Below are positions 1-64,000 of a stretch of DNA of 64,000 nt, piece after piece. The notes beneath the pieces were generated by a model. That model saw nothing but the letters and a program-made list of their open reading frames with translations. It did no database searches and was not told the origin of the DNA. Source of the stretch: Golubevia sp. BC0850 (lineage: Eukaryota; Basidiomycota; Exobasidiomycetes; Golubeviales; Golubeviaceae). The stretch's first letter is position 1. Each line of letters starts with the position of its first letter. The position numbers and the translations under genes were made by a program. The DNA is taken from assembly GCA_012976225.1 (NCBI GenBank), contig JAAVVG010000040.1:1-64000 (forward strand). The letters run 5' to 3'.

Positions 1-495
1 GTGGGAACTTGAGGAGCAGATAGAGCAGATTGGGGTCTTGGAAGGGCAGCTGGTGGCCTGGTGGTCAAATCTGGAGCAGTTGGAGCATTGCTTCACTTCC
101 TCCTTGTGCGCGTAGTCTCTGCATTGGAGCCTGCTGGACCCTAGGAGGTGGACAGTTCTCAGCTTCTTCGGAGGAGTGGCAGGGAAGCTGACTAGTAAAC
201 TTGAGGTCCTGGAGTATTCGTAGTTGACTTGTTCTTCTTCCTCCACTTCCAACTCTTCCTTGTGTCCCTCCTCTTGGAAACCCTCTCTCATTGATCCAAT
301 CATGCAGGTCCCAGCCATCTCCTTTGCCAGGTCGTCCTTCTTCAGCAACGCTCTCTAGATACGCTCTGCGCTAATATCAGAAGCTTCGGAACGAGGCAAG
401 CATGCCAAGAGCATCTCAAAGTCCTGAAGCATTCCCATTCGGAGCTGCATCAAGACTGCCTTGGTTTCAATGCAGCTTCTGCCAAGCTGGAGAAA
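1..495. other. left edge, no gene recognised
   Basis: I see no convincing reading frame, RNA or repeat unit here. It may be the 5' part of the decayed transposon that becomes recognisable from about position 496. Confidence 0.3.
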
Positions 496-2800
496 ATGGT
501 TGCAGCTCAACCCTACCGTGTTGACTGCTGCATCGACTACTGCTGGGCTCTCACTGGGAAAGACTTCAATTCAGAAGCCTGCCCAAGATGCAACAAACCT
601 CGCTACAAGATAAATATGGAAGAGCCGGAACTCTGGCTCTCTTCAACCTATCCTCCATCGACTCGAGACGATTCTCGCAGACCCGCCAACGGCTCAAAGA
701 CTAGCGTGGGCCGCTAAAGAGGCGGAAAACAAGACAGATGTTCCAGACTATCGTCGCCATTGTCGAGATCTCGCTCTTTTGGACGTCAACATGGAGAGGC
801 TCAGGACTGAGAGAGCAGAGCGGAGAGAGAATAACGAAACAAGCATTCCCGATTTCTTCGACTTTCTGCTCCTCCTCAAACATGATGGTGCAGCTTACAA
901 GCCGTCTCTACGTCTATGTGACTGACGGCTTCGTCAAAGTACTCATCTGCATCAAGAACCAGGAACCTTCTTCGTGTCACTGGGTGGAACCCATCGTTGT
1001 CACAATCCTCCCTGGCACTGCCTTCCCTGGTGCAGCTTTGGTGAGCTTTTTCCTCCCAATGTTGGCTGAGATCGCACTCCTAGAGCGAAAGTCTGGAACG
1101 CAGATCTTCAACGCTGCGCCATCATCAGAGCCTTCCTGTTGCGGAGACTGGCCTGCTTCCACTGCCATCCATGAACGGGTTCAAAAGTCATACTGCCATC
1201 TCTGCCTGTAGATTCTGCCATGCTCACTCACGCATATGTAGTGGAAGTGGCAGGTGAGCAAAAGGAAGAAACCTCTCAACAATGTTTTCCCCGAAGATCC
1301 AGAAAAACCTCTCGAGTACGACGCTTCCAATCCATCACCTTCAACGGAGATCTCAAAGGAAAGCCAGCTTCTGGAAATCGAAGATGCTAGCTCTGAAGAT
1401 GCTGAAACACTCAGGAAGAAAGAAGTACGGACTCAAACAACGAGCAAAGATGAAAGCTTTGAGAGGAATAGAATCAAGTCTCAGCTCTCCAATCGAGGTG
1501 GGGAGTCCGTACCAAAGCTGCTTTCGATCATGACTCATCCGATTGAGGGTGACCCATTTCCCATCAGCAGAGCACTCTACGAGTTCTATGGAAAGAGTTT
1601 CGCTAGCTGCTCCAGAGGTTTACCAACTCAATTTTCTCAAGCTTTGGCCAGAGACATCTTTCTCTATCTCAACACTCAATACAAGATGCTCGAACTCCAG
1701 ATTCATATCCTTTAAGCCTTTCTACCTTGGCTGTTCTTCAATCCTGTTCCAGGAAATCAAAGTCACAGCGACGTAATTGCATTGGTAATCTCTTTGATTT
1801 ACATTGTTGATATTTACCTAGAATCTGATGGTTTCACCCCCAAAGATATCTCAATTCTGAACGATGCTTGTGTTTATTTCGTAGTTCAATTCGAAGCTCT
1901 CTTCGTCAGAGGGGATCCAGGTGTACTAGATAGAACGATGTGAGTACTGTCAACTTGGAGGACTTTCATCCTCCTGCTGTCACAAGATAGAAAGATGGAT
2001 CTCAATCGCAAAAGGATCAGTGAGAAGATACGACAATCCAGCTCTCAGCATGTCACGGCCTGCAGAGCTCCTAGAGAAGGTCAAACTACTAGCGGTCTTG
2101 AAGAGAGCTCACAGCCATGCCGAATCAGCTGCAGCTTTACAAGAAGAAGAAGAGCATCGTTCCGGCGCCTCTTTCTCTGGCAGCTCTCCTGGAGATCTTG
2201 AAAGAGGAGACGTTCCTTCCAGGTTCTACGAGCAAGCTGTTGTCAGTCGACCGTTTTGGGAACCTGAAGTGCGGGCTCTCTCCTCAACCTCTTCACTCTC
2301 GTTTCAAGGAGAAGGATGGTTGATCAACATAGAGCAAGTCGCTTCTTCAGAGGTCAAAGAGATCAAATCAGAGGTAACCAAGGAGCTACCTTCGAAGTTT
2401 GACCCGGCCTTTGATCCGTCGATCGATGTGACCTCAAATTTCTGCCCTCTGCTCCCCAATCTCTATTCTCTCATCGGCAGAGCAACCTGTAGAAGACAGT
2501 GCTGAGGCTATCACTCTCTTTGGAAAGACTTTGTACTACATCGAATGCGATGTGGTCCTATACTCAGTCGCTCTGCTCTTCTCAGCACCGCGGTTCATCG
2601 ATCTGGAAGGCAGGAATTTTCCTTATGCACTCTCTCAAGATGACCAGAGTATCGTTGGTGCCAGTTCGTTCTTTCCACAGCCTCGTTGGTGTCTACCAAC
2701 CCGACGGAAATCCTGGGATATTGAGCGTGGAGAAGGGATTGAGAACTTTCTTCTTGGAGAAGATGAAGGCTTCTGTCTGGAATTATGTTGTAGTTGAGGA
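496..2800 (+). mobile_element. decayed tnp2/Plavaka-type DNA transposon relic
   Basis: Translated pieces in all three plus frames resemble, in order, the transposases of the CACTA/tnp2 group found in basidiomycetes. At 529-630 there is a zinc-finger-like segment with pairs of cysteines and the signature CPRCNKPRYK, matching the C-x2-C...CPxCxxPRY head of these proteins. At 890-1210 follows a stretch with TDGF, W-x-EPIVV, a proline/glycine segment (ILPGTAFPG), then GDWPAS and CHLC, the order seen in the tnp2 core. Weaker matches continue to about 2800 (for example FGKTLYYIECDVV near 2520-2560). No frame stays open across the element, so it is inactive. Ends and target duplications were not found. 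Family assignment rests on motif order only; a different transposase with a similar finger is possible. Confidence 0.55.
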
Positions 2801-3695
2801 TGAAGATGAAGTTGTATAGTTCTCTCTTCTTTTTGTTCTAAAATATGCGAGACTGTTGTGGGTTTGTTTGCTGCTGGCTGGTTGGCTGGCTGGCTGCAGC
2901 TCGAAGGAGAATCTTCTCCAAGACTTTCGATTTCTCTCAGACTCTCGATCTCTCGATCTATAGAACCATACTCATCTTACTCTCCTAACCTTCAACTTTT
3001 CAAAGCATCACTTCAAGATCTCTTTTCTCATCTATAGAAGAGCTACATTTCAGTCCTTTTAAAGAGAAACTAGCCACATAAGTCTCTTACCATCGTCCAG
3101 CAGCGTAACCCTCCACTTGCTACACTGAGCTAACCCACCTAGTCTCCTTTGCCTCTCTCCCTCTCTCTCTTTCTCTGCTTTCGTTACTTTTGATCGAAAT
3201 CACTTGCTTCTAACAGCACTCTCTTTGTTTCCAATGCCTTCGAACCTTTTACCAGACTCAATGGATGATGGATTTGGTGAGTCTTGGGGTCCGACTATTC
3301 GAGGGAATTGGAGAGAAATCCTGTTCTAGACAGCGCAATGAATGAACCCCATTGAGGCTCAGATCAGAGCAAATGGGATTGAGACACCTGCTACCGCCAA
3401 AGCCACAATCAAGGAGCTTATTTGTGGACTATCCAATGCTTATCCACAAGCTACTGCCACAAAGCGCCCTACTCCTAACAATTTGTCAAGTCTCAAAGTA
3501 TCAGAATTTCTCTCTTTGATCCTTGACACCTTATTGAAACAAGCCCCCAGCAGCCCTCAAGGTCAGTCAGTCAGAATCAAATCAACTCGGTTGTTTCTTC
3601 CTTGTGAGACAGTGCTTCCCTTTGCGGGACTCTGGTCTTTTGGTTCAAGGCATTACTATTTACATTTTAGCTCGAGAAAACATATCAAACCCAAG
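2801..3695. other. intergenic, possible small ORF remnants
   Basis: There is a C/T-rich stretch near 3150-3200 and an ATG at 3234 opening a 31-codon frame that ends before 3330. A second frame at 3342-3560 has fair codon use (a helical segment around LSSLKVSEFLSLILDTLLK) and then runs into the tRNA gene. No family was recognised and no clean splice pairing joins the two. I do not call a gene. Confidence 0.25.
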
Positions 3696-3799
3696 GTTGC
3701 TTTGCTCGAGTGGTCTAAGAGGTTCGTTTTAAGTAACGGTTCTGGTACAACAGTTCTGCATAACGCGAATTTTCGTGGGTTCGAAACCCACAGGCAACA
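3696..3799 (+). tRNA. tRNA-Leu(UAA)-like, with about 30-nt intron
   Basis: The 5' acceptor strand GTTGCTT (3696-3702) pairs with AGGCAAC (3792-3798), one G-U pair included. The D arm is CTC/GAG with a GAGTGGTCTAA loop. The T arm is GTGGG-TTCGAAA-CCCAC. The anticodon stem TTCGT pairs with GCGAA once a 30-nt intron (about 3734-3763) is placed after position 37. This gives anticodon TAA at 3730-3732, which reads leucine. A T-run follows at once. The spliced product is about 74 nt with a variable region of only 5 nt (TTTTC), whereas eukaryotic leucine tRNAs normally carry a long variable arm. The fold is otherwise complete, so I call a gene and flag the oddity. Confidence 0.7.
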
Positions 3800-3803
3800 T
3801 CAG

Positions 3804-3811
3804 TTTTTTTT
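3804..3811 (+). terminator. Pol III T-run terminator
   Basis: A run of eight T residues lies five bases after the tRNA 3' end, as expected for RNA polymerase III termination. Confidence 0.75.
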
Positions 3812-5046
3812 GCCCCCTCACTTTTGGCCAGCCTCAAGCCATCTCGCCCACCTCCAACAGTCTTCCTTCTCAATTCGTCTCATTTTCATTTTGTGGACCT
3901 GAAAAGGCGATTCGTTGTGATTGGCGCTCAACTACCCACAACCTCCAAACACTCCCCCTCCTCTTTTCCCTCGCCTTTGTAGCCTTCATCTCATCTTCTT
4001 CCCCTGATCCAACATTTCTCCAGTCTGTCTTCATGCACCTCCTTGATCACTATCGGACAAACATAAGCTCTCAACATGGGAGCCTCATCAAACAAAAAGC
4101 TCCTTCCAGGAACTGAGCCAGGAAAGCAAGAACTTCATTGACCGGAGCTCTTTGACTTCAAAGCTATAAGTTTGAGGTTTTCGAGTTCAGTCGTACAAAT
4201 TTGAGCTAGTTCTGAAGTTCACTCGCTTTACACAAGTTGATGGGCACAATGATGAGAAAGTCATGGTTTCTCCTCTCACCCAATTTTTATCCCATTTTCC
4301 ATTTCTCCCTTTTTCATGAGTCCTTTTCAATTCTCTTTCTTCGCCTTCTACATCTTAAATTTCACTGTTCATGATTGATATTGATATTCGGATTTTCAGT
4401 GGTTGTTTGCCAGTAATATCTTTCTTGCATCCTTTGTCAGCCTCTCCCCAACCTTTTTCAACAGGTTCTAGCAGTAGACCTTCTCTTCCTTTCACCATTC
4501 TTTTTGACAAATAAGCAACTCCATCTCCAAGGACCTTTCACTTTCTTTACCTTCAGTCTCCTCCTACTCTTGAAGAAGCTTGCTCTATAAATCATCAACT
4601 CTTGGAAAGCACAAAAGCTTTGGATTTCTGTCACGTCGTTTAGAAGCTTGCCAACAGAAATGTGTTCAGAAGAGAAAGGAAGCCTCTGAACTCACCCCTG
4701 GTTAGAGAACAAGTCCTAGGTTCTGAACGCAGCCTTGCTGTCAGATATGCCTGTGAAGTTCTTTTCAAAAAAGAGGAGAGGAAAATTCAGAGGCTTGAAA
4801 GTCACATTAAACTTAAGTCAATCATCCACTCATTCACAAACTCTGTGCCAGGATGCCAGAGACTCCAGTATCAGCAATTGATCAAAGGAATTTCTGACTG
4901 GTGTTGGCTTGCCTCAAGAAAACTTTAAGAAGTATAATAAGTAAACGTTCAAAGTATAGAGAAGCGTTGGAGTCAAGAATTAAATTTGAGATCAAGGTTT
5001 TGAATAAGTGAGAGCCAGACTTTCGAAAATCAGAGTGGTGGCAGCT
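3812..5046. other. no gene recognised
   Basis: Pyrimidine-rich sequence with short frames only. A plus-strand frame at 4662-4928 (88 codons) matches nothing I recognise and has no clear promoter or splice context. Confidence 0.3.
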
Positions 5047-5833
5047 TCAGTGAGATGATTGGACTTTTTGATTGAGTGACACAGCTTTTACAGAACTTTT
5101 CTTGGGATTTGACTTTCTTCTCCTCAGTTTCTCGCGCATCCACCTCCATTCTTCTTGACATTGCTTCTTTTGACAAGAGCCACACTTCTTGTCTCCGTTA
5201 CTAGCACTTGAACGTAGTTCAAAGCGGGAAAGGCGAGAGCCATTCAACGGTTGAGATGCAGTTTTCCCTCTTTGAAACGTCACCGACTGGAGGAAAAAGT
5301 GAGGTCAGTTCTCGATGAAAAACTTGAAAAAGATGAGTCGATTGACTGATTTCATACCACTCACCTGTCTCCCCTGCCTTCAAAGTGATCAGCTTGATGT
5401 CTCCACTCTTTATCATCTTGTTTTCTTTCAGCGCTTCTCTTTATTGTTTCCAAAGTCTGATCGAGCGAGGAGAGGTAGCTTCCAAAGCGTTCGAGTTGAG
5501 AGGCTTACAGGGAACAGTTATCCCCTTTAAGTTGACCAGGATTGAGTTGGAGAGAGAGAAAGAAAGGTGAGTCTCTTCTTGGAAGTCTTCATCCCTTAGA
5601 GGAGAAACAGAAGTAAAGTCAACATGAGAATAGTTCAAGATCAAGGAAATGGCCCAATAATCTCACCTTCTTGCTTGTTCCATTGTCCTCTTGGTCTCCT
5701 CCCAATCTGCACCGGCCTCTACTTTGTCAGCCCAATCCCTGATACATTGGGTGATTGGAGGAATCAGGTCCTCATGTAGATCGTTGGCTCCTTTTTCGAA
5801 CCCTTGGTGACGAGATGACGAACCATTATCAAA
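5047..5833 (-). CDS. unknown protein, 3' exons of a spliced gene
   Basis: On the minus strand four open blocks connect through plausible introns. Block one (about 5833-5679, after a CACAG acceptor) encodes HEDLIPPITQCIRDWADKVE and ends at a GTGAGA donor. Block two (from about 5606) encodes DEDFQEETHLSF and ends at a GTAAGC donor. Block three is short, around 5330-5390. The last block, to the stop at 5047, encodes a lysine/arginine-rich tail with KKCGSCQKKQC and EEWRWMREKLRRRK. The 5' end was not found. I do not recognise the family. The first two blocks are repeated in inverted orientation at 21.2-21.5 kb, so one or both copies may be decaying. The two-cysteine, highly basic C terminus could bind nucleic acid, but that is only inference. 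Confidence 0.35.
5533..5797 (-). repeat. inverted duplicate, copy A
   Basis: About 265 bp are almost identical to the reverse complement of 21212-21478, covering one exon, its GTGAGA donor, the whole intron and the start of the next exon. Because the intron is shared, the copy arose from D. Confidence 0.85.
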
Positions 5834-6339
5834 CTGTGTTGGGTGGGGGAGGAAAAGAGAAAAACGCTCGAATCAGATCATCCATCTGCTGGTAAGGCCT
5901 GCTTCTCAGACGCCAGCAGTAAACGTTGGTTGTCATTTTGATACTCACTTCCTCTAGAGAGAGCGAGTATTAGAGTAGTAGAAATTGAGAAGCAAGATGG
6001 GATGGTTTGAATAGAAAAGAAGAGAAGGTCTGTTTTCGCTTTTTCAAGTTAGCAAAGGGAACATTAGCCTCACAAGTTGATCTCGCACCCCCTTTTTTTC
6101 GAGAGTGGGGCAGAACGAAGTCTCGACTTCCAACGACTGGCTGGCAAATCACTTCGAACGATGTTCTTTCTTTTGAATCAAGCGCAGGGGATCCTTAGAT
6201 GCAGCCGAGTGAAGACACTGAGGATCAACTCAAATTGAAAGGGTAATCAAAATCCCCTCGACGATCCTTGATTTATTTCAAAATTGAGCAAGACAACGAT
6301 TTTTTCTCCATTTCCTTTTCTTCTCATCTACCACGCCCT

Positions 6340-8753
6340 CTAATTCTCCTCTAAAATCTTTCCCTTCAGGTACTCCACCAGCTGTTCGACCTTAACAACC
6401 TCACCCTTTCCACTTCCTTCTTCACTATCCTTTCCTCTCTGTTCCTTCACTCTGACTTCACCATTTTTCCATTCTTCAGGAGCCAAAAGAATGGCGATTG
6501 GAATTCCGTCTTTCTCAATAGCACTGAATTGAGGAGCTGGTTTTGGTTTGGTTTTGTAAAGGAATTCTGCCTGAAAGAGAAAAGAAAAAAAGCCGAAGAA
6601 GATTTATGAGAAAACCCCAAACTTTTTCTCGCTTCTTAAGTCTTCTCTAGTCTCTATTTCATTAGTGACTTACCTTAACCCCACCATCCCAAAGCATCTT
6701 GGTAACTTTCATTCTCTCCATCACCATTCCTTCACCCATACTCATCACGAAAACCTCAACTTTCTTAGCTCTAACATTTTCACCATTTCCTTCTTTCAAT
6801 TTAGCCATTTTGATCGCAAAGATTCTTTCAACTCCAATAGAAACTCCAACACAAGGAACAATATCCTTCTTCTTGGAACCAGAGAACATTCCAACTAAAT
6901 TATCATACCTTCCACCGGCTGCGATGGATCCTACTCCGATTTTCGATTCATCGATTTCTTCTTCTCCATCTTCTCCTACGGTGGCTTTCTTCTTCTTTGG
7001 CTTTGAAGAGGAAGCCTCAGAAGTTTCGGAGGTGATTTGAGGAGGAGCAGAATCTTCAGTGATGGCTTCATAAATTATACCAGTGTAATAATCTAATCCT
7101 CTTGCTAGGGACAAATCAAACGAAATGTAATCTAAAACTTTAAAAACTTCTAAATATTGGAATAACAATTCCATATCTTTTAAACCTTCGACTGCAGATT
7201 TGTTAGTCATGAATTTGGAATCCGATTTCAACTTCTCAATTAAATCTTGTCCACCTGGAAGAAAATCGAGAGCAACAAAGATTCTTCATTAGAAACCTCA
7301 AGGGAACAACGATAAAACCCACATTCCAGAACTCACCTTTCAACCCCACAAACTCCCAAATCTTCTCCGCCACCTCCTCCTCCAATCCTTTCTCCTCGAC
7401 CATTTCCTTTTTCACCACATTCCAAGGAGATTTATCTAGCTTATCAACTGCTGAACTAATACTTCTGACCTTCTCTTCAGGTACTCCGCAGAGTTCAAAG
7501 ATCCCATCTAGAATCTTTCGATGGTTCAATTTGATTTTGAAAGGAGTTGGTAGAGATAGGGAGTTGAGGGTTTCGACCAAGATGCAGAGAATTTCTGCAT
7601 CTGGTAACATTGGGTCGTAGAGTCCTGCTATGTCGAAATCCTGGAGATGGAGGGAGGGGAGAAGAGGGCAATGAGAGAAGGGAGTGAGAGGGGGAGGTGA
7701 GAGAGACAGAGGGAGGAAGACGAGTGGATCTGGATCAGGAAAGAAATCCTCAAAGGGCAGTCGTCGAAATTTGAAGCAAAGCTTAGAGAAAGAGACGAAC
7801 CCACTCACACATTGATAGAATTCTCTGAATCTACCCTTTGACATGGCAGGTTGATCTCTACGATAGACCTTTGCGATGTGATAACGTTTGATGTTTGAGT
7901 ATTCAGATTGGTTCATGGCCACGAAACGAGCGAATGGGACCTGCGGAGGAGGGAGGGAGGGCAGAGAGTAGAGGGATATAAGCTGTCGAGGTTCGAGATG
8001 CCTCATCTCAAGTCAAGGGCTGAGTTCCAGAGTCTGCATTCTGAAAACTGGAGATCTGGGCACTGCTTTATAGAAGAAGCAGGCCATTGAAAGCAGACCT
8101 TTCTTCCCTTCCTCTGCTGCATTCTCCTCTTCCCTCTACATGCCATCTTCGGTCTGGCTACTCACGGTCAAATCATATCTCAAACTACAAAGTTCACCTC
8201 CTTGATCCATCAAATCATAGATCAATTTTGAATCCTCACCATATTTCCCACTTAAGATTTCCTTTCTCTCAAAGACTGGAGTATCAATGGTTACAGCCCC
8301 ATGAGCTTCGAAGACTTTTGTAATGGATTCAAAGATGTTTTGTCTGATTCTCATAGAGATTGGTTCCCAATCCCTTGTTCCCTTTGGAGTCTTGAGAACG
8401 AATTTCTCAACTTTTGATGAGGATTTTTTGTCCTTGTTAGTTGAAGGATCGAGTAGAGAAAGTTTAGATTTTAAGGATAACAGTGCTTCAACTGATGATT
8501 TAATTTCTTCCGTTGAGGCTTTGGATGATTTCAATTGACGAACTAGTAACCCTTGAGATTCAATTTGAGATGCCAAATCTTGTGTGGTGGGATTGGAAGT
8601 TGACATGACTCGAGAAGTTGAAGGTGAAGATGAAGATGAAGATGGGATTGGAAGATTAAGATTGAATCTGGTAGAAGAAGTTGAAGTTGAGATTGAAATC
8701 GGAGAATGAGAATAGAATTTGAAAATTGAAGAAGGGATTGCCTTTCTCTTCAT
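6340..8753 (-). CDS. HTS1: histidyl-tRNA synthetase
   Basis: Class II synthetase charging tRNA-His. Five exons: 8753-8166, 7940-7809, 7640-7337, 7254-6674 and 6570-6340, giving 611 residues in frame. Visible hallmarks are an N-terminal WHEP-like helical hairpin (about residues 55-100), [16 protein letters not shown], the motif-2 segment [20 protein letters not shown], the HisRS signature [29 protein letters not shown], and motif 3 [10 protein letters not shown]. The first 49 residues are rich in Ser, Arg and Lys like a mitochondrial presequence, and a second ATG (codon 50, at 8604-8606) begins a normal cytosolic protein. Yeast HTS1 makes both forms from two starts, so dual targeting is likely here. 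The start faces the PRPP synthetase gene over about 210 bp. Confidence 0.96.
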
Positions 8754-8962
8754 TCAATCTTATAAGAAGAAGACAGGGAGAGGGGAACTTTCAGCTAAAG
8801 ATAGCGCAAGTATACAGTAGGGAAGGAAGAAAAAGTTAGAAGCTCCAATCCTTGGACCAATCCGATTCTATCCAATTCATTCCTCAAATCCATCTCTAAA
8901 TTTACTTTAATTCTCGCTAATCGATCCACAATCACCCTAAAAGTGCCATCAATTCCCTCAAA

Positions 8963-11397
8963 ATGGCTCTAGTAGCAGGTGGAATCAAAGTATTTGCAGG
9001 TGAGATTGAGATGCTTCTCTCTCCCATCATCTCTTATCCTTCACTTCCCTACTGATCCTCTCTTCCTCTCTCCTCTTTTCATCTACCAGGTTCATCCCAC
9101 ACAGAATTAGCTCAACTAATCTCTCGTCGTCTAGGTTTACCACTAGGACTTTCCACAGTCACACGTAACGAAGCAGGAGAATCAATCATCCGAATTTCAG
9201 AATCAGTTAGAGAACATGATGTCTACATTATCAATACTAGTTGCGTTTCACCAACTCCCACTGGAGTTTCTGCATCTCCTTCTACTAGTTTAATGGAGTT
9301 GCTCATCATGATTCACGCTTGTAAAACTGCCAGTGCTAGAAGGATCACAGCGGTTATACCTCATTTCTTTAATGCAAGACAGGACAAGAAGGATAAGAGT
9401 AGAGCTCCTATTACTGCTAAATTGGTCGCGAATATGATTGAGAAGGCTGGTTGTGATCATGTGATTGTGAGTACAGATGGGAGAGGAGAGATGGGTGAGA
9501 GGGGATTCGCCTTTCGAAAAAAAAGAGAGAGAGGATCCTAAAGCTTTGCTGCAAGTTCGGTTGGAGAGATGGAAGTTCAGGATCAACTTGGGATTTTTAT
9601 TGGAAACATTTCCGCTTCTGGTGAAAAGGAGAAAGAAGGAGCGAAAAGCCGTTATCAGCAAGTCACTCACATCTTCTGAAAAGAGATAAGGTCCTCCTTT
9701 CGTGGGCTATGATCTCCTCTGCCGCCTAAAGATATAATTCTAGCTCCCTTCAGTCTTGTTAGCTTTCTGTTTCTTCCACTTCTACATGATCCCTATTCTC
9801 CTACCACAGACGATGGATCTACACGCCTCTCAAATCCAAGGTTTCTTCGACGTTCCAGTAGACAAGTCAGTATCCCACTCCTTCACCTTGCTTTAGTCCT
9901 CGCTCTTCAAAGAATGAAGCTATTCCAAAATGACATTGCAGCCCGACAGAACTCTTTTCTGATCTTCCTACTTTTCAACTCTTCTGTCCTCCCTCTCCTT
10001 CCCATTGATTCTCAGCGTGAGTATAATCTCCGAAACCTGAAAACCACCACCTTCCTTCAACGAGAACGGAAATCCAAAGCTAACGATTCTCAGAAGTCAA
10101 AAGGACTGGTTCTTTCCTTTCCGAGAGAAAAGAAGCTAACTCTTTGTCACATCTTCTCCTCGACTCTCTTCTGAATTAGCTTTATGCCGAACCGGCAGCT
10201 CTTCAATACATTCGAGAAATGGTAGATGTTTCAAAAGCAGTCATTGTTTCACCCGATGCAGGAGGAGCGAAGCGGTTAGTTCTATCTCCCTCCGCTCCCC
10301 TTTCCTAACCTCAATCCCTTCTAACCACCCTCCTTTCCAACCTTATTTCTCCCCCCTTTCCCCTCTCCACTTCTCTCAGCGCCACTTCTTTAGCCGATCG
10401 TCTCTCCATAGATTTCGCTCTCTTCCACAAAGAAAGAAAACGAGCAAACGAAGTTTCTCGTATGGTCTTGGTGGGAAACGTCACTGGGAAAGTTGCGATT
10501 CTAGTAGATGACATGGCAGATACTTGCGGGACTTTAGAGCTTGCTGCTGAGAGATTGATGGAATCGGGTGCCGAAAGAGTACTTGCTATCGTCACTCATG
10601 GGATTTTAAGTGGTCCAGCTTTGGAAAGAGTTAGAAATAGTAAATTGGAAAAATTGGTCGTCACCAATACTTTGCCGCAGAAGGAGAATAGAAGGAAATG
10701 TCCGAAGATTGAGGAGGTGAGGTTTGGGGAAGAGAGAAGGGGAAAAGGGAGGAAATAGAAGATGGAGTGGGGTCGAAGGGAGTTAGTTGTGGAATTTATT
10801 GATCTTTTTCTGCGCTCGTTTCAATCTTTCAGATCGATATCTCTCATGTCTTGGCGGAAACTATCAGAAGATCTCATTATGGTGAATCAGTCTCTGTTTT
10901 GTTCAATCAGGTGAGTCGAATCTGCTTCTCATTTTCCTCTGCCATTCTTTCCTTTGCTGATGCTTCGGATCTCTCTTCTATCACTTTCTCGTTCTCAGGT
11001 ACCATACGACACAACCCAACCATACAGACATGGATCAGATTCAACAAACGAAAAATCCAATTCTTCTTCTTCAATCCCGACTGCACACATTCCACTTTCA
11101 ACTTCATCTTCAACTTCAAATTTGAACAACAATTCAACTTATACTCAACCTGATCCACCTTCACCTATGAATTATTTCGCTCCTTCAAATTCTGAACCAA
11201 ATCCTTTTGAACTAGGAGGTGGTGGTGGTGAGAATCCTCAAGCTACTCCGAAAGCTAACAATCATAGGGAGAGAGTTCCTGTGATGACTGGAAGTGCTGC
11301 TTCGAATGCTATGAACAATGGGATTGGGATTCAAGGGGTTAAAGGTCCAAGTCCTTTGAGACAGGAAACGGGAGGGGAGGATTTGGGGAGGAGTTAG
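8963..11397 (+). CDS. PRS: ribose-phosphate pyrophosphokinase (PRPP synthetase)
   Basis: Makes PRPP from ribose 5-phosphate and ATP for nucleotide, His and Trp synthesis. Seven exons: 8963-8999, 9090-9466, 9810-9869, 10180-10274, 10380-10716, 10833-10910 and 10999-11397, 460 residues. Seen: [58 protein letters not shown] and the PRPP-binding loop [15 protein letters not shown]. Two introns are unusually long for this window (343 and 310 nt). The exon-3 donor, GTATCC after a TCA codon, is atypical and gives VDKSLYAEP where most relatives have VDNLYAEP; a one-residue error there is possible. After the usual C terminus (VPY) there is an extra tail of about 130 residues rich in Ser, Asn, Pro and Gly. 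Confidence 0.93.
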
Positions 11398-11941
11398 TCG
11401 AAAGAGTTGTTCTGAGTAGTTAGAAAGAGGTTTCAGTCGAAGGTCTCGGTCGTCTTTAGGTTCTCTCGTGTACTAGACTACAGTAGAAATTATATTCAAT
11501 ACATTACACAGAGATTTTTCCCGCTCCGAATAGCTGAGGTGGGAGAAGAAGAGGATTGGTGTGCTGAAGAAAAGAGAAGACATCAACACGATCCACGATC
11601 ACTGGTAAGAACGAGTCGACACGAGATTGAATTGACAAAGAGCGGTACATATAAAAAATAACTACCAGAAGCTGTGACGGTTGCAAAACCGATGTTGTGA
11701 GAGTCTAAGATTTTTGGGGATGGTGGGAAAGACTTGGGTTGAAAGTGGAAGTAGTTGAAGAGGATGGCACTTGACATTGAGATGTGAGGGGGGAGACAGA
11801 TCGATAATGGGAATGGAGTTGAGATTCAGGCTTGAGATTTGATTCTTCTTTTGAAATTGTAAAACTTGAAGTTAAAGGTGAAAAGAAAATTGATCCTAAA
11901 CAGAAAGACTTCCAAGAGCCCTGGATACTGCTCTTTAATAA
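11398..11941. other. no gene recognised
   Basis: This is downstream sequence of the PRPP synthetase gene. A minus-strand frame at 11777-11583 (64 codons) has an even composition and a possible donor, but no convincing partner exon. Confidence 0.3.
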
Positions 11942-12157
11942 TCACAGATCTTCGTCTTCGTCTTCATCATCCACGACTAGATTTGGCGCCTTGCTCGAGA
12001 ACTTTGATCTCAATTCCTTGCTTGCATCGAGAGTCGTAAGATTTGGCCAGCTCCCCTTCGAGAACCACTCTCCTACCTTGTCGTTACCAGAAGGAAGACT
12101 CAAAGTCTTGACTTGTGGGAAGCTGAAGGATTCTATAGATGAGCCACCGTTCCTCAA
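11942..12157 (-). pseudogene. C-terminal relic of F-box/LRR-like family A
   Basis: A minus frame of 71 codons ends with VGEWFSKGSWPNLTTLDASK...KAPNLVVDDEDEDED. The same C-terminal pattern (VGxWL, WPNLxxLxA, KAPxL, acidic end) occurs at 18.0 kb, 41.1 kb and 47.3 kb in this window, which defines a local paralogous family. Only the last part is present. The next bases belong to a relic of a different F-box gene in the opposite orientation, so this copy is truncated. Confidence 0.7.
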
Positions 12158-12164
12158 GATCTCC

Positions 12165-12830
12165 CAAAGGTTCGCCTGCTGAGGAAGACAGAAGCTCGCA
12201 GACCCTTCGAAGATGAAATCTCCTCACTCCAGGTCCTTTGAATCCCATCGATCTCAACTCTTGATCGGGAACAACCGGTCATCTTCAGAAATCTGGTTTT
12301 TCTTGCTGTCCGAACCTCTACCGTTGGACATTCGGAGTGAAGAGAGACCCTTAGCCATAGTGCTGGAACCCTCAAACATCCATCCGTTGATCTGTGCGGA
12401 GACGGTGGGATCAGCCCGCTCCAATTCCCACTTTTAGAGGTACTGGAGCTAAAAGGAATGACCTTGGAGTTTCCAAGTTGGATGATCGTACCCTCCATCT
12501 CGAAATTGGCTTCCTACTATCTTCGCTATGGACTCCCCTCAGTTGAAGAGATGTCGGTCCAGATGAAACCTGTGGACTGGACCAACGCAACACAAGGATG
12601 TCGACGTCTAAAAGTTACCCATCTTTCTTCAAATCTGCTGGCTTTCCTTCAAGAAAGAAGGGACAACGTTGTAGCTGGAGTAGAGGTCGATGGGTAACAG
12701 GTTGAGCCCCTCGAGAAACTAGTGGTCGTTTCTGGCGAGCGTGGGTCTGCGGAACTAAGTGAATTAGAGGAATTAGCAGATACAGTAGTTGGTATTGCTT
12801 TGGACTTAGACTTCTGGTAAGTAGAGATTT
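12165..12830 (+). pseudogene. relic of the F-box gene found at 19.2-20.4 kb
   Basis: Plus-strand translation aligns end to end with the C-terminal two thirds of the intact F-box protein encoded at 19235-20383. Corresponding pieces are LRKTEARRPFEDEISSLQVL, FPLLEVLELKG, LEFPSWMIVPSISKLAS, AGVEVDG and PLEKLV. Two in-frame stops interrupt it (one near 12343, one at 12695-12697), and the F-box domain is missing. It starts exactly where the family A relic ends, so the breakpoint between two duplicated segments lies near 12160. Confidence 0.85.
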
Positions 12831-13024
12831 GAGAGTCAACGGCCGGTGAGTACCCTCGCCGGTCTCTTTTTAAATTTTGTTCTTCGGCGGATTATGACCC
12901 CTCAACTCGCCTTTTTGCTTTTTCCTGGCAAATTAGATCTCTTCCATTGAAGTGCCAAGTGGAGAACGTGCCTTCTTAGACTTGGATCAGATACTCAACT
13001 GTGAGTCACTTTTATCTTCACTCT

Positions 13025-13550
13025 TCAACTACCATTTTCTCCTCCGCCTGCTGGCTCTTCTTCTTTGATCATTTCATCTAAAGCTACTTCTACTCTCACC
13101 CCTTTTCGTTTTTGCTTGATGTTTGACAGACGACTGGCTAGGTCTACCATCATTCTCGCAAAACTAAATTCGCTTACATATCGTTTTACACAGTCTCTTT
13201 TTCGATTCTCGATGTCCATTTCAGCAGATGAAGCCATGATTTCAATTCCTTCAATTTCACAGATATGTTTGAGACTATCTAGGGAGATGGAAACAGCGAG
13301 AGGAGGGGAAACAGGGCCAGATCCATTGAGAGTCAGCTGAAAATCGTTTCTTTCGAACAGAAAACTAATTTGGTTTCCTTCGAAGGCTCAGAAAAATGAT
13401 TTGGAGGAGATCGAAGGAGAGAGAGAGAAAGGTCATCAAAGTCTCGGCGTCATACACCGACGGACCTACAATCATCTTGAAATTTTTCAGAAATTCATCA
13501 CCTCGTTTCTCTTCTTTATTCTCTCTTTTCAGTTCTTCATTCTTCTTCAA
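13025..13550 (-). CDS. hypothetical helical protein
   Basis: Two exons (13550-13470 and 13336-13025, GTAGGT donor, TTTCAG acceptor) join in phase to 130 residues. The N terminus is lysine/glutamate-rich. The middle reads PPLAVSISLDSLKHICEIEG, followed by a long predicted helix with many basic residues and an acidic end. I do not recognise a family. The model is supported by phase and by lying head-to-head with the DUF2423 gene, only 56 bp away. The weak point is the atypical donor; a start inside exon 2 (ATG near 13237) is the alternative. Confidence 0.35.
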
Positions 13551-13606
13551 TCCATCTCGTCAACTACGATAAAACCATCTTCGTCTTCTTTTTCTAATCA
13601 TTTCCG

Positions 13607-14466
13607 ATGGCCAAGTCTTTGCGATCCAAATCCAAATTAGCAGCCAGAAACAAGCGTAGATTCGATCCAAAGTCAGATTATGCAGTCATCAACGCAGCAA
13701 GAGTCAAGAAGATTTCAGAAAGGCTGTTAGGTGGTGGTGGAAGGCAATTCAAAGATGGAGAGGATCAGGATGAAGATGAGCAGGAGGAGGAGGAGACAGC
13801 TGAGAAGAATGGGGAGGGAAGTGGTCAAGTCAAGGAAGGAGAGGAAAAGATGGACGTCGAACGTGAGTCTTGAAGCGTGGCTGAGAATGCTGGGATGGTT
13901 GGGAAACGAGTGGATTAAATGCAAGAGGGCGTCCAATTGGAAGGGAGCTGGAGCTTGGAGGAGGCAGGAAATGGGGTTGGTTGGCTCTAAGAAAAGGAAG
14001 TTTTGGATGCTGCGTCCTCACTTGTTGGCAAGTTGGACCGCTCATTTCCTTGCTACAAGCTGTTCTGACATATTAGAATTCTTAAACTCAGCTGCTGAAA
14101 TTCAGGGGTGATTAGATGGCTACTTTCTTGATCGCCTGTAGTGCTATTCCAAGTCCAAGCTGTTGAACAATTCCTCTCCTTCCATCTCCACCTCCCTTCC
14201 TTCTTCTGCTCTTCTTCTTCTTCACCGATCTATCATCTCAAACCTTATCCTCTTTCAAATCAAACCTCAACTTCAACCTCTACTCGAACAACCCAAACTT
14301 CACTCGATTCAACTTAGCAGAACCAAAAATCTCAACCTCAGGAACTCGTCAGAATCGCAGAGAAACTTGGAGGGAATCAAAAGGTTGGAAACCAAAGAAG
14401 ACACAGGGAGCCGGGTTCTTTGGTGGAAAGAGTAAGAACGGAGGAAGAGTTAAGAGAAGAAGATAG
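13607..14466 (+). CDS. DUF2423 small basic nucleolar-type protein
   Basis: Two exons, 13607-13862 and 14318-14466, giving 134 residues. The N terminus MAKSLRSKSKLAARNKRR is the hallmark of the DUF2423 family (yeast YBL028C), whose members are small, basic and probably involved in ribosome biogenesis. The middle is an acidic Glu/Asp stretch. The end has the conserved PKISTSGTRQNRRETWRESK and a basic tail. Exon joining restores MDVEPEPKISTSG, as in relatives, so the 455-nt intron, long for this genome, is real. Function beyond a likely nucleolar location is inference. Confidence 0.85.
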
Positions 14467-14808
14467 GTAGATCCCTTTCATTCATTCTCAAGGTCTTATT
14501 TTCATTCTAGAATTCTAATTCATCCGGGTTCCTAGTTCATTTCCTCTCTCTTCAATATCAAGTTTTAATCTTCCATCTTCCGTTCAGAAGAAGATGAAAG
14601 TTGGGTTTCTTTCTTTTCAGTCAGCTTTTCTCGTTCCTTTGTACTTTCAATTCCTTTTATGACCCACTTATGCGGTAAATAGATTTTCAGTCATTCTCAT
14701 CTTTCTTCATCAGTTTACGACTGTGGGCTTGACTTCAAATGTCAAAACCAAGACTGGGTATCCGATTTCTAATTTCCATCAGCAGTACAACCACATCAAT
14801 TCCCTTCT
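14467..14808. other. intergenic, convergent 3' ends
   Basis: Between two convergent genes; pyrimidine-rich with short T-runs. Nothing further was recognised. Confidence 0.5.
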
Positions 14809-16675
14809 TCAATTCATGATTAACCTCTCTAAAACCTGCAACCTCTCACCACTACTCAACCTCCTACTTCCTTCTTCCAATTTCCCAACGATTCCTTCAG
14901 CTTTTCTCCAAACTCCATTATTCCTCCCTTTCTTTACAATCCCAATAGCTCTGCCTTCTTCCGGCTCATGACTAGCCAGCAAAGATCTGATTCCTTCAAT
15001 TCTTTCCACAAAATGACTCGAAACCCTATCATCTCGAGCAAAGAAATAAGTCGGTAAATTCCTTGAAAGTTCGGCCAAATTAATTCTGGCAGACAAACTA
15101 ATTAGATTCCTTTCCTGTTCTTCTCCTAGAGAAAAAATTTCGGACTGTTTGAATTTGACTAAATTCCAAAGAGACATCATCAGTAGATCTCCAATCGAAT
15201 TGGAAACGTAATCGTCTACTGAAGCAACTCTTGAAGCAGTGGTTTCGACTCTCGAGGATCCGGAAATGGAACTAGTTCCTGTTTGAGCAGTTCCACTTCT
15301 AGCCTTCAAACTTTCAGTAACGAATCTTAGAACCAGATCAGTAGCTACTTTGATTGGATCTTCATTCGCTAGAAGAGTAGCACCCCTATTGGATCTAGAG
15401 GTTAGACGTGCTTGTAGAGAACGAGAAACTACTTGAATGGATTGATGGATGAAAGTGGTACCTTCTGACATGACTAGAACCTGAGATAAGGGTATGATGA
15501 GTAGGAAAGTGTAGTTGAGAATTCGGAATTGGACTGAGATTTAGGGAAGATCCCGAATCTCCAACAGCGAGCAAAAGCTTCGACGAACTTCCAGACTCAC
15601 CTGCATGTAAGAAGCCAACAGCCCAGTCTGATCATTTAAGATCGAACTGTCAATAGCCAGTTTCAAATTCACCTTTAACTTCCTAAGTCGATTCAAAGTT
15701 TGAGAATCTAACTCAGGTCTCGCGATTTTCTTTCTTGCCCCTGCTCCCACTCCCATTCCCGCTTCATGTTTATGAACATCGTCGTCCTCTAAATCGGGTA
15801 AAGTGTTAACGAATTTACTCAGAATTCCAATCAAAATGATACTAGTACTTTCATTTCCTCTACCCAAACTGATAGAATATTGTAGAGGAGTATTTCTACC
15901 ACTAGTAGTAGCACCGACTCCTCCTGGAGATAGGTCTAGCAGTAGGTCGAAATTCGAGTTGCGGATCGCTAGAAGCGTTTCATGATCTTTGCGATCTATT
16001 GCTCGTAGGACATCGTGGGTTTCAAAAGCTCGTGCTTGAGGTTTGACTAGATTTGTAGAGGTTGAAGATTCCAAATTCGACAAAGCTTGTTCTGCTGAGA
16101 TTTCCAGAATTTCTGGTAAGAATTCAGATTCAACTCCTGGAGTCGAACCTTTGACATAATTCGGAGACGATGGATCATTCGAGGATTTCAATTCTATGAT
16201 TTGAAGGAGTGAAATCAGAAGAGCTGTACCTCTGTTCGTTGCACTTCTTTCTCCTAACGGTTTAGTGTCCAATTTCCAGTGCACTAAAAGTGATAATAGG
16301 GGTTAGTAAGTAAGATCCTCATCTCATGGTCCTTTCTCTCATTGGAGGTTGCTCACATTCCATTTCGTCCAAAGCTTCTCTAACTAACAACCTCTTCTCT
16401 TGAGCTTCGATTTCTGATTCTTTTGAACTTATTAAAATTGGAAATAGCTGTTGTAACTTTTCATGTGAAATTTGAGGGAACTCATCTGGATTGTGGGACA
16501 ATTTTGAGGGATCTAGTTGGACGGATCGGTTTTGAGAGGAGGTGATGCTTCGAGTTTTAGAAGTACTAGAAGATTGAGGTTGGGGTTGCGGTTTGGATAG
16601 AAAAGTTGATTGGACTGAAGAGACCACATTAGAAAATGTTAACGGCTTCTTGGAAGAAGAACTAGGAGTCGACAT
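14809..16675 (-). CDS. unknown protein with ankyrin-like segment
   Basis: Three exons, 16675-16357, 16283-15601 and 15480-14809, join in phase to 557 residues. After a Ser-rich leader (MSTPSSSSKKPLTF) comes a helical region. At about residues 170-240 lies an ankyrin-like stretch: HDVLRAIDRKDHETLLAIR, then NTPLQYSISLGRG and ILIGILSKF. The second half is mostly helical (ATDLVLRFVTESLKA and ISLSARINLAELSRNLP). An upstream in-frame ATG at 16747 would add a hydrophobic stretch, but the 16675 start fits better. No enzyme motif was seen. A scaffold role is only a guess; it is likely conserved in related fungi because composition and splice signals are clean. Confidence 0.65.
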
Positions 16676-17152
16676 GATTGGGTCCGCAAGAACGAGAACC
16701 AAAATGCAAAAAACGGGAAGGAGAACTTTGATTTCTTGAGCACTCACCTCAAGCTAACTCAAGCCTTCAAGGCTCTACTTTTTCACTAGAAATCTGAATT
16801 CGTTCTCTCTTCGACTGAGCTCAACTAGAACTGCAAGGTGCTCCAAGTCATTCCACGTCAGAAGCCTTGCTGAAGCTCGTCCTTTGATTCGCTGCTCCTG
16901 TCCTTTGGGATCCTCAAGCTAATCGATTGCTTATGTCCCGTTGTCATTCTTCTCTTATTCTGTCGATTTGCTGGAAGAGAATCCGGAATACTTGAAAGCA
17001 AGGTGAGTAAGGCGCATTTATAGGGAGCGAAGAAATGGGAGTACAGCTTTGGGTCGGAAGGAGAGAGGGATGGCAAGGTGTGGAGAAGAGCTAAGCAAAG
17101 AAGAACGTTTTGATGCCTACTACTCAAAAGACATTGAGCTACGATCTTTCAG

Positions 17153-18105
17153 ATGTTCAGAGATCTTCCAGAGGACTTGAAACAGAGGTTGAAGCTCTTG
17201 CTCCTGCTAGCAGACGCTGGGCCAACAAATCCTCTCCAATCTTTCCGTGGATCTAAAGAAACCTTAGATTTTGCAATTAGGTGTCTAAACTTGGTCCTTC
17301 TATCTTTACAGCTTAGTGGACCTTGGGATGGAACCTTCAGGCATGAAATTCTGAAGCAAGAAACAAGAATCACGGAATTATTTTCTCTTACACTGAGTCC
17401 CTTTCACTATGAGAACGTTTGGAACGGTGCTATGTCAGACTGGATAGGAGGGGGTTTGGAAGTATTCTCTCTCAGTGATTCGCTGCCGAAAGAGCCCTAC
17501 TATCTTTCCCTGATCTCCAATCTGCCTGCGATTCTTAAGAAGTCGAAGGAAAAACCAGAGATCCATTTTCTTTCTAGGCGTAGCTCGTCAAGATGAAGAT
17601 TCATCACCATTCAAATGCATTGAATCCTTTCCGAACCTTACAGACCTAATCATTTCTCAAGTAGGGAGTTCATTCTTTAAAGAATTCACGCATCTAGATT
17701 TCCCAAGACTTGAAATCCTTCAAGTTTCAGTACAGACCCAGGATCTTCAAGCGACTCAAGTTGGCTATGAGTATTTTCTAGACATCTTGGAAAGGACCTC
17801 CCTCTTCCAATTTACGTTCTACTTTGTTTATATGTGATCACTCCGAAGCTCCAAAACTTCTCCTCCGAAGTCCCGACCTTTCTTTCAGACAAGTGAGGAG
17901 TTTGTTTCTTGGGAGCAAAAACAAGATCGTTGGTGGATGGTTAGTTAAGTACAACTGGCCGAATCTCAAAATTCTCAAGGCAAACTGGAATGTGAGGAAA
18001 GAATCTTCGAAGAAGTCCCCAAGTCTGATCATGGATGATAGCGATCATCTAGAGGATTCGGTTAGTGATAGCGATGATTATGAAGAGGGTTGGAATGATG
18101 ATTAG
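17153..18105 (+). pseudogene. F-box/LRR-like family A copy, frame-broken
   Basis: Three overlapping plus frames together give a family A product. It has GSKETLDFAIRCLNL near 17230-17290, NVWNGAMSDWIGGGLE near 17415-17460, an LRR-like middle, and the C-terminal block VGGWLVKYNWPNLKILKANW with an acidic tail to the stop at 18105. Continuity needs frame changes near 17560 and near 17835, neither with usable splice signals. No F-box domain was found upstream. It pairs with a more decayed copy at 46.7-47.4 kb, and the downstream flanks are also shared. Confidence 0.7.
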
Positions 18106-19234
18106 AATAAACAGGATGATGAGAGGAGTAGACTTTGCTAAGTCTCAAATTGTCGTAGATATTTCGCTTCAACCTCAAGCAACTCTTCTACATCCAAATA
18201 AAGTCCGTCAAATCGCAAGCCCTTAAATCTCGAGCCTCAAGTCAACTCAAGTTTCCAATCTCAAGTTCTGTGAACCTTTGACTCTTTTGGATTTCCTACG
18301 ATCTCTCTCAAAATGCCTTCAACATCTTTCCACCTTCGAATGATAGCAGTCCTTAGCTCTCCATTTTATTTGCTTCTCCCTGCTATCCTTTGTCGATTCA
18401 CTTCTGTGTTGACTGGGCTCTCTGTCTTTTCTTTTTCATGCCTCTTTCTTCCTTTTCATTGGTTTGTTTTGTACTCTCTCTTCCTCCGTCTGTACTTTTT
18501 CTCCCCTGTTATCCTAGTTCATTACTTTATGAAGAGGACTTCTCATTTGTCCTTCATCTTTGACCTCGTGTCAACTCAGAGACACTGCTGCCTGGTTAGA
18601 ATTTTGAGCAGCGCAAATTTGTTCAAGCGGGTCTGTAAGCTGCTGCATCTCAGTCGAACACAAAGACGAAAATAGGTCTAGAAAAAGCAACCACCTCACT
18701 TTTATTTGGAATAAAGAAGAAAGGCAGAATCAAATTCTTTTTCGTGAGCTTAGTGCAGCTGAGAAGAGCTGCTGTAGAGAAATACAAGAAGAACGGGGGA
18801 CAGAATGCCATGAGAGCGGCACTTGAGGGAGATGATGGATCAAAGATCTCAATGAGTTGGTTGGTTTGAAGATGTGAAGATGCTGAAGAGTGAGAGAAGA
18901 AGATAGGCATATCGAATCTCAACCTATAGGTACAGGAAACCTGACATAGTGAAGATGGAAAGGACAGAGGATCAAATCGATACTCAAGAGGACCACCAAG
19001 AGGTCGAGACAGTAGTAAGATAAGCGGAAGAAGGAATTGGTAAAGAGGCAACTTTGGGAGTCAACTCGCAGGAATTCTAAAAGCGCAGTTGATAATTTGA
19101 AATGATACTACGCCTGGTAAACAGAAGAGACAGAGCAATATCAGCTGTCAGAACAGAAAGAAGGATGGGTGATAGCATCGAGTCAAAGAGAAATCATTGG
19201 AGGCTATTAGAACTCACCATCACAAGTTACAGGT
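18106..19234. repeat. flank shared with 47.4-48.4 kb (segmental duplication)
   Basis: Blocks recur in the same order downstream of both family A copies: GCTATCCTTTGTCGATTCA (near 18384 and 47600), CTCAGAGACACTG (near 18575 and 47795), GCTGCATCTCAGTCGAACACA, and AGTCAAAGAGAA followed by TTCAGATCTC (near 19180-19235 and 48355-48405). No coding sequence was recognised within; pyrimidine-rich frames here are not convincing. Confidence 0.7.
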
Positions 19235-20383
19235 TCAGATCTCGACTTCCCAAACCTCGGGCTCGTCAGCCAGATCAACAACTACCTCTACAAGACTCTT
19301 GAATTTCCTTATGTGCTTCCAAGTGTACTTCTGGACGGGTATCACTAATTTCTCAAGAGGTCCCATCCGAATTCCATCGACCTCGACTCCAGCTCTAATA
19401 TCCTCGCTTCTTGATTGAAGATATTTTGAGGCTTGAAGAGATTTCTGAGCAATCGTAAGTACTTGCAGAGTTGGACATCTATGAGCCATATAGATCCATT
19501 CTGGGGTAACGTGATCGATTCGCATTTCACGAATAGAAGAAGGGAGTCCAGAGAGAAGGACACGGGAAGCCAACTTCGAGGTTGAGGGTACGACCATCCA
19601 GCTTGGGAATTCCAGTGAGGATGGATCTAGTTCCAGCGCTTCCAGAAGTGGAAATCGAAGGGAGGTGATATCCTCGTCTTCCACTTCCTCTCTGCCTTCT
19701 AGAGTGATCGAGAGGTGCTTGAGGGATTGAGCAATGGGATCCAGAATCTTTCTCCAATCTAGTTGTTTCAGACTCTCTTTAACGTAAAGCGAAGAAAGGT
19801 TTTGAAAGCGGTCGGGGTGAGATCGGTAGAGAGTTGAGATTGAGGGTGTCCAAAGGACCTGGAGTGGATAGATTCCGTCTTCGACTGATCTGCGAACTTC
19901 CACCTTCCTCCGGAGGCCAACCCTGGGAAGCCATGCGACCATGCTGACTCTGAAGTCTGCCATTCTCGTACAGCCTGGAAGAACCTTTTCATGCAGTTGC
20001 TCCAGATTCTTGACTTCGGAAAACCTACCAGACGGACGAACTACCAACAGCGAGAAGGAGAGAAGGGTTTCCTTGGATTTTAGGAGTGTATTCATGAACT
20101 GATTGAATTTAGGGTTTCTCCCGAATTTAACTTTGAGAGAGACCTCCTTGAGAGTTGATCCGCTCTTGCCATCGAAGACGTCCAGGGCCGATTCGTTCCA
20201 TTCCAGATCCTCTTCCCGTTCCAGCACGAGAGACTGCCAGAAGGATCTATGCTTTTCGATGATCTTCAACCATTGCTTGCAGGCTACTCTGATCCTGAAG
20301 ACCTGGTTCCCGTCCAGCCACTTGAAGGCGACGAAGAGAAGTTCGGAAGGGAGAGAATCGTTAATGGAAGGAGAAGAGATCAT
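19235..20383 (-). CDS. F-box protein with LRR-like repeats (family B)
   Basis: One uninterrupted frame of 382 residues. Residues 10-55 (LPSELLFVAFKWLDGNQVFR, then VACKQWLKIIEKH and FWQSL) form an F-box, which would bind Skp1 in an SCF ubiquitin ligase. The rest has irregular leucine-rich units (LKHLSITLEG, FPLLEALELDP, LQVLTIAQKSL, PLEKLVIP) that could select substrates. It has no introns, unlike the housekeeping genes here. A TATATA-type sequence lies about 170 bp upstream (20551-20560). A stop-containing relic of the same gene sits at 12.2-12.8 kb, so the family is duplicating and decaying locally. The substrate is unknown. Confidence 0.85.
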   Translation of the reverse strand: MISSPSINDSLPSELLFVAFKWLDGNQVFRIRVACKQWLKIIEKHRSFWQSLVLEREEDLEWNESALDVFDGKSGSTLKEVSLKVKFGRNPKFNQFMNTLLKSKETLLSFSLLVVRPSGRFSEVKNLEQLHEKVLPGCTRMADFRVSMVAWLPRVGLRRKVEVRRSVEDGIYPLQVLWTPSISTLYRSHPDRFQNLSSLYVKESLKQLDWRKILDPIAQSLKHLSITLEGREEVEDEDITSLRFPLLEALELDPSSLEFPSWMVVPSTSKLASRVLLSGLPSSIREMRIDHVTPEWIYMAHRCPTLQVLTIAQKSLQASKYLQSRSEDIRAGVEVDGIRMGPLEKLVIPVQKYTWKHIRKFKSLVEVVVDLADEPEVWEVEI

Positions 20384-21211
20384 GGCTTACGAGAGACTGC
20401 TGACAGGAGAAGGTAGATGGGAAGAGAAAGAAGCTATCAGAGGTCGATCAGATGGAAGAAGCGATAGGAAAGAAGAGACGAGACGACTTACCTCTTTAGA
20501 ACGAGTGAGTGGTTGAGAGGAAACAAGAGTATTTGCGAATGAAACGAGCATATATAGTATACGGACTGTTATGTTCAATTAGCTCGAGACAAACCACCAG
20601 AGACAAAGAGTTAATTAATTCAAATCATTTAACCCTAGCGTTTGTCTACTGAAGGTAACTTTCAGCACGGTTCCGCTCCATCTCTCACTCGCACCCTCAC
20701 AGTATTTCTGCTCCTAGTCTGTATACTTCCTTTCGACTACCATTCACTCCGTTCTTCAAGTTCGAAATCTTGATCCCTTTTCATTTTAACAGACATTGAA
20801 GTGATTAAACCTCAAATCATTAACACATATTCACCACTGTCAAGCTTGATTCCATTCCAGTCTATCTGTTCGCGAGCAGCAAGCATCTGACCTGAATCCT
20901 TCCTTGATTCGAAAGACCTCCTTCTAGTACAGCTATTCGCTGAGTGGCTTCTGTCTAATCAGATAGCTTGGTCTGGATTTGAACTGTAGCTCAGGAAAGT
21001 GGGAATCAGAGCAGCACTTGAGGTGAGACAGATGAGACCAGATGAGGGAAGACGAGGAGATGATTGCAAAAAGACTGGAATGGGAAGGAGACGCTATCTT
21101 CGAAGACAGATTGGAGAGCGCATTTGAAAGGAGACTTTAATTTGGTACCTCGAATCTCCAGAGGATGGATCTTAGGAGACGAGGTTGCTGAAGATGGAAG
21201 TGCTGATCCTC
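20384..21211. other. promoter side of the F-box gene, then no gene
   Basis: Holds the 5' region of the F-box gene, including TATATA at 20551-20560. Beyond that I see no gene. Confidence 0.4.
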
Positions 21212-21478
21212 CAACGATCACATGAGGACCTGATTCCTCCAATCACCCAATGTATCAGGGATTGGGCTGACAAAGTAGAGGCCGGTGCAGATTGGGAGGA
21301 GACCAAGAGGACAATGGAACAAGCAAGAAGGTGAGATTATTGGGCCATTTCCTTGATCTTGAACTATTCTCATGTTGACTTTACTTCTGTTTCTCCTCTA
21401 AGGGATGAAGACTTCCAAGAAGAGACTCACCTTTCTTTCTCTCTCTCCAACTCAATCCTGGTCAACTTAAAGGGGATG
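21212..21478 (+). repeat. inverted duplicate, copy B (truncated exons)
   Basis: Near-identical to the reverse complement of 5533-5797. It carries the exon ending in WEETKRTMEQARR, the GTGAGA donor, the intron and the start of the next exon (DEDFQEETHLSF), then stops matching at about 21478, where unrelated sequence begins with TGTAACGGGG. The gene is therefore cut here. Confidence 0.85.
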
Positions 21479-22494
21479 TGTAACGGGGTTAACTAGTAGA
21501 AGATAGGTAGAGTGCTAAGGAGGTAGACTTGAGACTTGACAAAGGCTGAGGGCAGTTGGGAATCAGTGTTGGGAACTTGGTGGCAAAAGCTAAGGGTGGA
21601 GTGGCAAAGACTTGAGGTTGAGACTTGACTTAGGGGACTAAGGAACTTGAGCAGGTAGAAAGGACGTAGGAATTCAATATCAGATGATGAACTATCTATG
21701 CACAATTGGGGAGTGCTTTATATATGTTTGGAAGTTAAGAACAAAGGGATTTAGGAACAAAGGTTGGAACAATGTAGCACAGGAACAGGGGCCAGAGAAC
21801 AAGGGACAAGGAGACATGGAGACAAAAGAAAGAACAAAGGGGTCAAGGGTACCAAGGATCTGTGACACACGACGACAGACGAGCATTTGCCCGAAACTTA
21901 CCAGAAGGCGATCACGGGAACTGAAGGTGAGCAACGAAACAATGAGGCGTGAAGGATCCGATAGATCGAAACGAAGAAAGAAAGAGACCAAGGAGCCAGA
22001 TGATCCTCGAGACCATTTTTTTTTCGTTTACATTGAAGCAGTTGCATTCCGGAGACTCAAGTATAAAGCATTAAAATCACAGGAAAACAGCCATTAAAAA
22101 ATCGAACACTAACAGGATTAGTAAAACTTGAAATTTGAGATGTAGAACTTGAGGAAAGGAAACTGCAAAGGATTGAGAAGAAAAGGAGAATTGTTGGAGG
22201 AGACTCAAGAAAAGAGACAAGGTTTTCGTTATGTCGAAGCAGTTACATTCCCGAGACTTAACAATAGTTTAACCAAATTACAGAAAAAAACCCATTGGAA
22301 ATTTTGAGTATGAATAGTGAAGTTCAGGACGTCAAGGGCATCAGCCAGCATCCTAGGTATCCAGAACAATCCAAGTATCCAACCTATGATGAAAGTTATT
22401 TCGAGTTAAGACAGTCTGAGGGTCTTGACTGAAAAAAAGAAAGGGGGGGAAGGAGCAGAGAGGGAGATAGTAAAGGGTGGGTGGCCCGGAAAGC
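21479..22494. other. non-coding, contains a diverged internal repeat
   Basis: Purine-rich sequence. A unit of about 80 bp (CGAAGCAGTTRCATTCC...GAGACT..., then runs of A) occurs twice, near 22018-22100 and 22220-22300, well diverged. A plus frame at 21684-22097 is Lys/Arg/Glu-rich by composition only. No gene called. Confidence 0.4.
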
Positions 22495-22593
22495 AAAAAA
22501 GAATTTGACTCCTACCGGACTCGAACCGATGAGAACATGTGCTAAAAAAGAATTTGACTCCTACCGGACTCGAACCGATGAGAACATGTGCTA
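22495..22593. repeat. 49-bp tandem duplication of a tRNA 3' half
   Basis: Two adjacent identical 49-bp units (22495-22543, 22544-22592). Each contains an A6 run (Pol III terminator on the minus strand), the 3' acceptor strand, the T arm, the variable region and the 3' anticodon-stem strand of the neighbouring tRNA gene. Confidence 0.92.
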
Positions 22594-22659
22594 ACTATCT
22601 GTGACGATAGAAGTAGTGTTTACTTGAAACATGCGCCTTGACCGCTCGGCCAAAGAGCC
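22555..22659 (-). tRNA. tRNA-Leu(CAA)-like, with about 32-nt intron
   Basis: Read on the minus strand from 22659: acceptor GGCTCTT pairs with AGGAGTC (two G-U pairs), discriminator A. The D arm is GCC/GGC with a GAGCGGTCAA loop. The T arm is ATCGG-TTCGAGT-CCGGT. Anticodon stem CATGT pairs with ACATG if an intron (about 22622-22591) follows position 37, and the anticodon CAA lies at 22626-22624. The intron can form a CTATC/GATAG hairpin. T6 on the minus strand lies just downstream. The spliced length is about 73 nt, again with a 5-nt variable region (TTCTC), short for a leucine tRNA. The 3' half is tandemly repeated next door. Confidence 0.75.
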
Positions 22660-23545
22660 TTGATTGGTTTGTTGATATTATTTCCGAAATTAAAGACATA
22701 TTCATCGCAGAAATTTGCGACTGCGCTTTATAAATTGCATCGGAGTCCCACACTCTCCTCGCTTTGCACTTCGGATCAGATGTCGCGTGCGTAAAAAGCT
22801 ATCCATCATACCAAGCTCGTTATTTTATATATAAAGAAAAAAAAAAAAAAAGAAAAAAAGAAAAAAAAGCGCTTTTTTCCCATTCTTGGGTACCACTCGC
22901 TCCTCCCTCTTGGCCTCTTCCTCAATAAAAAAATAAAAATAAAATAAAATAAAATAAATCAACTTATTTTCTCTTTAACATTGTAAACTGTAAATTTCAA
23001 CTTTGTTTTTCAGGGTATCTAGATACTTGATTGCAATGGAATTCAACAGATTCGATTAAAAAAAAAAAAAAAAAAAAGTCTCGGGTATGCAATTGGTTCG
23101 ATGTATAAGTTTTTTTTGATTCAAACTTGAAACTTCAAACCTCAAATTTCAACCTTTGGCATTGTAAATCGTAAACTTTTAGCTTTTGGGTCATTTGATA
23201 TTTAGATACCTGACGGCTGACTGCAGAATGAGTTCCATTGATTTTTCCCTTCGTCTGGGTTTCACCCCCTTCCTAAAACTTTCATTGGATTCCAATTGTC
23301 AGATCCTTTGTGGTGACGAGGTTTTGATGAAAGGCTTCCGTCGCAATCGAAGCTGTGGAAACCAAGTCCCCTAATGGGGAGAGTGAGTCGATCTCTTCAA
23401 ACTGAATCTCCCAAATCTCAACCTCTCCACTCCCACCGTCGTCCTTCATTTAAGAATGATCTTCCTCGAAGATCCCATTCAAGCATTGAAACATATTAAA
23501 ATACAGGTCACCAATTCACCTCCCCAAAACCCGTCCTGTCACTGA
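22660..23545. other. AT-rich intergenic region with A-runs
   Basis: Poly-A-rich tracts at about 22838-22870, AAATAAAATA repeats near 22925-22960 and an A19 run near 23058. No gene recognised; 23186-23374 is an unsupported frame. The right end is the 3' side of the ASF1 gene. Confidence 0.5.
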
Positions 23546-25040
23546 TCAAACCTTGACCTCCTCAGCTCCAACCTTTTCCTTCTCCTGTGATGTTGCAGCA
23601 TCTCTCGAGGGTTCAGTTCTCGTCATTGAAGCTGTAGAAGCAGCAGCAGCAGCTACAGCAGCCATACTTTGAACAGGAGGTGGGACTCCAGAGGCTTCAT
23701 TTTGAAGTAGTGGTTGATTCGATTGGACGGCTGCTGATCCAGATGGTTCGTCCCTGAAATAAAAGGGAAAGAACAGGAAAATGGAGGGTTAGAGATGAGA
23801 GTTCGGCTTTGAGAATTGGTTGTATGCCAAAGCTTCAGGTTGCTGATCTATTTGGTTGAGATACTTGATCCACCTCGTATGCTTTCGATTCTTAACTCTC
23901 TTCGGACTCCGAAATCAAATGGTTTCAGTCCTCTTCTTCTCGTTGTGTTGGGAGAGAGGACCTTCAAACCACAATCTCCATCTTCATCGACCTCAATCCC
24001 CCCGCCTCTCCTCCAACCCAACGACCTTCCCCTATTCTCCCCTCAACTTTTGTCTTCATCTCCATACTGCTCCAAAGCCTTTCACTCACCAACTAATATT
24101 CAACCTCGTAACTCTAGGCTTTCCCACACTAACATCTCTAACCACTTTACTCAGATCCACCTCACTTGGAGGGTTCTCAATCAATTCTGGAGTTTCATAT
24201 TCGTTCCTCACGTAGTATCCTACTCTGATGAATTCGTTGTCTCTATAAGAAGCAGTCAGGAGGATGACTGTTAGGCCTAGTAGGTCGGAAGAAGGGATTC
24301 CTGAGGGAGAGGGAGCTGAGGCTTCAAATTCGAAGGAGTTGACGCCTGGGAGATAAGAGAGAAGTGAAGTGAAGAGAGCAATACGGAGCAGGAGGAGATA
24401 AGGTGAGAGTAGGGGAGAAGAGGAGAAGTGGGGGAAGGGAAGGAAGGTTAGTGGGGGAATTGGAGGGAATGGAGGACAAGCTTGTTTCTTCTCAGACTTT
24501 GGGTGTGTTCGTTCCACCTAGCACTAGATGATCTTTTGATGCATTCCTAAGTTATTCTCAATAGCTCTCCTTCTCCTACCAAAGTTATCTTTGCCTCCTT
24601 TTGCCAGCCCTCTCTCTTTCTCTCCTGTATGATCATCTACTTCCACTCTCCGAACTCACCAACAGGTACAGGACCGACCATACAATTATCCAATTCCTGA
24701 TCGAACTTTTCGTCATCTGCAGATCCTACGTAGATGAGTTTCCATTCGATGTCTGGTGAAGAGAAGGAAAAGAGCTGAGCGAAAGGTGCGAAGAGGGAAC
24801 AGAGACGCGTGAAATTGAGTGATGCTAACCTTCTTGTAATTCTGAGAGACATTCGAATGTGATTTTGAAGATGTATGGATCTGTTAGAAGAGAGGAGGGG
24901 AAGGGAAAGAGAGAAGGAGGAGGAGGAGGATCAGAAGGGTTGAGAGAGTAGTCGGTGAAGGTACTTGTCTTGGTTTGCTTACCATTGAATCTTGCGATTG
25001 GGTTAAGGATGTCAACGGATTGTAAATGAATTAAGGACAT
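23546..25040 (-). CDS. ASF1: histone chaperone ASF1
   Basis: Binds histone H3-H4 dimers and hands them to CAF-1 and HIRA-type assembly factors during replication and transcription. Five exons, 25040-24983, 24880-24840, 24752-24660, 24345-24090 and 23754-23546, 218 residues in frame. The conserved immunoglobulin-like core is plain: [97 protein letters not shown]. The tail after about residue 155 is alanine-, serine- and glutamate-rich, as in other fungi. It is divergent with the MICOS gene over 183 bp. Confidence 0.96.
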
Positions 25041-25223
25041 GCTGAGATGTTAATTGTTTGGGTAGAGTAGGGTAGCGAGTAGAGAAGAGGATTGCTGGAC
25101 GTAACGTGTTTGTGTTGACCTGGCGCGATTGAGGGAAGCCAGAATGTTCTAGACGTTCTTGCGCTCTTGCTGCTCTTCACTCCATCGCACCTTGATCTCA
25201 TTTCATCTTCTACTCCACTCAAG
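25041..25223. promoter_or_regulatory. shared divergent promoter ASF1 / MICOS subunit
   Basis: Only 183 bp separate the two start codons, so both genes must take their promoters from this interval. No TATA box was seen. Confidence 0.6.
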
Positions 25224-26652
25224 ATGTCATCTCAATCTCAGCAGAAGGTGAGTTTGTTTTACACCAGAACATCAACTTCAAAGTCTAATCATCTTAACCA
25301 ATGAAAGAACTCAAGATCTTTGAGCGAGCTAACCCTTCTTCTCTCCCATCCTGATTCTCATCTCGCAGCTGCCCATCTACCCAACTTCTCCACCTCAACC
25401 TCAATTAGTAGAATATCACACAGTATTGGAATCGCATGTTGGAGATGCTAGAAGGTCAATCTTAAACGCAAGTCAAGGTGCAAGGGATGGCTTGCAGGGT
25501 TTGGTTTCAAAGTGGATCGATGGCGAGAGGAAGGTTGAGAGTGAGTAACTCAAAAGAGATCGTGTACCAGCCGATCGGTTCAAAGAGTGCAAGAAATTCT
25601 TAAATGAGGAGCAGATTCTTTTCCGCACACAAATTGATGAGAGTCGTTATATGGAGAGAGGTAGAAAGAGAGGAACGGGGCAAGTAGGGAACAAGGAGGA
25701 ATGGGAGGATGTAGATCGGATCAAGGTTGAAGAGAAAAGGTGTTTGAATCCAGATTACTGTAATCTGGATTCAATCACAGAAAGAGGACTGCTGTTAAAA
25801 GAAGAGAGTACTAGCTTCTTTCAGTCTTGGAGATCCTTCCTGACCTCCAATTCCAAAACCTCCCAGTGTAATGGGAACTGAATGGGTTTCAAAGCACATA
25901 AGTGTGCACCTGATGTTCAAAAGATCCATCAAAATTCAAGATCTGATTGAAAAAACTATGTCGAGACAAAACGATTAGTAGCTGCTTCTTACTTTCTCTC
26001 CCCTCCCTTGCATCTTTTGGCTCTTGATTCGATCTCTTCCTCTGAAAGAAAACTGACCATCTGAATTCTTCCTCCTTCCGCTTCACCTTCTAGACCGAGT
26101 CAATTCTTTACTCCCAACCAACGAACCCTTAACTCCAGGACTCTTATATGTAGGAGTCGGAACTCTCGCAGGAAGTGTTTTCACAAGATATCGTAGGGAT
26201 CTTTCCAGATGATTCTCTCAAAATAAACGAGTTGACAAAAGCTCAAAACCTGAAGCTGAGAAAGAACAAGACCCAAAAGCTTAGACGTTTAAACCTCTCT
26301 TCCCTCCCTTCCCTCTCCCCCTCTCCTCTCTCTTTTCTTTCATCTACCCCTCTCCCTCTCAGGCGCCCTCCCCCTCCGTCTCCTAACTCCTCCAGCTCTC
26401 TTCTTCTTCCTCCTACCACGTACCAACCCTCACCTATCTCAAAACCTAGGGTCTTATTACAAGGAATTGGAATCTCAATACTTACCTTCTGGCATCAAGG
26501 AGACTAGAGAGAGCGTCTTTCAGAGTTGGAGGGATTTGAAAAGTAAGGTTGGAGAGGGTGTGAAAGGAGTTGAGGATGGAAGTAAGAAAGGCTGGGAGAA
26601 GGCTAAGGGAGAGGTTGAGGGAGTTACTGGATTGAAGGTTGGGGGGAAGTAG
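25224..26652 (+). CDS. MICOS complex subunit (apolipoprotein O/Mic26-27 family)
   Basis: Inner-membrane protein helping to form crista junctions. Exons 25224-25247, 25369-25543, 26094-26192 and 26363-26652 give 195 residues in phase. Seen: a short N terminus with LPIYPTSPPQPQLVEYHT, an amphipathic stretch (RDGLQGLVSKWIDGERKVE), the family core LTPGLLYVGVGTLAGSVFTRYR followed by a second hydrophobic segment ALPLRLLTPPALFFFLLP, then YYKELESQYLPSG and a lysine/glycine-rich C-terminal helix. The length fits Mic26/Mic27. The intron between exons 2 and 3 is 550 nt, the longest inferred in the window. Which of the two yeast paralogues it matches cannot be told. Confidence 0.85.
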
Positions 26653-27005
26653 AGAGAGGGATTGGGATGATGGAATGGAGAGAGGGAAAGGGAAAAGGGC
26701 GTATGATCTTTTTGAAATGAATAGATTTCGAATTTTGAGAGAAGGGATTGAGAGTAATACAGGGAGAGGGGGATTGCTATTTGATCTCTTGCTCTGGGAC
26801 TGACTGCAGATGCTTTTGAGAGAGTTCTTTGAACGAATTTATCAATCATGAAAACCAGGAAGCTACCTGATAAGACATCTGAAAAGGGAACGAAACTCTT
26901 GGATTGTGGACTCACGTCGGGTCGACAAAAAAAAAGGCTCTCTCTCTTCTCCCAGCCCAATCTCCACCCATTTCAAATCATCTTCAACCTGAAACGCCTT
27001 TCAGC
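26653..27005. other. intergenic, MICOS 3' end to CHORD promoter
   Basis: No gene seen. A short A-run lies near 26930. Confidence 0.5.
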
Positions 27006-28418
27006 ATGCCAATTTGCACTCGTAGATCCTGCGGTCAACGATTTGGATCCTCCACTCGATGCATTCATCATCCAGGTTCACCAGTTTTCCATGAAGGACA
27101 AAAATCTTGGTCCTGTTGTAAAGAGATTAACAAACCAGTTTTAGATTTCGATGATTTCATGAAAATCAAAGGTTGTAAAGAATTAGAAAGTCATAGTGAC
27201 GTTAAGTTACCTGTGGATATTCCCAAGGCTAAAGATGAGGGAATGATGAAGGGAGCTACAGTTGGGAAGGATGGGAAGGAAGTTTATGGTGCTCCACCGG
27301 GAGCAGGAGCTGGAGTGGCTGTTACTCAACCTATGATGACGATGAGTATGGGTAGTGGTAGTGGTAGTGGTAGTGCGAAAAAGAATGGGAGTGGGAATGG
27401 AGAGAAGGAACTTAAGAAAGAGGTGGAATTGGAAGAGGATCCTAAAGATAAGGAAGTCACCGAAGGGGCGGTTTGTAAACGAAATGGGTGTGGAAAAGTT
27501 TATAAGAAGGAAGAATTGGAAACTAGGAAAAGAAATATTGAAAGTGAAAGTTGTATGTTTCATAAAGGTAGTGCTATCTTTCACGAAGGAAGTAAGGTGA
27601 GTTGTGGAGATTGGAGGAGAGTCGCAGCTCGTAGGACATGGGTTTCAGGATAGTGATTACGAGCTTTCAATCATGCAATTTGATTTGGACAGAGCAATCC
27701 AAAACCATCATCATCAGAGCTTTCCATATCGACGAAGGAAGGGTGAGCTTATCTTCTATTCCTATCCTCTGCCCCCTCCCCCCCTCTTCTTTCGCTCAAT
27801 TCTTAGGGTTGGTCATGTTGTAAACGTCGAGTTCTAGATTTTAACGATTTCTTAACGATAGAGCCTTGCACCAAGTCCTCTAAAGGTCATTTGTTCATCG
27901 GAGCTCCTAAGCTAAACCCAGATGGTTCACTTTCAGAAGAAGAAGAAATCACTTGTAGAATGGATCATTATGAAACTCCAAATGAAATCAGATTGACGGT
28001 TTATGCCAAAGGGGTTGAGTTGGAGAAGAGTAAAATCGAGATGAAGGATGAAGAGGTAGGTTCCAGGTTCAGGTCATTTTCATCTTCATTTTGTCACTCT
28101 TTTGAAGAAATCTCTTCGGCGGTTAGACAAGCTCTTACTGACCTTCTCTTGTTCTCTTTCTTTTTCGTGTGAAACATGGTGCAGGTTCTCTTTTCATTAT
28201 CTCTACCTCCAGCTCCTTCCTCTACAACTCCACGTAGATTCAAAAAAGTTCTACTTCCATTCGCAACTATCGATGCTGAAACTTCAAGCTTCAACGTTAC
28301 TAAATTTAAGGTGGACGTGGTTTTGATTAAAAAAGTTAAAGGGATTAGTTGGCCAATTTTGGAAAGACAGGAAGATGGTAAGAAGGTTGGCATGGGAAGT
28401 ACTTTTGGCAGGGAATGA
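27006..28418 (+). CDS. CHORD- and CS-domain co-chaperone (CHP1/RAR1-like)
   Basis: Three exons (27006-27596, 27807-28055, 28185-28418) give 357 residues. Two zinc-binding CHORD domains are visible: the first from RRSCGQRFGSSTRCIHHPG through SPVFHEGQKSWSCC to MKIKGC, the second from CKRNGCGKVYKKEELETR through SCMFHKGSAIFHEGSKGWSC to FLTIEPC. They are joined by a Gly/Ser-rich linker. A CS domain follows (EIRLTVYAKGVELEKSKIE through KVDVVLIKKVKGISWP). Proteins of this design work with Hsp90 and Sgt1 as co-chaperones. The exon 1 junction restores the conserved GWSCC, which supports the model. Confidence 0.93.
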
Positions 28419-28592
28419 AGAATGCAAATAAAACGAAAGAGTAGGAATAAAATAAATCTAGAAAGAGAAGGACTTTTTCGCGTGATGGGAAAGGGAGTGA
28501 AGTTAATTTAGAAGAGATTTAGAAGGAGTGAGAAAAGTGAGAACTTTGAAACTCAGCGAGAAAACTCTGATCGTTCCACTCTCTTCTCTCTC

Positions 28593-29786
28593 TCAAAAGT
28601 ATTTCTCCATGTAAACCTTATGAACCCCACATTCCTTCCCTCCCTCGTCAATCTCCTCCAATTCCTTCTCACTCAATTCCACCTCATTGCCCTTTCCAAC
28701 TTCGAACAAATCCAAATATTCTCTAGCTCTCTCTGGTTTTGAAGTGGTAGTAGTGATTAGACCTTCACTCCTCTGAGCAGCCCATTTAAGTAAAACTCCA
28801 CCTTCAGAAATCGAATGAACTTTGCCGATGCGAGTAACTATTGGTTGTAGAGGTGAACATTTCTCTTTAATTGAAGTGATTGGAGAGAGTTGAGAATAGG
28901 TCATCACTTTTATGTTTTCACGTTTCATGAGGGGTAGGAGAGAAGCGTATTGTGGGGAGTGGTGGAGGGAAGGGTTCTGGGGGTTTTGGGGAGGAGAGAA
29001 AGAGGGTGAGAGGTGAGTTAGGATGAGGACTTTGGGGAATGGGGCATAGAGTATAGATGAAGGTGGAAGAAAGCTAGCGACTCACATATTCGATTTGGTT
29101 GATCTCGATCTTGTGCTTTGGATTTGAAGCTAGAACTTCCTCAATATCAGAAGCCAACCCTGTGCAAAGATGAAAGAGAGCGGCAGAGTAGGGTGAGTAC
29201 AGTCAAAACGAACAAAATCTCCCCTCTCATTCCGATCCTAAATTTTGTACCCCTCTCCCAACTCACAATTAGATACCCCTATAGCCTTAGTGATCCCATC
29301 ATCCTTCAATTTCTCCATTTGTTTCCAAGCTTCAACGTTTGTTGGTAAACCATCTTTGCCTCTGGGAGGTAAATGTAGCAATAAACAGTCCAAGTAATCA
29401 CATTGTAAATCTTCCAATTCTTTCCTCCCACCTTTTGCAATGTCTTTCATTCCATTAGAGCCCATCTTGGTTAAGATGAAGAAATCTGAACGAGGGATTC
29501 CTGAAGAGAGGGCAGAAGCAATGGCATCTCCACATGACTTCTCGTTCGCATACACTTCAGCAGCGTCGATATGACGAAAACCTTGTTGAATTGCCATTGA
29601 AACTTCTTTGGTGCATGGCGCTCCGTAACGCGCGGTTCCAGTTCCTGTGAAGGGAGAATGAGAGAAGTGGAGGGGGATGAGAACGAACGAAGAGAAGATG
29701 AAGAACTGAGTTGGAAGTTACTTACCGTAGGCGAGTAGTCCTGGTAGAGCGCCAGATGACAACTTGATTGTAGCAATTGAGGTCAT
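28593..29786 (-). CDS. aldo-keto reductase
   Basis: NADPH-dependent carbonyl reductase of the AKR superfamily. Exons 29786-29726, 29644-29267, 29159-29086 and 28976-28593 give 298 residues. Catalytic and binding features: GFRHIDAAEVYANEKSCGDA (catalytic Asp and Tyr), FFILTKMG (Lys), LDCLLLHLPP (His), GVSN, and NQIEY. The C-terminal part has GGVLLKWAAQRSEGLITTTT for the cofactor phosphate and a final helix. The second-exon end joins as SNWLASDIEEVL, a little unlike common AKRs. The substrate cannot be read from sequence. Confidence 0.92.
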
Positions 29787-30185
29787 TTTAGACGTTGGAT
29801 GTTGGATTATGTTAAGAAAGGAAGAAGAAATGTTCTACAATCTTGTACAGCTTCTTATACTTTTCGTCTCTCCGCCCGACAATACCGAAGGGATTTAACG
29901 CTCTTTTATCCATCTCGATTTTCTTCTTCTCTCCCAACCTCTACCCTCATTACACCTTCTTCAACAATCGTAAGTAGATGCTTTAGTTTCTAAACAGACC
30001 GTCTTCCCGCCTCAAGCTCTTCCCGCCTCAAGCAAGCACACGCCCCGTCACCAAAGCGCACGTGTGTCCTTCTCTGGTGCCGTCAGGAAACGCTAGTTCC
30101 CCTTGAAATGCCTTAAGAGCTCTGGTTTCCTTTCGAACAGTCCGAAACGTTCTTCATCTCCTCCTAAAAGATCAAATTCTTGAAG
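29787..30185. promoter_or_regulatory. divergent intergenic region AKR / GH92
   Basis: 399 bp between divergent start codons. A GC-richer patch with a CCGCCTCAAGC repeat occurs near 30007-30032. No TATA box was seen. Confidence 0.4.
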
Positions 30186-31521
30186 ATGTACTCCCCCTTC
30201 TTCATTATAGGTTGCCTCTTCGCTCTCTCAGTACAAGGGCAACAACAATCTTTCATATCTGGGTTTCCACTCAATTCCCAGTACAAGGTGAAAGAGAGCA
30301 GCAACGCAAATCCTGAAGTAGATTATGCTCAATGGGTCAATAATTTTGCTGGAACTGAGGGAGGTGGCAAGTGAGTTGGCTGAAAGATAGGGGGAGAATG
30401 GGAGCTCTGACCATTTACTTGAGCGCTCATACCTCGTATTCACTATTTCATGTCTTTTTCTCGCATTTCAGTGCATTCCCAGGAGCCACTCTTCCATATG
30501 GAGCCGTCAAAGTCGGAATCGATACGCTCTCGACCTCTTCTGCTCTTTCAGGATGGACACCGAATGGAAAAGTCTCTGCGGTTTCTTTAATGCACTTAAG
30601 TGGTACAGGTGGTACACCAAAATACGGAGTAGTCAGTCAACTACCTCTAGTGGGAGACATCTCTTCTCTAAACCTGGGAGACAATTCAACCTATTCTCAA
30701 GAACGTATCTCAAAAGATTTAGCTTCTCCTGGATTGTTTCAGACTTTCTTACCAAAAGTTGAGGTTTCAATGACAGCAACTCAACATACTGGATTTATTC
30801 GTTATAGCAAAACAAGTGATAAGAATGATGAACAGCTTCATATCTTAGTCGATGCATCTCATTTCCTTCCTGCTTTTAGTGGAGAGGTTAAGTTTACTCA
30901 GAAATATGAAGGCTCGAGAATCGAAGTTAAGGAGGATGGAAGTTATATTGGAAATGGAAGTTTCTCAGGCGGTTGGAACAGAAGTCCTAAATGGACGATT
31001 TATTTCTGTGGAAAGTTTTCGGAAACTCCTTCTCATTCTTCGACTTTTATTACTTCAAGACCACACTCAGCCCAAGCCCCTGAACTCCAGCCTTCTGAAG
31101 AGATGCCCACTCAAACTGGTGGAAGTGATCAAGGAGTTGGAGCTTTATTCTCTTGGAACGAAACTGACGTCCTGACAAGTCGAATTGGAGTTTCTTGGAT
31201 CTCTACTGATAAAGCTTGCTCTTTCTTAGACAACGAACTTCCTCAAGACTCAGATTTCGATCAAGTCTCAACACACGCAAGGAAAACTTGGAATGGCGAG
31301 GTTCTTAGCAAGATGCAACTCCCAGAACAAGATGGGATTAGTGAAGATCATAGAAGTTTACTGTATACTTCTCTTTATAATCATGCTGTTTTGCCTTCTA
31401 ATAGAACTGGTGAGAATCCAGACTGGGAGAGTGATGAACCTTATTACGACGAGTGAGTCTTGGTTTCCCTCTTGATCGAGCTTCTCTTGAAACCGCCCCG
31501 GGGGGGGGGGGGCGAAATATA

Positions 31522-31563
<42 letters not shown>

Positions 31564-33101
31564 CTTCAGTTTCTACACAATCTGGGATACTTTTCGATCT
31601 GGTTATTCACTCATGAATCTACTTTATGCTGAGCGCTATGTTGAAATTCTGCGTTCCCTCATCGACACTTGGAGGCACGACGGTTTCTATCCAGGTGAGC
31701 ATTTCGAGAGAAAAGCAGGGGTTTGACTGCATCTAAGGGCTCATCTGACGATTCTCTTCCCTGCTAATCTCAGATGGAAGATCCTCAAACTACAATGGAC
31801 GAACTCAAGGAGGTAGCAACGCAGACAATCTTTTCGGCGACGCCTACGTGAAAGGTCTATCGACCGAACCTTCAATCAATTGGCAGAATGCATTCTCAGG
31901 AATGTTAACCGACGCTGAAGTAGTCCCTCCAAATACAAACGACTCGGATTCTCCAGAATCTTCAACAAAAGAAGGTAGAGGTGCTTTACCAGATTGGCTT
32001 CAGTACTCTTACATCACTCCCAACTTCACAAGAGCGGTTTCTAGATCAGTAGAATATTCAGTCAATGATTATTCTTTAGCTCTAGTTTCTAAAGGGTTGG
32101 GAAACGAGACTGCTTCTCAGAAGTATTTGAAGAGAAGTGAAAACTGGAAAAATCAGTGGAACGATGAGTATGAGAGTTTGGGATTCAAAGGTTTCGTTGG
32201 ACCTAGAAATGCAGATGGAAGTTATGTTCCTCAGCATAAGCTGGCTGGACCTGTGGAGAGTTTTTCGGGGTACTGGGGTGATCCAGCCTATGAGGCTACG
32301 TTATGGGAATACTCGTTTGGGTTCCCTCACGACGTTGCTGGATTAATCGAGAAGATGGGAGGAAGAGATCAGTTCGTCAAAAGACTTGATACTTCGATGG
32401 AGAGATCCTTACTTGGAATTGGAAATGAGCCCTCTTTCTTGACCCCTTATTTGGTGAGTTGGTAGTGTTTGCAGCGTTTCTGGCTAGATTTGAAAGTCAG
32501 AAATTGAAGTTGACAACCGAGCACTGAGCCATTCTTTTCTTTCTGCAACAGTACAACTACGCCGGAAAATCGCAGTGGAAGACGGTCGACGCCATTCAAT
32601 CTATCTTATCTAACAATTACACTTCGGGCAGCTCTGCTTATCCCGGAAACACTGACGCCGGCGCTCTTCCTGGTAGCGTATCGCCATCCTTTGGAGTCGA
32701 AGTTCGAAGCAATACGTTTCTGACCGTCTTGTTCATCTTCTCTCTTGTCCTCAGCCTACCTTCTCTTCGGATACATGGGTCTTTACCCAGTAGTCCCATC
32801 TCCCATCTATCTAGTCGCCTCTCCGACTTTCTCTTCTCTGAACGTTCAGCTTCAAACTTCAACCAAGTCTCAATCTGGCTCCGTTCTTTCAATCCTCAAG
32901 ACAGGCTCAACTTCTGGCAAGTACGTCCAATCGTTCTCCTTGAATGGACTCAAATTGAATCGATCTTGGATCCATCACAACGAGATCAAGAATGGTGGAA
33001 AGTTGGAATTTGAAATGGGAGACGAACAAGTTGAATGGGACGACGGAGAACTTCCTCCCAGCTCCAGCACTAGTAAAGATGGCTTGAGCTTCGAGATCTG
33101 A
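30186..33101 (+). CDS. secreted alpha-1,2-mannosidase, GH92 family
   Basis: Calcium-dependent exo-mannosidase. Six exons: 30186-30370, 30472-31452, 31570-31694, 31774-32453, 32552-32672 and 32755-33101, 812 residues in frame. A signal peptide is present (MYSPFFIIGCLFALSVQGQ). Family segments: GTEGGGNAFPGATLPYGAVK near residue 60, VSLMHLSGTGGTPKYG, FYTIWDTFRSGYSLMNLL, GGSNADNLFGDAYVKG, KLAGPVESFSGYWGDPAYEA, EYSFGFPHDVAGLIEKMG, and the end YLLFGYMGLYPVVPSPIY. Several N-glycosylation sites are visible. Length matches the family (about 750-800). It probably trims mannans of host, prey or its own wall; which one is inference. Confidence 0.95.
31500..31556 (+). repeat. G13 run and (CT)16 microsatellite inside a GH92 intron
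   Basis: The second GH92 intron contains a run of 13 G at 31500-31512 and, twelve bases later, 16 CT units (31525-31556) that form most of its polypyrimidine tract before the CAG acceptor. Confidence 0.9.
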
Positions 33102-33149
33102 TGGACTGATCTGATGGAACATCTGTGTCATTTAAACCTACACTCTATC

Positions 33150-33375
33150 TTTAGAATCTCATCTCATAGCAAGACATTGTCTTACATTCTTGGACGAGTT
33201 CCTGCAACAAGAAATTCTGAGTTAGTTGAACACACTTCTCTGGACTCTGACATGATCGCTGACCTCCAAAGCTACAACGCGAATCTTGAATCGTTTATTC
33301 TCTCTGCATTCAACTGCAGTGAAACTCGGGACTGATGGTAAGTAAACGACGATCTCGACCCAGTCTTCCCTTCCT
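33150..33375 (-). pseudogene. relic of the tandem ubiquitin-like gene
   Basis: Minus-strand translation of about 33375-33230 reads EIVVYLPSVPSFTAVECREN then VVALEVSDHVR, aligning with EIVDYFSLVLSFTVVKYRDN and VVALEVSDHVR from 51.2-51.1 kb. The match stops on both sides. It lies in the gap between the GH92 and Trm5 stop codons, so it is a stray fragment. Confidence 0.7.
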
Positions 33376-33382
33376 ATTTCTT

Positions 33383-35130
33383 TCATTCATCGAACAAGAT
33401 TTCCCTAGTCAACCTGAAGGTAAGACAATACATGTCTTTATTAGGAGCTACAGCTCTAACCAAATGAAGCTCCAATTCTGGAGTCGGTTCTGGATCTGAA
33501 GGAGGTCTCAGAGCTTGAGAAGAGTCGGAAGGTATCGAGAGGTAGTAGTTTGCTCGCTGTTGAGAAGAGCAGGAGAACAGGTGTAAGCCGAAGAATGAAC
33601 GAGAAAGATTAAGAAAGGAAGAAGGTAAAGGCGGGATGGGTCAGCCGAGAGAGCAGTGTCGTCTCTGCCTCCTATTTGAAACCCTCCTCTCAGTTCAACA
33701 GAGCTGTCAAAGAAAGTTAAACCCACCTTACAGACGTCTTCCCAGCTCTTCTCTTCAGTCTCCGTCTCCTTAGTGAAACAATGAACATGAACCACAGGGA
33801 ATTCATTTCCATAATCTGTTCTCCTTCGTTTAAGTTCTTTCTCCAATTCATCTCCTACCTTCTCCCTCAAAGAGACGAAAGAACCTCGAAAATTTCCTAG
33901 AAAAGTCAAAGCTGAATCTGGAAGGTTTAAGATGTAATGATCTGGGATAAGGGAGAGATTCCGCTGAGCTTCGTTTGCTGTTGAGGTTACTGTCGAGGTA
34001 GATGAATTTGTACTTGCTGCTAGTAGATCCAATTTAGCACAATTTGAATCTTTTATCGATAAATCCTCTAACTTCTCCTCAAGATTTTCCACTCCATTCA
34101 ATTCTTTTTTCTCCCGGCCTCTATCCAACCTCCTCCTCTTATCCGCCTTCTTCCTCTCTCTCTCCTCCTCTTCATCCAATTTCCAACTTTCCTTCTTCCC
34201 CATTCCTTTCCTCTCTCCCTCAAGTTTCGTTTCCCAAACCATTTCCGGCGCTCTCTTAATGAAGTCATCTCCCCCAACATTTTCCACCACTTTTATTCTA
34301 TCCCTAACAACCCCACCATTCCCCTCTTTCCCTCTCTTCAAACCTTCAAAACTCTTTGGATTCAAATCATTTGAGAAAACCCATCCACCATTTTTAGCGG
34401 TTGGTAAACTAAAAGGTCCAACACCAGCCATACAATCCACTAAAACTTCCCCAGGAAGTATCTTCTCAACTAATCGTCCATGTTCAGTACTTAATCTCGA
34501 ATTCCAATAAACTTCTCTAAAATCAAAGTTGAATTTACATCCACCTTCATTTACTTCGACTTGAAATTTCGCTTTTCCTCCTATGAGTTCCATTTTGAAG
34601 AATCGGAAGACTGTGTCTATTGAATCTAATTTGTTGACAACGGTGGTGATTGAAGGGTTCTTGGCTAGAATTAATGATGCAATGAAATATTTGTAGGGTA
34701 GGAATTGAGTTCGAAGGTTTAAATGGGCTAGATGACCGGTTGTGGTGAAAGAGGTTGGAACTCCACCTGAGGAAGAAAGGAGTGGTAAAGGTAGGACTGA
34801 GTGGAGGATTTGTTCCATTGTGAAATGGGAGAATGTGATCGGAATGGAATGGGGGAGTAAGGAGTAGGTTGATGAGGAGAGGAGAGATTGGAGTTCAGGT
34901 GGGAGAGATGAGGTCTCGATTTCGAGAGAAGTCGAAGTGGAACTTGAGGAGGTGGGGACCGGAAGGTTTAATTGAAGTATTCGTTTTGTTGGATCTTTGG
35001 ATGGATCTGGATGAATCGGTGTGACTTTTGGAGATGAGAATATGAGGCTGAGAGAGATGAAGGGTAGAAAGGATGGATGAAAATGACAGACGAGAAGAGG
35101 CTGGTGGAAGTGCCGAGAAACCATTTGCAT
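33383..35130 (-). CDS. TRM5: tRNA (guanine37-N1)-methyltransferase Trm5
   Basis: Puts the N1-methyl group on G37 of tRNAs, in cytosol and mitochondria, using S-adenosylmethionine. A long exon (about 35130-33727) joins through a GTGGGT donor to a last exon 33556-33383. Seen: HLAHLNLRTQFLPYKYFI, YWNSRLSTEHGRLVEKI, the SAM-binding DCMAGVGPFSLPTA, NDLNPKSFEGL, the catalytic NLPDSALTFLGNFRG (NLP motif), FPVVHVHCF, and the terminal HLVRAVAPNKDMYCLTFRL. An Arg/Lys/Glu-rich insert sits before the NLP motif. The true N terminus is unsettled: the usual head (LDR-x-F region) was not found, so an upstream exon or another start, for example ATG at 35179, is possible. Confidence 0.9.
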
Positions 35131-35829
35131 GATGTAAAGACAAATCCCATCCTTTCTTGAAAGACCTCAAGGAGGGCATTTCGCTTGTTGAAAAGACTTG
35201 GGAGATCTAAGATGCCCAAAACCGATCTCTTGCAACATGTGATTTTCCTTGCCACTCGATTTCTTTGAATTCTCCTCTCAAAGATCTTCTCAAGGGCACT
35301 TTGATTTGAGTGTTTTACTCAACTGAGCTCAAATCCAACCTTCTGGTCGGGTGTGAGTATGATCCTCCCAAGATGATGAAGTACAGAATATACTCAAGGT
35401 CTCTGATGAAGGAAAACCAAGTATACCCAATCCTCGTTCCAGCTGATTCTCATTGTAGTCAGTTCGTTTGTCACTCAAAAAAGGAAACAAGAAGGGCCGA
35501 GAAAAACAAGGAAGAAGGGAAAGGGATCTGCCCTCACCTTCTTCCTTGGTTTCAGATCCACTTTCTGCTGTTCATTCAATCCCACTCCTCTTATGTATTC
35601 TCATTGATTTTTACCCTTTTCCACAAGACTGTCCCATCTCTTACCCTGTACCCATGTCAGGCTCGAGACTGATCCACTTCCACCAAATCCGAACTTTTGG
35701 GATCAAATCCTCCATCTCATGCTCCGAAGAGTTTGTGATTATCCCTACTTTCAATTGCTTTGAGTGAGATCGATCTAACAAAAGTAGTGCTTGCCGACCC
35801 CTACAGAAGATGCAAAAGATTGGCCTCTT
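35131..35829. other. no gene recognised
   Basis: May hold the missing 5' end of Trm5 near 35131-35255. The rest has short frames without supporting splice or promoter signals. Confidence 0.35.
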
Positions 35830-36317
35830 TCAGATCAGATTGAGCCATTCCCTTTCACTTTCTCGAAGCCGCCCTTCAAAGTCTATTTTGACACCTGAAA
35901 GATTAGATCTGATTTAAAATAGGGCTTTTGTCTACTCGTTTGCTTCACTATGCAGTCAGTAAAGCCGGCAGCATCTTTCTTGATCTGTCTTTCTTCTCTC
36001 TTCTTTCCTTCTTGCCTGTCTCTATCCTCAGCCTCTCACTTCGACCCTCCCCTTCGATAAACCTCAAGGTCACTCCAAATCATATTCTCAAGCACTCACT
36101 CTTTCAAATCCTTATTCCTAATCAAAGTGTTAGCCTCTGAAGCTGGGATTCTTAAAGCCAACCTCTGCAAGCTAGTATCGAAGCTACCCTTATAATCTTC
36201 CAACTTCAAGCTCTTAGCAAAGATTTCCAATTCATCATCTGACTCGAAGCCTTCAGTTGGAGGTAATGGCAATCGTTTGACGGGTTCTGGAGGGTTGATG
36301 TTGAATCTTGATGCCAT
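35830..36317 (-). CDS. small unknown protein
   Basis: Two exons, 36317-36100 and 35908-35830, join in phase (GTGAGT donor, AAATCAG acceptor) to 98 residues. The N terminus reads MASRFNINPPEPVKRLPLPP, then an acidic patch (EGFESDDELEIFAKSLKLED) and a charged helical end finishing EREWLNLI. An upstream in-frame ATG at 36392 would add 25 residues (KPSIIASHIRIFSTC) that look like a mitochondrial presequence, so an organellar form is possible. The family was not recognised. Confidence 0.5.
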
Positions 36318-36392
36318 TTTGATGATAGTGCAGGTTGAGAAGATTCGAATGTGGCTGGCGATGATTGATGGCTTCACTGCTTTGAGGATCAT

Positions 36393-37087
36393 GCAACTGT
36401 AATGGAGTGACAGTTGATGAAGGAAGAGGAATCAAAGAGGAAGATGCGGTCACCGGGAAGGGAAAAGGAGAAAAGTCGACTTTGTCTCTTTTCTATTTTA
36501 CCCTCCCCCCCCTCCTTCCTTTTCCCTTTCCCTCCTCTGTAGAGGTCTTCTTCTGGGACTTCCTCAAGTGTTTCGATTGATTATCTGGAAAAGTCGACCT
36601 GAGAAAACACTGGCAACATGATCTCGATTCAGTTTGCTGCAGAGATTATGGCTAAAGTTCCACCCTCTTCTCGACGCAACCCGCGCGTAAAACTCTGTTT
36701 CTTTCAAAATTTCAAACTATTTCTTGGAATCCATTCCAAACTCTTGGTCGTAGTGAAAAGGTTGGATCTCTTGGTAGTATCGCACGGGAGGAAGGCTGTC
36801 CTTGTTTCTCCAATCTTTATCTTCTCCTTCAACCCCAACTGACCCGTCCCCAACCCACTCTTTCGTCATTTCCCGATTCCAACCCTCCTCTTAAAAGCGA
36901 TTTTCCGATCTGGCCTGGCTTTCTTAAATCCCGCATCTAGAAACCTCGAACCCGGTTCTCTCCTTCAAATTATCAAGAAAGAACCCTCAAGGAGATGAAT
37001 CCCCGATTAGAGTGAATTGAAACAGATAACAAAAAAGATTCTTCTTCCCCTTCCAACTTCCTCTTCTTCCATCTATTCATCCTCAAA
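36393..37087. other. intergenic, promoter side of the F-box-like gene
   Basis: Contains a C-rich patch near 36505-36520. The frame at 36618-36842 is not supported. No other gene seen. Confidence 0.4.
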
Positions 37088-40081
37088 ATGACAACTTTAG
37101 GTCTTCCAACGATGAGTCTATGCATGAATTCACCAACTTACGCTTCAACTTCACTACCATTCGAAGTTCAACGTACAATCTTTCTACTTTTAGATCCACA
37201 TTCACTTTACACCTCAGTAAGATCCTTGAATAACAAATGGAAAGAAACTGTAGAAGATCATTTATTAGAACAACAATTCACTTCAAAGAATTGGAGAATC
37301 GCATTAAAAGTTAGTAGAAGGTTTAAGCATTCAAATCCATCTGGTGGTGGTCCAGCAGATGCAGGAGGGGCAACACCGGCAAACAACAACATGTTACAAG
37401 CCTTAGATGGTTTAGACAAAGAAGACAGATTAGAAAAAGTATTAAACATGGATGGGTTAAAAGAAGATATGTTAGATGAACTGAATGAAAATGGAGAAAC
37501 TCCAGAATTATCATCTTCAAATGATTCAAATTTGACAAGCAGTAGTAATTCAAGTTTTGAAACAAAGGTTAAAACTCATGTCATCCCTTTGAAATTTGAA
37601 AGGTATTGTAATGAAACCACCAGTCTGGAATTCAGTACTGGTGAAGAATGGCATGCACTTTTTGAACAACCTCAAGAGGTTCCTGCTCATGATGGTGAAG
37701 TACAAGATGGACAAGAGAGAATAACAGAAGTAGATCCTCAAGAAGCTAGATTGGATTTGGATTTCGCTATAGTTTGGAGATTCCCGGGTGATGGGAAAGA
37801 TGAGGATGAGGAAGACGAGGAAAGAGAGAGGAAGAGAGGTAGGAATGGAAATAACGTGGTAAGGAATAGAGAAAGGGAAATCACAAGAGAATGGGGGAAA
37901 CCTGATCCTGAAAATAATTGGTTGAGTAGATTTCATTGTGTGAGTACTACAGATATCGTGTTGAAGGAGGCGGATGGGAGGATAGGGAGATGGATGGAGA
38001 GGGTAGTCCCGCATTGGGACTGGAAACTGCGATAAGGGCTAGACACTCCTCTCGAGTCTCTGGATCCATTGACTGAATGATTCAGAATTGATATCAGGTA
38101 ATGAACAACTCATTGTTCTCTCTGCCATCCTTCTATCCATCTATCTCTCGACCCCACGTTCCTCCTCCACCCTCCATACTGATTCCTCTGCTCCGTCACT
38201 TCCACCCCTTTCCCCACGACATCCATCAACTCATTCCCTTTTCCCTTTATCTGCCTTCTCCTTCTTTCTACTTCCTACTCCCTCCCTTAGTCCGGATACG
38301 ACATTTCCCCAGCCCCATCTCTCCCAGCTTCCAGAGTCCCGTCTCCAAATTCCTCCGAACCAAACACACCCTCAAAGAGATTGATTTCAACTCCTCTAGC
38401 CAGAAGAACCCGGACGAAGCCATCAACCCCGATTACGATCCCTACCTCCTCTACCAACACCTCCAATTCCTCAAACACAGCATCAGCCTCTAGAACTCGA
38501 AGGAACACTACCAATCAAAGGACTGCTATCCTTAGAAGAGAGGTCTTAAATCCAGAAGCTGGACCTAAAGAAGCAGAGGAATGTGATTGCTGTGACCATT
38601 CACATGAAGAATCTTACAAAGGGAATCATGAAATCGATGGAGTCAATTCTATGATTTGGTCAGACAAAGGACATGAATACATAAATTTGAATTTGAATCT
38701 GGGAATTGAATTCTTTGTTAGAAGGAGTGCTAAAGCTAATTTACTGCATAGAAAATTAGAAGAAGAAGCAATAAGAAGATTTGAAGATGAAGAGTTTGAG
38801 AAAATGATGGAAGAGAAAAGGATCAAAGGTGAAGCTGGTTTAGGAGATGTTGAAACTCCAGTCGAAATCGAAGATGATGAAGAAGAATTAAAGATTGTTG
38901 TATCTTCTGATGATTCTGAATTAGTTGGGAGTTCAATTAAAGATCATGCTCCTTCAAATCCTTCCGGTTCGAATTCTGAAAACCTTGTTGGAAAAACTTG
39001 GAATACACCTTGGGCTTTGAAGGGAGTTACTAAACCTAAAGTTTCATCTACTAATAATCCAGATCCTTATTCTCATTTACCTTTTATTCATAGACCTAAA
39101 CCTCAAACTGGAGTAAACAAATTGAAAAGTGGGAATGCTAGTAGAACTTCTTCACCTTTATCTGGTTTATCTAGATCTAATAGTATTCAAAAAAATCTAT
39201 CTTCTTTGGTAAATGTTCATGCGAATGATCCAACTTCACCTCCACCTTCTAGAACAAGTTTAAATGGAACAAGATCTAGTACCCCAAATCCAGCTCAAAG
39301 CTCTTCTTTAAATGGATCTTCTGAAATTTCAGATGAAACCTCTAAGAAAGCAATCGCTTCTCAACTATTTTCAAAGAAACATCCAGGTTTGAATCATGGT
39401 TCAGGAGGCAAATTAGTAACAGCCTCTCTACCAGTCACACCATCTTTTTCCTCAACTCTCAGAAACTCATCTGTTTCAATTCAAAACAATTTGAACAGAA
39501 CTAATGAAGCATTATTACTTTCTAACAATAGTAGTTCAGTTATCAATAGAGGTTTGAATCTTCCTACTCCAGCTCAATCAAATTTCGCAGCTATGAAATT
39601 GAAAGAAAGTTTCAGTAATCATAATACTAGACCTTCTTCTAGAACCGGATTTCATACAATTGGAAATGTTGGAAACAATCATTCAGATGGTTTAAGTGCT
39701 ATGTTAAGTGATATGGGGATTAAAAATTCAAATAGTGGCACTGGCACTCCAAGAGCTAGATTTAGAGGTAGGATTTTTAGAGCGGAGGAAATGAAATCTA
39801 GTCCAAGTCCTAAGATCAAAACTCTAGCTCAGAATTCATCTTCTTCTCCGGGTGCAAATGGGGATGGAAAAAAGAAATGTTCCAAATGTTTAGCCAAGGA
39901 GACTTCTAGCTTCCCAAATGGCGGTGCTTGGGAACCTGATCCTGAGGAATTGGTTAATAAACCTGATAGAGAAGGTTGGGTTGGTGGAGATCTTTTGGGT
40001 AGAGGTCAGGTTAGAATGGCTTTTGATGAGGATGGAAAGGAGGAGAGTGGAAAGGCTTATGTTTGGGAGTGGTCAAGGTAA
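37088..40081 (+). CDS. large F-box-like protein, disordered
   Basis: Exon 1 (37088-37939) ends at a strong GTGAGTAC donor; exon 2 (38291-40081) begins after CCCTTAG with SGYDISPAPSLPASRV. Together they give 880 residues in phase. Residues about 20-65 (SLPFEVQRTIFLLLDPHSLY, then SLNNKWKETVEDHL) look like an F-box. Then come low-complexity Asn/Ser/Asp stretches, a segment ECDCCDHSHEESY, NSMIWSDKGHEYINLNLNLG, a coiled-coil-like acidic helix near residue 420, a long Ser/Asn/Pro region, and a C-terminal block with KKCSKCLAKE and GRGQVRMAFDEDG. Exon 1 would also read through its donor to a stop at 38035, a possible alternative short product. Function is unknown; SCF adaptor by inference. Confidence 0.7.
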
Positions 40082-41007
40082 GACCACTCTTCATCAAGCT
40101 GAATTTTAGTTCTCGTCGCCTAGAAATCTCAAAATCAAAACCATCATAAAAGCAAAAAAAAACAGACAAGATCAACAACGCAACTCACAAGCTTCGATCT
40201 CAAATCTCACTACTTCTCAAACTTTTCGTCTCTTATTTAGACTATCTTATTCTCGGCTTTCCATCACTTTTATTTCGTCGTAATCTCCAAATATTCCAAA
40301 TCGCCTATTCTTCATTCTTCAATTTCTTCCTCCTACTAACCAATCGTCTTACCTGCAACTCCATCTCTACTGTCGTCTGCGTCCCTTTTTCTCGTCTCTC
40401 TTCTTCTCGAATCATCTACCATAATCATAGTTAGCATCTCAAGCGAACTCACAAAATCGTAAATAAAAAGAACTCACTCTGCATCTCCAAAAAAATCTGT
40501 TGTACTCGTCTCATCCTTGTTGCTATTTCTAAAACCTCGACCCCGTTTACTTTACTTTACTTTCCCCTGTGTTGTAGTCACTTTCCAATCTTCGTTGTCT
40601 TCTAATTGTTATGAGTATTTTGAGAAATGAATTGAAAGATTAGATTATATTGATGGGCGATGAAGAGATCTCGATTTGTCGACAGTCGACAGCCGACAAA
40701 AGTCCCGATAAAAGAGAAAGTAGATTCAGCTCAAAATGGGAATTTATCTATACGTGTACATTACAGAGCGGAAGAGATAGCAGCCGAAGAGTACAAACAA
40801 ACGAGCAGGGTAAATGGATCGAAAGGTAGCAAAAGACAAAGGAAGTTGAAAGAGCGAGAGCTCGAGGTCAGAAGCTGTACGAGGAGAAGATTAGATTTCT
40901 TTGATTCAAGAACACTTTTGACCTCGAAAGAAAGTTGTACAAGAGTCAGATACGACTTGAATGGGCTGACAAGTTCCTTCTCCTACCAATTTTCTTCACT
41001 CTCATCT
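40082..41007. other. long 3' region, no gene recognised
   Basis: Pyrimidine-rich and AT-rich sequence after the F-box-like gene. A plus frame at 40660-41088 is rich in Lys/Arg then Ser and overlaps the relic on the other strand; not supported. Confidence 0.4.
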
Positions 41008-41700
41008 TCATATTCCTCTTCTCCATCGTCTCGACAGCTTCAACTTTGGAGCTTTTTCCTTGAATATCCGCTGCAATATCTCGTTTGACTCTAGATCTGT
41101 CAATTCTGGCCACTTCCACTCCGCTAACCACCGACCCACATGATCACACTGTTTCCCTAAATCTAGACTTGTGACTTGGTCAAAATTAAGGTCTGGTCTT
41201 TGAGACGGAAGAACTGGAGATTGTGAATCACTAAATCTTAAGCATAGATTGGTTAGATTAGAAGAATAGCGTTGTACGGTGTTGAGCCAACCATCAAAGG
41301 CGGCTTGAGCAGTTTGATCGTCTTCTTCCCTTGCTACAATAACAAATTGATGCAGGGTGGGAAGATCTATGAGTAAGATATTCTTGTAGATTGACCTATT
41401 CACTTGAAAAAGCGATAAAATTCTTAGATTTGGAAAGGATCCAATACTTTCGAACGTCAAGGATTCTTCGTCATTAAAAACCATCTCTGTGATTTGAATA
41501 AACCTGAGAGTCTCTTTCGTATGTTGAAGCATCGAAGGCAGATTGGAGGTCGACGATGGAGAGGACTCTCGCCCTCTCTTGTTCGTGAGGGTCAAACGTC
41601 CCAAATTCCTCCCGATCCACTTTGACATGGCATCGTCCCACAATATTTCTTACCTATCCAACTCTAAACTCCAGAGTCCTTAGTTCTGCGGTTCGGTTCG
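41008..41700 (-). pseudogene. F-box/LRR-like family A, N-terminally truncated
   Basis: The frame from 41643 to 41008 reads MWDDAMSKWIGRNLGRLTL, an LRR-like middle (FPNLRILSLFQV, YSSNLTNLCLRFS), then FDQVTSLDLGKQCDHVGRWL and WPELTDLESNEIL...KAPKLKL. It aligns with the copies at 17.4-18.1 and 46.9-47.3 kb. Just upstream, the translation continues to resemble the family (LRTLEFRVG) but in another frame, and no F-box is present, so the gene is a remnant. The 211-codon frame is open, so expression of a fragment is conceivable. Confidence 0.65.
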
Positions 41701-41839
41701 TGCCCTCAACCCCTCATTTTCTAAATCCATAACAAACGCAATGAAATTACAAACAAAAAAAAGGTACTCTTACACAGAAAAAACATACTCGTACACTATA
41801 TAAACAATCAACTTCTTTTTCCAAATTTCCTACCCTCTT

Positions 41840-43721
41840 TCACATAACGAAAACCTTTGTCCTCCTCAACCCACCACCGCTCGCCAAAGCTGTAGAACTA
41901 CTTTGTAAAAAGACCTTCGATTTCTGTAAATCAGCAAAAGTTCTATGAATATGACTTGGCAATAAAGGTCTATCATGAGTTTCAGGAGGTAAAAAAAGAG
42001 AACAAAAAGGTCCTTTAGAATTGATCGGTTCATCTTTTCTTTTCTTTTTCTTGATCGGAGAAGGGGATGAATTTCGTGAAGTTGAATTTGGATTAGGTTC
42101 TTCTGATTTTGAGTTTTTCCTTTTAATCGGACTTGACTTTCTCTTGGAAGAACCTTTAGTAGTTTCAATACTTTCATTTCCTATTAATCCACTTGTTTCT
42201 CCTTCTACTTCTCCATTCCCATCCCCCTTCTCCTTTTCGATTTTTTCATCTCCTTTTTCTTTTCCATTGTTTTCAATTCCACTAGGTCTTAAAGTATCAT
42301 CCTCATCAATTCCTTCTTCTTCATCATCTTCTCCATCCTCTTCAATCTCTGGATCCAAAATTTGATCTTGAGTCTTCCTACTTAAAACCTCTTCCTCTAG
42401 TTTCTTAAGTTTAACAGCCCCTATACAAAGTTCTCTAACAACTTCGAAGGCCAAGAACCCTAAAACATCAATGATATCATCATTTGGTTTGACTTCTAAA
42501 TAATTTGAAGAATGGATCCATTCTCTGAATTTCTTGGCTGAGAGAGACGTAGAGAGCAAGATACATTTGAAGCCAAGGTAAAGAAAAACAAGAATGAAAG
42601 GAAAAAAGAGTCATAAAGATCCATTCAACCCAAGAGCAACCTCAACCCTCACCAACAGAAAACAAGTCCTCCCCGTCCAACCTGACTCACCTTTCTTAAA
42701 AGTGAAACTAGCCTGTCTACATTCGGAATAATGAACGTATTCCTTTTGAGACATTCCTTTAGTAGCTTCATCAGCTTCTCTCAATCTTGCCAAAGAATCT
42801 TCATGTGCTTCAATGTCATCTTCATCTGGTTCGTCTAGGTCATCCATGTTACCTCCTTCTCCTGAATGAGAAGCAGGTTGTAGATGTTCTGAATAGAGAG
42901 AGGAGAGTTCCCATGGAAGTTTGACTTGTTTAGGTGCTAGACGGGAGGGGTTGTTGTCTGAGAGAGTTGGAGGTCAGAGGTCAGGTTCTCACTGACTAGC
43001 TTCTATCAAAGGGTTTCTAACTTAAGATTTTCGGACTCATCCTTCGTGCAAGTAGATATTGGGATCTGACTCGAGATGATCCTCCAACCTCAAACCCCAA
43101 CCCCAGCCTCTTCTTCTCCAAGTTCTAAAGACTCACCAGCCATATCTTCAACTTCTAGATCATCATTCCCAACTCCACTTCCAGGTTCTTGATCTTTAGC
43201 TTTCTTTCTAACATCCTTCCAAGAGAGGTAAGTTCTCAACCTGTTGGTCTTGGATCGATCATATCGGATTAGAAAGAGTAAATCCTCCGGAGATAAACTT
43301 TTTGAAGATCGACGAGCTGCTAGTCGCTTGGATTGAATCACCTGGGTTATAGTTGAGAGGAAACATCAGTCAGTAGGTCAGTGATATAGAAGAATAGGAA
43401 GGAGAGGAGAGTGGGAGTAGAGAACTCGAATCTCAACTCACCATTTCTACGACTTGAGTTCTGACAATGTCTTCTACCAGTTGAACTACTGATGAGTCCG
43501 GATCTACTACATCTCCGAAAACGAATAACTGTAAAATGTTGATATAAGATGAAGAGCGTGAGTAAGGAGTCAACATCATCTATTCTTTCTCTCTCTCTCT
43601 CTGCCTGACTACTTACCATTTGAGTGATCTCTGTTTGATATTTGTAAGCCACTCCATTCGATGAACCAGTCTCATTGGTTGAATTGTAATCATCCAAAGT
43701 TGATGGATCATCGTTGGCCAT
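41840..43721 (-). CDS. SPT3: SAGA subunit Spt3
   Basis: Histone-fold subunit of the SAGA coactivator that helps place TBP. Exons 43721-43617, 43528-43442, 43341-43137, 42957-42691 and 42537-41840 give 453 residues. Seen: KYQTEITQMLFVFGDV, LVEDIVRTQVVEMVIQSKRL, SLSPEDLLFLIRYDRSK with RLRTYLSWKDVRKKAKD, LPWELSSLY, EDDIEAHEDSLARLREADEA, then EYVHYSECRQASFTFKKAKK and FREWI, and DDIIDVLGFLAFEVVREL. The C-terminal 170 residues are a long acidic then basic Ser-rich extension absent from yeast Spt3, ending in a short conserved-looking tail. It is divergent with the nucleoside transporter over 88 bp. Confidence 0.96.
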
Positions 43722-43809
43722 AGTCGTAGTCCACTATAGAATGAGAAGACGGGATGAAAGAGAGAAGAATAAAGTGCACAGATAACAATCTTCTTCTCAA
43801 CTTCATCAA
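43722..43809. promoter_or_regulatory. 88-bp shared promoter SPT3 / nucleoside transporter
   Basis: The two start codons lie only 88 bp apart on opposite strands. The interval must hold both core promoters, or the 5' leaders overlap. Confidence 0.6.
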
Positions 43810-45974
43810 ATGACTTCAAACAAATTCACTTTTCATATTCCAAACCTTTTCCCAAGAGAAACTGAATCGACTCCAACTTCACTGGTCAATTATGAGCAAC
43901 TTTCAGGGGAGGATGATGGAGTGGATACAGTTGGAGAGACAGCAGTGAATGGAGTAGGACAGGCACAAGGACAGCAAGGTGATATCCATTCACCCAAACT
44001 CTTTGGAGTAGATGCGACTCTAAGTTGGAAGAGGAAATCCAATTCATATAAGACCGCTACTTGGTTGGCTTTTGGTACTTTGGGAGCCGCCGTCTTGTTA
44101 CCTTTGTGAGTTGGTGAGGGTGAGGATGAGGATGAGAATGAGCATGAGGGTCCGACAGATGGCAAGAGTAAAGAGTTGTTACAAGAAGATCCATGAGCAA
44201 GTAGTACCACAGATAGAGAAATGAAACCCGATTGATAAACGGACTAGAAATCCGAGGTTGGTAGAAAGGAGAGAAGACAATCAGCCTAGAACCTATGGTA
44301 CCCTTATCGGTAGCCACTGGCCCCCTCTCTATCCTTGTTCTTCCGTCTGACTCAAAATCTCTACTTTTGTTCTCACTTTCTCAATCCCTCCTCTTCTCCA
44401 CCTAGCAACGCTCTAATCACTCCCTCAGAGTACTACCGATCGATCCTATCCTCCACTCCCTATTCAACTTCCTTCAGTTCATGGATCATAGTAACCTACA
44501 ATCTCTCAACAATCTTGGTCGGAGCTCTTGCAACTGCAACTCTAGAAAAAGTGAGTGATCTTCACCTCCCTCAAGCTCTAAAGGAGTACGAATTTTTCTT
44601 TGCTCTCTCTTACTTCTGAAAGCTATCCATCTCCCTTCTTTTCTTTCCCAGACAACTCCAACAACTCGAATTACCCTCTCATCCCTTTCAATCTTCTTCT
44701 CTCTTTTGATATTCACCATCTATACCTCTCAAATCTCACTCAACCCCTCAAGTTCAAACCCCAACTCATTCTTCTTCCCATTCTTAATCTCCCTTACTTT
44801 AATCCTAGCCTCTTCAACTGCCTTTCTTCAATCTTCAGTAGTTGGCTTATGTGCTTCTTTCGCTGGGAATGGGAAAGCTATGGGTTCTATGTTGGCAGGT
44901 CAAGGAGTTGTGGCAGTTGCTTTGAGTGGAATTCAATTAGGCGCCAGTTGGAGTCAGGTTTCTAAGATCAAGATTTATGGAAGTGATGCAGAAATCAAGG
45001 TGAATGGTTTAGGCCAAAGTGATTTAGCTGAGGCTCAGAAAACTGCGATTGCTTTTTTTGCAAGTAGTACTGTTTTCACAGTCATTACTTTGTTGGTTTT
45101 TGGTTGGTTGGTTAGGACTGAGGTTTATAATGAAATCGAATCTAGGAGAGTAGAAGTTATTCTAAGAGCTAAGGGAAATGATTCTCAGAGGTTATTGGAT
45201 GGAAATGAAGCAAACGAAATTGGAGAAGATGAAGTTGAAACGGAAACCTTTGATTCAAATTCAGATTCAAATGATCCAGAACTTTTACCTCATTTCGTCA
45301 CTTCCAGAATTTCAATCTCTTCTAAAAATCATTGGAATCGAATGTTGAAAATCCAAAAAAAGGTTTGGATCTCAAGTTTTACAATCTGTTTACTTTTCGG
45401 AGTCACTTTGGGTGTATTTCCAGCTTTGACTTCTAGAATTCAAAGCACCTCTACTATTTCAATTCCAATTCTTCCAACAACAATTTCAACTTCTTCAACA
45501 ACTTCAGAGCCCCAGTCCCATCCCCAACAACCTTTCTCCTATCTTTCCTCTCCATTATTCTTCACCTCCTTACATTTCTTTCTCTTCAATCTTTCAGATC
45601 TAATAGGTAGATCTCTACCTTCAATAAACCCTTCTCTATTCCTCATCAAATCTTTCAAATTCCTTCTGTCTTCAAGTATCTTAAGGATTTTGTTCATTCC
45701 TTTGTTGAGAAGTTGTAATCTACGTTCTTCCTCATCTACAAGTACAAGCGAATCGACTTCATTCTTAGCAACAGACCTTTCATTCTTCATTCTTTTAATT
45801 CTATTGGGTTTATCAAATGGTCTAATCTCTACCAGTACTTTTGTTATTGGACCTGGAATTAGAAATTCAAAGTTGAAAGATGATGAAAGACCACTTGCGG
45901 CTAGTATTATTAGTCTTTGGTTGACTGTGGGTTTGGCGATGGGGTCGGTTGGGAGTTTTTGGATTGCTAGGTAG
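43810..45974 (+). CDS. FUN26: equilibrative nucleoside transporter (ENT/Fun26 family)
   Basis: Facilitates nucleoside or nucleobase movement, in yeast across the vacuole membrane. Three exons: 43810-44105, 44406-44550, 44652-45974; 587 residues. After a soluble N terminus of about 85 residues, hydrophobic segments follow: TATWLAFGTLGAAVLLPFNA, the extracellular NALITPSEYYRSIL, SSWIIVTYNLSTILVGALAT, ITLSSLSIFFSLLIFTIYTS, ILASSTAFLQSSVVGLCASF with AMGSMLAGQGVVAVA (the conserved glycine-rich fourth and fifth helices), a long acidic cytoplasmic loop, KVWISSFTICLLFGVTLGVF, and four more to the end. About 11 helices are expected and fit. Vacuolar location is inferred from the yeast relative only. 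Confidence 0.9.
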
Positions 45975-46739
45975 CTTCTTTATGAATGGTAAAAGAGGTA
46001 GTGGGGTGACGGTACATAACGATTTTTCAAGCTCGACTCTTTCATTGTATTATACATTCTTTTCAACTCAGTCCTCTTTGGATTGCTAGGAAGCTCAACG
46101 CGAGTTTACAAAGGGGGAAGAAGTCAAATCAAGATTTTCTGACGGAAGTCACAGAAGAAAGACATCGAGGGATCGTTCGGGAGCAGTGACTGTTGTAAAG
46201 GTTTGAAGGAAAGACTGAACAAGATTGAGAGATGTGAGAGAGGCAATTTTTCATAGGAAGATGAACTGGGGGGTTAAATGACGGCTGAACCTTTAAAACA
46301 AAGGCAAAAACCTCAATTTTCCTTTGCTTTTAAAGAGAGTCGAGTGGAAGGAATGGCACTTTGAAGTCCAGAAAGATGGTGACTGAAGGGAAGAAAACAA
46401 ATTCAAGAGGGGGAATCTGCATCAGATTAGAGCATGTGACGAATGTGGACGGGAACATGAGGTAAGGAAATTGAAGAGTCGGAAGGCAGGCGAAAGAAGA
46501 GTGTCACTGGCTCAAGATTCATCTCAATAAACAACATTCACTCAGATCCCGAGACCGCAAGTGGTTGCTCAAAGGTTCTGTCTTTGATGGAAGCGGGACA
46601 CGAAATGCTCGGAAATGATACGAGCTTCGAAATGGTAGAGCTACCTTCATGATCAAAGCGCTTCATTCCAACGGCAGGGGACGGACGGCAGCTTCATCTG
46701 CGCAATTAACCGTCCATCATCCTCTAGGTTTACTATCAG
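45975..46739. other. intergenic; may include decayed F-box sequence
   Basis: No open gene. The right part leads directly into the family A relic and may be its decayed 5' half, but I could not align an F-box here. Confidence 0.4.
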
Positions 46740-47400
46740 AAGTCTTGATTTAAGATTACTCATAGGATCAAAGGAGACTTTCGATTTTGCGATCCCGTGT
46801 CCAAATCTTGAGATTCTAGGTTTGAAACTGATTCAAATAGGAGAAGATGTGGAGACTATCAAGTCACTGTTCCCGCTGAGGGTATAGAAAGAAATACAGA
46901 TTTGTTGAGTCTTGAACTAGTGCTGTATAAGTATGAGATAGTGTGGAATGACGCTATTTCAAAACGGATCGGCAACAGGTTGAAAACTTTCGCCCTCAAG
47001 AGCATGGACTGGACTTCTCTTTCAGTCGCTTCTAATTTTGCCTCGATCCTTCTCACCTCGAGATCAACCCTTGAAATTATCAATCTTTATGGTATAGATC
47101 GTCAAGAGGAAGGGTGTCGACGTTCGAAAGCATTGAACCATTTTCGAAGCTAGAACTTTTTGGCACTCGGTAACATTGGAAGCTTAATCTACAAGGAGTT
47201 TACACATTTAGCCCTTAAGTTGGAAGATGGTTGGCTAAATGGAGCTGGCCAAACCTCACCACTCTCTACGCAAACAAGACCCTGAAGTTGGAATTCCTGA
47301 AGAAAGCTCCGAATCTAGTCATCAATGCTGGATACATGGAACTAATAAAGCTGAAGAGGAATAGGAAGATGAGGGTGACGATGATGATGATGATGATGAT
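46740..47400 (+). pseudogene. F-box/LRR-like family A, heavily decayed copy
   Basis: Pieces in several plus frames follow the family order: GSKETFDFAIPCPNLEIL near 46770-46825, EIVWNDAISKRIGNRLKTF near 46935-46995, and KWSWPNLTTLYANK...KKAPNLVIN near 47235-47330. Stops and frame changes separate them. A GATGAT run (47380-47400) marks the former acidic tail. Sequence after it matches the flank of the 17-18 kb copy. Confidence 0.75.
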
Positions 47401-48440
47401 TAGAAGGCTGTTGAGCCGAGCTCAACCGTTGGAATGAGGGAACCTTAGTCTCAAGCGACTCGTTTCTTTCCCAAGTGAAATTCGTCGAATCACAAAGCTC
47501 AATCCTCAAACGTCGAGTCGAGACCCAACCCTCAACACTTCTAGCCCTTAAAAGGACAGTTCCCTCTGGATCCCTCCATCTTGCCTGCTTCTCTGTGCTA
47601 TCCTTTGTCGATTCAATCACCTGTTGACCGGGTCACTCTTTGTTTCCTCTTCTGTTGCATTTCCTCCTAAAGTGTTTCTCCTTCTTTTGAAGTGCTCTCT
47701 GCTATCCCTCGTCACCACCTTTCCCCGCTTGTCACTCTCCTCAATCGCTGTTCGAATAGAGTCTCTAATCCATTTTGGACTGCATGACCACTCAGAGACA
47801 CTGAGGCTGAAACGAGTCCCTGATTAGAATCGTTTTTTTCTTTTAATGAGCTCGAAAGCTGCTACATCTCAACGGAACACATAAGAGAAAGCAAACGAGA
47901 AAGAAGTAACTGCTTTTTGAGAAAGGGGAAATCGAAATCTTGAGCACGAACTCATGGCTACTGAGAAAAGAGAGTGAAAAGAGGGACAAGAAAGGGAAAA
48001 GAAAGAAGAGCATGAAGAAAAAACTTGAATTGAGGGAACTGGTAGGATAAGATGCCGAGGTACGGAATTGGTCTTGAAGAGGTTGAGGACTAGAAGAATT
48101 TGTTGAAACTCTTTCGATGGACGACAGGATGGACCAAAAAACAAGTACGAAAAGAATGGAAATGGGGTCAAACATCACATCAAGAGCAGTACTATAGGTC
48201 GAGGTCGTAGACAAACATAGCAACTCACGATCGAAGTCTCTAGTTCCATGGTCGACACTATGATAGGATGATGCTGTGTAATCAAAAAGGATAACGTGAA
48301 GAGGAAAGGTTTTGACGATCAGGAGGAGAAGGGAAGTTGAGGTATAGCGCCAAGTCAAAGAGAATTTGTTCGCAAGAACCCATCGTCGCAAGTTTCCGAA
48401 TTCAGATCTCTCTACCTCCCACAACGGCCTGGGTCCTCAA
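47401..48440. repeat. flank shared with 18.1-19.3 kb
   Basis: Same ordered blocks as described for 18106-19234, including GCTATCCTTTGTCGATTCA, CTCAGAGACACTG, CTGCTACATCTCAACGGAACACA and AGTCAAAGAGAA...TTCAGATCTC. The match ends at about the point where the intact F-box gene begins in the other copy (19235). Confidence 0.65.
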
Positions 48441-49599
48441 TCATCAATCTAGCTGACTCCTCCCCCTCACCTACTGAAAGGATAGGACACAATTCATTTG
48501 AATGGTGTTCTCCACCAAAACTGATCGAGGTGGTTCAACAGCTTTAGGCGGAGAAAGAGGAGGCAAGAGAGAGGGAAAGTTTGAAGAAGGTGAATTCAGG
48601 TAGACAAATGAGCTCTTTTAGAGATTGTAGAAGCTGCATGAGCCTCTTTGGACCCTCTTGATACGCATTCAATGTGGTGAGTACAGGATATGAGAGACAA
48701 GGAGGATTCGAAAGGTGAGGAGAGATGGACATTTGGTCAGAGCGGCACCTGATCGCTAGGAGAGGCGAAGGTCTCTCTCCCATTATAAGGTGAAAGTGAA
48801 GGGAGTCAATCATATATATCCTTGTTAATGAACACAAGGCCGTATGGAACATGGGGAGACTTCGAGAGCTGGCTTTCCCTTTCTCCTTCTCCCCCTTCCC
48901 CTCAGCTCCTCTTCCTCTTCTCTACAGGCCGTATACTCTTCCAAGCCTCCAGAACTTCAATTCTGATCTGTTCTAGTCACGCTGGTGTCCAAAAACCTCA
49001 CAAACACTCAAACCTTCCCTATCATCGTGTTCTTCCTCAAACGCAATCCGCACTTCTGAGGAGACCCTCGCCCGGAGCTACACACGTTTTCGACCCTTTA
49101 GATCCTTGGAAGTTGGAACAGATGGGATCCAACAATCGGAAGCGTTGGAATTCAAGCCTTGCGGCGCCTTCCAATCTCTGAGCTCTCGACGGTTCTCAGT
49201 TTGGCAATCCTTCACCCTTTCAGACCAATCTCTTCTACTTTTCTTCCCTTTTCCTATCGAGTGATTGAATTGACTGGTTACTCATAGACATCTGGATGGA
49301 ACGGGGCTTCTATCATCACATGCGTCTCAGAAGAAGCTTCGAAGTTTATGTTGGACGGAATTTATGAAACCTCGGTTTGGTAATCCAGGTCGCCGACATC
49401 AAATGTTCCTCAACTTAGACTTCTTGGAAAATTACCTGATCTTCCAGGTCAACAAAAGAGTCTCCGGAATTGAGTCTGATGATTCTCATTTCGAAAAGAA
49501 GCAGTACATTTACAAAGAAAAGAGGAGATTCCGCTTCAACGCTTTCGGAAAAAATGGAAGCTGAGAATTCAAGATTTCCACAGCACAGCTTATTAACAG
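48441..49599. other. no intact gene; unassigned relic sequence
   Basis: Short frames on both strands only. The position suggests decayed F-box family B or ubiquitin-like gene sequence, but I could not align it convincingly. Confidence 0.35.
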
Positions 49600-51700
49600 A
49601 AAGGAGCTGCTTCATTATTCATTCGTCTTCGAAGGTGACGCTAGAAGCTCTGCGCTCCAAGGATCCGACTTCTAACTCCAGGGTCGATTGATCTCGGACT
49701 CCAACTGTAACTCGGAGAAGATGAGTAACCAGAGAGGAGAGAGACAGCTGAGCCATCTCACTCACTTTTCAGCTTCCAACGACCGCGAAAGGTTTACTCA
49801 CAAACCCATAGACGGTCGCCGTCATCCAGAGGCTCATTTCCATAAGAAAGACCCTGCTCTTTTGAAGGGATTTCCTCTTGATCCTCGATCAGAGTCATGA
49901 TCTTTGAAACTCTAGCACGAGGATAGGTCTTGAAGGTCAAAGTTCTTCCATTTGGCATCTTGACAAAGATCTGTACGGAGCTGTCTCTTGGAGAATCGTC
50001 CTCATCCAGACTGAGATCAACCTCAGAATCCAAGATGTTGAGCTCCCAAAGGGTGGCAGAATCGTTGTTCAAGGGTTCCTCGCCCATCATCAGAGTCTGA
50101 GACGAAGAGAGGAGCCCCATAGAAGAATGAGAAGAACCAATCTTTTCTTTAACTCCAGATCGAAAAGAGAGAGTTGGACATGAATGAGTGACTCCTGACT
50201 ATGTCGTTTCTAGGTCTTGGTCTGAAGAGACAAAATGAACTCACGAATCCCAATCGTATCAGAGGCCTGGACTTGAACCTGACAAATCCGACCACTAGCT
50301 TCCATGATTGAGATTGGAAAGGTTTTGAGCGAGACCTCGATGAAGCATCCCTTGATGATTCTATGATCAAAGAGAGTGTCATGGTCTTGCTGTGGAACGT
50401 CTGAGAAGGAAAGAGTTTGGTGGGAGGCTGGGTAGCCTCTTTTCTCCTCAACCAGCTCCTTCATTGTTCCAGAAACGAAAGTCAGGATTGAAATACAGGT
50501 TAGATCACGATTTTAAAATGAGAATTCGAAGATCTGGGTGGGCGCGATCTTCTAACTCACGCTCTTCGACGCTCATCGATGAGTCAACTCTGGCGTCGAG
50601 ATCGGCTCCGTTTTCGACTCTCAATTGAAGGAGAATTCCGGAAGCAGGGACTGGTTCCAGTTGGAGTAGAGGAGATCCATCTAGATCCAAGTTTCCAACC
50701 AAGGCCTCATCGGATAACAGAACTCCTCTTGAAACTTCAGGACTGGTGACCTTTGCAAGGAGATCGACCTTCAAAGCTCTGACGTTCTTCTAGACTTCGA
50801 TTTTGGTCTTGGCTTCGCCGAAATAGATGCCATTGAGACCAACTACTTGAGCCTCAACGTTGGCTAGCTTGTGTCTAAAATGAAGAGTTTGACCTTGAGG
50901 ACTGTCGAGTCTTATCGATTTGATGAAGTTTTTACCTGCCAGAGCCACGTTTCACCAGATGAGTTGCCGATTGAGAGCGAAATCGACGTCCTCTTCGAAG
51001 TTCAAGATTCCAAGAACTGAAGAGGGAAAGATGGAAGAAAGAATTGGCTGAGCATCAGAGTGACTGAGGGTGACAAATCTGGGAGAGGCTAGACATTCAC
51101 TGCTCTGGCCTCTAACATGATCACTGACTTCCAAAGCTACTACGTGAGTCTCGAAGTTGTTGTTGTCTCTGTACTTCACCACAGTGAAGCTTAGGACTAA
51201 TGAGAAGTAATCGACGATCTCGAGTTGATTTCCCGTTTGAAGGCGAGGAAGAGGGTGGTGAATGCACATCTGTTGTTTCTTGTTCTTCATGAATAAGCAA
51301 GGATGTTTCATACTTTTAGTGATTTCCAAAGATCCGATGACTGCAATTGAGTAGGTGGAAAAAGCATCAGACTTGGTGGGTAGGGAAGAAGCTTCTCGAT
51401 TGATTGCAAGATGAGAAATCGGCGGCCTTCTAATAAAGTATACATGTAAGTGAGTACTATCAGTTAGGATTTGGAATGAATATACTCACTATCCTTTACA
51501 GTCACTGTGGAAGAAGAGCGGAGAGTGTAGGTTGTACCTTCGACCATCACTTGATAAATAACAAGGTCTGGAGCGATTCCAGAGTCAGCTACTGTGTTTG
51601 TATCAGCGAACTTCTTCATGACTTCCAAAAATGTCATTCTGGATTTGACTGTAGGAGATGAGAGAAGAGGAACAAGGAAGTTAGATTCAGCGTGACTCAT
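49600..51700 (-). pseudogene. tandem ubiquitin-like-domain gene, probably disrupted
   Basis: Minus-strand exons encode several ubiquitin-like folds in a row. The clearest three: ILLQLRVENGADLDARVDSS plus ELVEEKRGYPASHQTLSFSD and DTLFDHRIIKGCFIEVSL; ISIMEASGRICQVQVQASDT plus ILKEKIGSSHSSMGLLSSSQ and LWELNILDSEVDLSL; and VQIFVKMPNGRTLTFKTYPR plus MTLIEDQEEIPSKEQGLSYG and DDGDRLWV. They follow ubiquitin's order (MQIFVKTLTGKT, KIQDKEGIP, QQRLIFAGKQLEDG) but lack GG ends. At least two weaker units lie upstream (EAQVVGLNGIYFGEAKTKIE; FTVVKYRDNNNFETHVVALE), and the first exon begins MSHAESNFLVP. A stop (near 50790) interrupts one unit, and one junction (50560/50465) does not keep frame, so I call it a likely pseudogene. 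It could be a polyubiquitin derivative or a new scaffold. Confidence 0.6.
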
Positions 51701-52456
51701 TGGAAGTCGATCTCTTCTTTAGACTGAAAGGCGAAAGTGGACTAGGATTGATCTTTCAAGTCAGTGCTCGTTTTTCAGATTCCAATCATTCTTCCCTTTT
51801 GATCCATCTTTGTTGTTCAGACCGACCTTTGAAGGATGGTGGTGGAAGGGAGACAAATTCACTTTATTGACTCAAAACGCATTTCTCTCTCTCTCTCGTT
51901 CTTTTGTGTGCAAAATCCTGATCTCTCTCGTTCATTTGAATGTAGGAATTGTTTTTCTTCCCCCCGGACCTTTTTCTTTCTGTGTTTCTGGCACTCGTGG
52001 CTCATCTTCGCTTGCGAAGAGGTTGCGATTCTTGCGATGAGGCCACATGGGATCGATTCGCATCCATCTTCTCTCCTTCATTGATCTGCTTCAAAATTGA
52101 ACCTCGACACCTCAAGTTCGAGTTGATAGGCTGGAAAACTAGAATACACATCTTATAGTTCAATATGGAAGAGGTCAGAGAAGACAAGAGGTGAGTTGAA
52201 CGGAGATACGATCGATTGGTCATGGCTCATTGGCTTCCTCAATCGACGAAAAAGTCGTTTGCCTCCTTGTTTCGGGTCATCAAATGGCAAATATTTCTTT
52301 TGCATGTAATAGTCTCCTTCAACTGCCCTTCCTTGCTTCATCTTTGGACAAGCAAGGAGATATTGGCTGGAGCATTGTTTGCCTTCACTCTTCCTCCTTC
52401 CTTCAGCTTTCGCTTCAGACCTTTGTTCGTTTGGAATTCTGTTGGATCTTTCTTGA
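51701..52456. other. no gene recognised
   Basis: Short overlapping frames, no splice-supported model. May contain 5' sequence of the partial gene to the right. Confidence 0.3.
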
Positions 52457-52859
52457 CTTTCTTCATCTTCATTCTCCCTTTTCTACCATTCTCTCACCTT
52501 CTCCAGCCCCTCACGTCGATCTACAAGGACTCGCTCTCAAGCCTCTAGATTCCCCACCAGCCTATCCCGCTCTTATTCCGGATCTTCTGCTTCTTCGGAT
52601 TACACTGCTACACCATCTCAGTCCGATGTCTTTCGGACTCAGGTCGAGGAAGAGGGAATGAGTCCTGAAGATGGAATCAAAGGAGAGCTTTCTCAGGCAC
52701 AAGTCAAGCCAAAGAGAAAGGTCGCGGCTAGAGGGAGGAACAGTATTAAAAAGAATGACCTCGTGGATTTCACTGCTTTCGAAAGGTCAGAAGCTGGTTC
52801 AAAGGAAGATACCGTGGGTGGAAATGAAGGAGAGGTGATTAATCAAGAGTCCAGCTCAG
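52457..52859 (+). CDS. partial unknown Ser/Arg-rich exon
   Basis: An open block without its own early ATG (first ATG at 52658). It encodes RRSTRTRSQASRFPTSLSRS, SYSGSSASSDYTATPSQSDV, then a basic segment KPKRKVAARGRNSIKKNDLV and an acidic end, closing at a GTGAGT donor (52860). An upstream acceptor (CTCCAG, 52506) suggests an internal exon. The following intron would contain the long T tract. Downstream continuation may include CCWMC-type sequence near 53050, but I could not fix the joints. Family unknown; disordered composition. Confidence 0.35.
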
Positions 52860-52874
52860 TGAGTTCAAGTAGCC

Positions 52875-52945
52875 TTTTTTTTTTTTTTTTTTTTTTTGTT
52901 TTTTTTTTTTTTTTTTTCCTTTTTTTTTTTTTTTTTTTTTTTTTT
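52875..52945 (+). repeat. 71-bp near-pure poly-T tract
   Basis: Only one G and one CC break the T tract, and it is followed by A11. It lies 15 bp after a GTGAGT donor, so probably inside an intron. It could equally be the tail of a reverse-transcribed insertion on the minus strand, or an unstable, assembly-sensitive tract. Confidence 0.9.
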
Positions 52946-53168
52946 CAAAAAAAAAAATGCTGATTTTCCATGGTCCTATATCACCGATTCTCTCGCACAA
53001 TCAAAAGAAACTCTTCTGTCTCATTCGAGAAGATCTTCATCTTATCCTTACATTTGTTGTTGGATGTGCTCATCCAAACAAGATATCTCATCACCTTCTC
53101 AGGTCTCTGGCTTTCAACAACTTTTCCAAGAGGAACTGAATTTCAGGCTTCAATGCCATCTTACAATG

Positions 53169-53766
53169 CTACTCATCGACAGAAGACAAGCTCATGCGCT
53201 CTACTTCTGCGGAAAGTTGGGCTGGCTCTCCGACTTCTCCAGGGACGGGGAAATGTGTGGAGATGATGTTTCCTTGAATCTTTCGAGCAGAATCTAGGGA
53301 AACATCGGAAGGTTTGTAGGCATGAGTACACGACTTGTTGATTTGTACTAGGTCCTTCTCTTCCTGTCGATGCGTAAGTCTGCGAGTTGTGAGTGCTGAA
53401 GCGCTGAGTGGTGAAGGCATTTCAACTCATTGGTACACTTTTCCTGTAGTTGATCGAGTGCTTCTGTAAAAACGGACAGGAATGGAGGAGAGATGGGATC
53501 ATGAGAAGAGTGAAAACGGAATTGTGGTTTGTTGGTAGATCGAAAAACAGAGCTCCGAGCCTTGCCCCCTTCTTTCTTTCAGACCCTTGAACGCGTTTGA
53601 ATCCTCGATCCACAGGTCGGAAGTTTTTTCCTTCTTGAGCCTTACTCGCACCCATTGAGGGGCGCGGAGAAATATCGCCTTCGATTCCTGCGTTGGACCC
53701 CTTCCGGCAGTATTCCTGCTCCTGCTCTTTGGCATTGATAACTTTAAATCGTATCCCATCGTACAT
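53169..53766 (-). CDS. hypothetical, two short minus-strand frames
   Basis: The frame 53766-53422 opens with MYDGIRFKVINAKEQEQEYC and continues with a basic Gly/Lys-rich stretch. The frame 53420-53169 reads MPSPLSASALTTRRLTHRQE, then SLDSARKIQGNIISTHFPVP to a stop. Both have reasonable amino-acid balance, lie end to end, and could be exons of one small gene, but I found no consistent splice pair. No family recognised. Confidence 0.25.
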
Positions 53767-53838
53767 TATACAGAGGACGTATGAGACTCTCGTTCGATCA
53801 ACTTAATTCTTTGCAGGACGATAGAGTTCTCAGAAAGC

Positions 53839-53844
53839 TATAAA
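53839..53844 (+). promoter_or_regulatory. TATA box of secreted gene 1
   Basis: TATAAA 113 bp upstream of the ATG at 53952. Confidence 0.6.
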
Positions 53845-53951
53845 GACGGTGGATGAGCTTCACCTGAACCAGATCATCTCACTCATATCTCCCCCTCTCT
53901 CTCTTTCCTTCTCAAGCCTCAAGGGCTCTTTCTCTTCAATCGAACCTCAAA

Positions 53952-55023
53952 ATGTTCTCTCTCACCAAGTCCTTCTTGAATCTAGCTCCATTGGTATCAG
54001 TCGCCTTCTCTCTCAGCGTCTCATCTTCCAAGCCAGTTGATGCTCTAACTAAGCGTGTAGTAGCTGCCGCTGCTGACGGTAGTGGCCCTGATTTCACGTG
54101 AGTGTTGTTCTAAGAAGCAGAAAATGACCTCAAAAGTCTGAGAGAATGATCAAGATCTCATCTGCACGCCATTGACTCAACGCCACACCTACCCCTGATT
54201 ATCTCAGTTGCTACTACTTCACTCCTCCTGGAAGAATTCTAGCCTTTGTTGGAGAGATGACTGTCCCTCAAAACAACCCAGTCACTACTGTGGGAACTAA
54301 TTTCGTTTGGCCAGGAGTCACAACTACGAACGAGGTTGGAACTGTCCTCCAGAACGTAATTAACGGATATCCAGGTTAGTATATTGTCAGGTTTCTCTTG
54401 GGCACAGCAGCTCTAAATCGATATCCGAGAGATCTCAGTTGATTTTCGGCCCTTCAGAGCCGCAGTTCCAGAGGTTGACGCGCCCCCTTTCTTCCATTTC
54501 CCCCTCTCAGAGACGAACGGTCAATGGAGCGTATTCCAAAATTGGCTAGTAGGCCCAGATAACACTTATGGTACTCATAGAGACGGTTCAGTTCCAGTTA
54601 CCGTCGGGGAGAAACTATCCTTCTCAATGAAGATTTCGGCTGATGGACAGAGCTGGGATATTAACAGCAACGGTGCTACCGACAATTACCCCTTCCACGA
54701 CGATTTCCCTAATGCCGTGTTCTGCGGAGAGTTCTATCAGTCCTCATGGCAGTGTGAGTAGCCTGAAAGTGTCAACTGCAGCTTCGATGTTGACGGCTCA
54801 TTGATATGTCTCCCCTCTTACCCCTTCTTTCTACTCAGTCGGCGACCTGGTCTTCGAGAATGTCCAGATCGTAGCCCAAACCTCTGATCCATCATGGTGT
54901 GTTCCAAATGGAACAAGCACTCTTGGAAGTCCAACCGGACAATGGAGTGATGTCACTTACGTTACAGATGAGGGAGGTAACGTAGTCTGCAATATTGGGC
55001 GCCTGGTGATGAACGTTCAATAG
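53952..55023 (+). CDS. secreted protein of unknown fold (246 aa)
   Basis: Four exons, 53952-54097, 54208-54374, 54511-54753 and 54839-55023, all in phase. Signal peptide MFSLTKSFLNLAPLVSVAFS, then a dibasic site (ALTKR) that Kex2-like protease could cut, leaving a mature protein starting VVAAAADGSG. The body is beta-rich with aromatic residues (GTNFVWPGVTTTNEVGTVL, QWSVFQNWLVG, VGEKLSFSMKISADGQSW, VFCGEFYQSSW), four cysteines and an NGT glycosylation site. The pattern reminds me of fungal all-beta secreted proteins such as eqolisin-like or lectin-like folds, but no catalytic residues could be assigned. First of four secreted-protein genes in a row. Confidence 0.8.
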
Positions 55024-56643
55024 AGCATTCAGCAGGGAAGAGTCAACTTCTCTCTCGCTTCGCTTTCGCTTTCACTGTCCCCTTCTCCTTTTAAGCCTCT
55101 CTTTGTTGCTTTCACTTATTCTCTCTGAACTAATCCGATTCCTGTTTCCCGGCTTCTGAAAATACTGCTTGCTCACGTTCCGGGAGAATCTTAGAGAGCA
55201 GAAAATCGAGTCGATCGCGTGCGCGCGTCTCTCACACTCACATAACCTTCTGTTTAGGGCTGAGAGATCTAATGAAAATGCATGATATAGCTCGACTTGC
55301 TTCTGGGATAATCTCTGTCTGGTGGAGCTGAGATCGGTCCTTCTCTCCTTCAGTCCTTCTCACCTCCCGTCTTCCCCTTTTTGCCACCTCCTCTTTCTCT
55401 CCGTCAAATGAGTAGACTCCACATTCACTGTGCAAATCTCCTCCAGTCTTTCATCTCGAAGAGGCATTAGCTTGTCTCTAACATTGGATCCCCCAGAGTG
55501 GAAGGAATTCAGTGCTTCAACTTTTGATTCACGATGGAACCTTAGACGGCGAGGGTGCCAGTAGCTTGAGGATTTCTGAGGGCCTTCTGTTGAGTGGATT
55601 ATGAGAAGTATCATCTGACTGTGATCTATGAAGAAAGTCCCTGCTCTTTTGGTAGATCCAGGAGTGACGTCTCGAGCTTGACTTTACGTTGAAAGCAGGG
55701 AGTGAAGATCAAGTGCCACGCCACCAGTCTTTCGCTTCTACTATGTGTCTCCGGAGAACGTGAGCTTGAGATCCAGGATGGATCCAATATAGTCAGTGCT
55801 TTTCACTTGGAAGGCAATTTGGGAAGACGAATTAGGTGTCGACGCGTCGGAAGATGTTAATTTTTCTGGTATACTAGTACTGTATATTATTCGAATCAAA
55901 AAGCCTTCCACCTATTCTTCTCCGTTCCCTTTGAAGCTTGTGCTGGTGGCTTCTGTTCAACTGGGAGGTTTGGGATTTTGGCATTCCATTAGAGCACAGA
56001 GGCATTTTTTGACCTCTTCGAAAGGATCTGAAAAGGCGATGAGGTTCCCATGGAGGATTCTGATCAATCTCTTCTCTGGATAGAGACATGCTTTCCCGGA
56101 GGAAAGGTTGGAGGCATAGAAGAAATGAGAAGGGGAAGGGCAAGGGGAGGAGTACCAGGGCCGAGAGCAGGCGAATAGGGCAACTGCATTGAAGGAATTA
56201 CCTCTATCGTGACGAATAAGCACCTCTTGATATCTTGAGCTCCCTGTGTAGAGCCCAATCTTGAACTTGTTCACCCTCCTCGGGCCTAGAACGTTGGAAG
56301 GATAGAAGGGAGATTGATTTGAGCGTACGCTGCAAGTGAAGCAAAGACCAAAACTCGAATCTCAAATCTCAAAGGTAGCTGCGAGTGATCTTTCTTTTCA
56401 ATTGATCGAGACAACGTCCTGAGGCCTGAGGTGAGTTAGATAGGAACGAGATGGGATTAGCTTTGAACCTTTGAAGGTATGCTTGTCAGCGAACTCTAGA
56501 TTTTAAGGGGTGGGACCTTCCGAATAGGGGCCTCAGCGCGCAAGCGTCGTCCCAACCCTCCAATGCTCTTCAATTTTGAGGATACGGACCCTCCACCTCC
56601 AATCCGAGAGTCCGATCAGCCCCTGAGTTGAACTTGAAAAAGG
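55024..56643. other. intergenic; trace of ubiquitin-like relic
   Basis: Minus-strand translation near 55710-55640 (LPKEQGLSS) resembles the IPSKEQGLS segment of the tandem ubiquitin-like gene, and the DNA AAAGNCCCTGCTCTTTTG is shared with 49846-49863. Otherwise short frames only; 55360-55614 (minus) is unsupported. Confidence 0.35.
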
Positions 56644-56651
56644 TATAAAAA
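56644..56651 (+). promoter_or_regulatory. TATA box of secreted gene 2
   Basis: TATAAAAA 136 bp upstream of the ATG at 56780, followed by a pyrimidine-rich leader. Confidence 0.7.
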
Positions 56652-56779
56652 GGACCCTATTACTCAGTTTCTCATCCCACCATCGGTCTTCTCTCTCCTC
56701 TCTCTGTCCAATTCTCCAACTTTTCACGCTCTCTAACAAAAGTCACACTCTCTTTCTAAGCCAACCTCAGCTCGTCAAT

Positions 56780-57716
56780 ATGAACTTCTTCAAGCTATCT
56801 CTTTTCGCCCTCTCCCTCATCGGAGCTTCTCAAGCTACCAAGTGTAACACTCCCAAGTCTGGTTCCAAAGAAGAGCCGCAAGGACCCTCTCAAGCTACCA
56901 AGTGTATTCCAATGTCTGGATCCAAAGAGGAGATCTGTAGCTCTTTTTCTAGAGCGTGAGTAGCTGGTAGGAAGTACCGTCTGCAAGCTTTACTTTTTCT
57001 GACTTTTCTGTTTTCTTGTCCTTGCCAGCGGACTGGTCAACGTTGCTGCCCTCGGCTGCTCTAAGACTACCATTTCTCCTATTATTGACATCCTACGTCG
57101 CGATGTTGACCATGAAGATTTCGAGGAGCGCACCTACAAAAAGTGTTCCAAGACCGTCAAAGAAGGTGAGTAGAAGATAGGGGCTTGTGGGATGTAGCAC
57201 TTTCTTTGACTCGTCCCATTCTAACCTTCTACGTCGTCTCTTTCTATCTTTTTCTCATTATTCTCTCAGTTTGTAATTCTGCCTCCGCTGCCGGGCTGAT
57301 CAATCTTGATCTGCTCAACTGCTCTGAGACCAAGATCAACCCGGAGATCTCTATTCTCTCCGACGTTTTGAAACGTAAGCTCCCAGCTTCTACGGTCGAG
57401 AAGTGTACCACTAGATCTGCTGCTGGACTCATTAACGTCTCAGCTTTGAACTGTGCTGACACCGAAATTAAGTGAGCTCATCTCTGCTCGTGAAGAAGTT
57501 CCGTGACATCTCGCTTACACCCTCTTCACTCTATCTCACAGCCCTGTCATCGACATCCTCAAAAGAAATGGTCTCTCTAAATCTGAGAAGTGTCAAGCCA
57601 TCTCTCAAGCGGGTCTAATCGATTTGGGACTACTTGACTGCAGCTCTACCACTGTCGACCCAGTAGTCGACATCCTCTCCCACAACAAGCGTCACCAAAA
57701 GAATAGATTGGTTTAA
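56780..57716 (+). CDS. secreted cysteine-rich protein with four internal repeats
   Basis: Four exons, 56780-56955, 57029-57165, 57270-57471 and 57542-57716, give 229 residues. Signal peptide MNFFKLSLFALSLIGASQA. A short duplicated element follows (ATKCNTPKSGSKEE and ATKCIPMSGSKEE). Then four units of about 40 residues share C-x(4-7)-AGL(V/I)(N/D)-x(4)-L-x-C and an IDIL segment: GLVNVAALGCSKTTISPIID, GLINLDLLNCSETKINPEIS, GLINVSALNCADTEINPVID, GLIDLGLLDCSSTTVDPVVD. Dibasic sites (LRRD, LKRK, LKRN, NKRH) follow each unit, as in Kex2-processed repeat proteins (Ustilago Rep1 and others). The two cysteines per unit may form disulphides. Likely released peptides or a surface/effector protein; this is inference. 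Confidence 0.85.
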
Positions 57717-58115
57717 AGCTTTCTCGATGTCAAATCACACCGGCTCATGTTACTCTCCATCTTTACTTTCCCGGGTCTTTTTGTCACCCGAGCTGTTGTA
57801 CTTCTCTTATCTTAGGACACTTTGATTTCGTTTGCCAAAGACGCTTCTTTTCTTGCCCAAGACTCTTCTTTTCTCTAAATTTTATTCGCATATCGCTCAA
57901 ATTTCTCTTTTCTTGAACTTCACCGTTCTTTTCTTTTCTTGCTGCTTCGAGTGCCTCTTCAACTTCCAAGAGCCTCGTACGATGGATGGTTTGAATCGCG
58001 CTTATCAGTGTCAAGATCAATCAGATCGGAGCTTCATTTCAAAAGAGAATGTTGTGGCTCAGATACAGGTTCAAAACGTGAGAGAAATTTCAGGACCGGT
58101 TCGACTTCGTTCCTC
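57717..58115. other. intergenic, convergent 3' ends
   Basis: T-rich with TTTCTTTTCTTG-type repeats near 57840-57940. No gene seen. Confidence 0.5.
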
Positions 58116-59655
58116 TTAACAACCCAGTCCACCCTCAACCACAGCGGTCACTGCACCGGCAGCGATAGATGCTACTCCTGGCAATACTGCTCCAAATATC
58201 CCCATTAGGAAACCTAACCAGCCACAGTCCGATCTAGTCTCGATCACAGGGCAGATGATCTTCGTCCAAACCGTTTTCATGCCGTTATTGTCGTCTGAGG
58301 TCTCTCCCGAGTTCGTTCCCATGATTGTCATACTCTGGGGGACGAGGTACGCATCCAACACAGGTGGTTCTGTCACGTAGTTCTGCGATGGTAGAAGCAA
58401 AAGGAATGAGGAGAATTGGAGGATTGAGGGAGGACTGTGTCAGACAAAACTGTAAACTTCTGGGAGAGGAACCTCATCAAGAAGGCTCACCGCATTGATC
58501 CTTCCGCTAGTGGTGCCACCTGTGTCGTTTACAACAAAGTTAAGCAAACGAATCTTGGTCAGAAATCTCAAGTGGAAACGAGTCAGAAGATGTGTGTAGA
58601 TCCAAACTTTCTGCCTCTACGTCGCACATCTGCGTACTATCTTACTTACCTGGAGTTGTTTCCAGAGCATGCCACATGTAGATGGATGCATTTTTGACAT
58701 AGTCTGCCAGGCTGGTGTCGATCACGCCTTCAGAATTTGGGATGTTACTGGTGAATGTGGCTTCCATTCTGGGTCGGATGGAAACAAAAGAGTTCTGAAG
58801 GTTAGCAGCAGCAAAGTCGAAGAGCTTTTAATGTGTAAAAGGTGGTCAGAATGGATGAAAGACTCACTGCATCATACAATTGTGAACTTTGTTCTCGTAT
58901 GGCTTCAGGGAGGAAGCATTGTACTTGACGTCGAGATCTTCGGTATTTGATTTGTAGTAGGAACATTCGTACTCTAGCTTAGCTGCACATGCCCCGGAAG
59001 TTGATCCAATAGGACAAGAACGCTCCCAAATAATGTCCATGTATCTCGACGGCTTACAGAGACCAGTAGCAACCATTTCCTGACTAAGAGTGACACTATA
59101 GGTATGGTTTGAGTTACCGTCCACCCCTACTGAGTCCGTCGATTGAGTTTGAGCAGCATCTTGAAGGCTGGGAGTGGAAATGGTCTGGTTGTTTGCTCCA
59201 GAGGTAGGATCGTCTGTAGCCGTCAAATTTCCAGGGCTGTTATTGGTGTTGATGTCGGTAGTATTGTTGGTGTTGAGACTTGCACACATCAAGGTGGTTC
59301 CGTCGAATCCAAGGAAGACATCGTTGTTGGCAGAAGGGTTGTCACAGGGGACTTGGACTTGAACTTGACTTCCAGTTTCGTTCCCGTTTCCGTTCCCAGC
59401 GGCGTCAGAAGCAACTGCCTTGGAGTTCTTCTGCTTTGAGTGCCCAACCGACTTTGATGGTGATTTAATCTTGGGCTTTCCATTGATGACTTCGCACTGA
59501 GTGGGAGTAGCTCGGCAGAAGGCCAACCCTGCGTCTAGAGATCTTGACGACACGGGATTACGAATAGAAAGCTCGGTTCGCTCCCCTGGTGAACCCGATG
59601 CAATGTTGAGAAACAAAGCCAAAACTATTAGAGGAAATGAAATCTGAGGCTTCAT
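58116..59655 (-). CDS. secreted Asn/Thr-rich protein with hydrophobic C-terminal tail
   Basis: Exon 1 (59655-58868) has a signal peptide (MKPQISFPLIVLALFLNIAS), cysteines, a Lys-rich patch, and an Asn/Thr/Ser region with many N-glycosylation sites (NNTT, NLT, NQT, NHT). Later exons: one ending at 58650 (ATFTSNIPNSEGV...YVKNASIYMWHALETTP), 58520-58492, and 58382-58116 with EPPVLDAYLVPQSMTIMGTN and a final glycine/alanine-rich hydrophobic segment (GFLMGIFGAVLPGVASIAAG) that could be a membrane or GPI-type anchor. The join between exon 1 (GTGAGT donor at 58867) and exon 2 does not keep phase with either AG I can see, so the model is uncertain or the gene is damaged. Family unknown. Confidence 0.6.
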
Positions 59656-59827
59656 TTTGAAGAACTTGAGAGAGTGCTAGAGAAAGAGAGAGAGGAGTTG
59701 AGATTGACCGGTGGCAAAAGAAAGAAGGAATCGAAGCGGTGAAAGAGTATCGCACCATGCGAGAGATTGTGAAGAAAGCAGATGGAAAAGGATACAACGA
59801 GGAAAAAGCAAGGAAGCGGAAGTGAGG

Positions 59828-59833
59828 TTTATA
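59828..59833 (-). promoter_or_regulatory. TATA box of secreted gene 3
   Basis: TATAAA on the minus strand, about 173 bp upstream of the ATG at 59655. Confidence 0.5.
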
Positions 59834-60227
59834 CCTTGTTCGAGCTTCGAAGGCGTTCGTTTTACTGAGACTCTGAGTAGAATCCTTGCGCCGCCCAAGA
59901 AACGACGCCCACCTCCCACCCATACTTCAAAGACAAATGTCGACGCCCTCGAAGTACTGAGTATCTCAAAGAGTCTGATTAATAACGCCTAGCATCGAAA
60001 GAGAGTACAAAAGTAACGACCGGGTGGATGGAGGCGCAATGAGGAGGTGAAATCTTCCCACGCCCCCTGATTCTTACGCCTCAAAAAACAACACCTTTAC
60101 GCCAACTCGAACCTCTTTCCAGATCTCATCATCAGTTTGAACGGAAACATGCAAGTTGGGCGCTCCGTTGGCGTAACTCTCTACTGAGTATCTTCAAAGA
60201 CGATGGTGGCGGGGATCCAAAACAAGA

Positions 60228-60233
60228 TATAAG
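60228..60233 (+). promoter_or_regulatory. TATA box of secreted gene 4
   Basis: TATAAG about 160 bp upstream of the ATG at 60390, followed by a C/T-rich leader. Confidence 0.5.
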
Positions 60234-60389
60234 GGAGAAGACTTTTTCATCTCAAGTCCCTTCCTTTCAAGGTTTCATTCTTCCTTTTCATTTCTCCTTC
60301 TCACCTAGCTGGTCGAGCCTTCAACCTCTTCTTTTCAAACACTTTCAATCTTCTTTCTTGCGCCTTCTCCCAACTCAAACACTTTGAAG

Positions 60390-61026
60390 ATGGTTCAAGC
60401 CCCAAAGTCATTGATCCTGGCGGTCCTATTCGCCTCAGCCTCAGTTTGTGCGGATCGTGTCTCAGACGACCTCGAAAAGGCTGCTCAAGCGGGAATAAAC
60501 CCAAATGAAGCCGAGATCGCCGATGCTACACCAAATGTGAGTACGTGATGAGTTGCCTCGAAGCGCGATCTCTGCTTAGCTTCGGCTTTGTTTGACTTCT
60601 TCTCCTCTCAAAACAGGCTGACTGTCATCAAGATCATGGTGGGCGGTCAGGAGACTGCGACGATTTGAGATGGACGGATAACAAACCAGACCTTGTGCAC
60701 CGCAACCAACAAGGCCATCAGTACCTTTGCAACTTAAACTGCTGCGTCACAGCAGTCAATTCTTTCGGTGAGGATAAAAATATGACTCGTGCGGACCTGG
60801 CAAAGTAGGGCTACGATGTCAACTTCAAGTGCAACGGGCCAAATCGCCAATCTTGGAGATCCGCTATCGAGCACGATTGGGCTGGTGAGTTGAAAATGCA
60901 ACTCTCCCAAGTGCGAAATCTTGGATCCTACTGACTTCTCTCTTCTGTTCTTTCTAAGCTCCCTCTGGATCGCAATATACTATGTGCATGTCGGGACCGG
61001 ACACCATGAGCAAGTGTAAGAAGTAG
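60390..61026 (+). CDS. small secreted cysteine-rich protein, apparently interrupted
   Basis: Exon 1 (60390-60536) carries a signal peptide (MVQAPKSLILAVLFASASVC) and a charged pro-like segment. After an intron, the body has a dense cysteine pattern (ADCHQDHGGRSGDCDDLRW, YLCNLNCCVTA, NFKCNGPN), and a last exon from 60959 ends TMCMSGPDTMSKCKK. The pattern of paired cysteines and small size is typical of fungal effectors. The reading frame appears interrupted once, and no alternative splice that I can find avoids it, so the copy may be non-functional. No family recognised. Confidence 0.55.
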
Positions 61027-61361
61027 TTTGACTCCGACATGTAATTCGTACCTCGAGCATCAATTCCTCTGTTTTCCTGATTTTTAATCGCGAGTTTAAG
61101 ACTGACTGATTCATTGAAGCAAAAGAGGGAGGAGCGACATGGCCGCTCCTTCACGCAGTCTCGAAGAAATATTTTTTTGAAGTTCTAGTCTCTAGTCCAA
61201 GCGCCGTCATGGACTTTCCAAGCTCTGCTGTCTAGAACGCACTAAAGAACCGTATTAGATCAAAAGAGTGGCACTTGAGCGTAAAGTCTATAGAGTCCAA
61301 ACCTTAAAGCAAGAGGAAATGACAAAGAAAGCCGAGAAGATGGCATCGACGAACCTCTTGC
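61027..61361. other. no gene recognised
   Basis: 3' region of the secreted gene and gap before the transporter fragment; nothing supported. Confidence 0.4.
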
Positions 61362-61829
61362 TCAAAGAGAGTGTCTGGAACTAGGGTTCTTATCACCCAT
61401 AGAGATGACTTCCTTATCAGTGAGATGTTCTAGATCATATTTCTCCTTCTGCTCTGGACTGGGAGCGAGTAACACTAGAGTGCCAGGTTGTCGACCTGTA
61501 CTTCTATCTATCCCTCCCTTTGTTGATCCTGTAGTTTGCGAATCAGAGGATGCAAGCACAGATGATGGGTAAGATTGCCAGTACTAGACTGATGGAATAC
61601 CCTCCGATGTATCGAGGAGCCTCAGCTGAAGAGAAACGGACCGGCAAAAAGAGACCAAGGGAAGAGCCGTCAGATTTGAAGGCTACGAGAAGTGAATCGT
61701 TGAGAAACTCACTCTAAAGTTAGGTGTTTGAGGGAATGAGGCCATTACCATTGCCCATGGTAAGGAAAAACCCCGTCGCAGCTCCTATCTTGCTCTCGAT
61801 GTCCGGGGGAAGGAGGGGGGGAAGGCAGT
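61362..61829 (-). pseudogene. C-terminal fragment of an MFS permease (Dal5/allantoate-like)
   Basis: Minus-strand pieces read ESKIGAATGFFLTMGNGNG, then APRYIGGYSISLVLAILPII, then a charged tail (NYRINKGRDR; LTDKEVISMGDKNP). This is the order of the last helices of fungal anion:cation symporters (GN..G...SN...PRY...G). Stops and frame shifts occur between and within the pieces and the first ten helices are absent, so it is a truncated pseudogene. Confidence 0.65.
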
Positions 61830-62066
61830 AGAGGCAGAGAGAGAGGCAGAATAGGAAAGGACGTGGCCAGCCGTACGCCAGATTTCAAGAAGCTTCAAAG
61901 TTCTGTTCTCGAGACGAATGAGACTTTTGGAGACAGATACAAGACTTTTCAAGAAGCCTGACCTCTTCCAAAGGTTCTAAGTTGCCACCTCTACTCACCC
62001 TCACGACGCGAAAGCTGAGAATGAACGCGCTTGTCTCTCTACCAAACATCTATCTTTTTTTTCAAA
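61830..62066. promoter_or_regulatory. upstream region of the primase gene
   Basis: 237 bp between the transporter fragment and the primase ATG. It ends in a T-run and CAAAATGG start context. No distinct element recognised. Confidence 0.4.
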
Positions 62067-63982
62067 ATGGCAGCCGTAGCTCAACCTCCTGCAGCAAGAC
62101 CTCTACCTCCAGATATGGATTTGGATTTGGAATATGATTTGGACACAGCAGAGTTAGATGCTATGATGGAGGTGGACGAAGAAGCGTGAGTACCTTTGGT
62201 GGTTAGAAGAGAAGAGCGACTCGCGTCAAGGGGATGGGGTTGAGGCTACTTGATGGGAGGTATCGATGAGATCAATCTACTTTGGATGATCAACGTGATA
62301 GATTGCTATCAAAATGAGAGGTGCAGCGCTAGAATCGAGAGCGATGCGATTGGCTAACTCTCTGTCCAACCCCTCTTCTCCCAAAAGGCTTGAGAAAGCT
62401 CTATCGACAGACAAGTTAGCCATCAGAGCGTACACAAGACATCTCCTTCCTTTCAAATACCTGTTCGCTTGGCTGAATCGAGGCGATCCCAATCTGCCAC
62501 CAACGAAGAACTTCACAAACAGAGAATTCGCTTTCACCCTTCAGAATGACGCTTACTTCAGATACAACAGTTTCAAAGATTGGGAGGATTTCAAGAAGGA
62601 GAGTTGTAGACTTGATCCTTTGAGATTCGAGATCGGTCCAGTTTATAGCGCTAAGGTGAGTCAAGTCAAGCAAGCAGCAGCGGGGAGAGGAGAGCAAGGG
62701 TGGTGGATCGGGATGAGCAGAGAGACCCAGAGGGGGTTGCAGAAGCAAGACTGGAGCTGTTTGTTGTAAATTTGAAGGTATATTCAATCTATCTGAGGTT
62801 CTTAAGGCGTGCTCAGCGCTTTTCGAGTCAGACTCTGACTTGTCTCGCCTACCTCTTCCCTACCTCCCCTCCAGCCCAAAGACAAGAAGACAGTCAACAA
62901 AACAGCCTTCAAACCCATCTCTCGTGAACTAGTCTTCGATATCGATATCACAGATTATGATGACATTCGAGTCTGCTGTCAAGACAAAGCGATCTGTAAA
63001 AGATGTTGGGGTCTAATCGCAGTAGCAGTCAAAGTGCTAGATTCAACTATGAGAGAAGATTTCGGATTCAAACATTTACTATGGGTTTATTCAGGTCGAA
63101 GAGGTATTCACTTATGGATTTCAGATAAGGAAGCTTTCGAATTAGCAGATGAATCCAGAAGAGCTTTAGTAGGATGGATAGAAGTGATTAAAGGTTCTGG
63201 CAAAACAACCAAAAAGGTAGATGGAGGATACATTCATCCAATTTTCGGAAGAACTTTACATCCAACTTTAAGAAGAGCTATTGGAGATGATCATAATTCT
63301 GGACCCTTGAAAGATGCTTTCGTTAGAACTATCTTGGAAGATCAAAATTGTTTCAGGGAAAGAAAACATTGGGAAATCTTGTTGGATTTATTACCTCAAG
63401 CATCTGGAGAGATTGAAATAGTTAACAGGTTAAGGAACAAATGGGAGAAAGATCCAACTAGGAAATCTTTAGATAAATGGGGTGATATCGTTGGAGAAGT
63501 TCAGAAATTAAAACCTGAAAGAGCTCAAAACGTTTGGAAACCCCATTTAGAAGATGTTATTCTTCAATACACTTATCCTAGAGTCGATTCAGAGGTCTCT
63601 AAAAAGATGAATCATTTACTTAAATCTCCTTTCGTAGTTCATCCTTCTACTGGAAACGTTTGTGTTCCTTTGGATGTGGAAATGATTCAGAATTTCGATC
63701 CTATGAAAGATTGTCCAACTGTTGGACAGCTTTTGAGAGAATTCAATAGGAATGGAAAAGATGAAAGTGGGGCTAAGAGTAAAGGCATGGAATGGGATAA
63801 GACCAGTTTGAAACCTTACGTGGAAATTCTCGACAGGTATTGTCAAGGAATCATTAGGCAGGAGAAGGCTTTCAAGAAAGGTGAGTCAATGAAGGTCCAG
63901 AAAAGACCATTGACGAATTTGCGCTGATTTTCTGTTTCTTTCTATCAAATCAGCTCAAGACGAGAAGTCTTACGAGTTCTGA
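62067..63982 (+). CDS. PRI1: DNA primase small (catalytic) subunit
   Basis: Makes the RNA primer in the polymerase alpha-primase complex. Exons 62067-62185, 62319-62655, 62875-63880 and 63954-63982 give 496 residues. Seen: FKYLFAWLNRGDPNLPPTKN, FTNREFAFTLQNDAYFRYNS, IGPVYSAK, ELVFDIDITDYDDIRVCC (the catalytic Asp pair within DIDITDYD), CKRCWGLIAVAVKVLD (zinc-binding cysteines), and FGFKHLLWVYSGRRGIHLWI (the SGRRGIH motif). Exon 1 adds an acidic N terminus of about 40 residues (DMDLDLEYDLDTAELDAMME), longer than usual. Exon 2 was placed after a GAG acceptor because it keeps phase; an alternative start is the ATG at 62314. Confidence 0.95.
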
Positions 63983-64000
63983 TCTTCTTGTACCCATCGA

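Follow-up and report, generated by a model that had tools for sequence, protein, structure and literature searches.

The window analysed here makes up the opening 64 kb of C34, a contig of 90.9 kb and one of 64 in a genome of 25.8 Mb. On its minus strand lies a six-exon gene model with its ATG at 51637 and its stop at 49619, within the span (49600-51700) in which an initial annotation had described tandem ubiquitin-like domains in one diverged gene. Tandem ubiquitin-like units are indeed found there, six in number (UBL1 to UBL6), as identified by Pfam matches in two exons and by profile comparisons. The features of the locus, in the direction of transcription and with the evidence for each in brackets, are as follows, together with a single fragment found elsewhere in the window.

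49619-51637, minus strand: six-exon gene model
51490..51637, minus strand: exon 1, encoding the N-terminus and the beginning of UBL1 (alignment to the paralogues L013, L015 and L060)
51207..51565, minus strand: UBL1, intron-split (profile match to UBL4 and to ubiquitin)
51101..51340, minus strand: exon 2, remainder of UBL1 and initial strands of UBL2 (gene model)
50868..51191, minus strand: UBL2, intron-split, the weakest unit (profile match to ubiquitin and to UBL3; codon-26 phase-1 intron)
50561..51016, minus strand: exon 3, remainder of UBL2, all of UBL3 and start of UBL4 (holds both in-frame stops)
50952..50954, minus strand: in-frame stop TGA in UBL2 (gene model)
50649..50867, minus strand: UBL3, about 10 residues shorter than in the paralogues (family alignment)
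50790..50792, minus strand: in-frame stop TAG in UBL3 (gene model)
50321..50639, minus strand: UBL4, intron-split (family profile against ubiquitin)
50464..50465, minus strand: splice acceptor position before exon 4, lacking AG (sequence and gene model)
50245..50463, minus strand: exon 4, remainder of UBL4 and start of UBL5 (Pfam ubiquitin; solved linear ubiquitins)
50004..50320, minus strand: UBL5, intron-split (family profile against ubiquitin)
49802..50152, minus strand: exon 5, remainder of UBL5 and most of UBL6 (Pfam ubiquitin; AlphaFold2 for the UBL6 part only)
49667..49979, minus strand: UBL6, intron-split at ubiquitin codon 59 (family profile against ubiquitin)
49619..49704, minus strand: exon 6, end of UBL6 and a C-terminal tail lacking GG, to the stop (read from the sequence)
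33233..33358, minus strand: isolated exon 2 fragment (126 bases matching 51098-51223 at 78%, E 2e-23)

The model runs without a frame shift through 499 codons before its final stop, two of which are themselves in-frame stops. The AG dinucleotide at the exon 4 acceptor is present in five paralogues (L013, L012, L014, L060 and L059) and absent from L015 and the window copy, UBL3 has a gap of about ten residues relative to the paralogues, and the C-terminal end after UBL6 is unlike the paralogue tails. Because of its two stops, the acceptor without AG and the UBL3 gap, the window copy is a broken gene and not an intact one; the stops and the acceptor deprive it of an open reading frame and of a full set of usable splice sites. 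The description as one diverged gene is thus right as to divergence and wrong in treating the copy simply as a gene. At least two other fragments had also been reported elsewhere in the window: the exon 2 fragment at 33233-33358 is one such, whilst the next match within the window covers 21 bases only (E 0.01) and does not bear out a second. A long interrupted T tract (52878-52946) lies approximately 1.2 kb from the family copy.

When six exon ORFs from the window were scanned with the Pfam ubiquitin model PF00240 (cut-off 25.4 bits), two passed, at 49794-50198 (E 7.8e-10, 38.8 bits) and 50210-50512 (E 8.4e-8, 32.3 bits); the remaining four gave no Pfam match near any cut-off. Profile–profile comparison extended the assignment to the other units. 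Here, per-unit family alignments were compared with 120 ubiquitin units, which were cut from proteins with a loose pattern, with at least one false unit among them. In 30 column-shuffled controls the lowest value reached was 0.042. The family UBL6, UBL4 and UBL5 profiles matched ubiquitin at 1.4e-31, 1.5e-14 and 1.5e-11, respectively, and the UBL3 profile at 3.5e-6. The UBL1 profile matched ubiquitin weakly (0.0026) and UBL4 at 6.5e-6; that of UBL2 likewise matched ubiquitin weakly (0.017) and UBL3 at 6.6e-5. Judged by these profiles, UBL4, UBL5 and UBL6 are unambiguous as ubiquitin-like units, in keeping with the earlier impression that the last three are the clearest, and UBL3 is clear; UBL1 is supported, mainly via UBL4, and the case for UBL2 is weak. 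The comparisons show a six-unit anatomy at the level of sequence, weakly so for unit 2.

Solved structures give a similar picture, with the UBL3 profile matching di-ubiquitin better (7.7e-8) than single ubiquitin (about 0.005), and the window exon carrying UBL4 and UBL5 matching linear ubiquitins alone (tetra-ubiquitin at 2e-15). AlphaFold2 was applied to a 114-residue piece of the window copy (mean pLDDT 63.9, pTM 0.48). The expected succession of strands and helix (strand-strand-helix-strand-strand) appears in the UBL6 part, with block pLDDT of 80-91, and is not recovered in the UBL5 part, where pLDDT is <50. This model is only weakly independent evidence and contributes little, because the alignment on which it was built consists of polyubiquitins.

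Twelve family loci were read: the window copy on C34, C1:498k, C32:70k and nine loci on C22 (at 240k, 292k, 540k, 758k, 830k, 878k, 916k, 918k and 1075k). Two further partial matches on that contig, C22:283k and C22:547k, lie outside these twelve. The family is therefore a duplicating one, as had been proposed, although with nine of the twelve loci on C22 it is not local to the window. Short Pfam ubiquitin matches at two additional loci, L017 (C55:987k) and L022 (C44:489k), fit the family profile at 1.9e-7 and 5e-4, respectively, and may represent further family fragments. A candidate at C22:907k was rejected as a family member, its best family match having an E value of 0.85 and its sequence looking, by eye, like that of a SET-domain gene. 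Two of the family loci share a 1.3 kb block (L013:3526-4839 and L014:1017-2330) that is 98% identical between them. Part of this block is a dispersed repeat with at least 40 matches genome-wide, including itself, and in L014 the start of the block is the point at which the UBL gene breaks off.

Outside this genome, a read-through model of L013 matched 159 proteins at E 0.001, and all of the 120 that were listed contain Pfam ubiquitin. A word-based search with the UBL1-5 alignment, of a type that is weak at 30% identity, found no outside homologue at E ≤0.01 among 7992 scored candidates, and no description of such a family was found in the literature at the level of titles and abstract openings.

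GG occurs nowhere in the window model, consistent with the initial observation that no unit ends in this dipeptide, and the 11 paralogue models have no GG at any unit junction, the one exception being the C-terminus of L012, which is also the only readable copy to retain the C-terminal di-glycine of conjugable modifiers. Where GG is absent, neither processing by deubiquitinases nor activation by E1 is expected. The residue I44 forms the centre of the face of ubiquitin that is bound by most ubiquitin receptors, and the equivalent position was compared in UBL4, UBL5 and UBL6. In UBL4 all 12 rows have another residue in place of isoleucine (R, K, Q, N or S, with L010 and L068 poorly aligned there), as do all 11 rows of UBL5 (S, D, T, L or M). 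In UBL6 the position is occupied by I, V or L in seven of ten copies, and K48 is kept in nine of 11. Position 76 is cysteine in five of the eight copies with a readable C-terminus (L013, L015, L060, L018 and L010), in each case in a C-x-C-G context that is also seen in the single-unit gene L011; the residue is glycine in L012, where GG is kept, and threonine in L068. In the window copy, I44, K48 and the tail of UBL6 are no longer present.

To what extent were these sequences under selection? Values of dN/dS were obtained on readable codons wherever a pair reached 60 codons and 27% identity, as 32 of the 66 possible pairs did. Seven pairs with dS <1.2 gave dN/dS values of 0.26-0.37 at dS 0.63-1.14 (upper pN/pS bound ≤0.60), whilst the other 25 reported pairs had dS >1.2 or were saturated; in all four reported pairs involving the window copy dS was >2 or saturated, with pN/pS of 0.57-0.63. 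On these codon comparisons, past purifying selection is shown for the readable codons of the relatives, a result that does not extend to the window copy. When the window sequence was left to decay neutrally in a simulation with uniform sites and a transition bias of 2, its two stops in ~500 codons fitted about 0.03-0.05 neutral substitutions per site, with 0.3 substitutions per site giving about 11 stops. The small number of stops suggests that decay was recent, and our reading is that the copies were constrained for most of their history and then broke late and separately. These results bear on the possibility that the locus derives from a polyubiquitin gene freed from selection, its units being no more than functionless, drifting ubiquitins. 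The units do resemble ubiquitin and share an intron position, and the genome does contain polyubiquitin genes (L024, for example), but UBL1-5 have unit-specific sequences that are common to the paralogues and unlike ubiquitin, seven pairs have dN/dS of about 0.3, and drift ever since ubiquitin would have left many more stops. We regard such an origin as unlikely.

The introns of the family, whose positions were read by eye from displayed translations, provide clues to its descent. In UBL1 (where the intron is that preceding exon 2), UBL2, UBL4 and UBL5, the intron falls after the first base of the codon equivalent to ubiquitin V26 (phase 1). The same codon-26 phase-1 intron is found in both ubiquitin units of L023 (C11:2094500-2099500), a gene in which two ubiquitin units are fused to an AN1 zinc finger (PF00240, PF01428), and because of this match in four units it is probable that the units derive from ubiquitin. 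The UBL6 intron is at codon 59, also in phase 1, and is shared with L011. The four-unit polyubiquitin gene L024 has its introns after codon 62 and is therefore not the direct template for units with a codon-26 or codon-59 intron. It might be proposed instead that unrelated UBL domains were assembled independently into a scaffold, with no duplication of ubiquitin, and both the weak ubiquitin likeness of UBL1 and UBL2 and the absence of the codon-26 intron from UBL3 and UBL6 would fit such a scheme. That four units and a ubiquitin gene share an intron at one codon and in one phase is difficult to reconcile with independent assembly, however, and we consider such an assembly quite improbable.

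L011 itself (L011:2291-2640, at C22:651k) encodes one ubiquitin-like unit in a frame that is open, and a short tail with cysteines, GCACGQ, stands where GG would be. Its upstream region and front part are present as a 97% copy at C22:752k (L012), and a further copy, 86% identical and altered at the start of the intron, lies at C22:831k (L013).

Damage is not confined to the window copy. The counts below are minimum figures taken from the models.

Window copy: 2 stops, 0 frame breaks
L013: 0 stops, 1 frame break (a second frame change is visible beyond the count)
L015: 1 stop, 1 frame break
L012: 2 stops, 0 frame breaks (first exon beyond the stretch read)
L014: 2 stops, 0 frame breaks (cut off in UBL4; one end absent)
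L060: 1 stop, 3 frame breaks (further stops visible beyond the count)
L059: 2 stops, 0 frame breaks
L061: 2 stops, 0 frame breaks
L018: 0 stops, 1 frame break (further stops visible beyond the count; one end absent)
L021: 1 stop, 4 frame breaks
L010: 1 stop, 3 frame breaks
L068: 0 stops, 0 frame breaks (a 278-base stretch is read by no frame and lacks intron ends)

Stops or frame breaks are thus present in 11 of the 12 family models, and no intact copy was found among the best-scored genome candidates obtained with the Pfam model for ubiquitin and with eight exons, taken from five copies, as queries, although exon-based searches may have overlooked one. Two explanations for this pattern were examined and rejected: recoding of stops, since stops of all three kinds occur and at differing places, and sex-chromosome decay as the cause of the many broken copies on C22, since the STE3 receptor matches lie on C62 rather than C22. 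That the window gene is still working, with its stops read through or spliced out or with a short product comprising units 1-2, might be argued from a model with only two stops and no frame shift. The places of the stops differ among copies, however, and with the defective exon 4 acceptor, the shortened UBL3 and the frame breaks in other copies also weighing against it, continued function seems very unlikely. Least probable of all is that errors of assembly or sequencing make intact genes look broken, given that the damage affects twelve separate loci on four contigs, includes substitution-type stops, a truncation and splice-site losses, and that a primase small-subunit exon close to the window copy (62839-63924) is open over 362 codons. 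The primase exon also places the genome in Ustilaginomycotina, the smut lineage of fungi: it is 100% and 78% identical to two assembled sequences and, among named fungi, 62% to Sympodiomycopsis, 59% to Exobasidium, 59% to Microstroma, 58% to Thecaphora and 56% to Ustilago.

The initial annotation also raised a link to SCF biology through the F-box genes of the window. F-box matches are found in two of the five other window ORFs scanned with Pfam (19238-20386 and 37016-38032), but at least 150 F-box-like matches (150 scored of 390 candidates) occur in the 25.8 Mb genome, a large expansion, and because these are spread across the genome the presence of F-box genes in the window is background. 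A listed F-box lies within 10 kb of three of the 12 family loci, compared with 1.4 expected (chance 0.16), and these counts do not support the proposed link. Just upstream of an F-box gene in the window, positions 20533-20718 are 83% identical to L015:348-526, upstream of a family copy on C22.

Taken together, the explanation that we favour, with a probability of roughly 0.65 for the whole, is that the window copy is a recently broken member of a lineage-specific, ubiquitin-derived family of proteins with six UBLs. Tandem duplication of a ubiquitin unit containing the codon-26 intron would have given rise to this family, the intact ancestor being one unprocessed protein of six UBLs. The inner units of the ancestor would have had no GG junctions, and those compared (UBL4 and UBL5) would have lacked the I44 of ubiquitin; the last unit would mostly have kept I44 and K48, with G76 usually replaced by cysteine in a C-x-C-G tail. 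We infer that the intact protein would have been neither cut into monomers nor conjugated, that its last unit may have acted non-covalently as a mimic of ubiquitin or a ubiquitin chain, and that the inner units may have served as a spacer or as a private docking surface, in effect a private five-unit stem. The family would have multiplied mainly on C22 before its selective value was recently lost and the copies broke separately. The ancestral role was probably that of a non-conjugable, non-cleavable ubiquitin mimic, and our best guess is of a stable protein presenting one ubiquitin-like face at the end of a five-unit stem.

Few proteins are as conserved as ubiquitin, whose repeats as a rule remain alike. 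In this genome, a ubiquitin array appears to have escaped, lost its processing sites and evolved under a constraint of its own into a dozen copies, and these ubiquitin-derived copies now look to have been lost in parallel. Should sister species keep intact copies, these would provide a ubiquitin chain of natural origin that cannot be cleaved, and with them one could test directly what becomes of ubiquitin units when freed from conjugation. The interest of the family lies in this escaped and then abandoned array and in its cysteine-ended relatives. A bolder and doubtful proposal is that a fungal lineage made a protein of a new class out of a ubiquitin gene. This protein would be an uncleavable rod of six ubiquitin-derived units, in which the inner ones go unrecognised by ubiquitin receptors and the last one retains the face with I44 and K48 but has Cys-x-Cys-Gly at its end where ubiquitin has Gly-Gly, perhaps for thiol linkage to targets as reported for the UBL3 protein; the gene would have spread to a dozen copies, all of which died at about the same time. 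If this were true, joint death would be expected had the pressure maintaining the copies (a parasite, a host or a selfish partner) vanished.

How does the family compare with known systems? The polyubiquitin genes are the most obvious point of reference, and a passage in PMC10457151 records that divergent ubiquitin genes exist in Plasmodium. Like these genes and L024, the family has head-to-tail units in one frame and a probable descent from ubiquitin. Unlike them, it has six dissimilar, non-equivalent units and no junction GG: neither the window model nor any of the 11 paralogue models has the GG at each junction of a polyubiquitin precursor, and in place of near-identical units only UBL6 is close to ubiquitin, with UBL1 and UBL2 barely detectable as such. 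The statement that the locus is not polyubiquitin holds as far as the missing junction GG is concerned, and is qualified by the probable ubiquitin descent indicated by the shared introns. FAT10 (UBD) comprises two units and has a conjugable GG end. It resembles the family in having tandem UBLs, and the UBL3 profile matches solved UBD at E 7.5e-4. ISG15, another tandem UBL protein, is likewise described in a passage of PMC8764230 as having two units and a conjugable GG end. The family differs from both in not being made up of two units and in lacking a conjugable GG end. The same source describes mammalian OASL as having tandem UBLs without LRLRGG that are thought to mimic poly-ubiquitin (PMC8764230). 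The family, too, has tandem UBLs without GG, but in OASL two UBLs are attached to an OAS domain and function in animal immunity, whereas here six UBLs stand alone in a fungus. Finally, the protein UBL3/MUB is described in part of PMC6158211 as a modifier that acts via C-terminal cysteines, with a disulfide suggested. The family shares with it the presence of cysteine in place of GG after the ubiquitin fold; UBL3/MUB is a single UBL with a CAAX end, whereas the family tails, read by eye, are not of the CAAX type. Both OASL and UBL3 are to be seen as analogies to, and not as fellow members with, the six-unit proteins encoded by this family.
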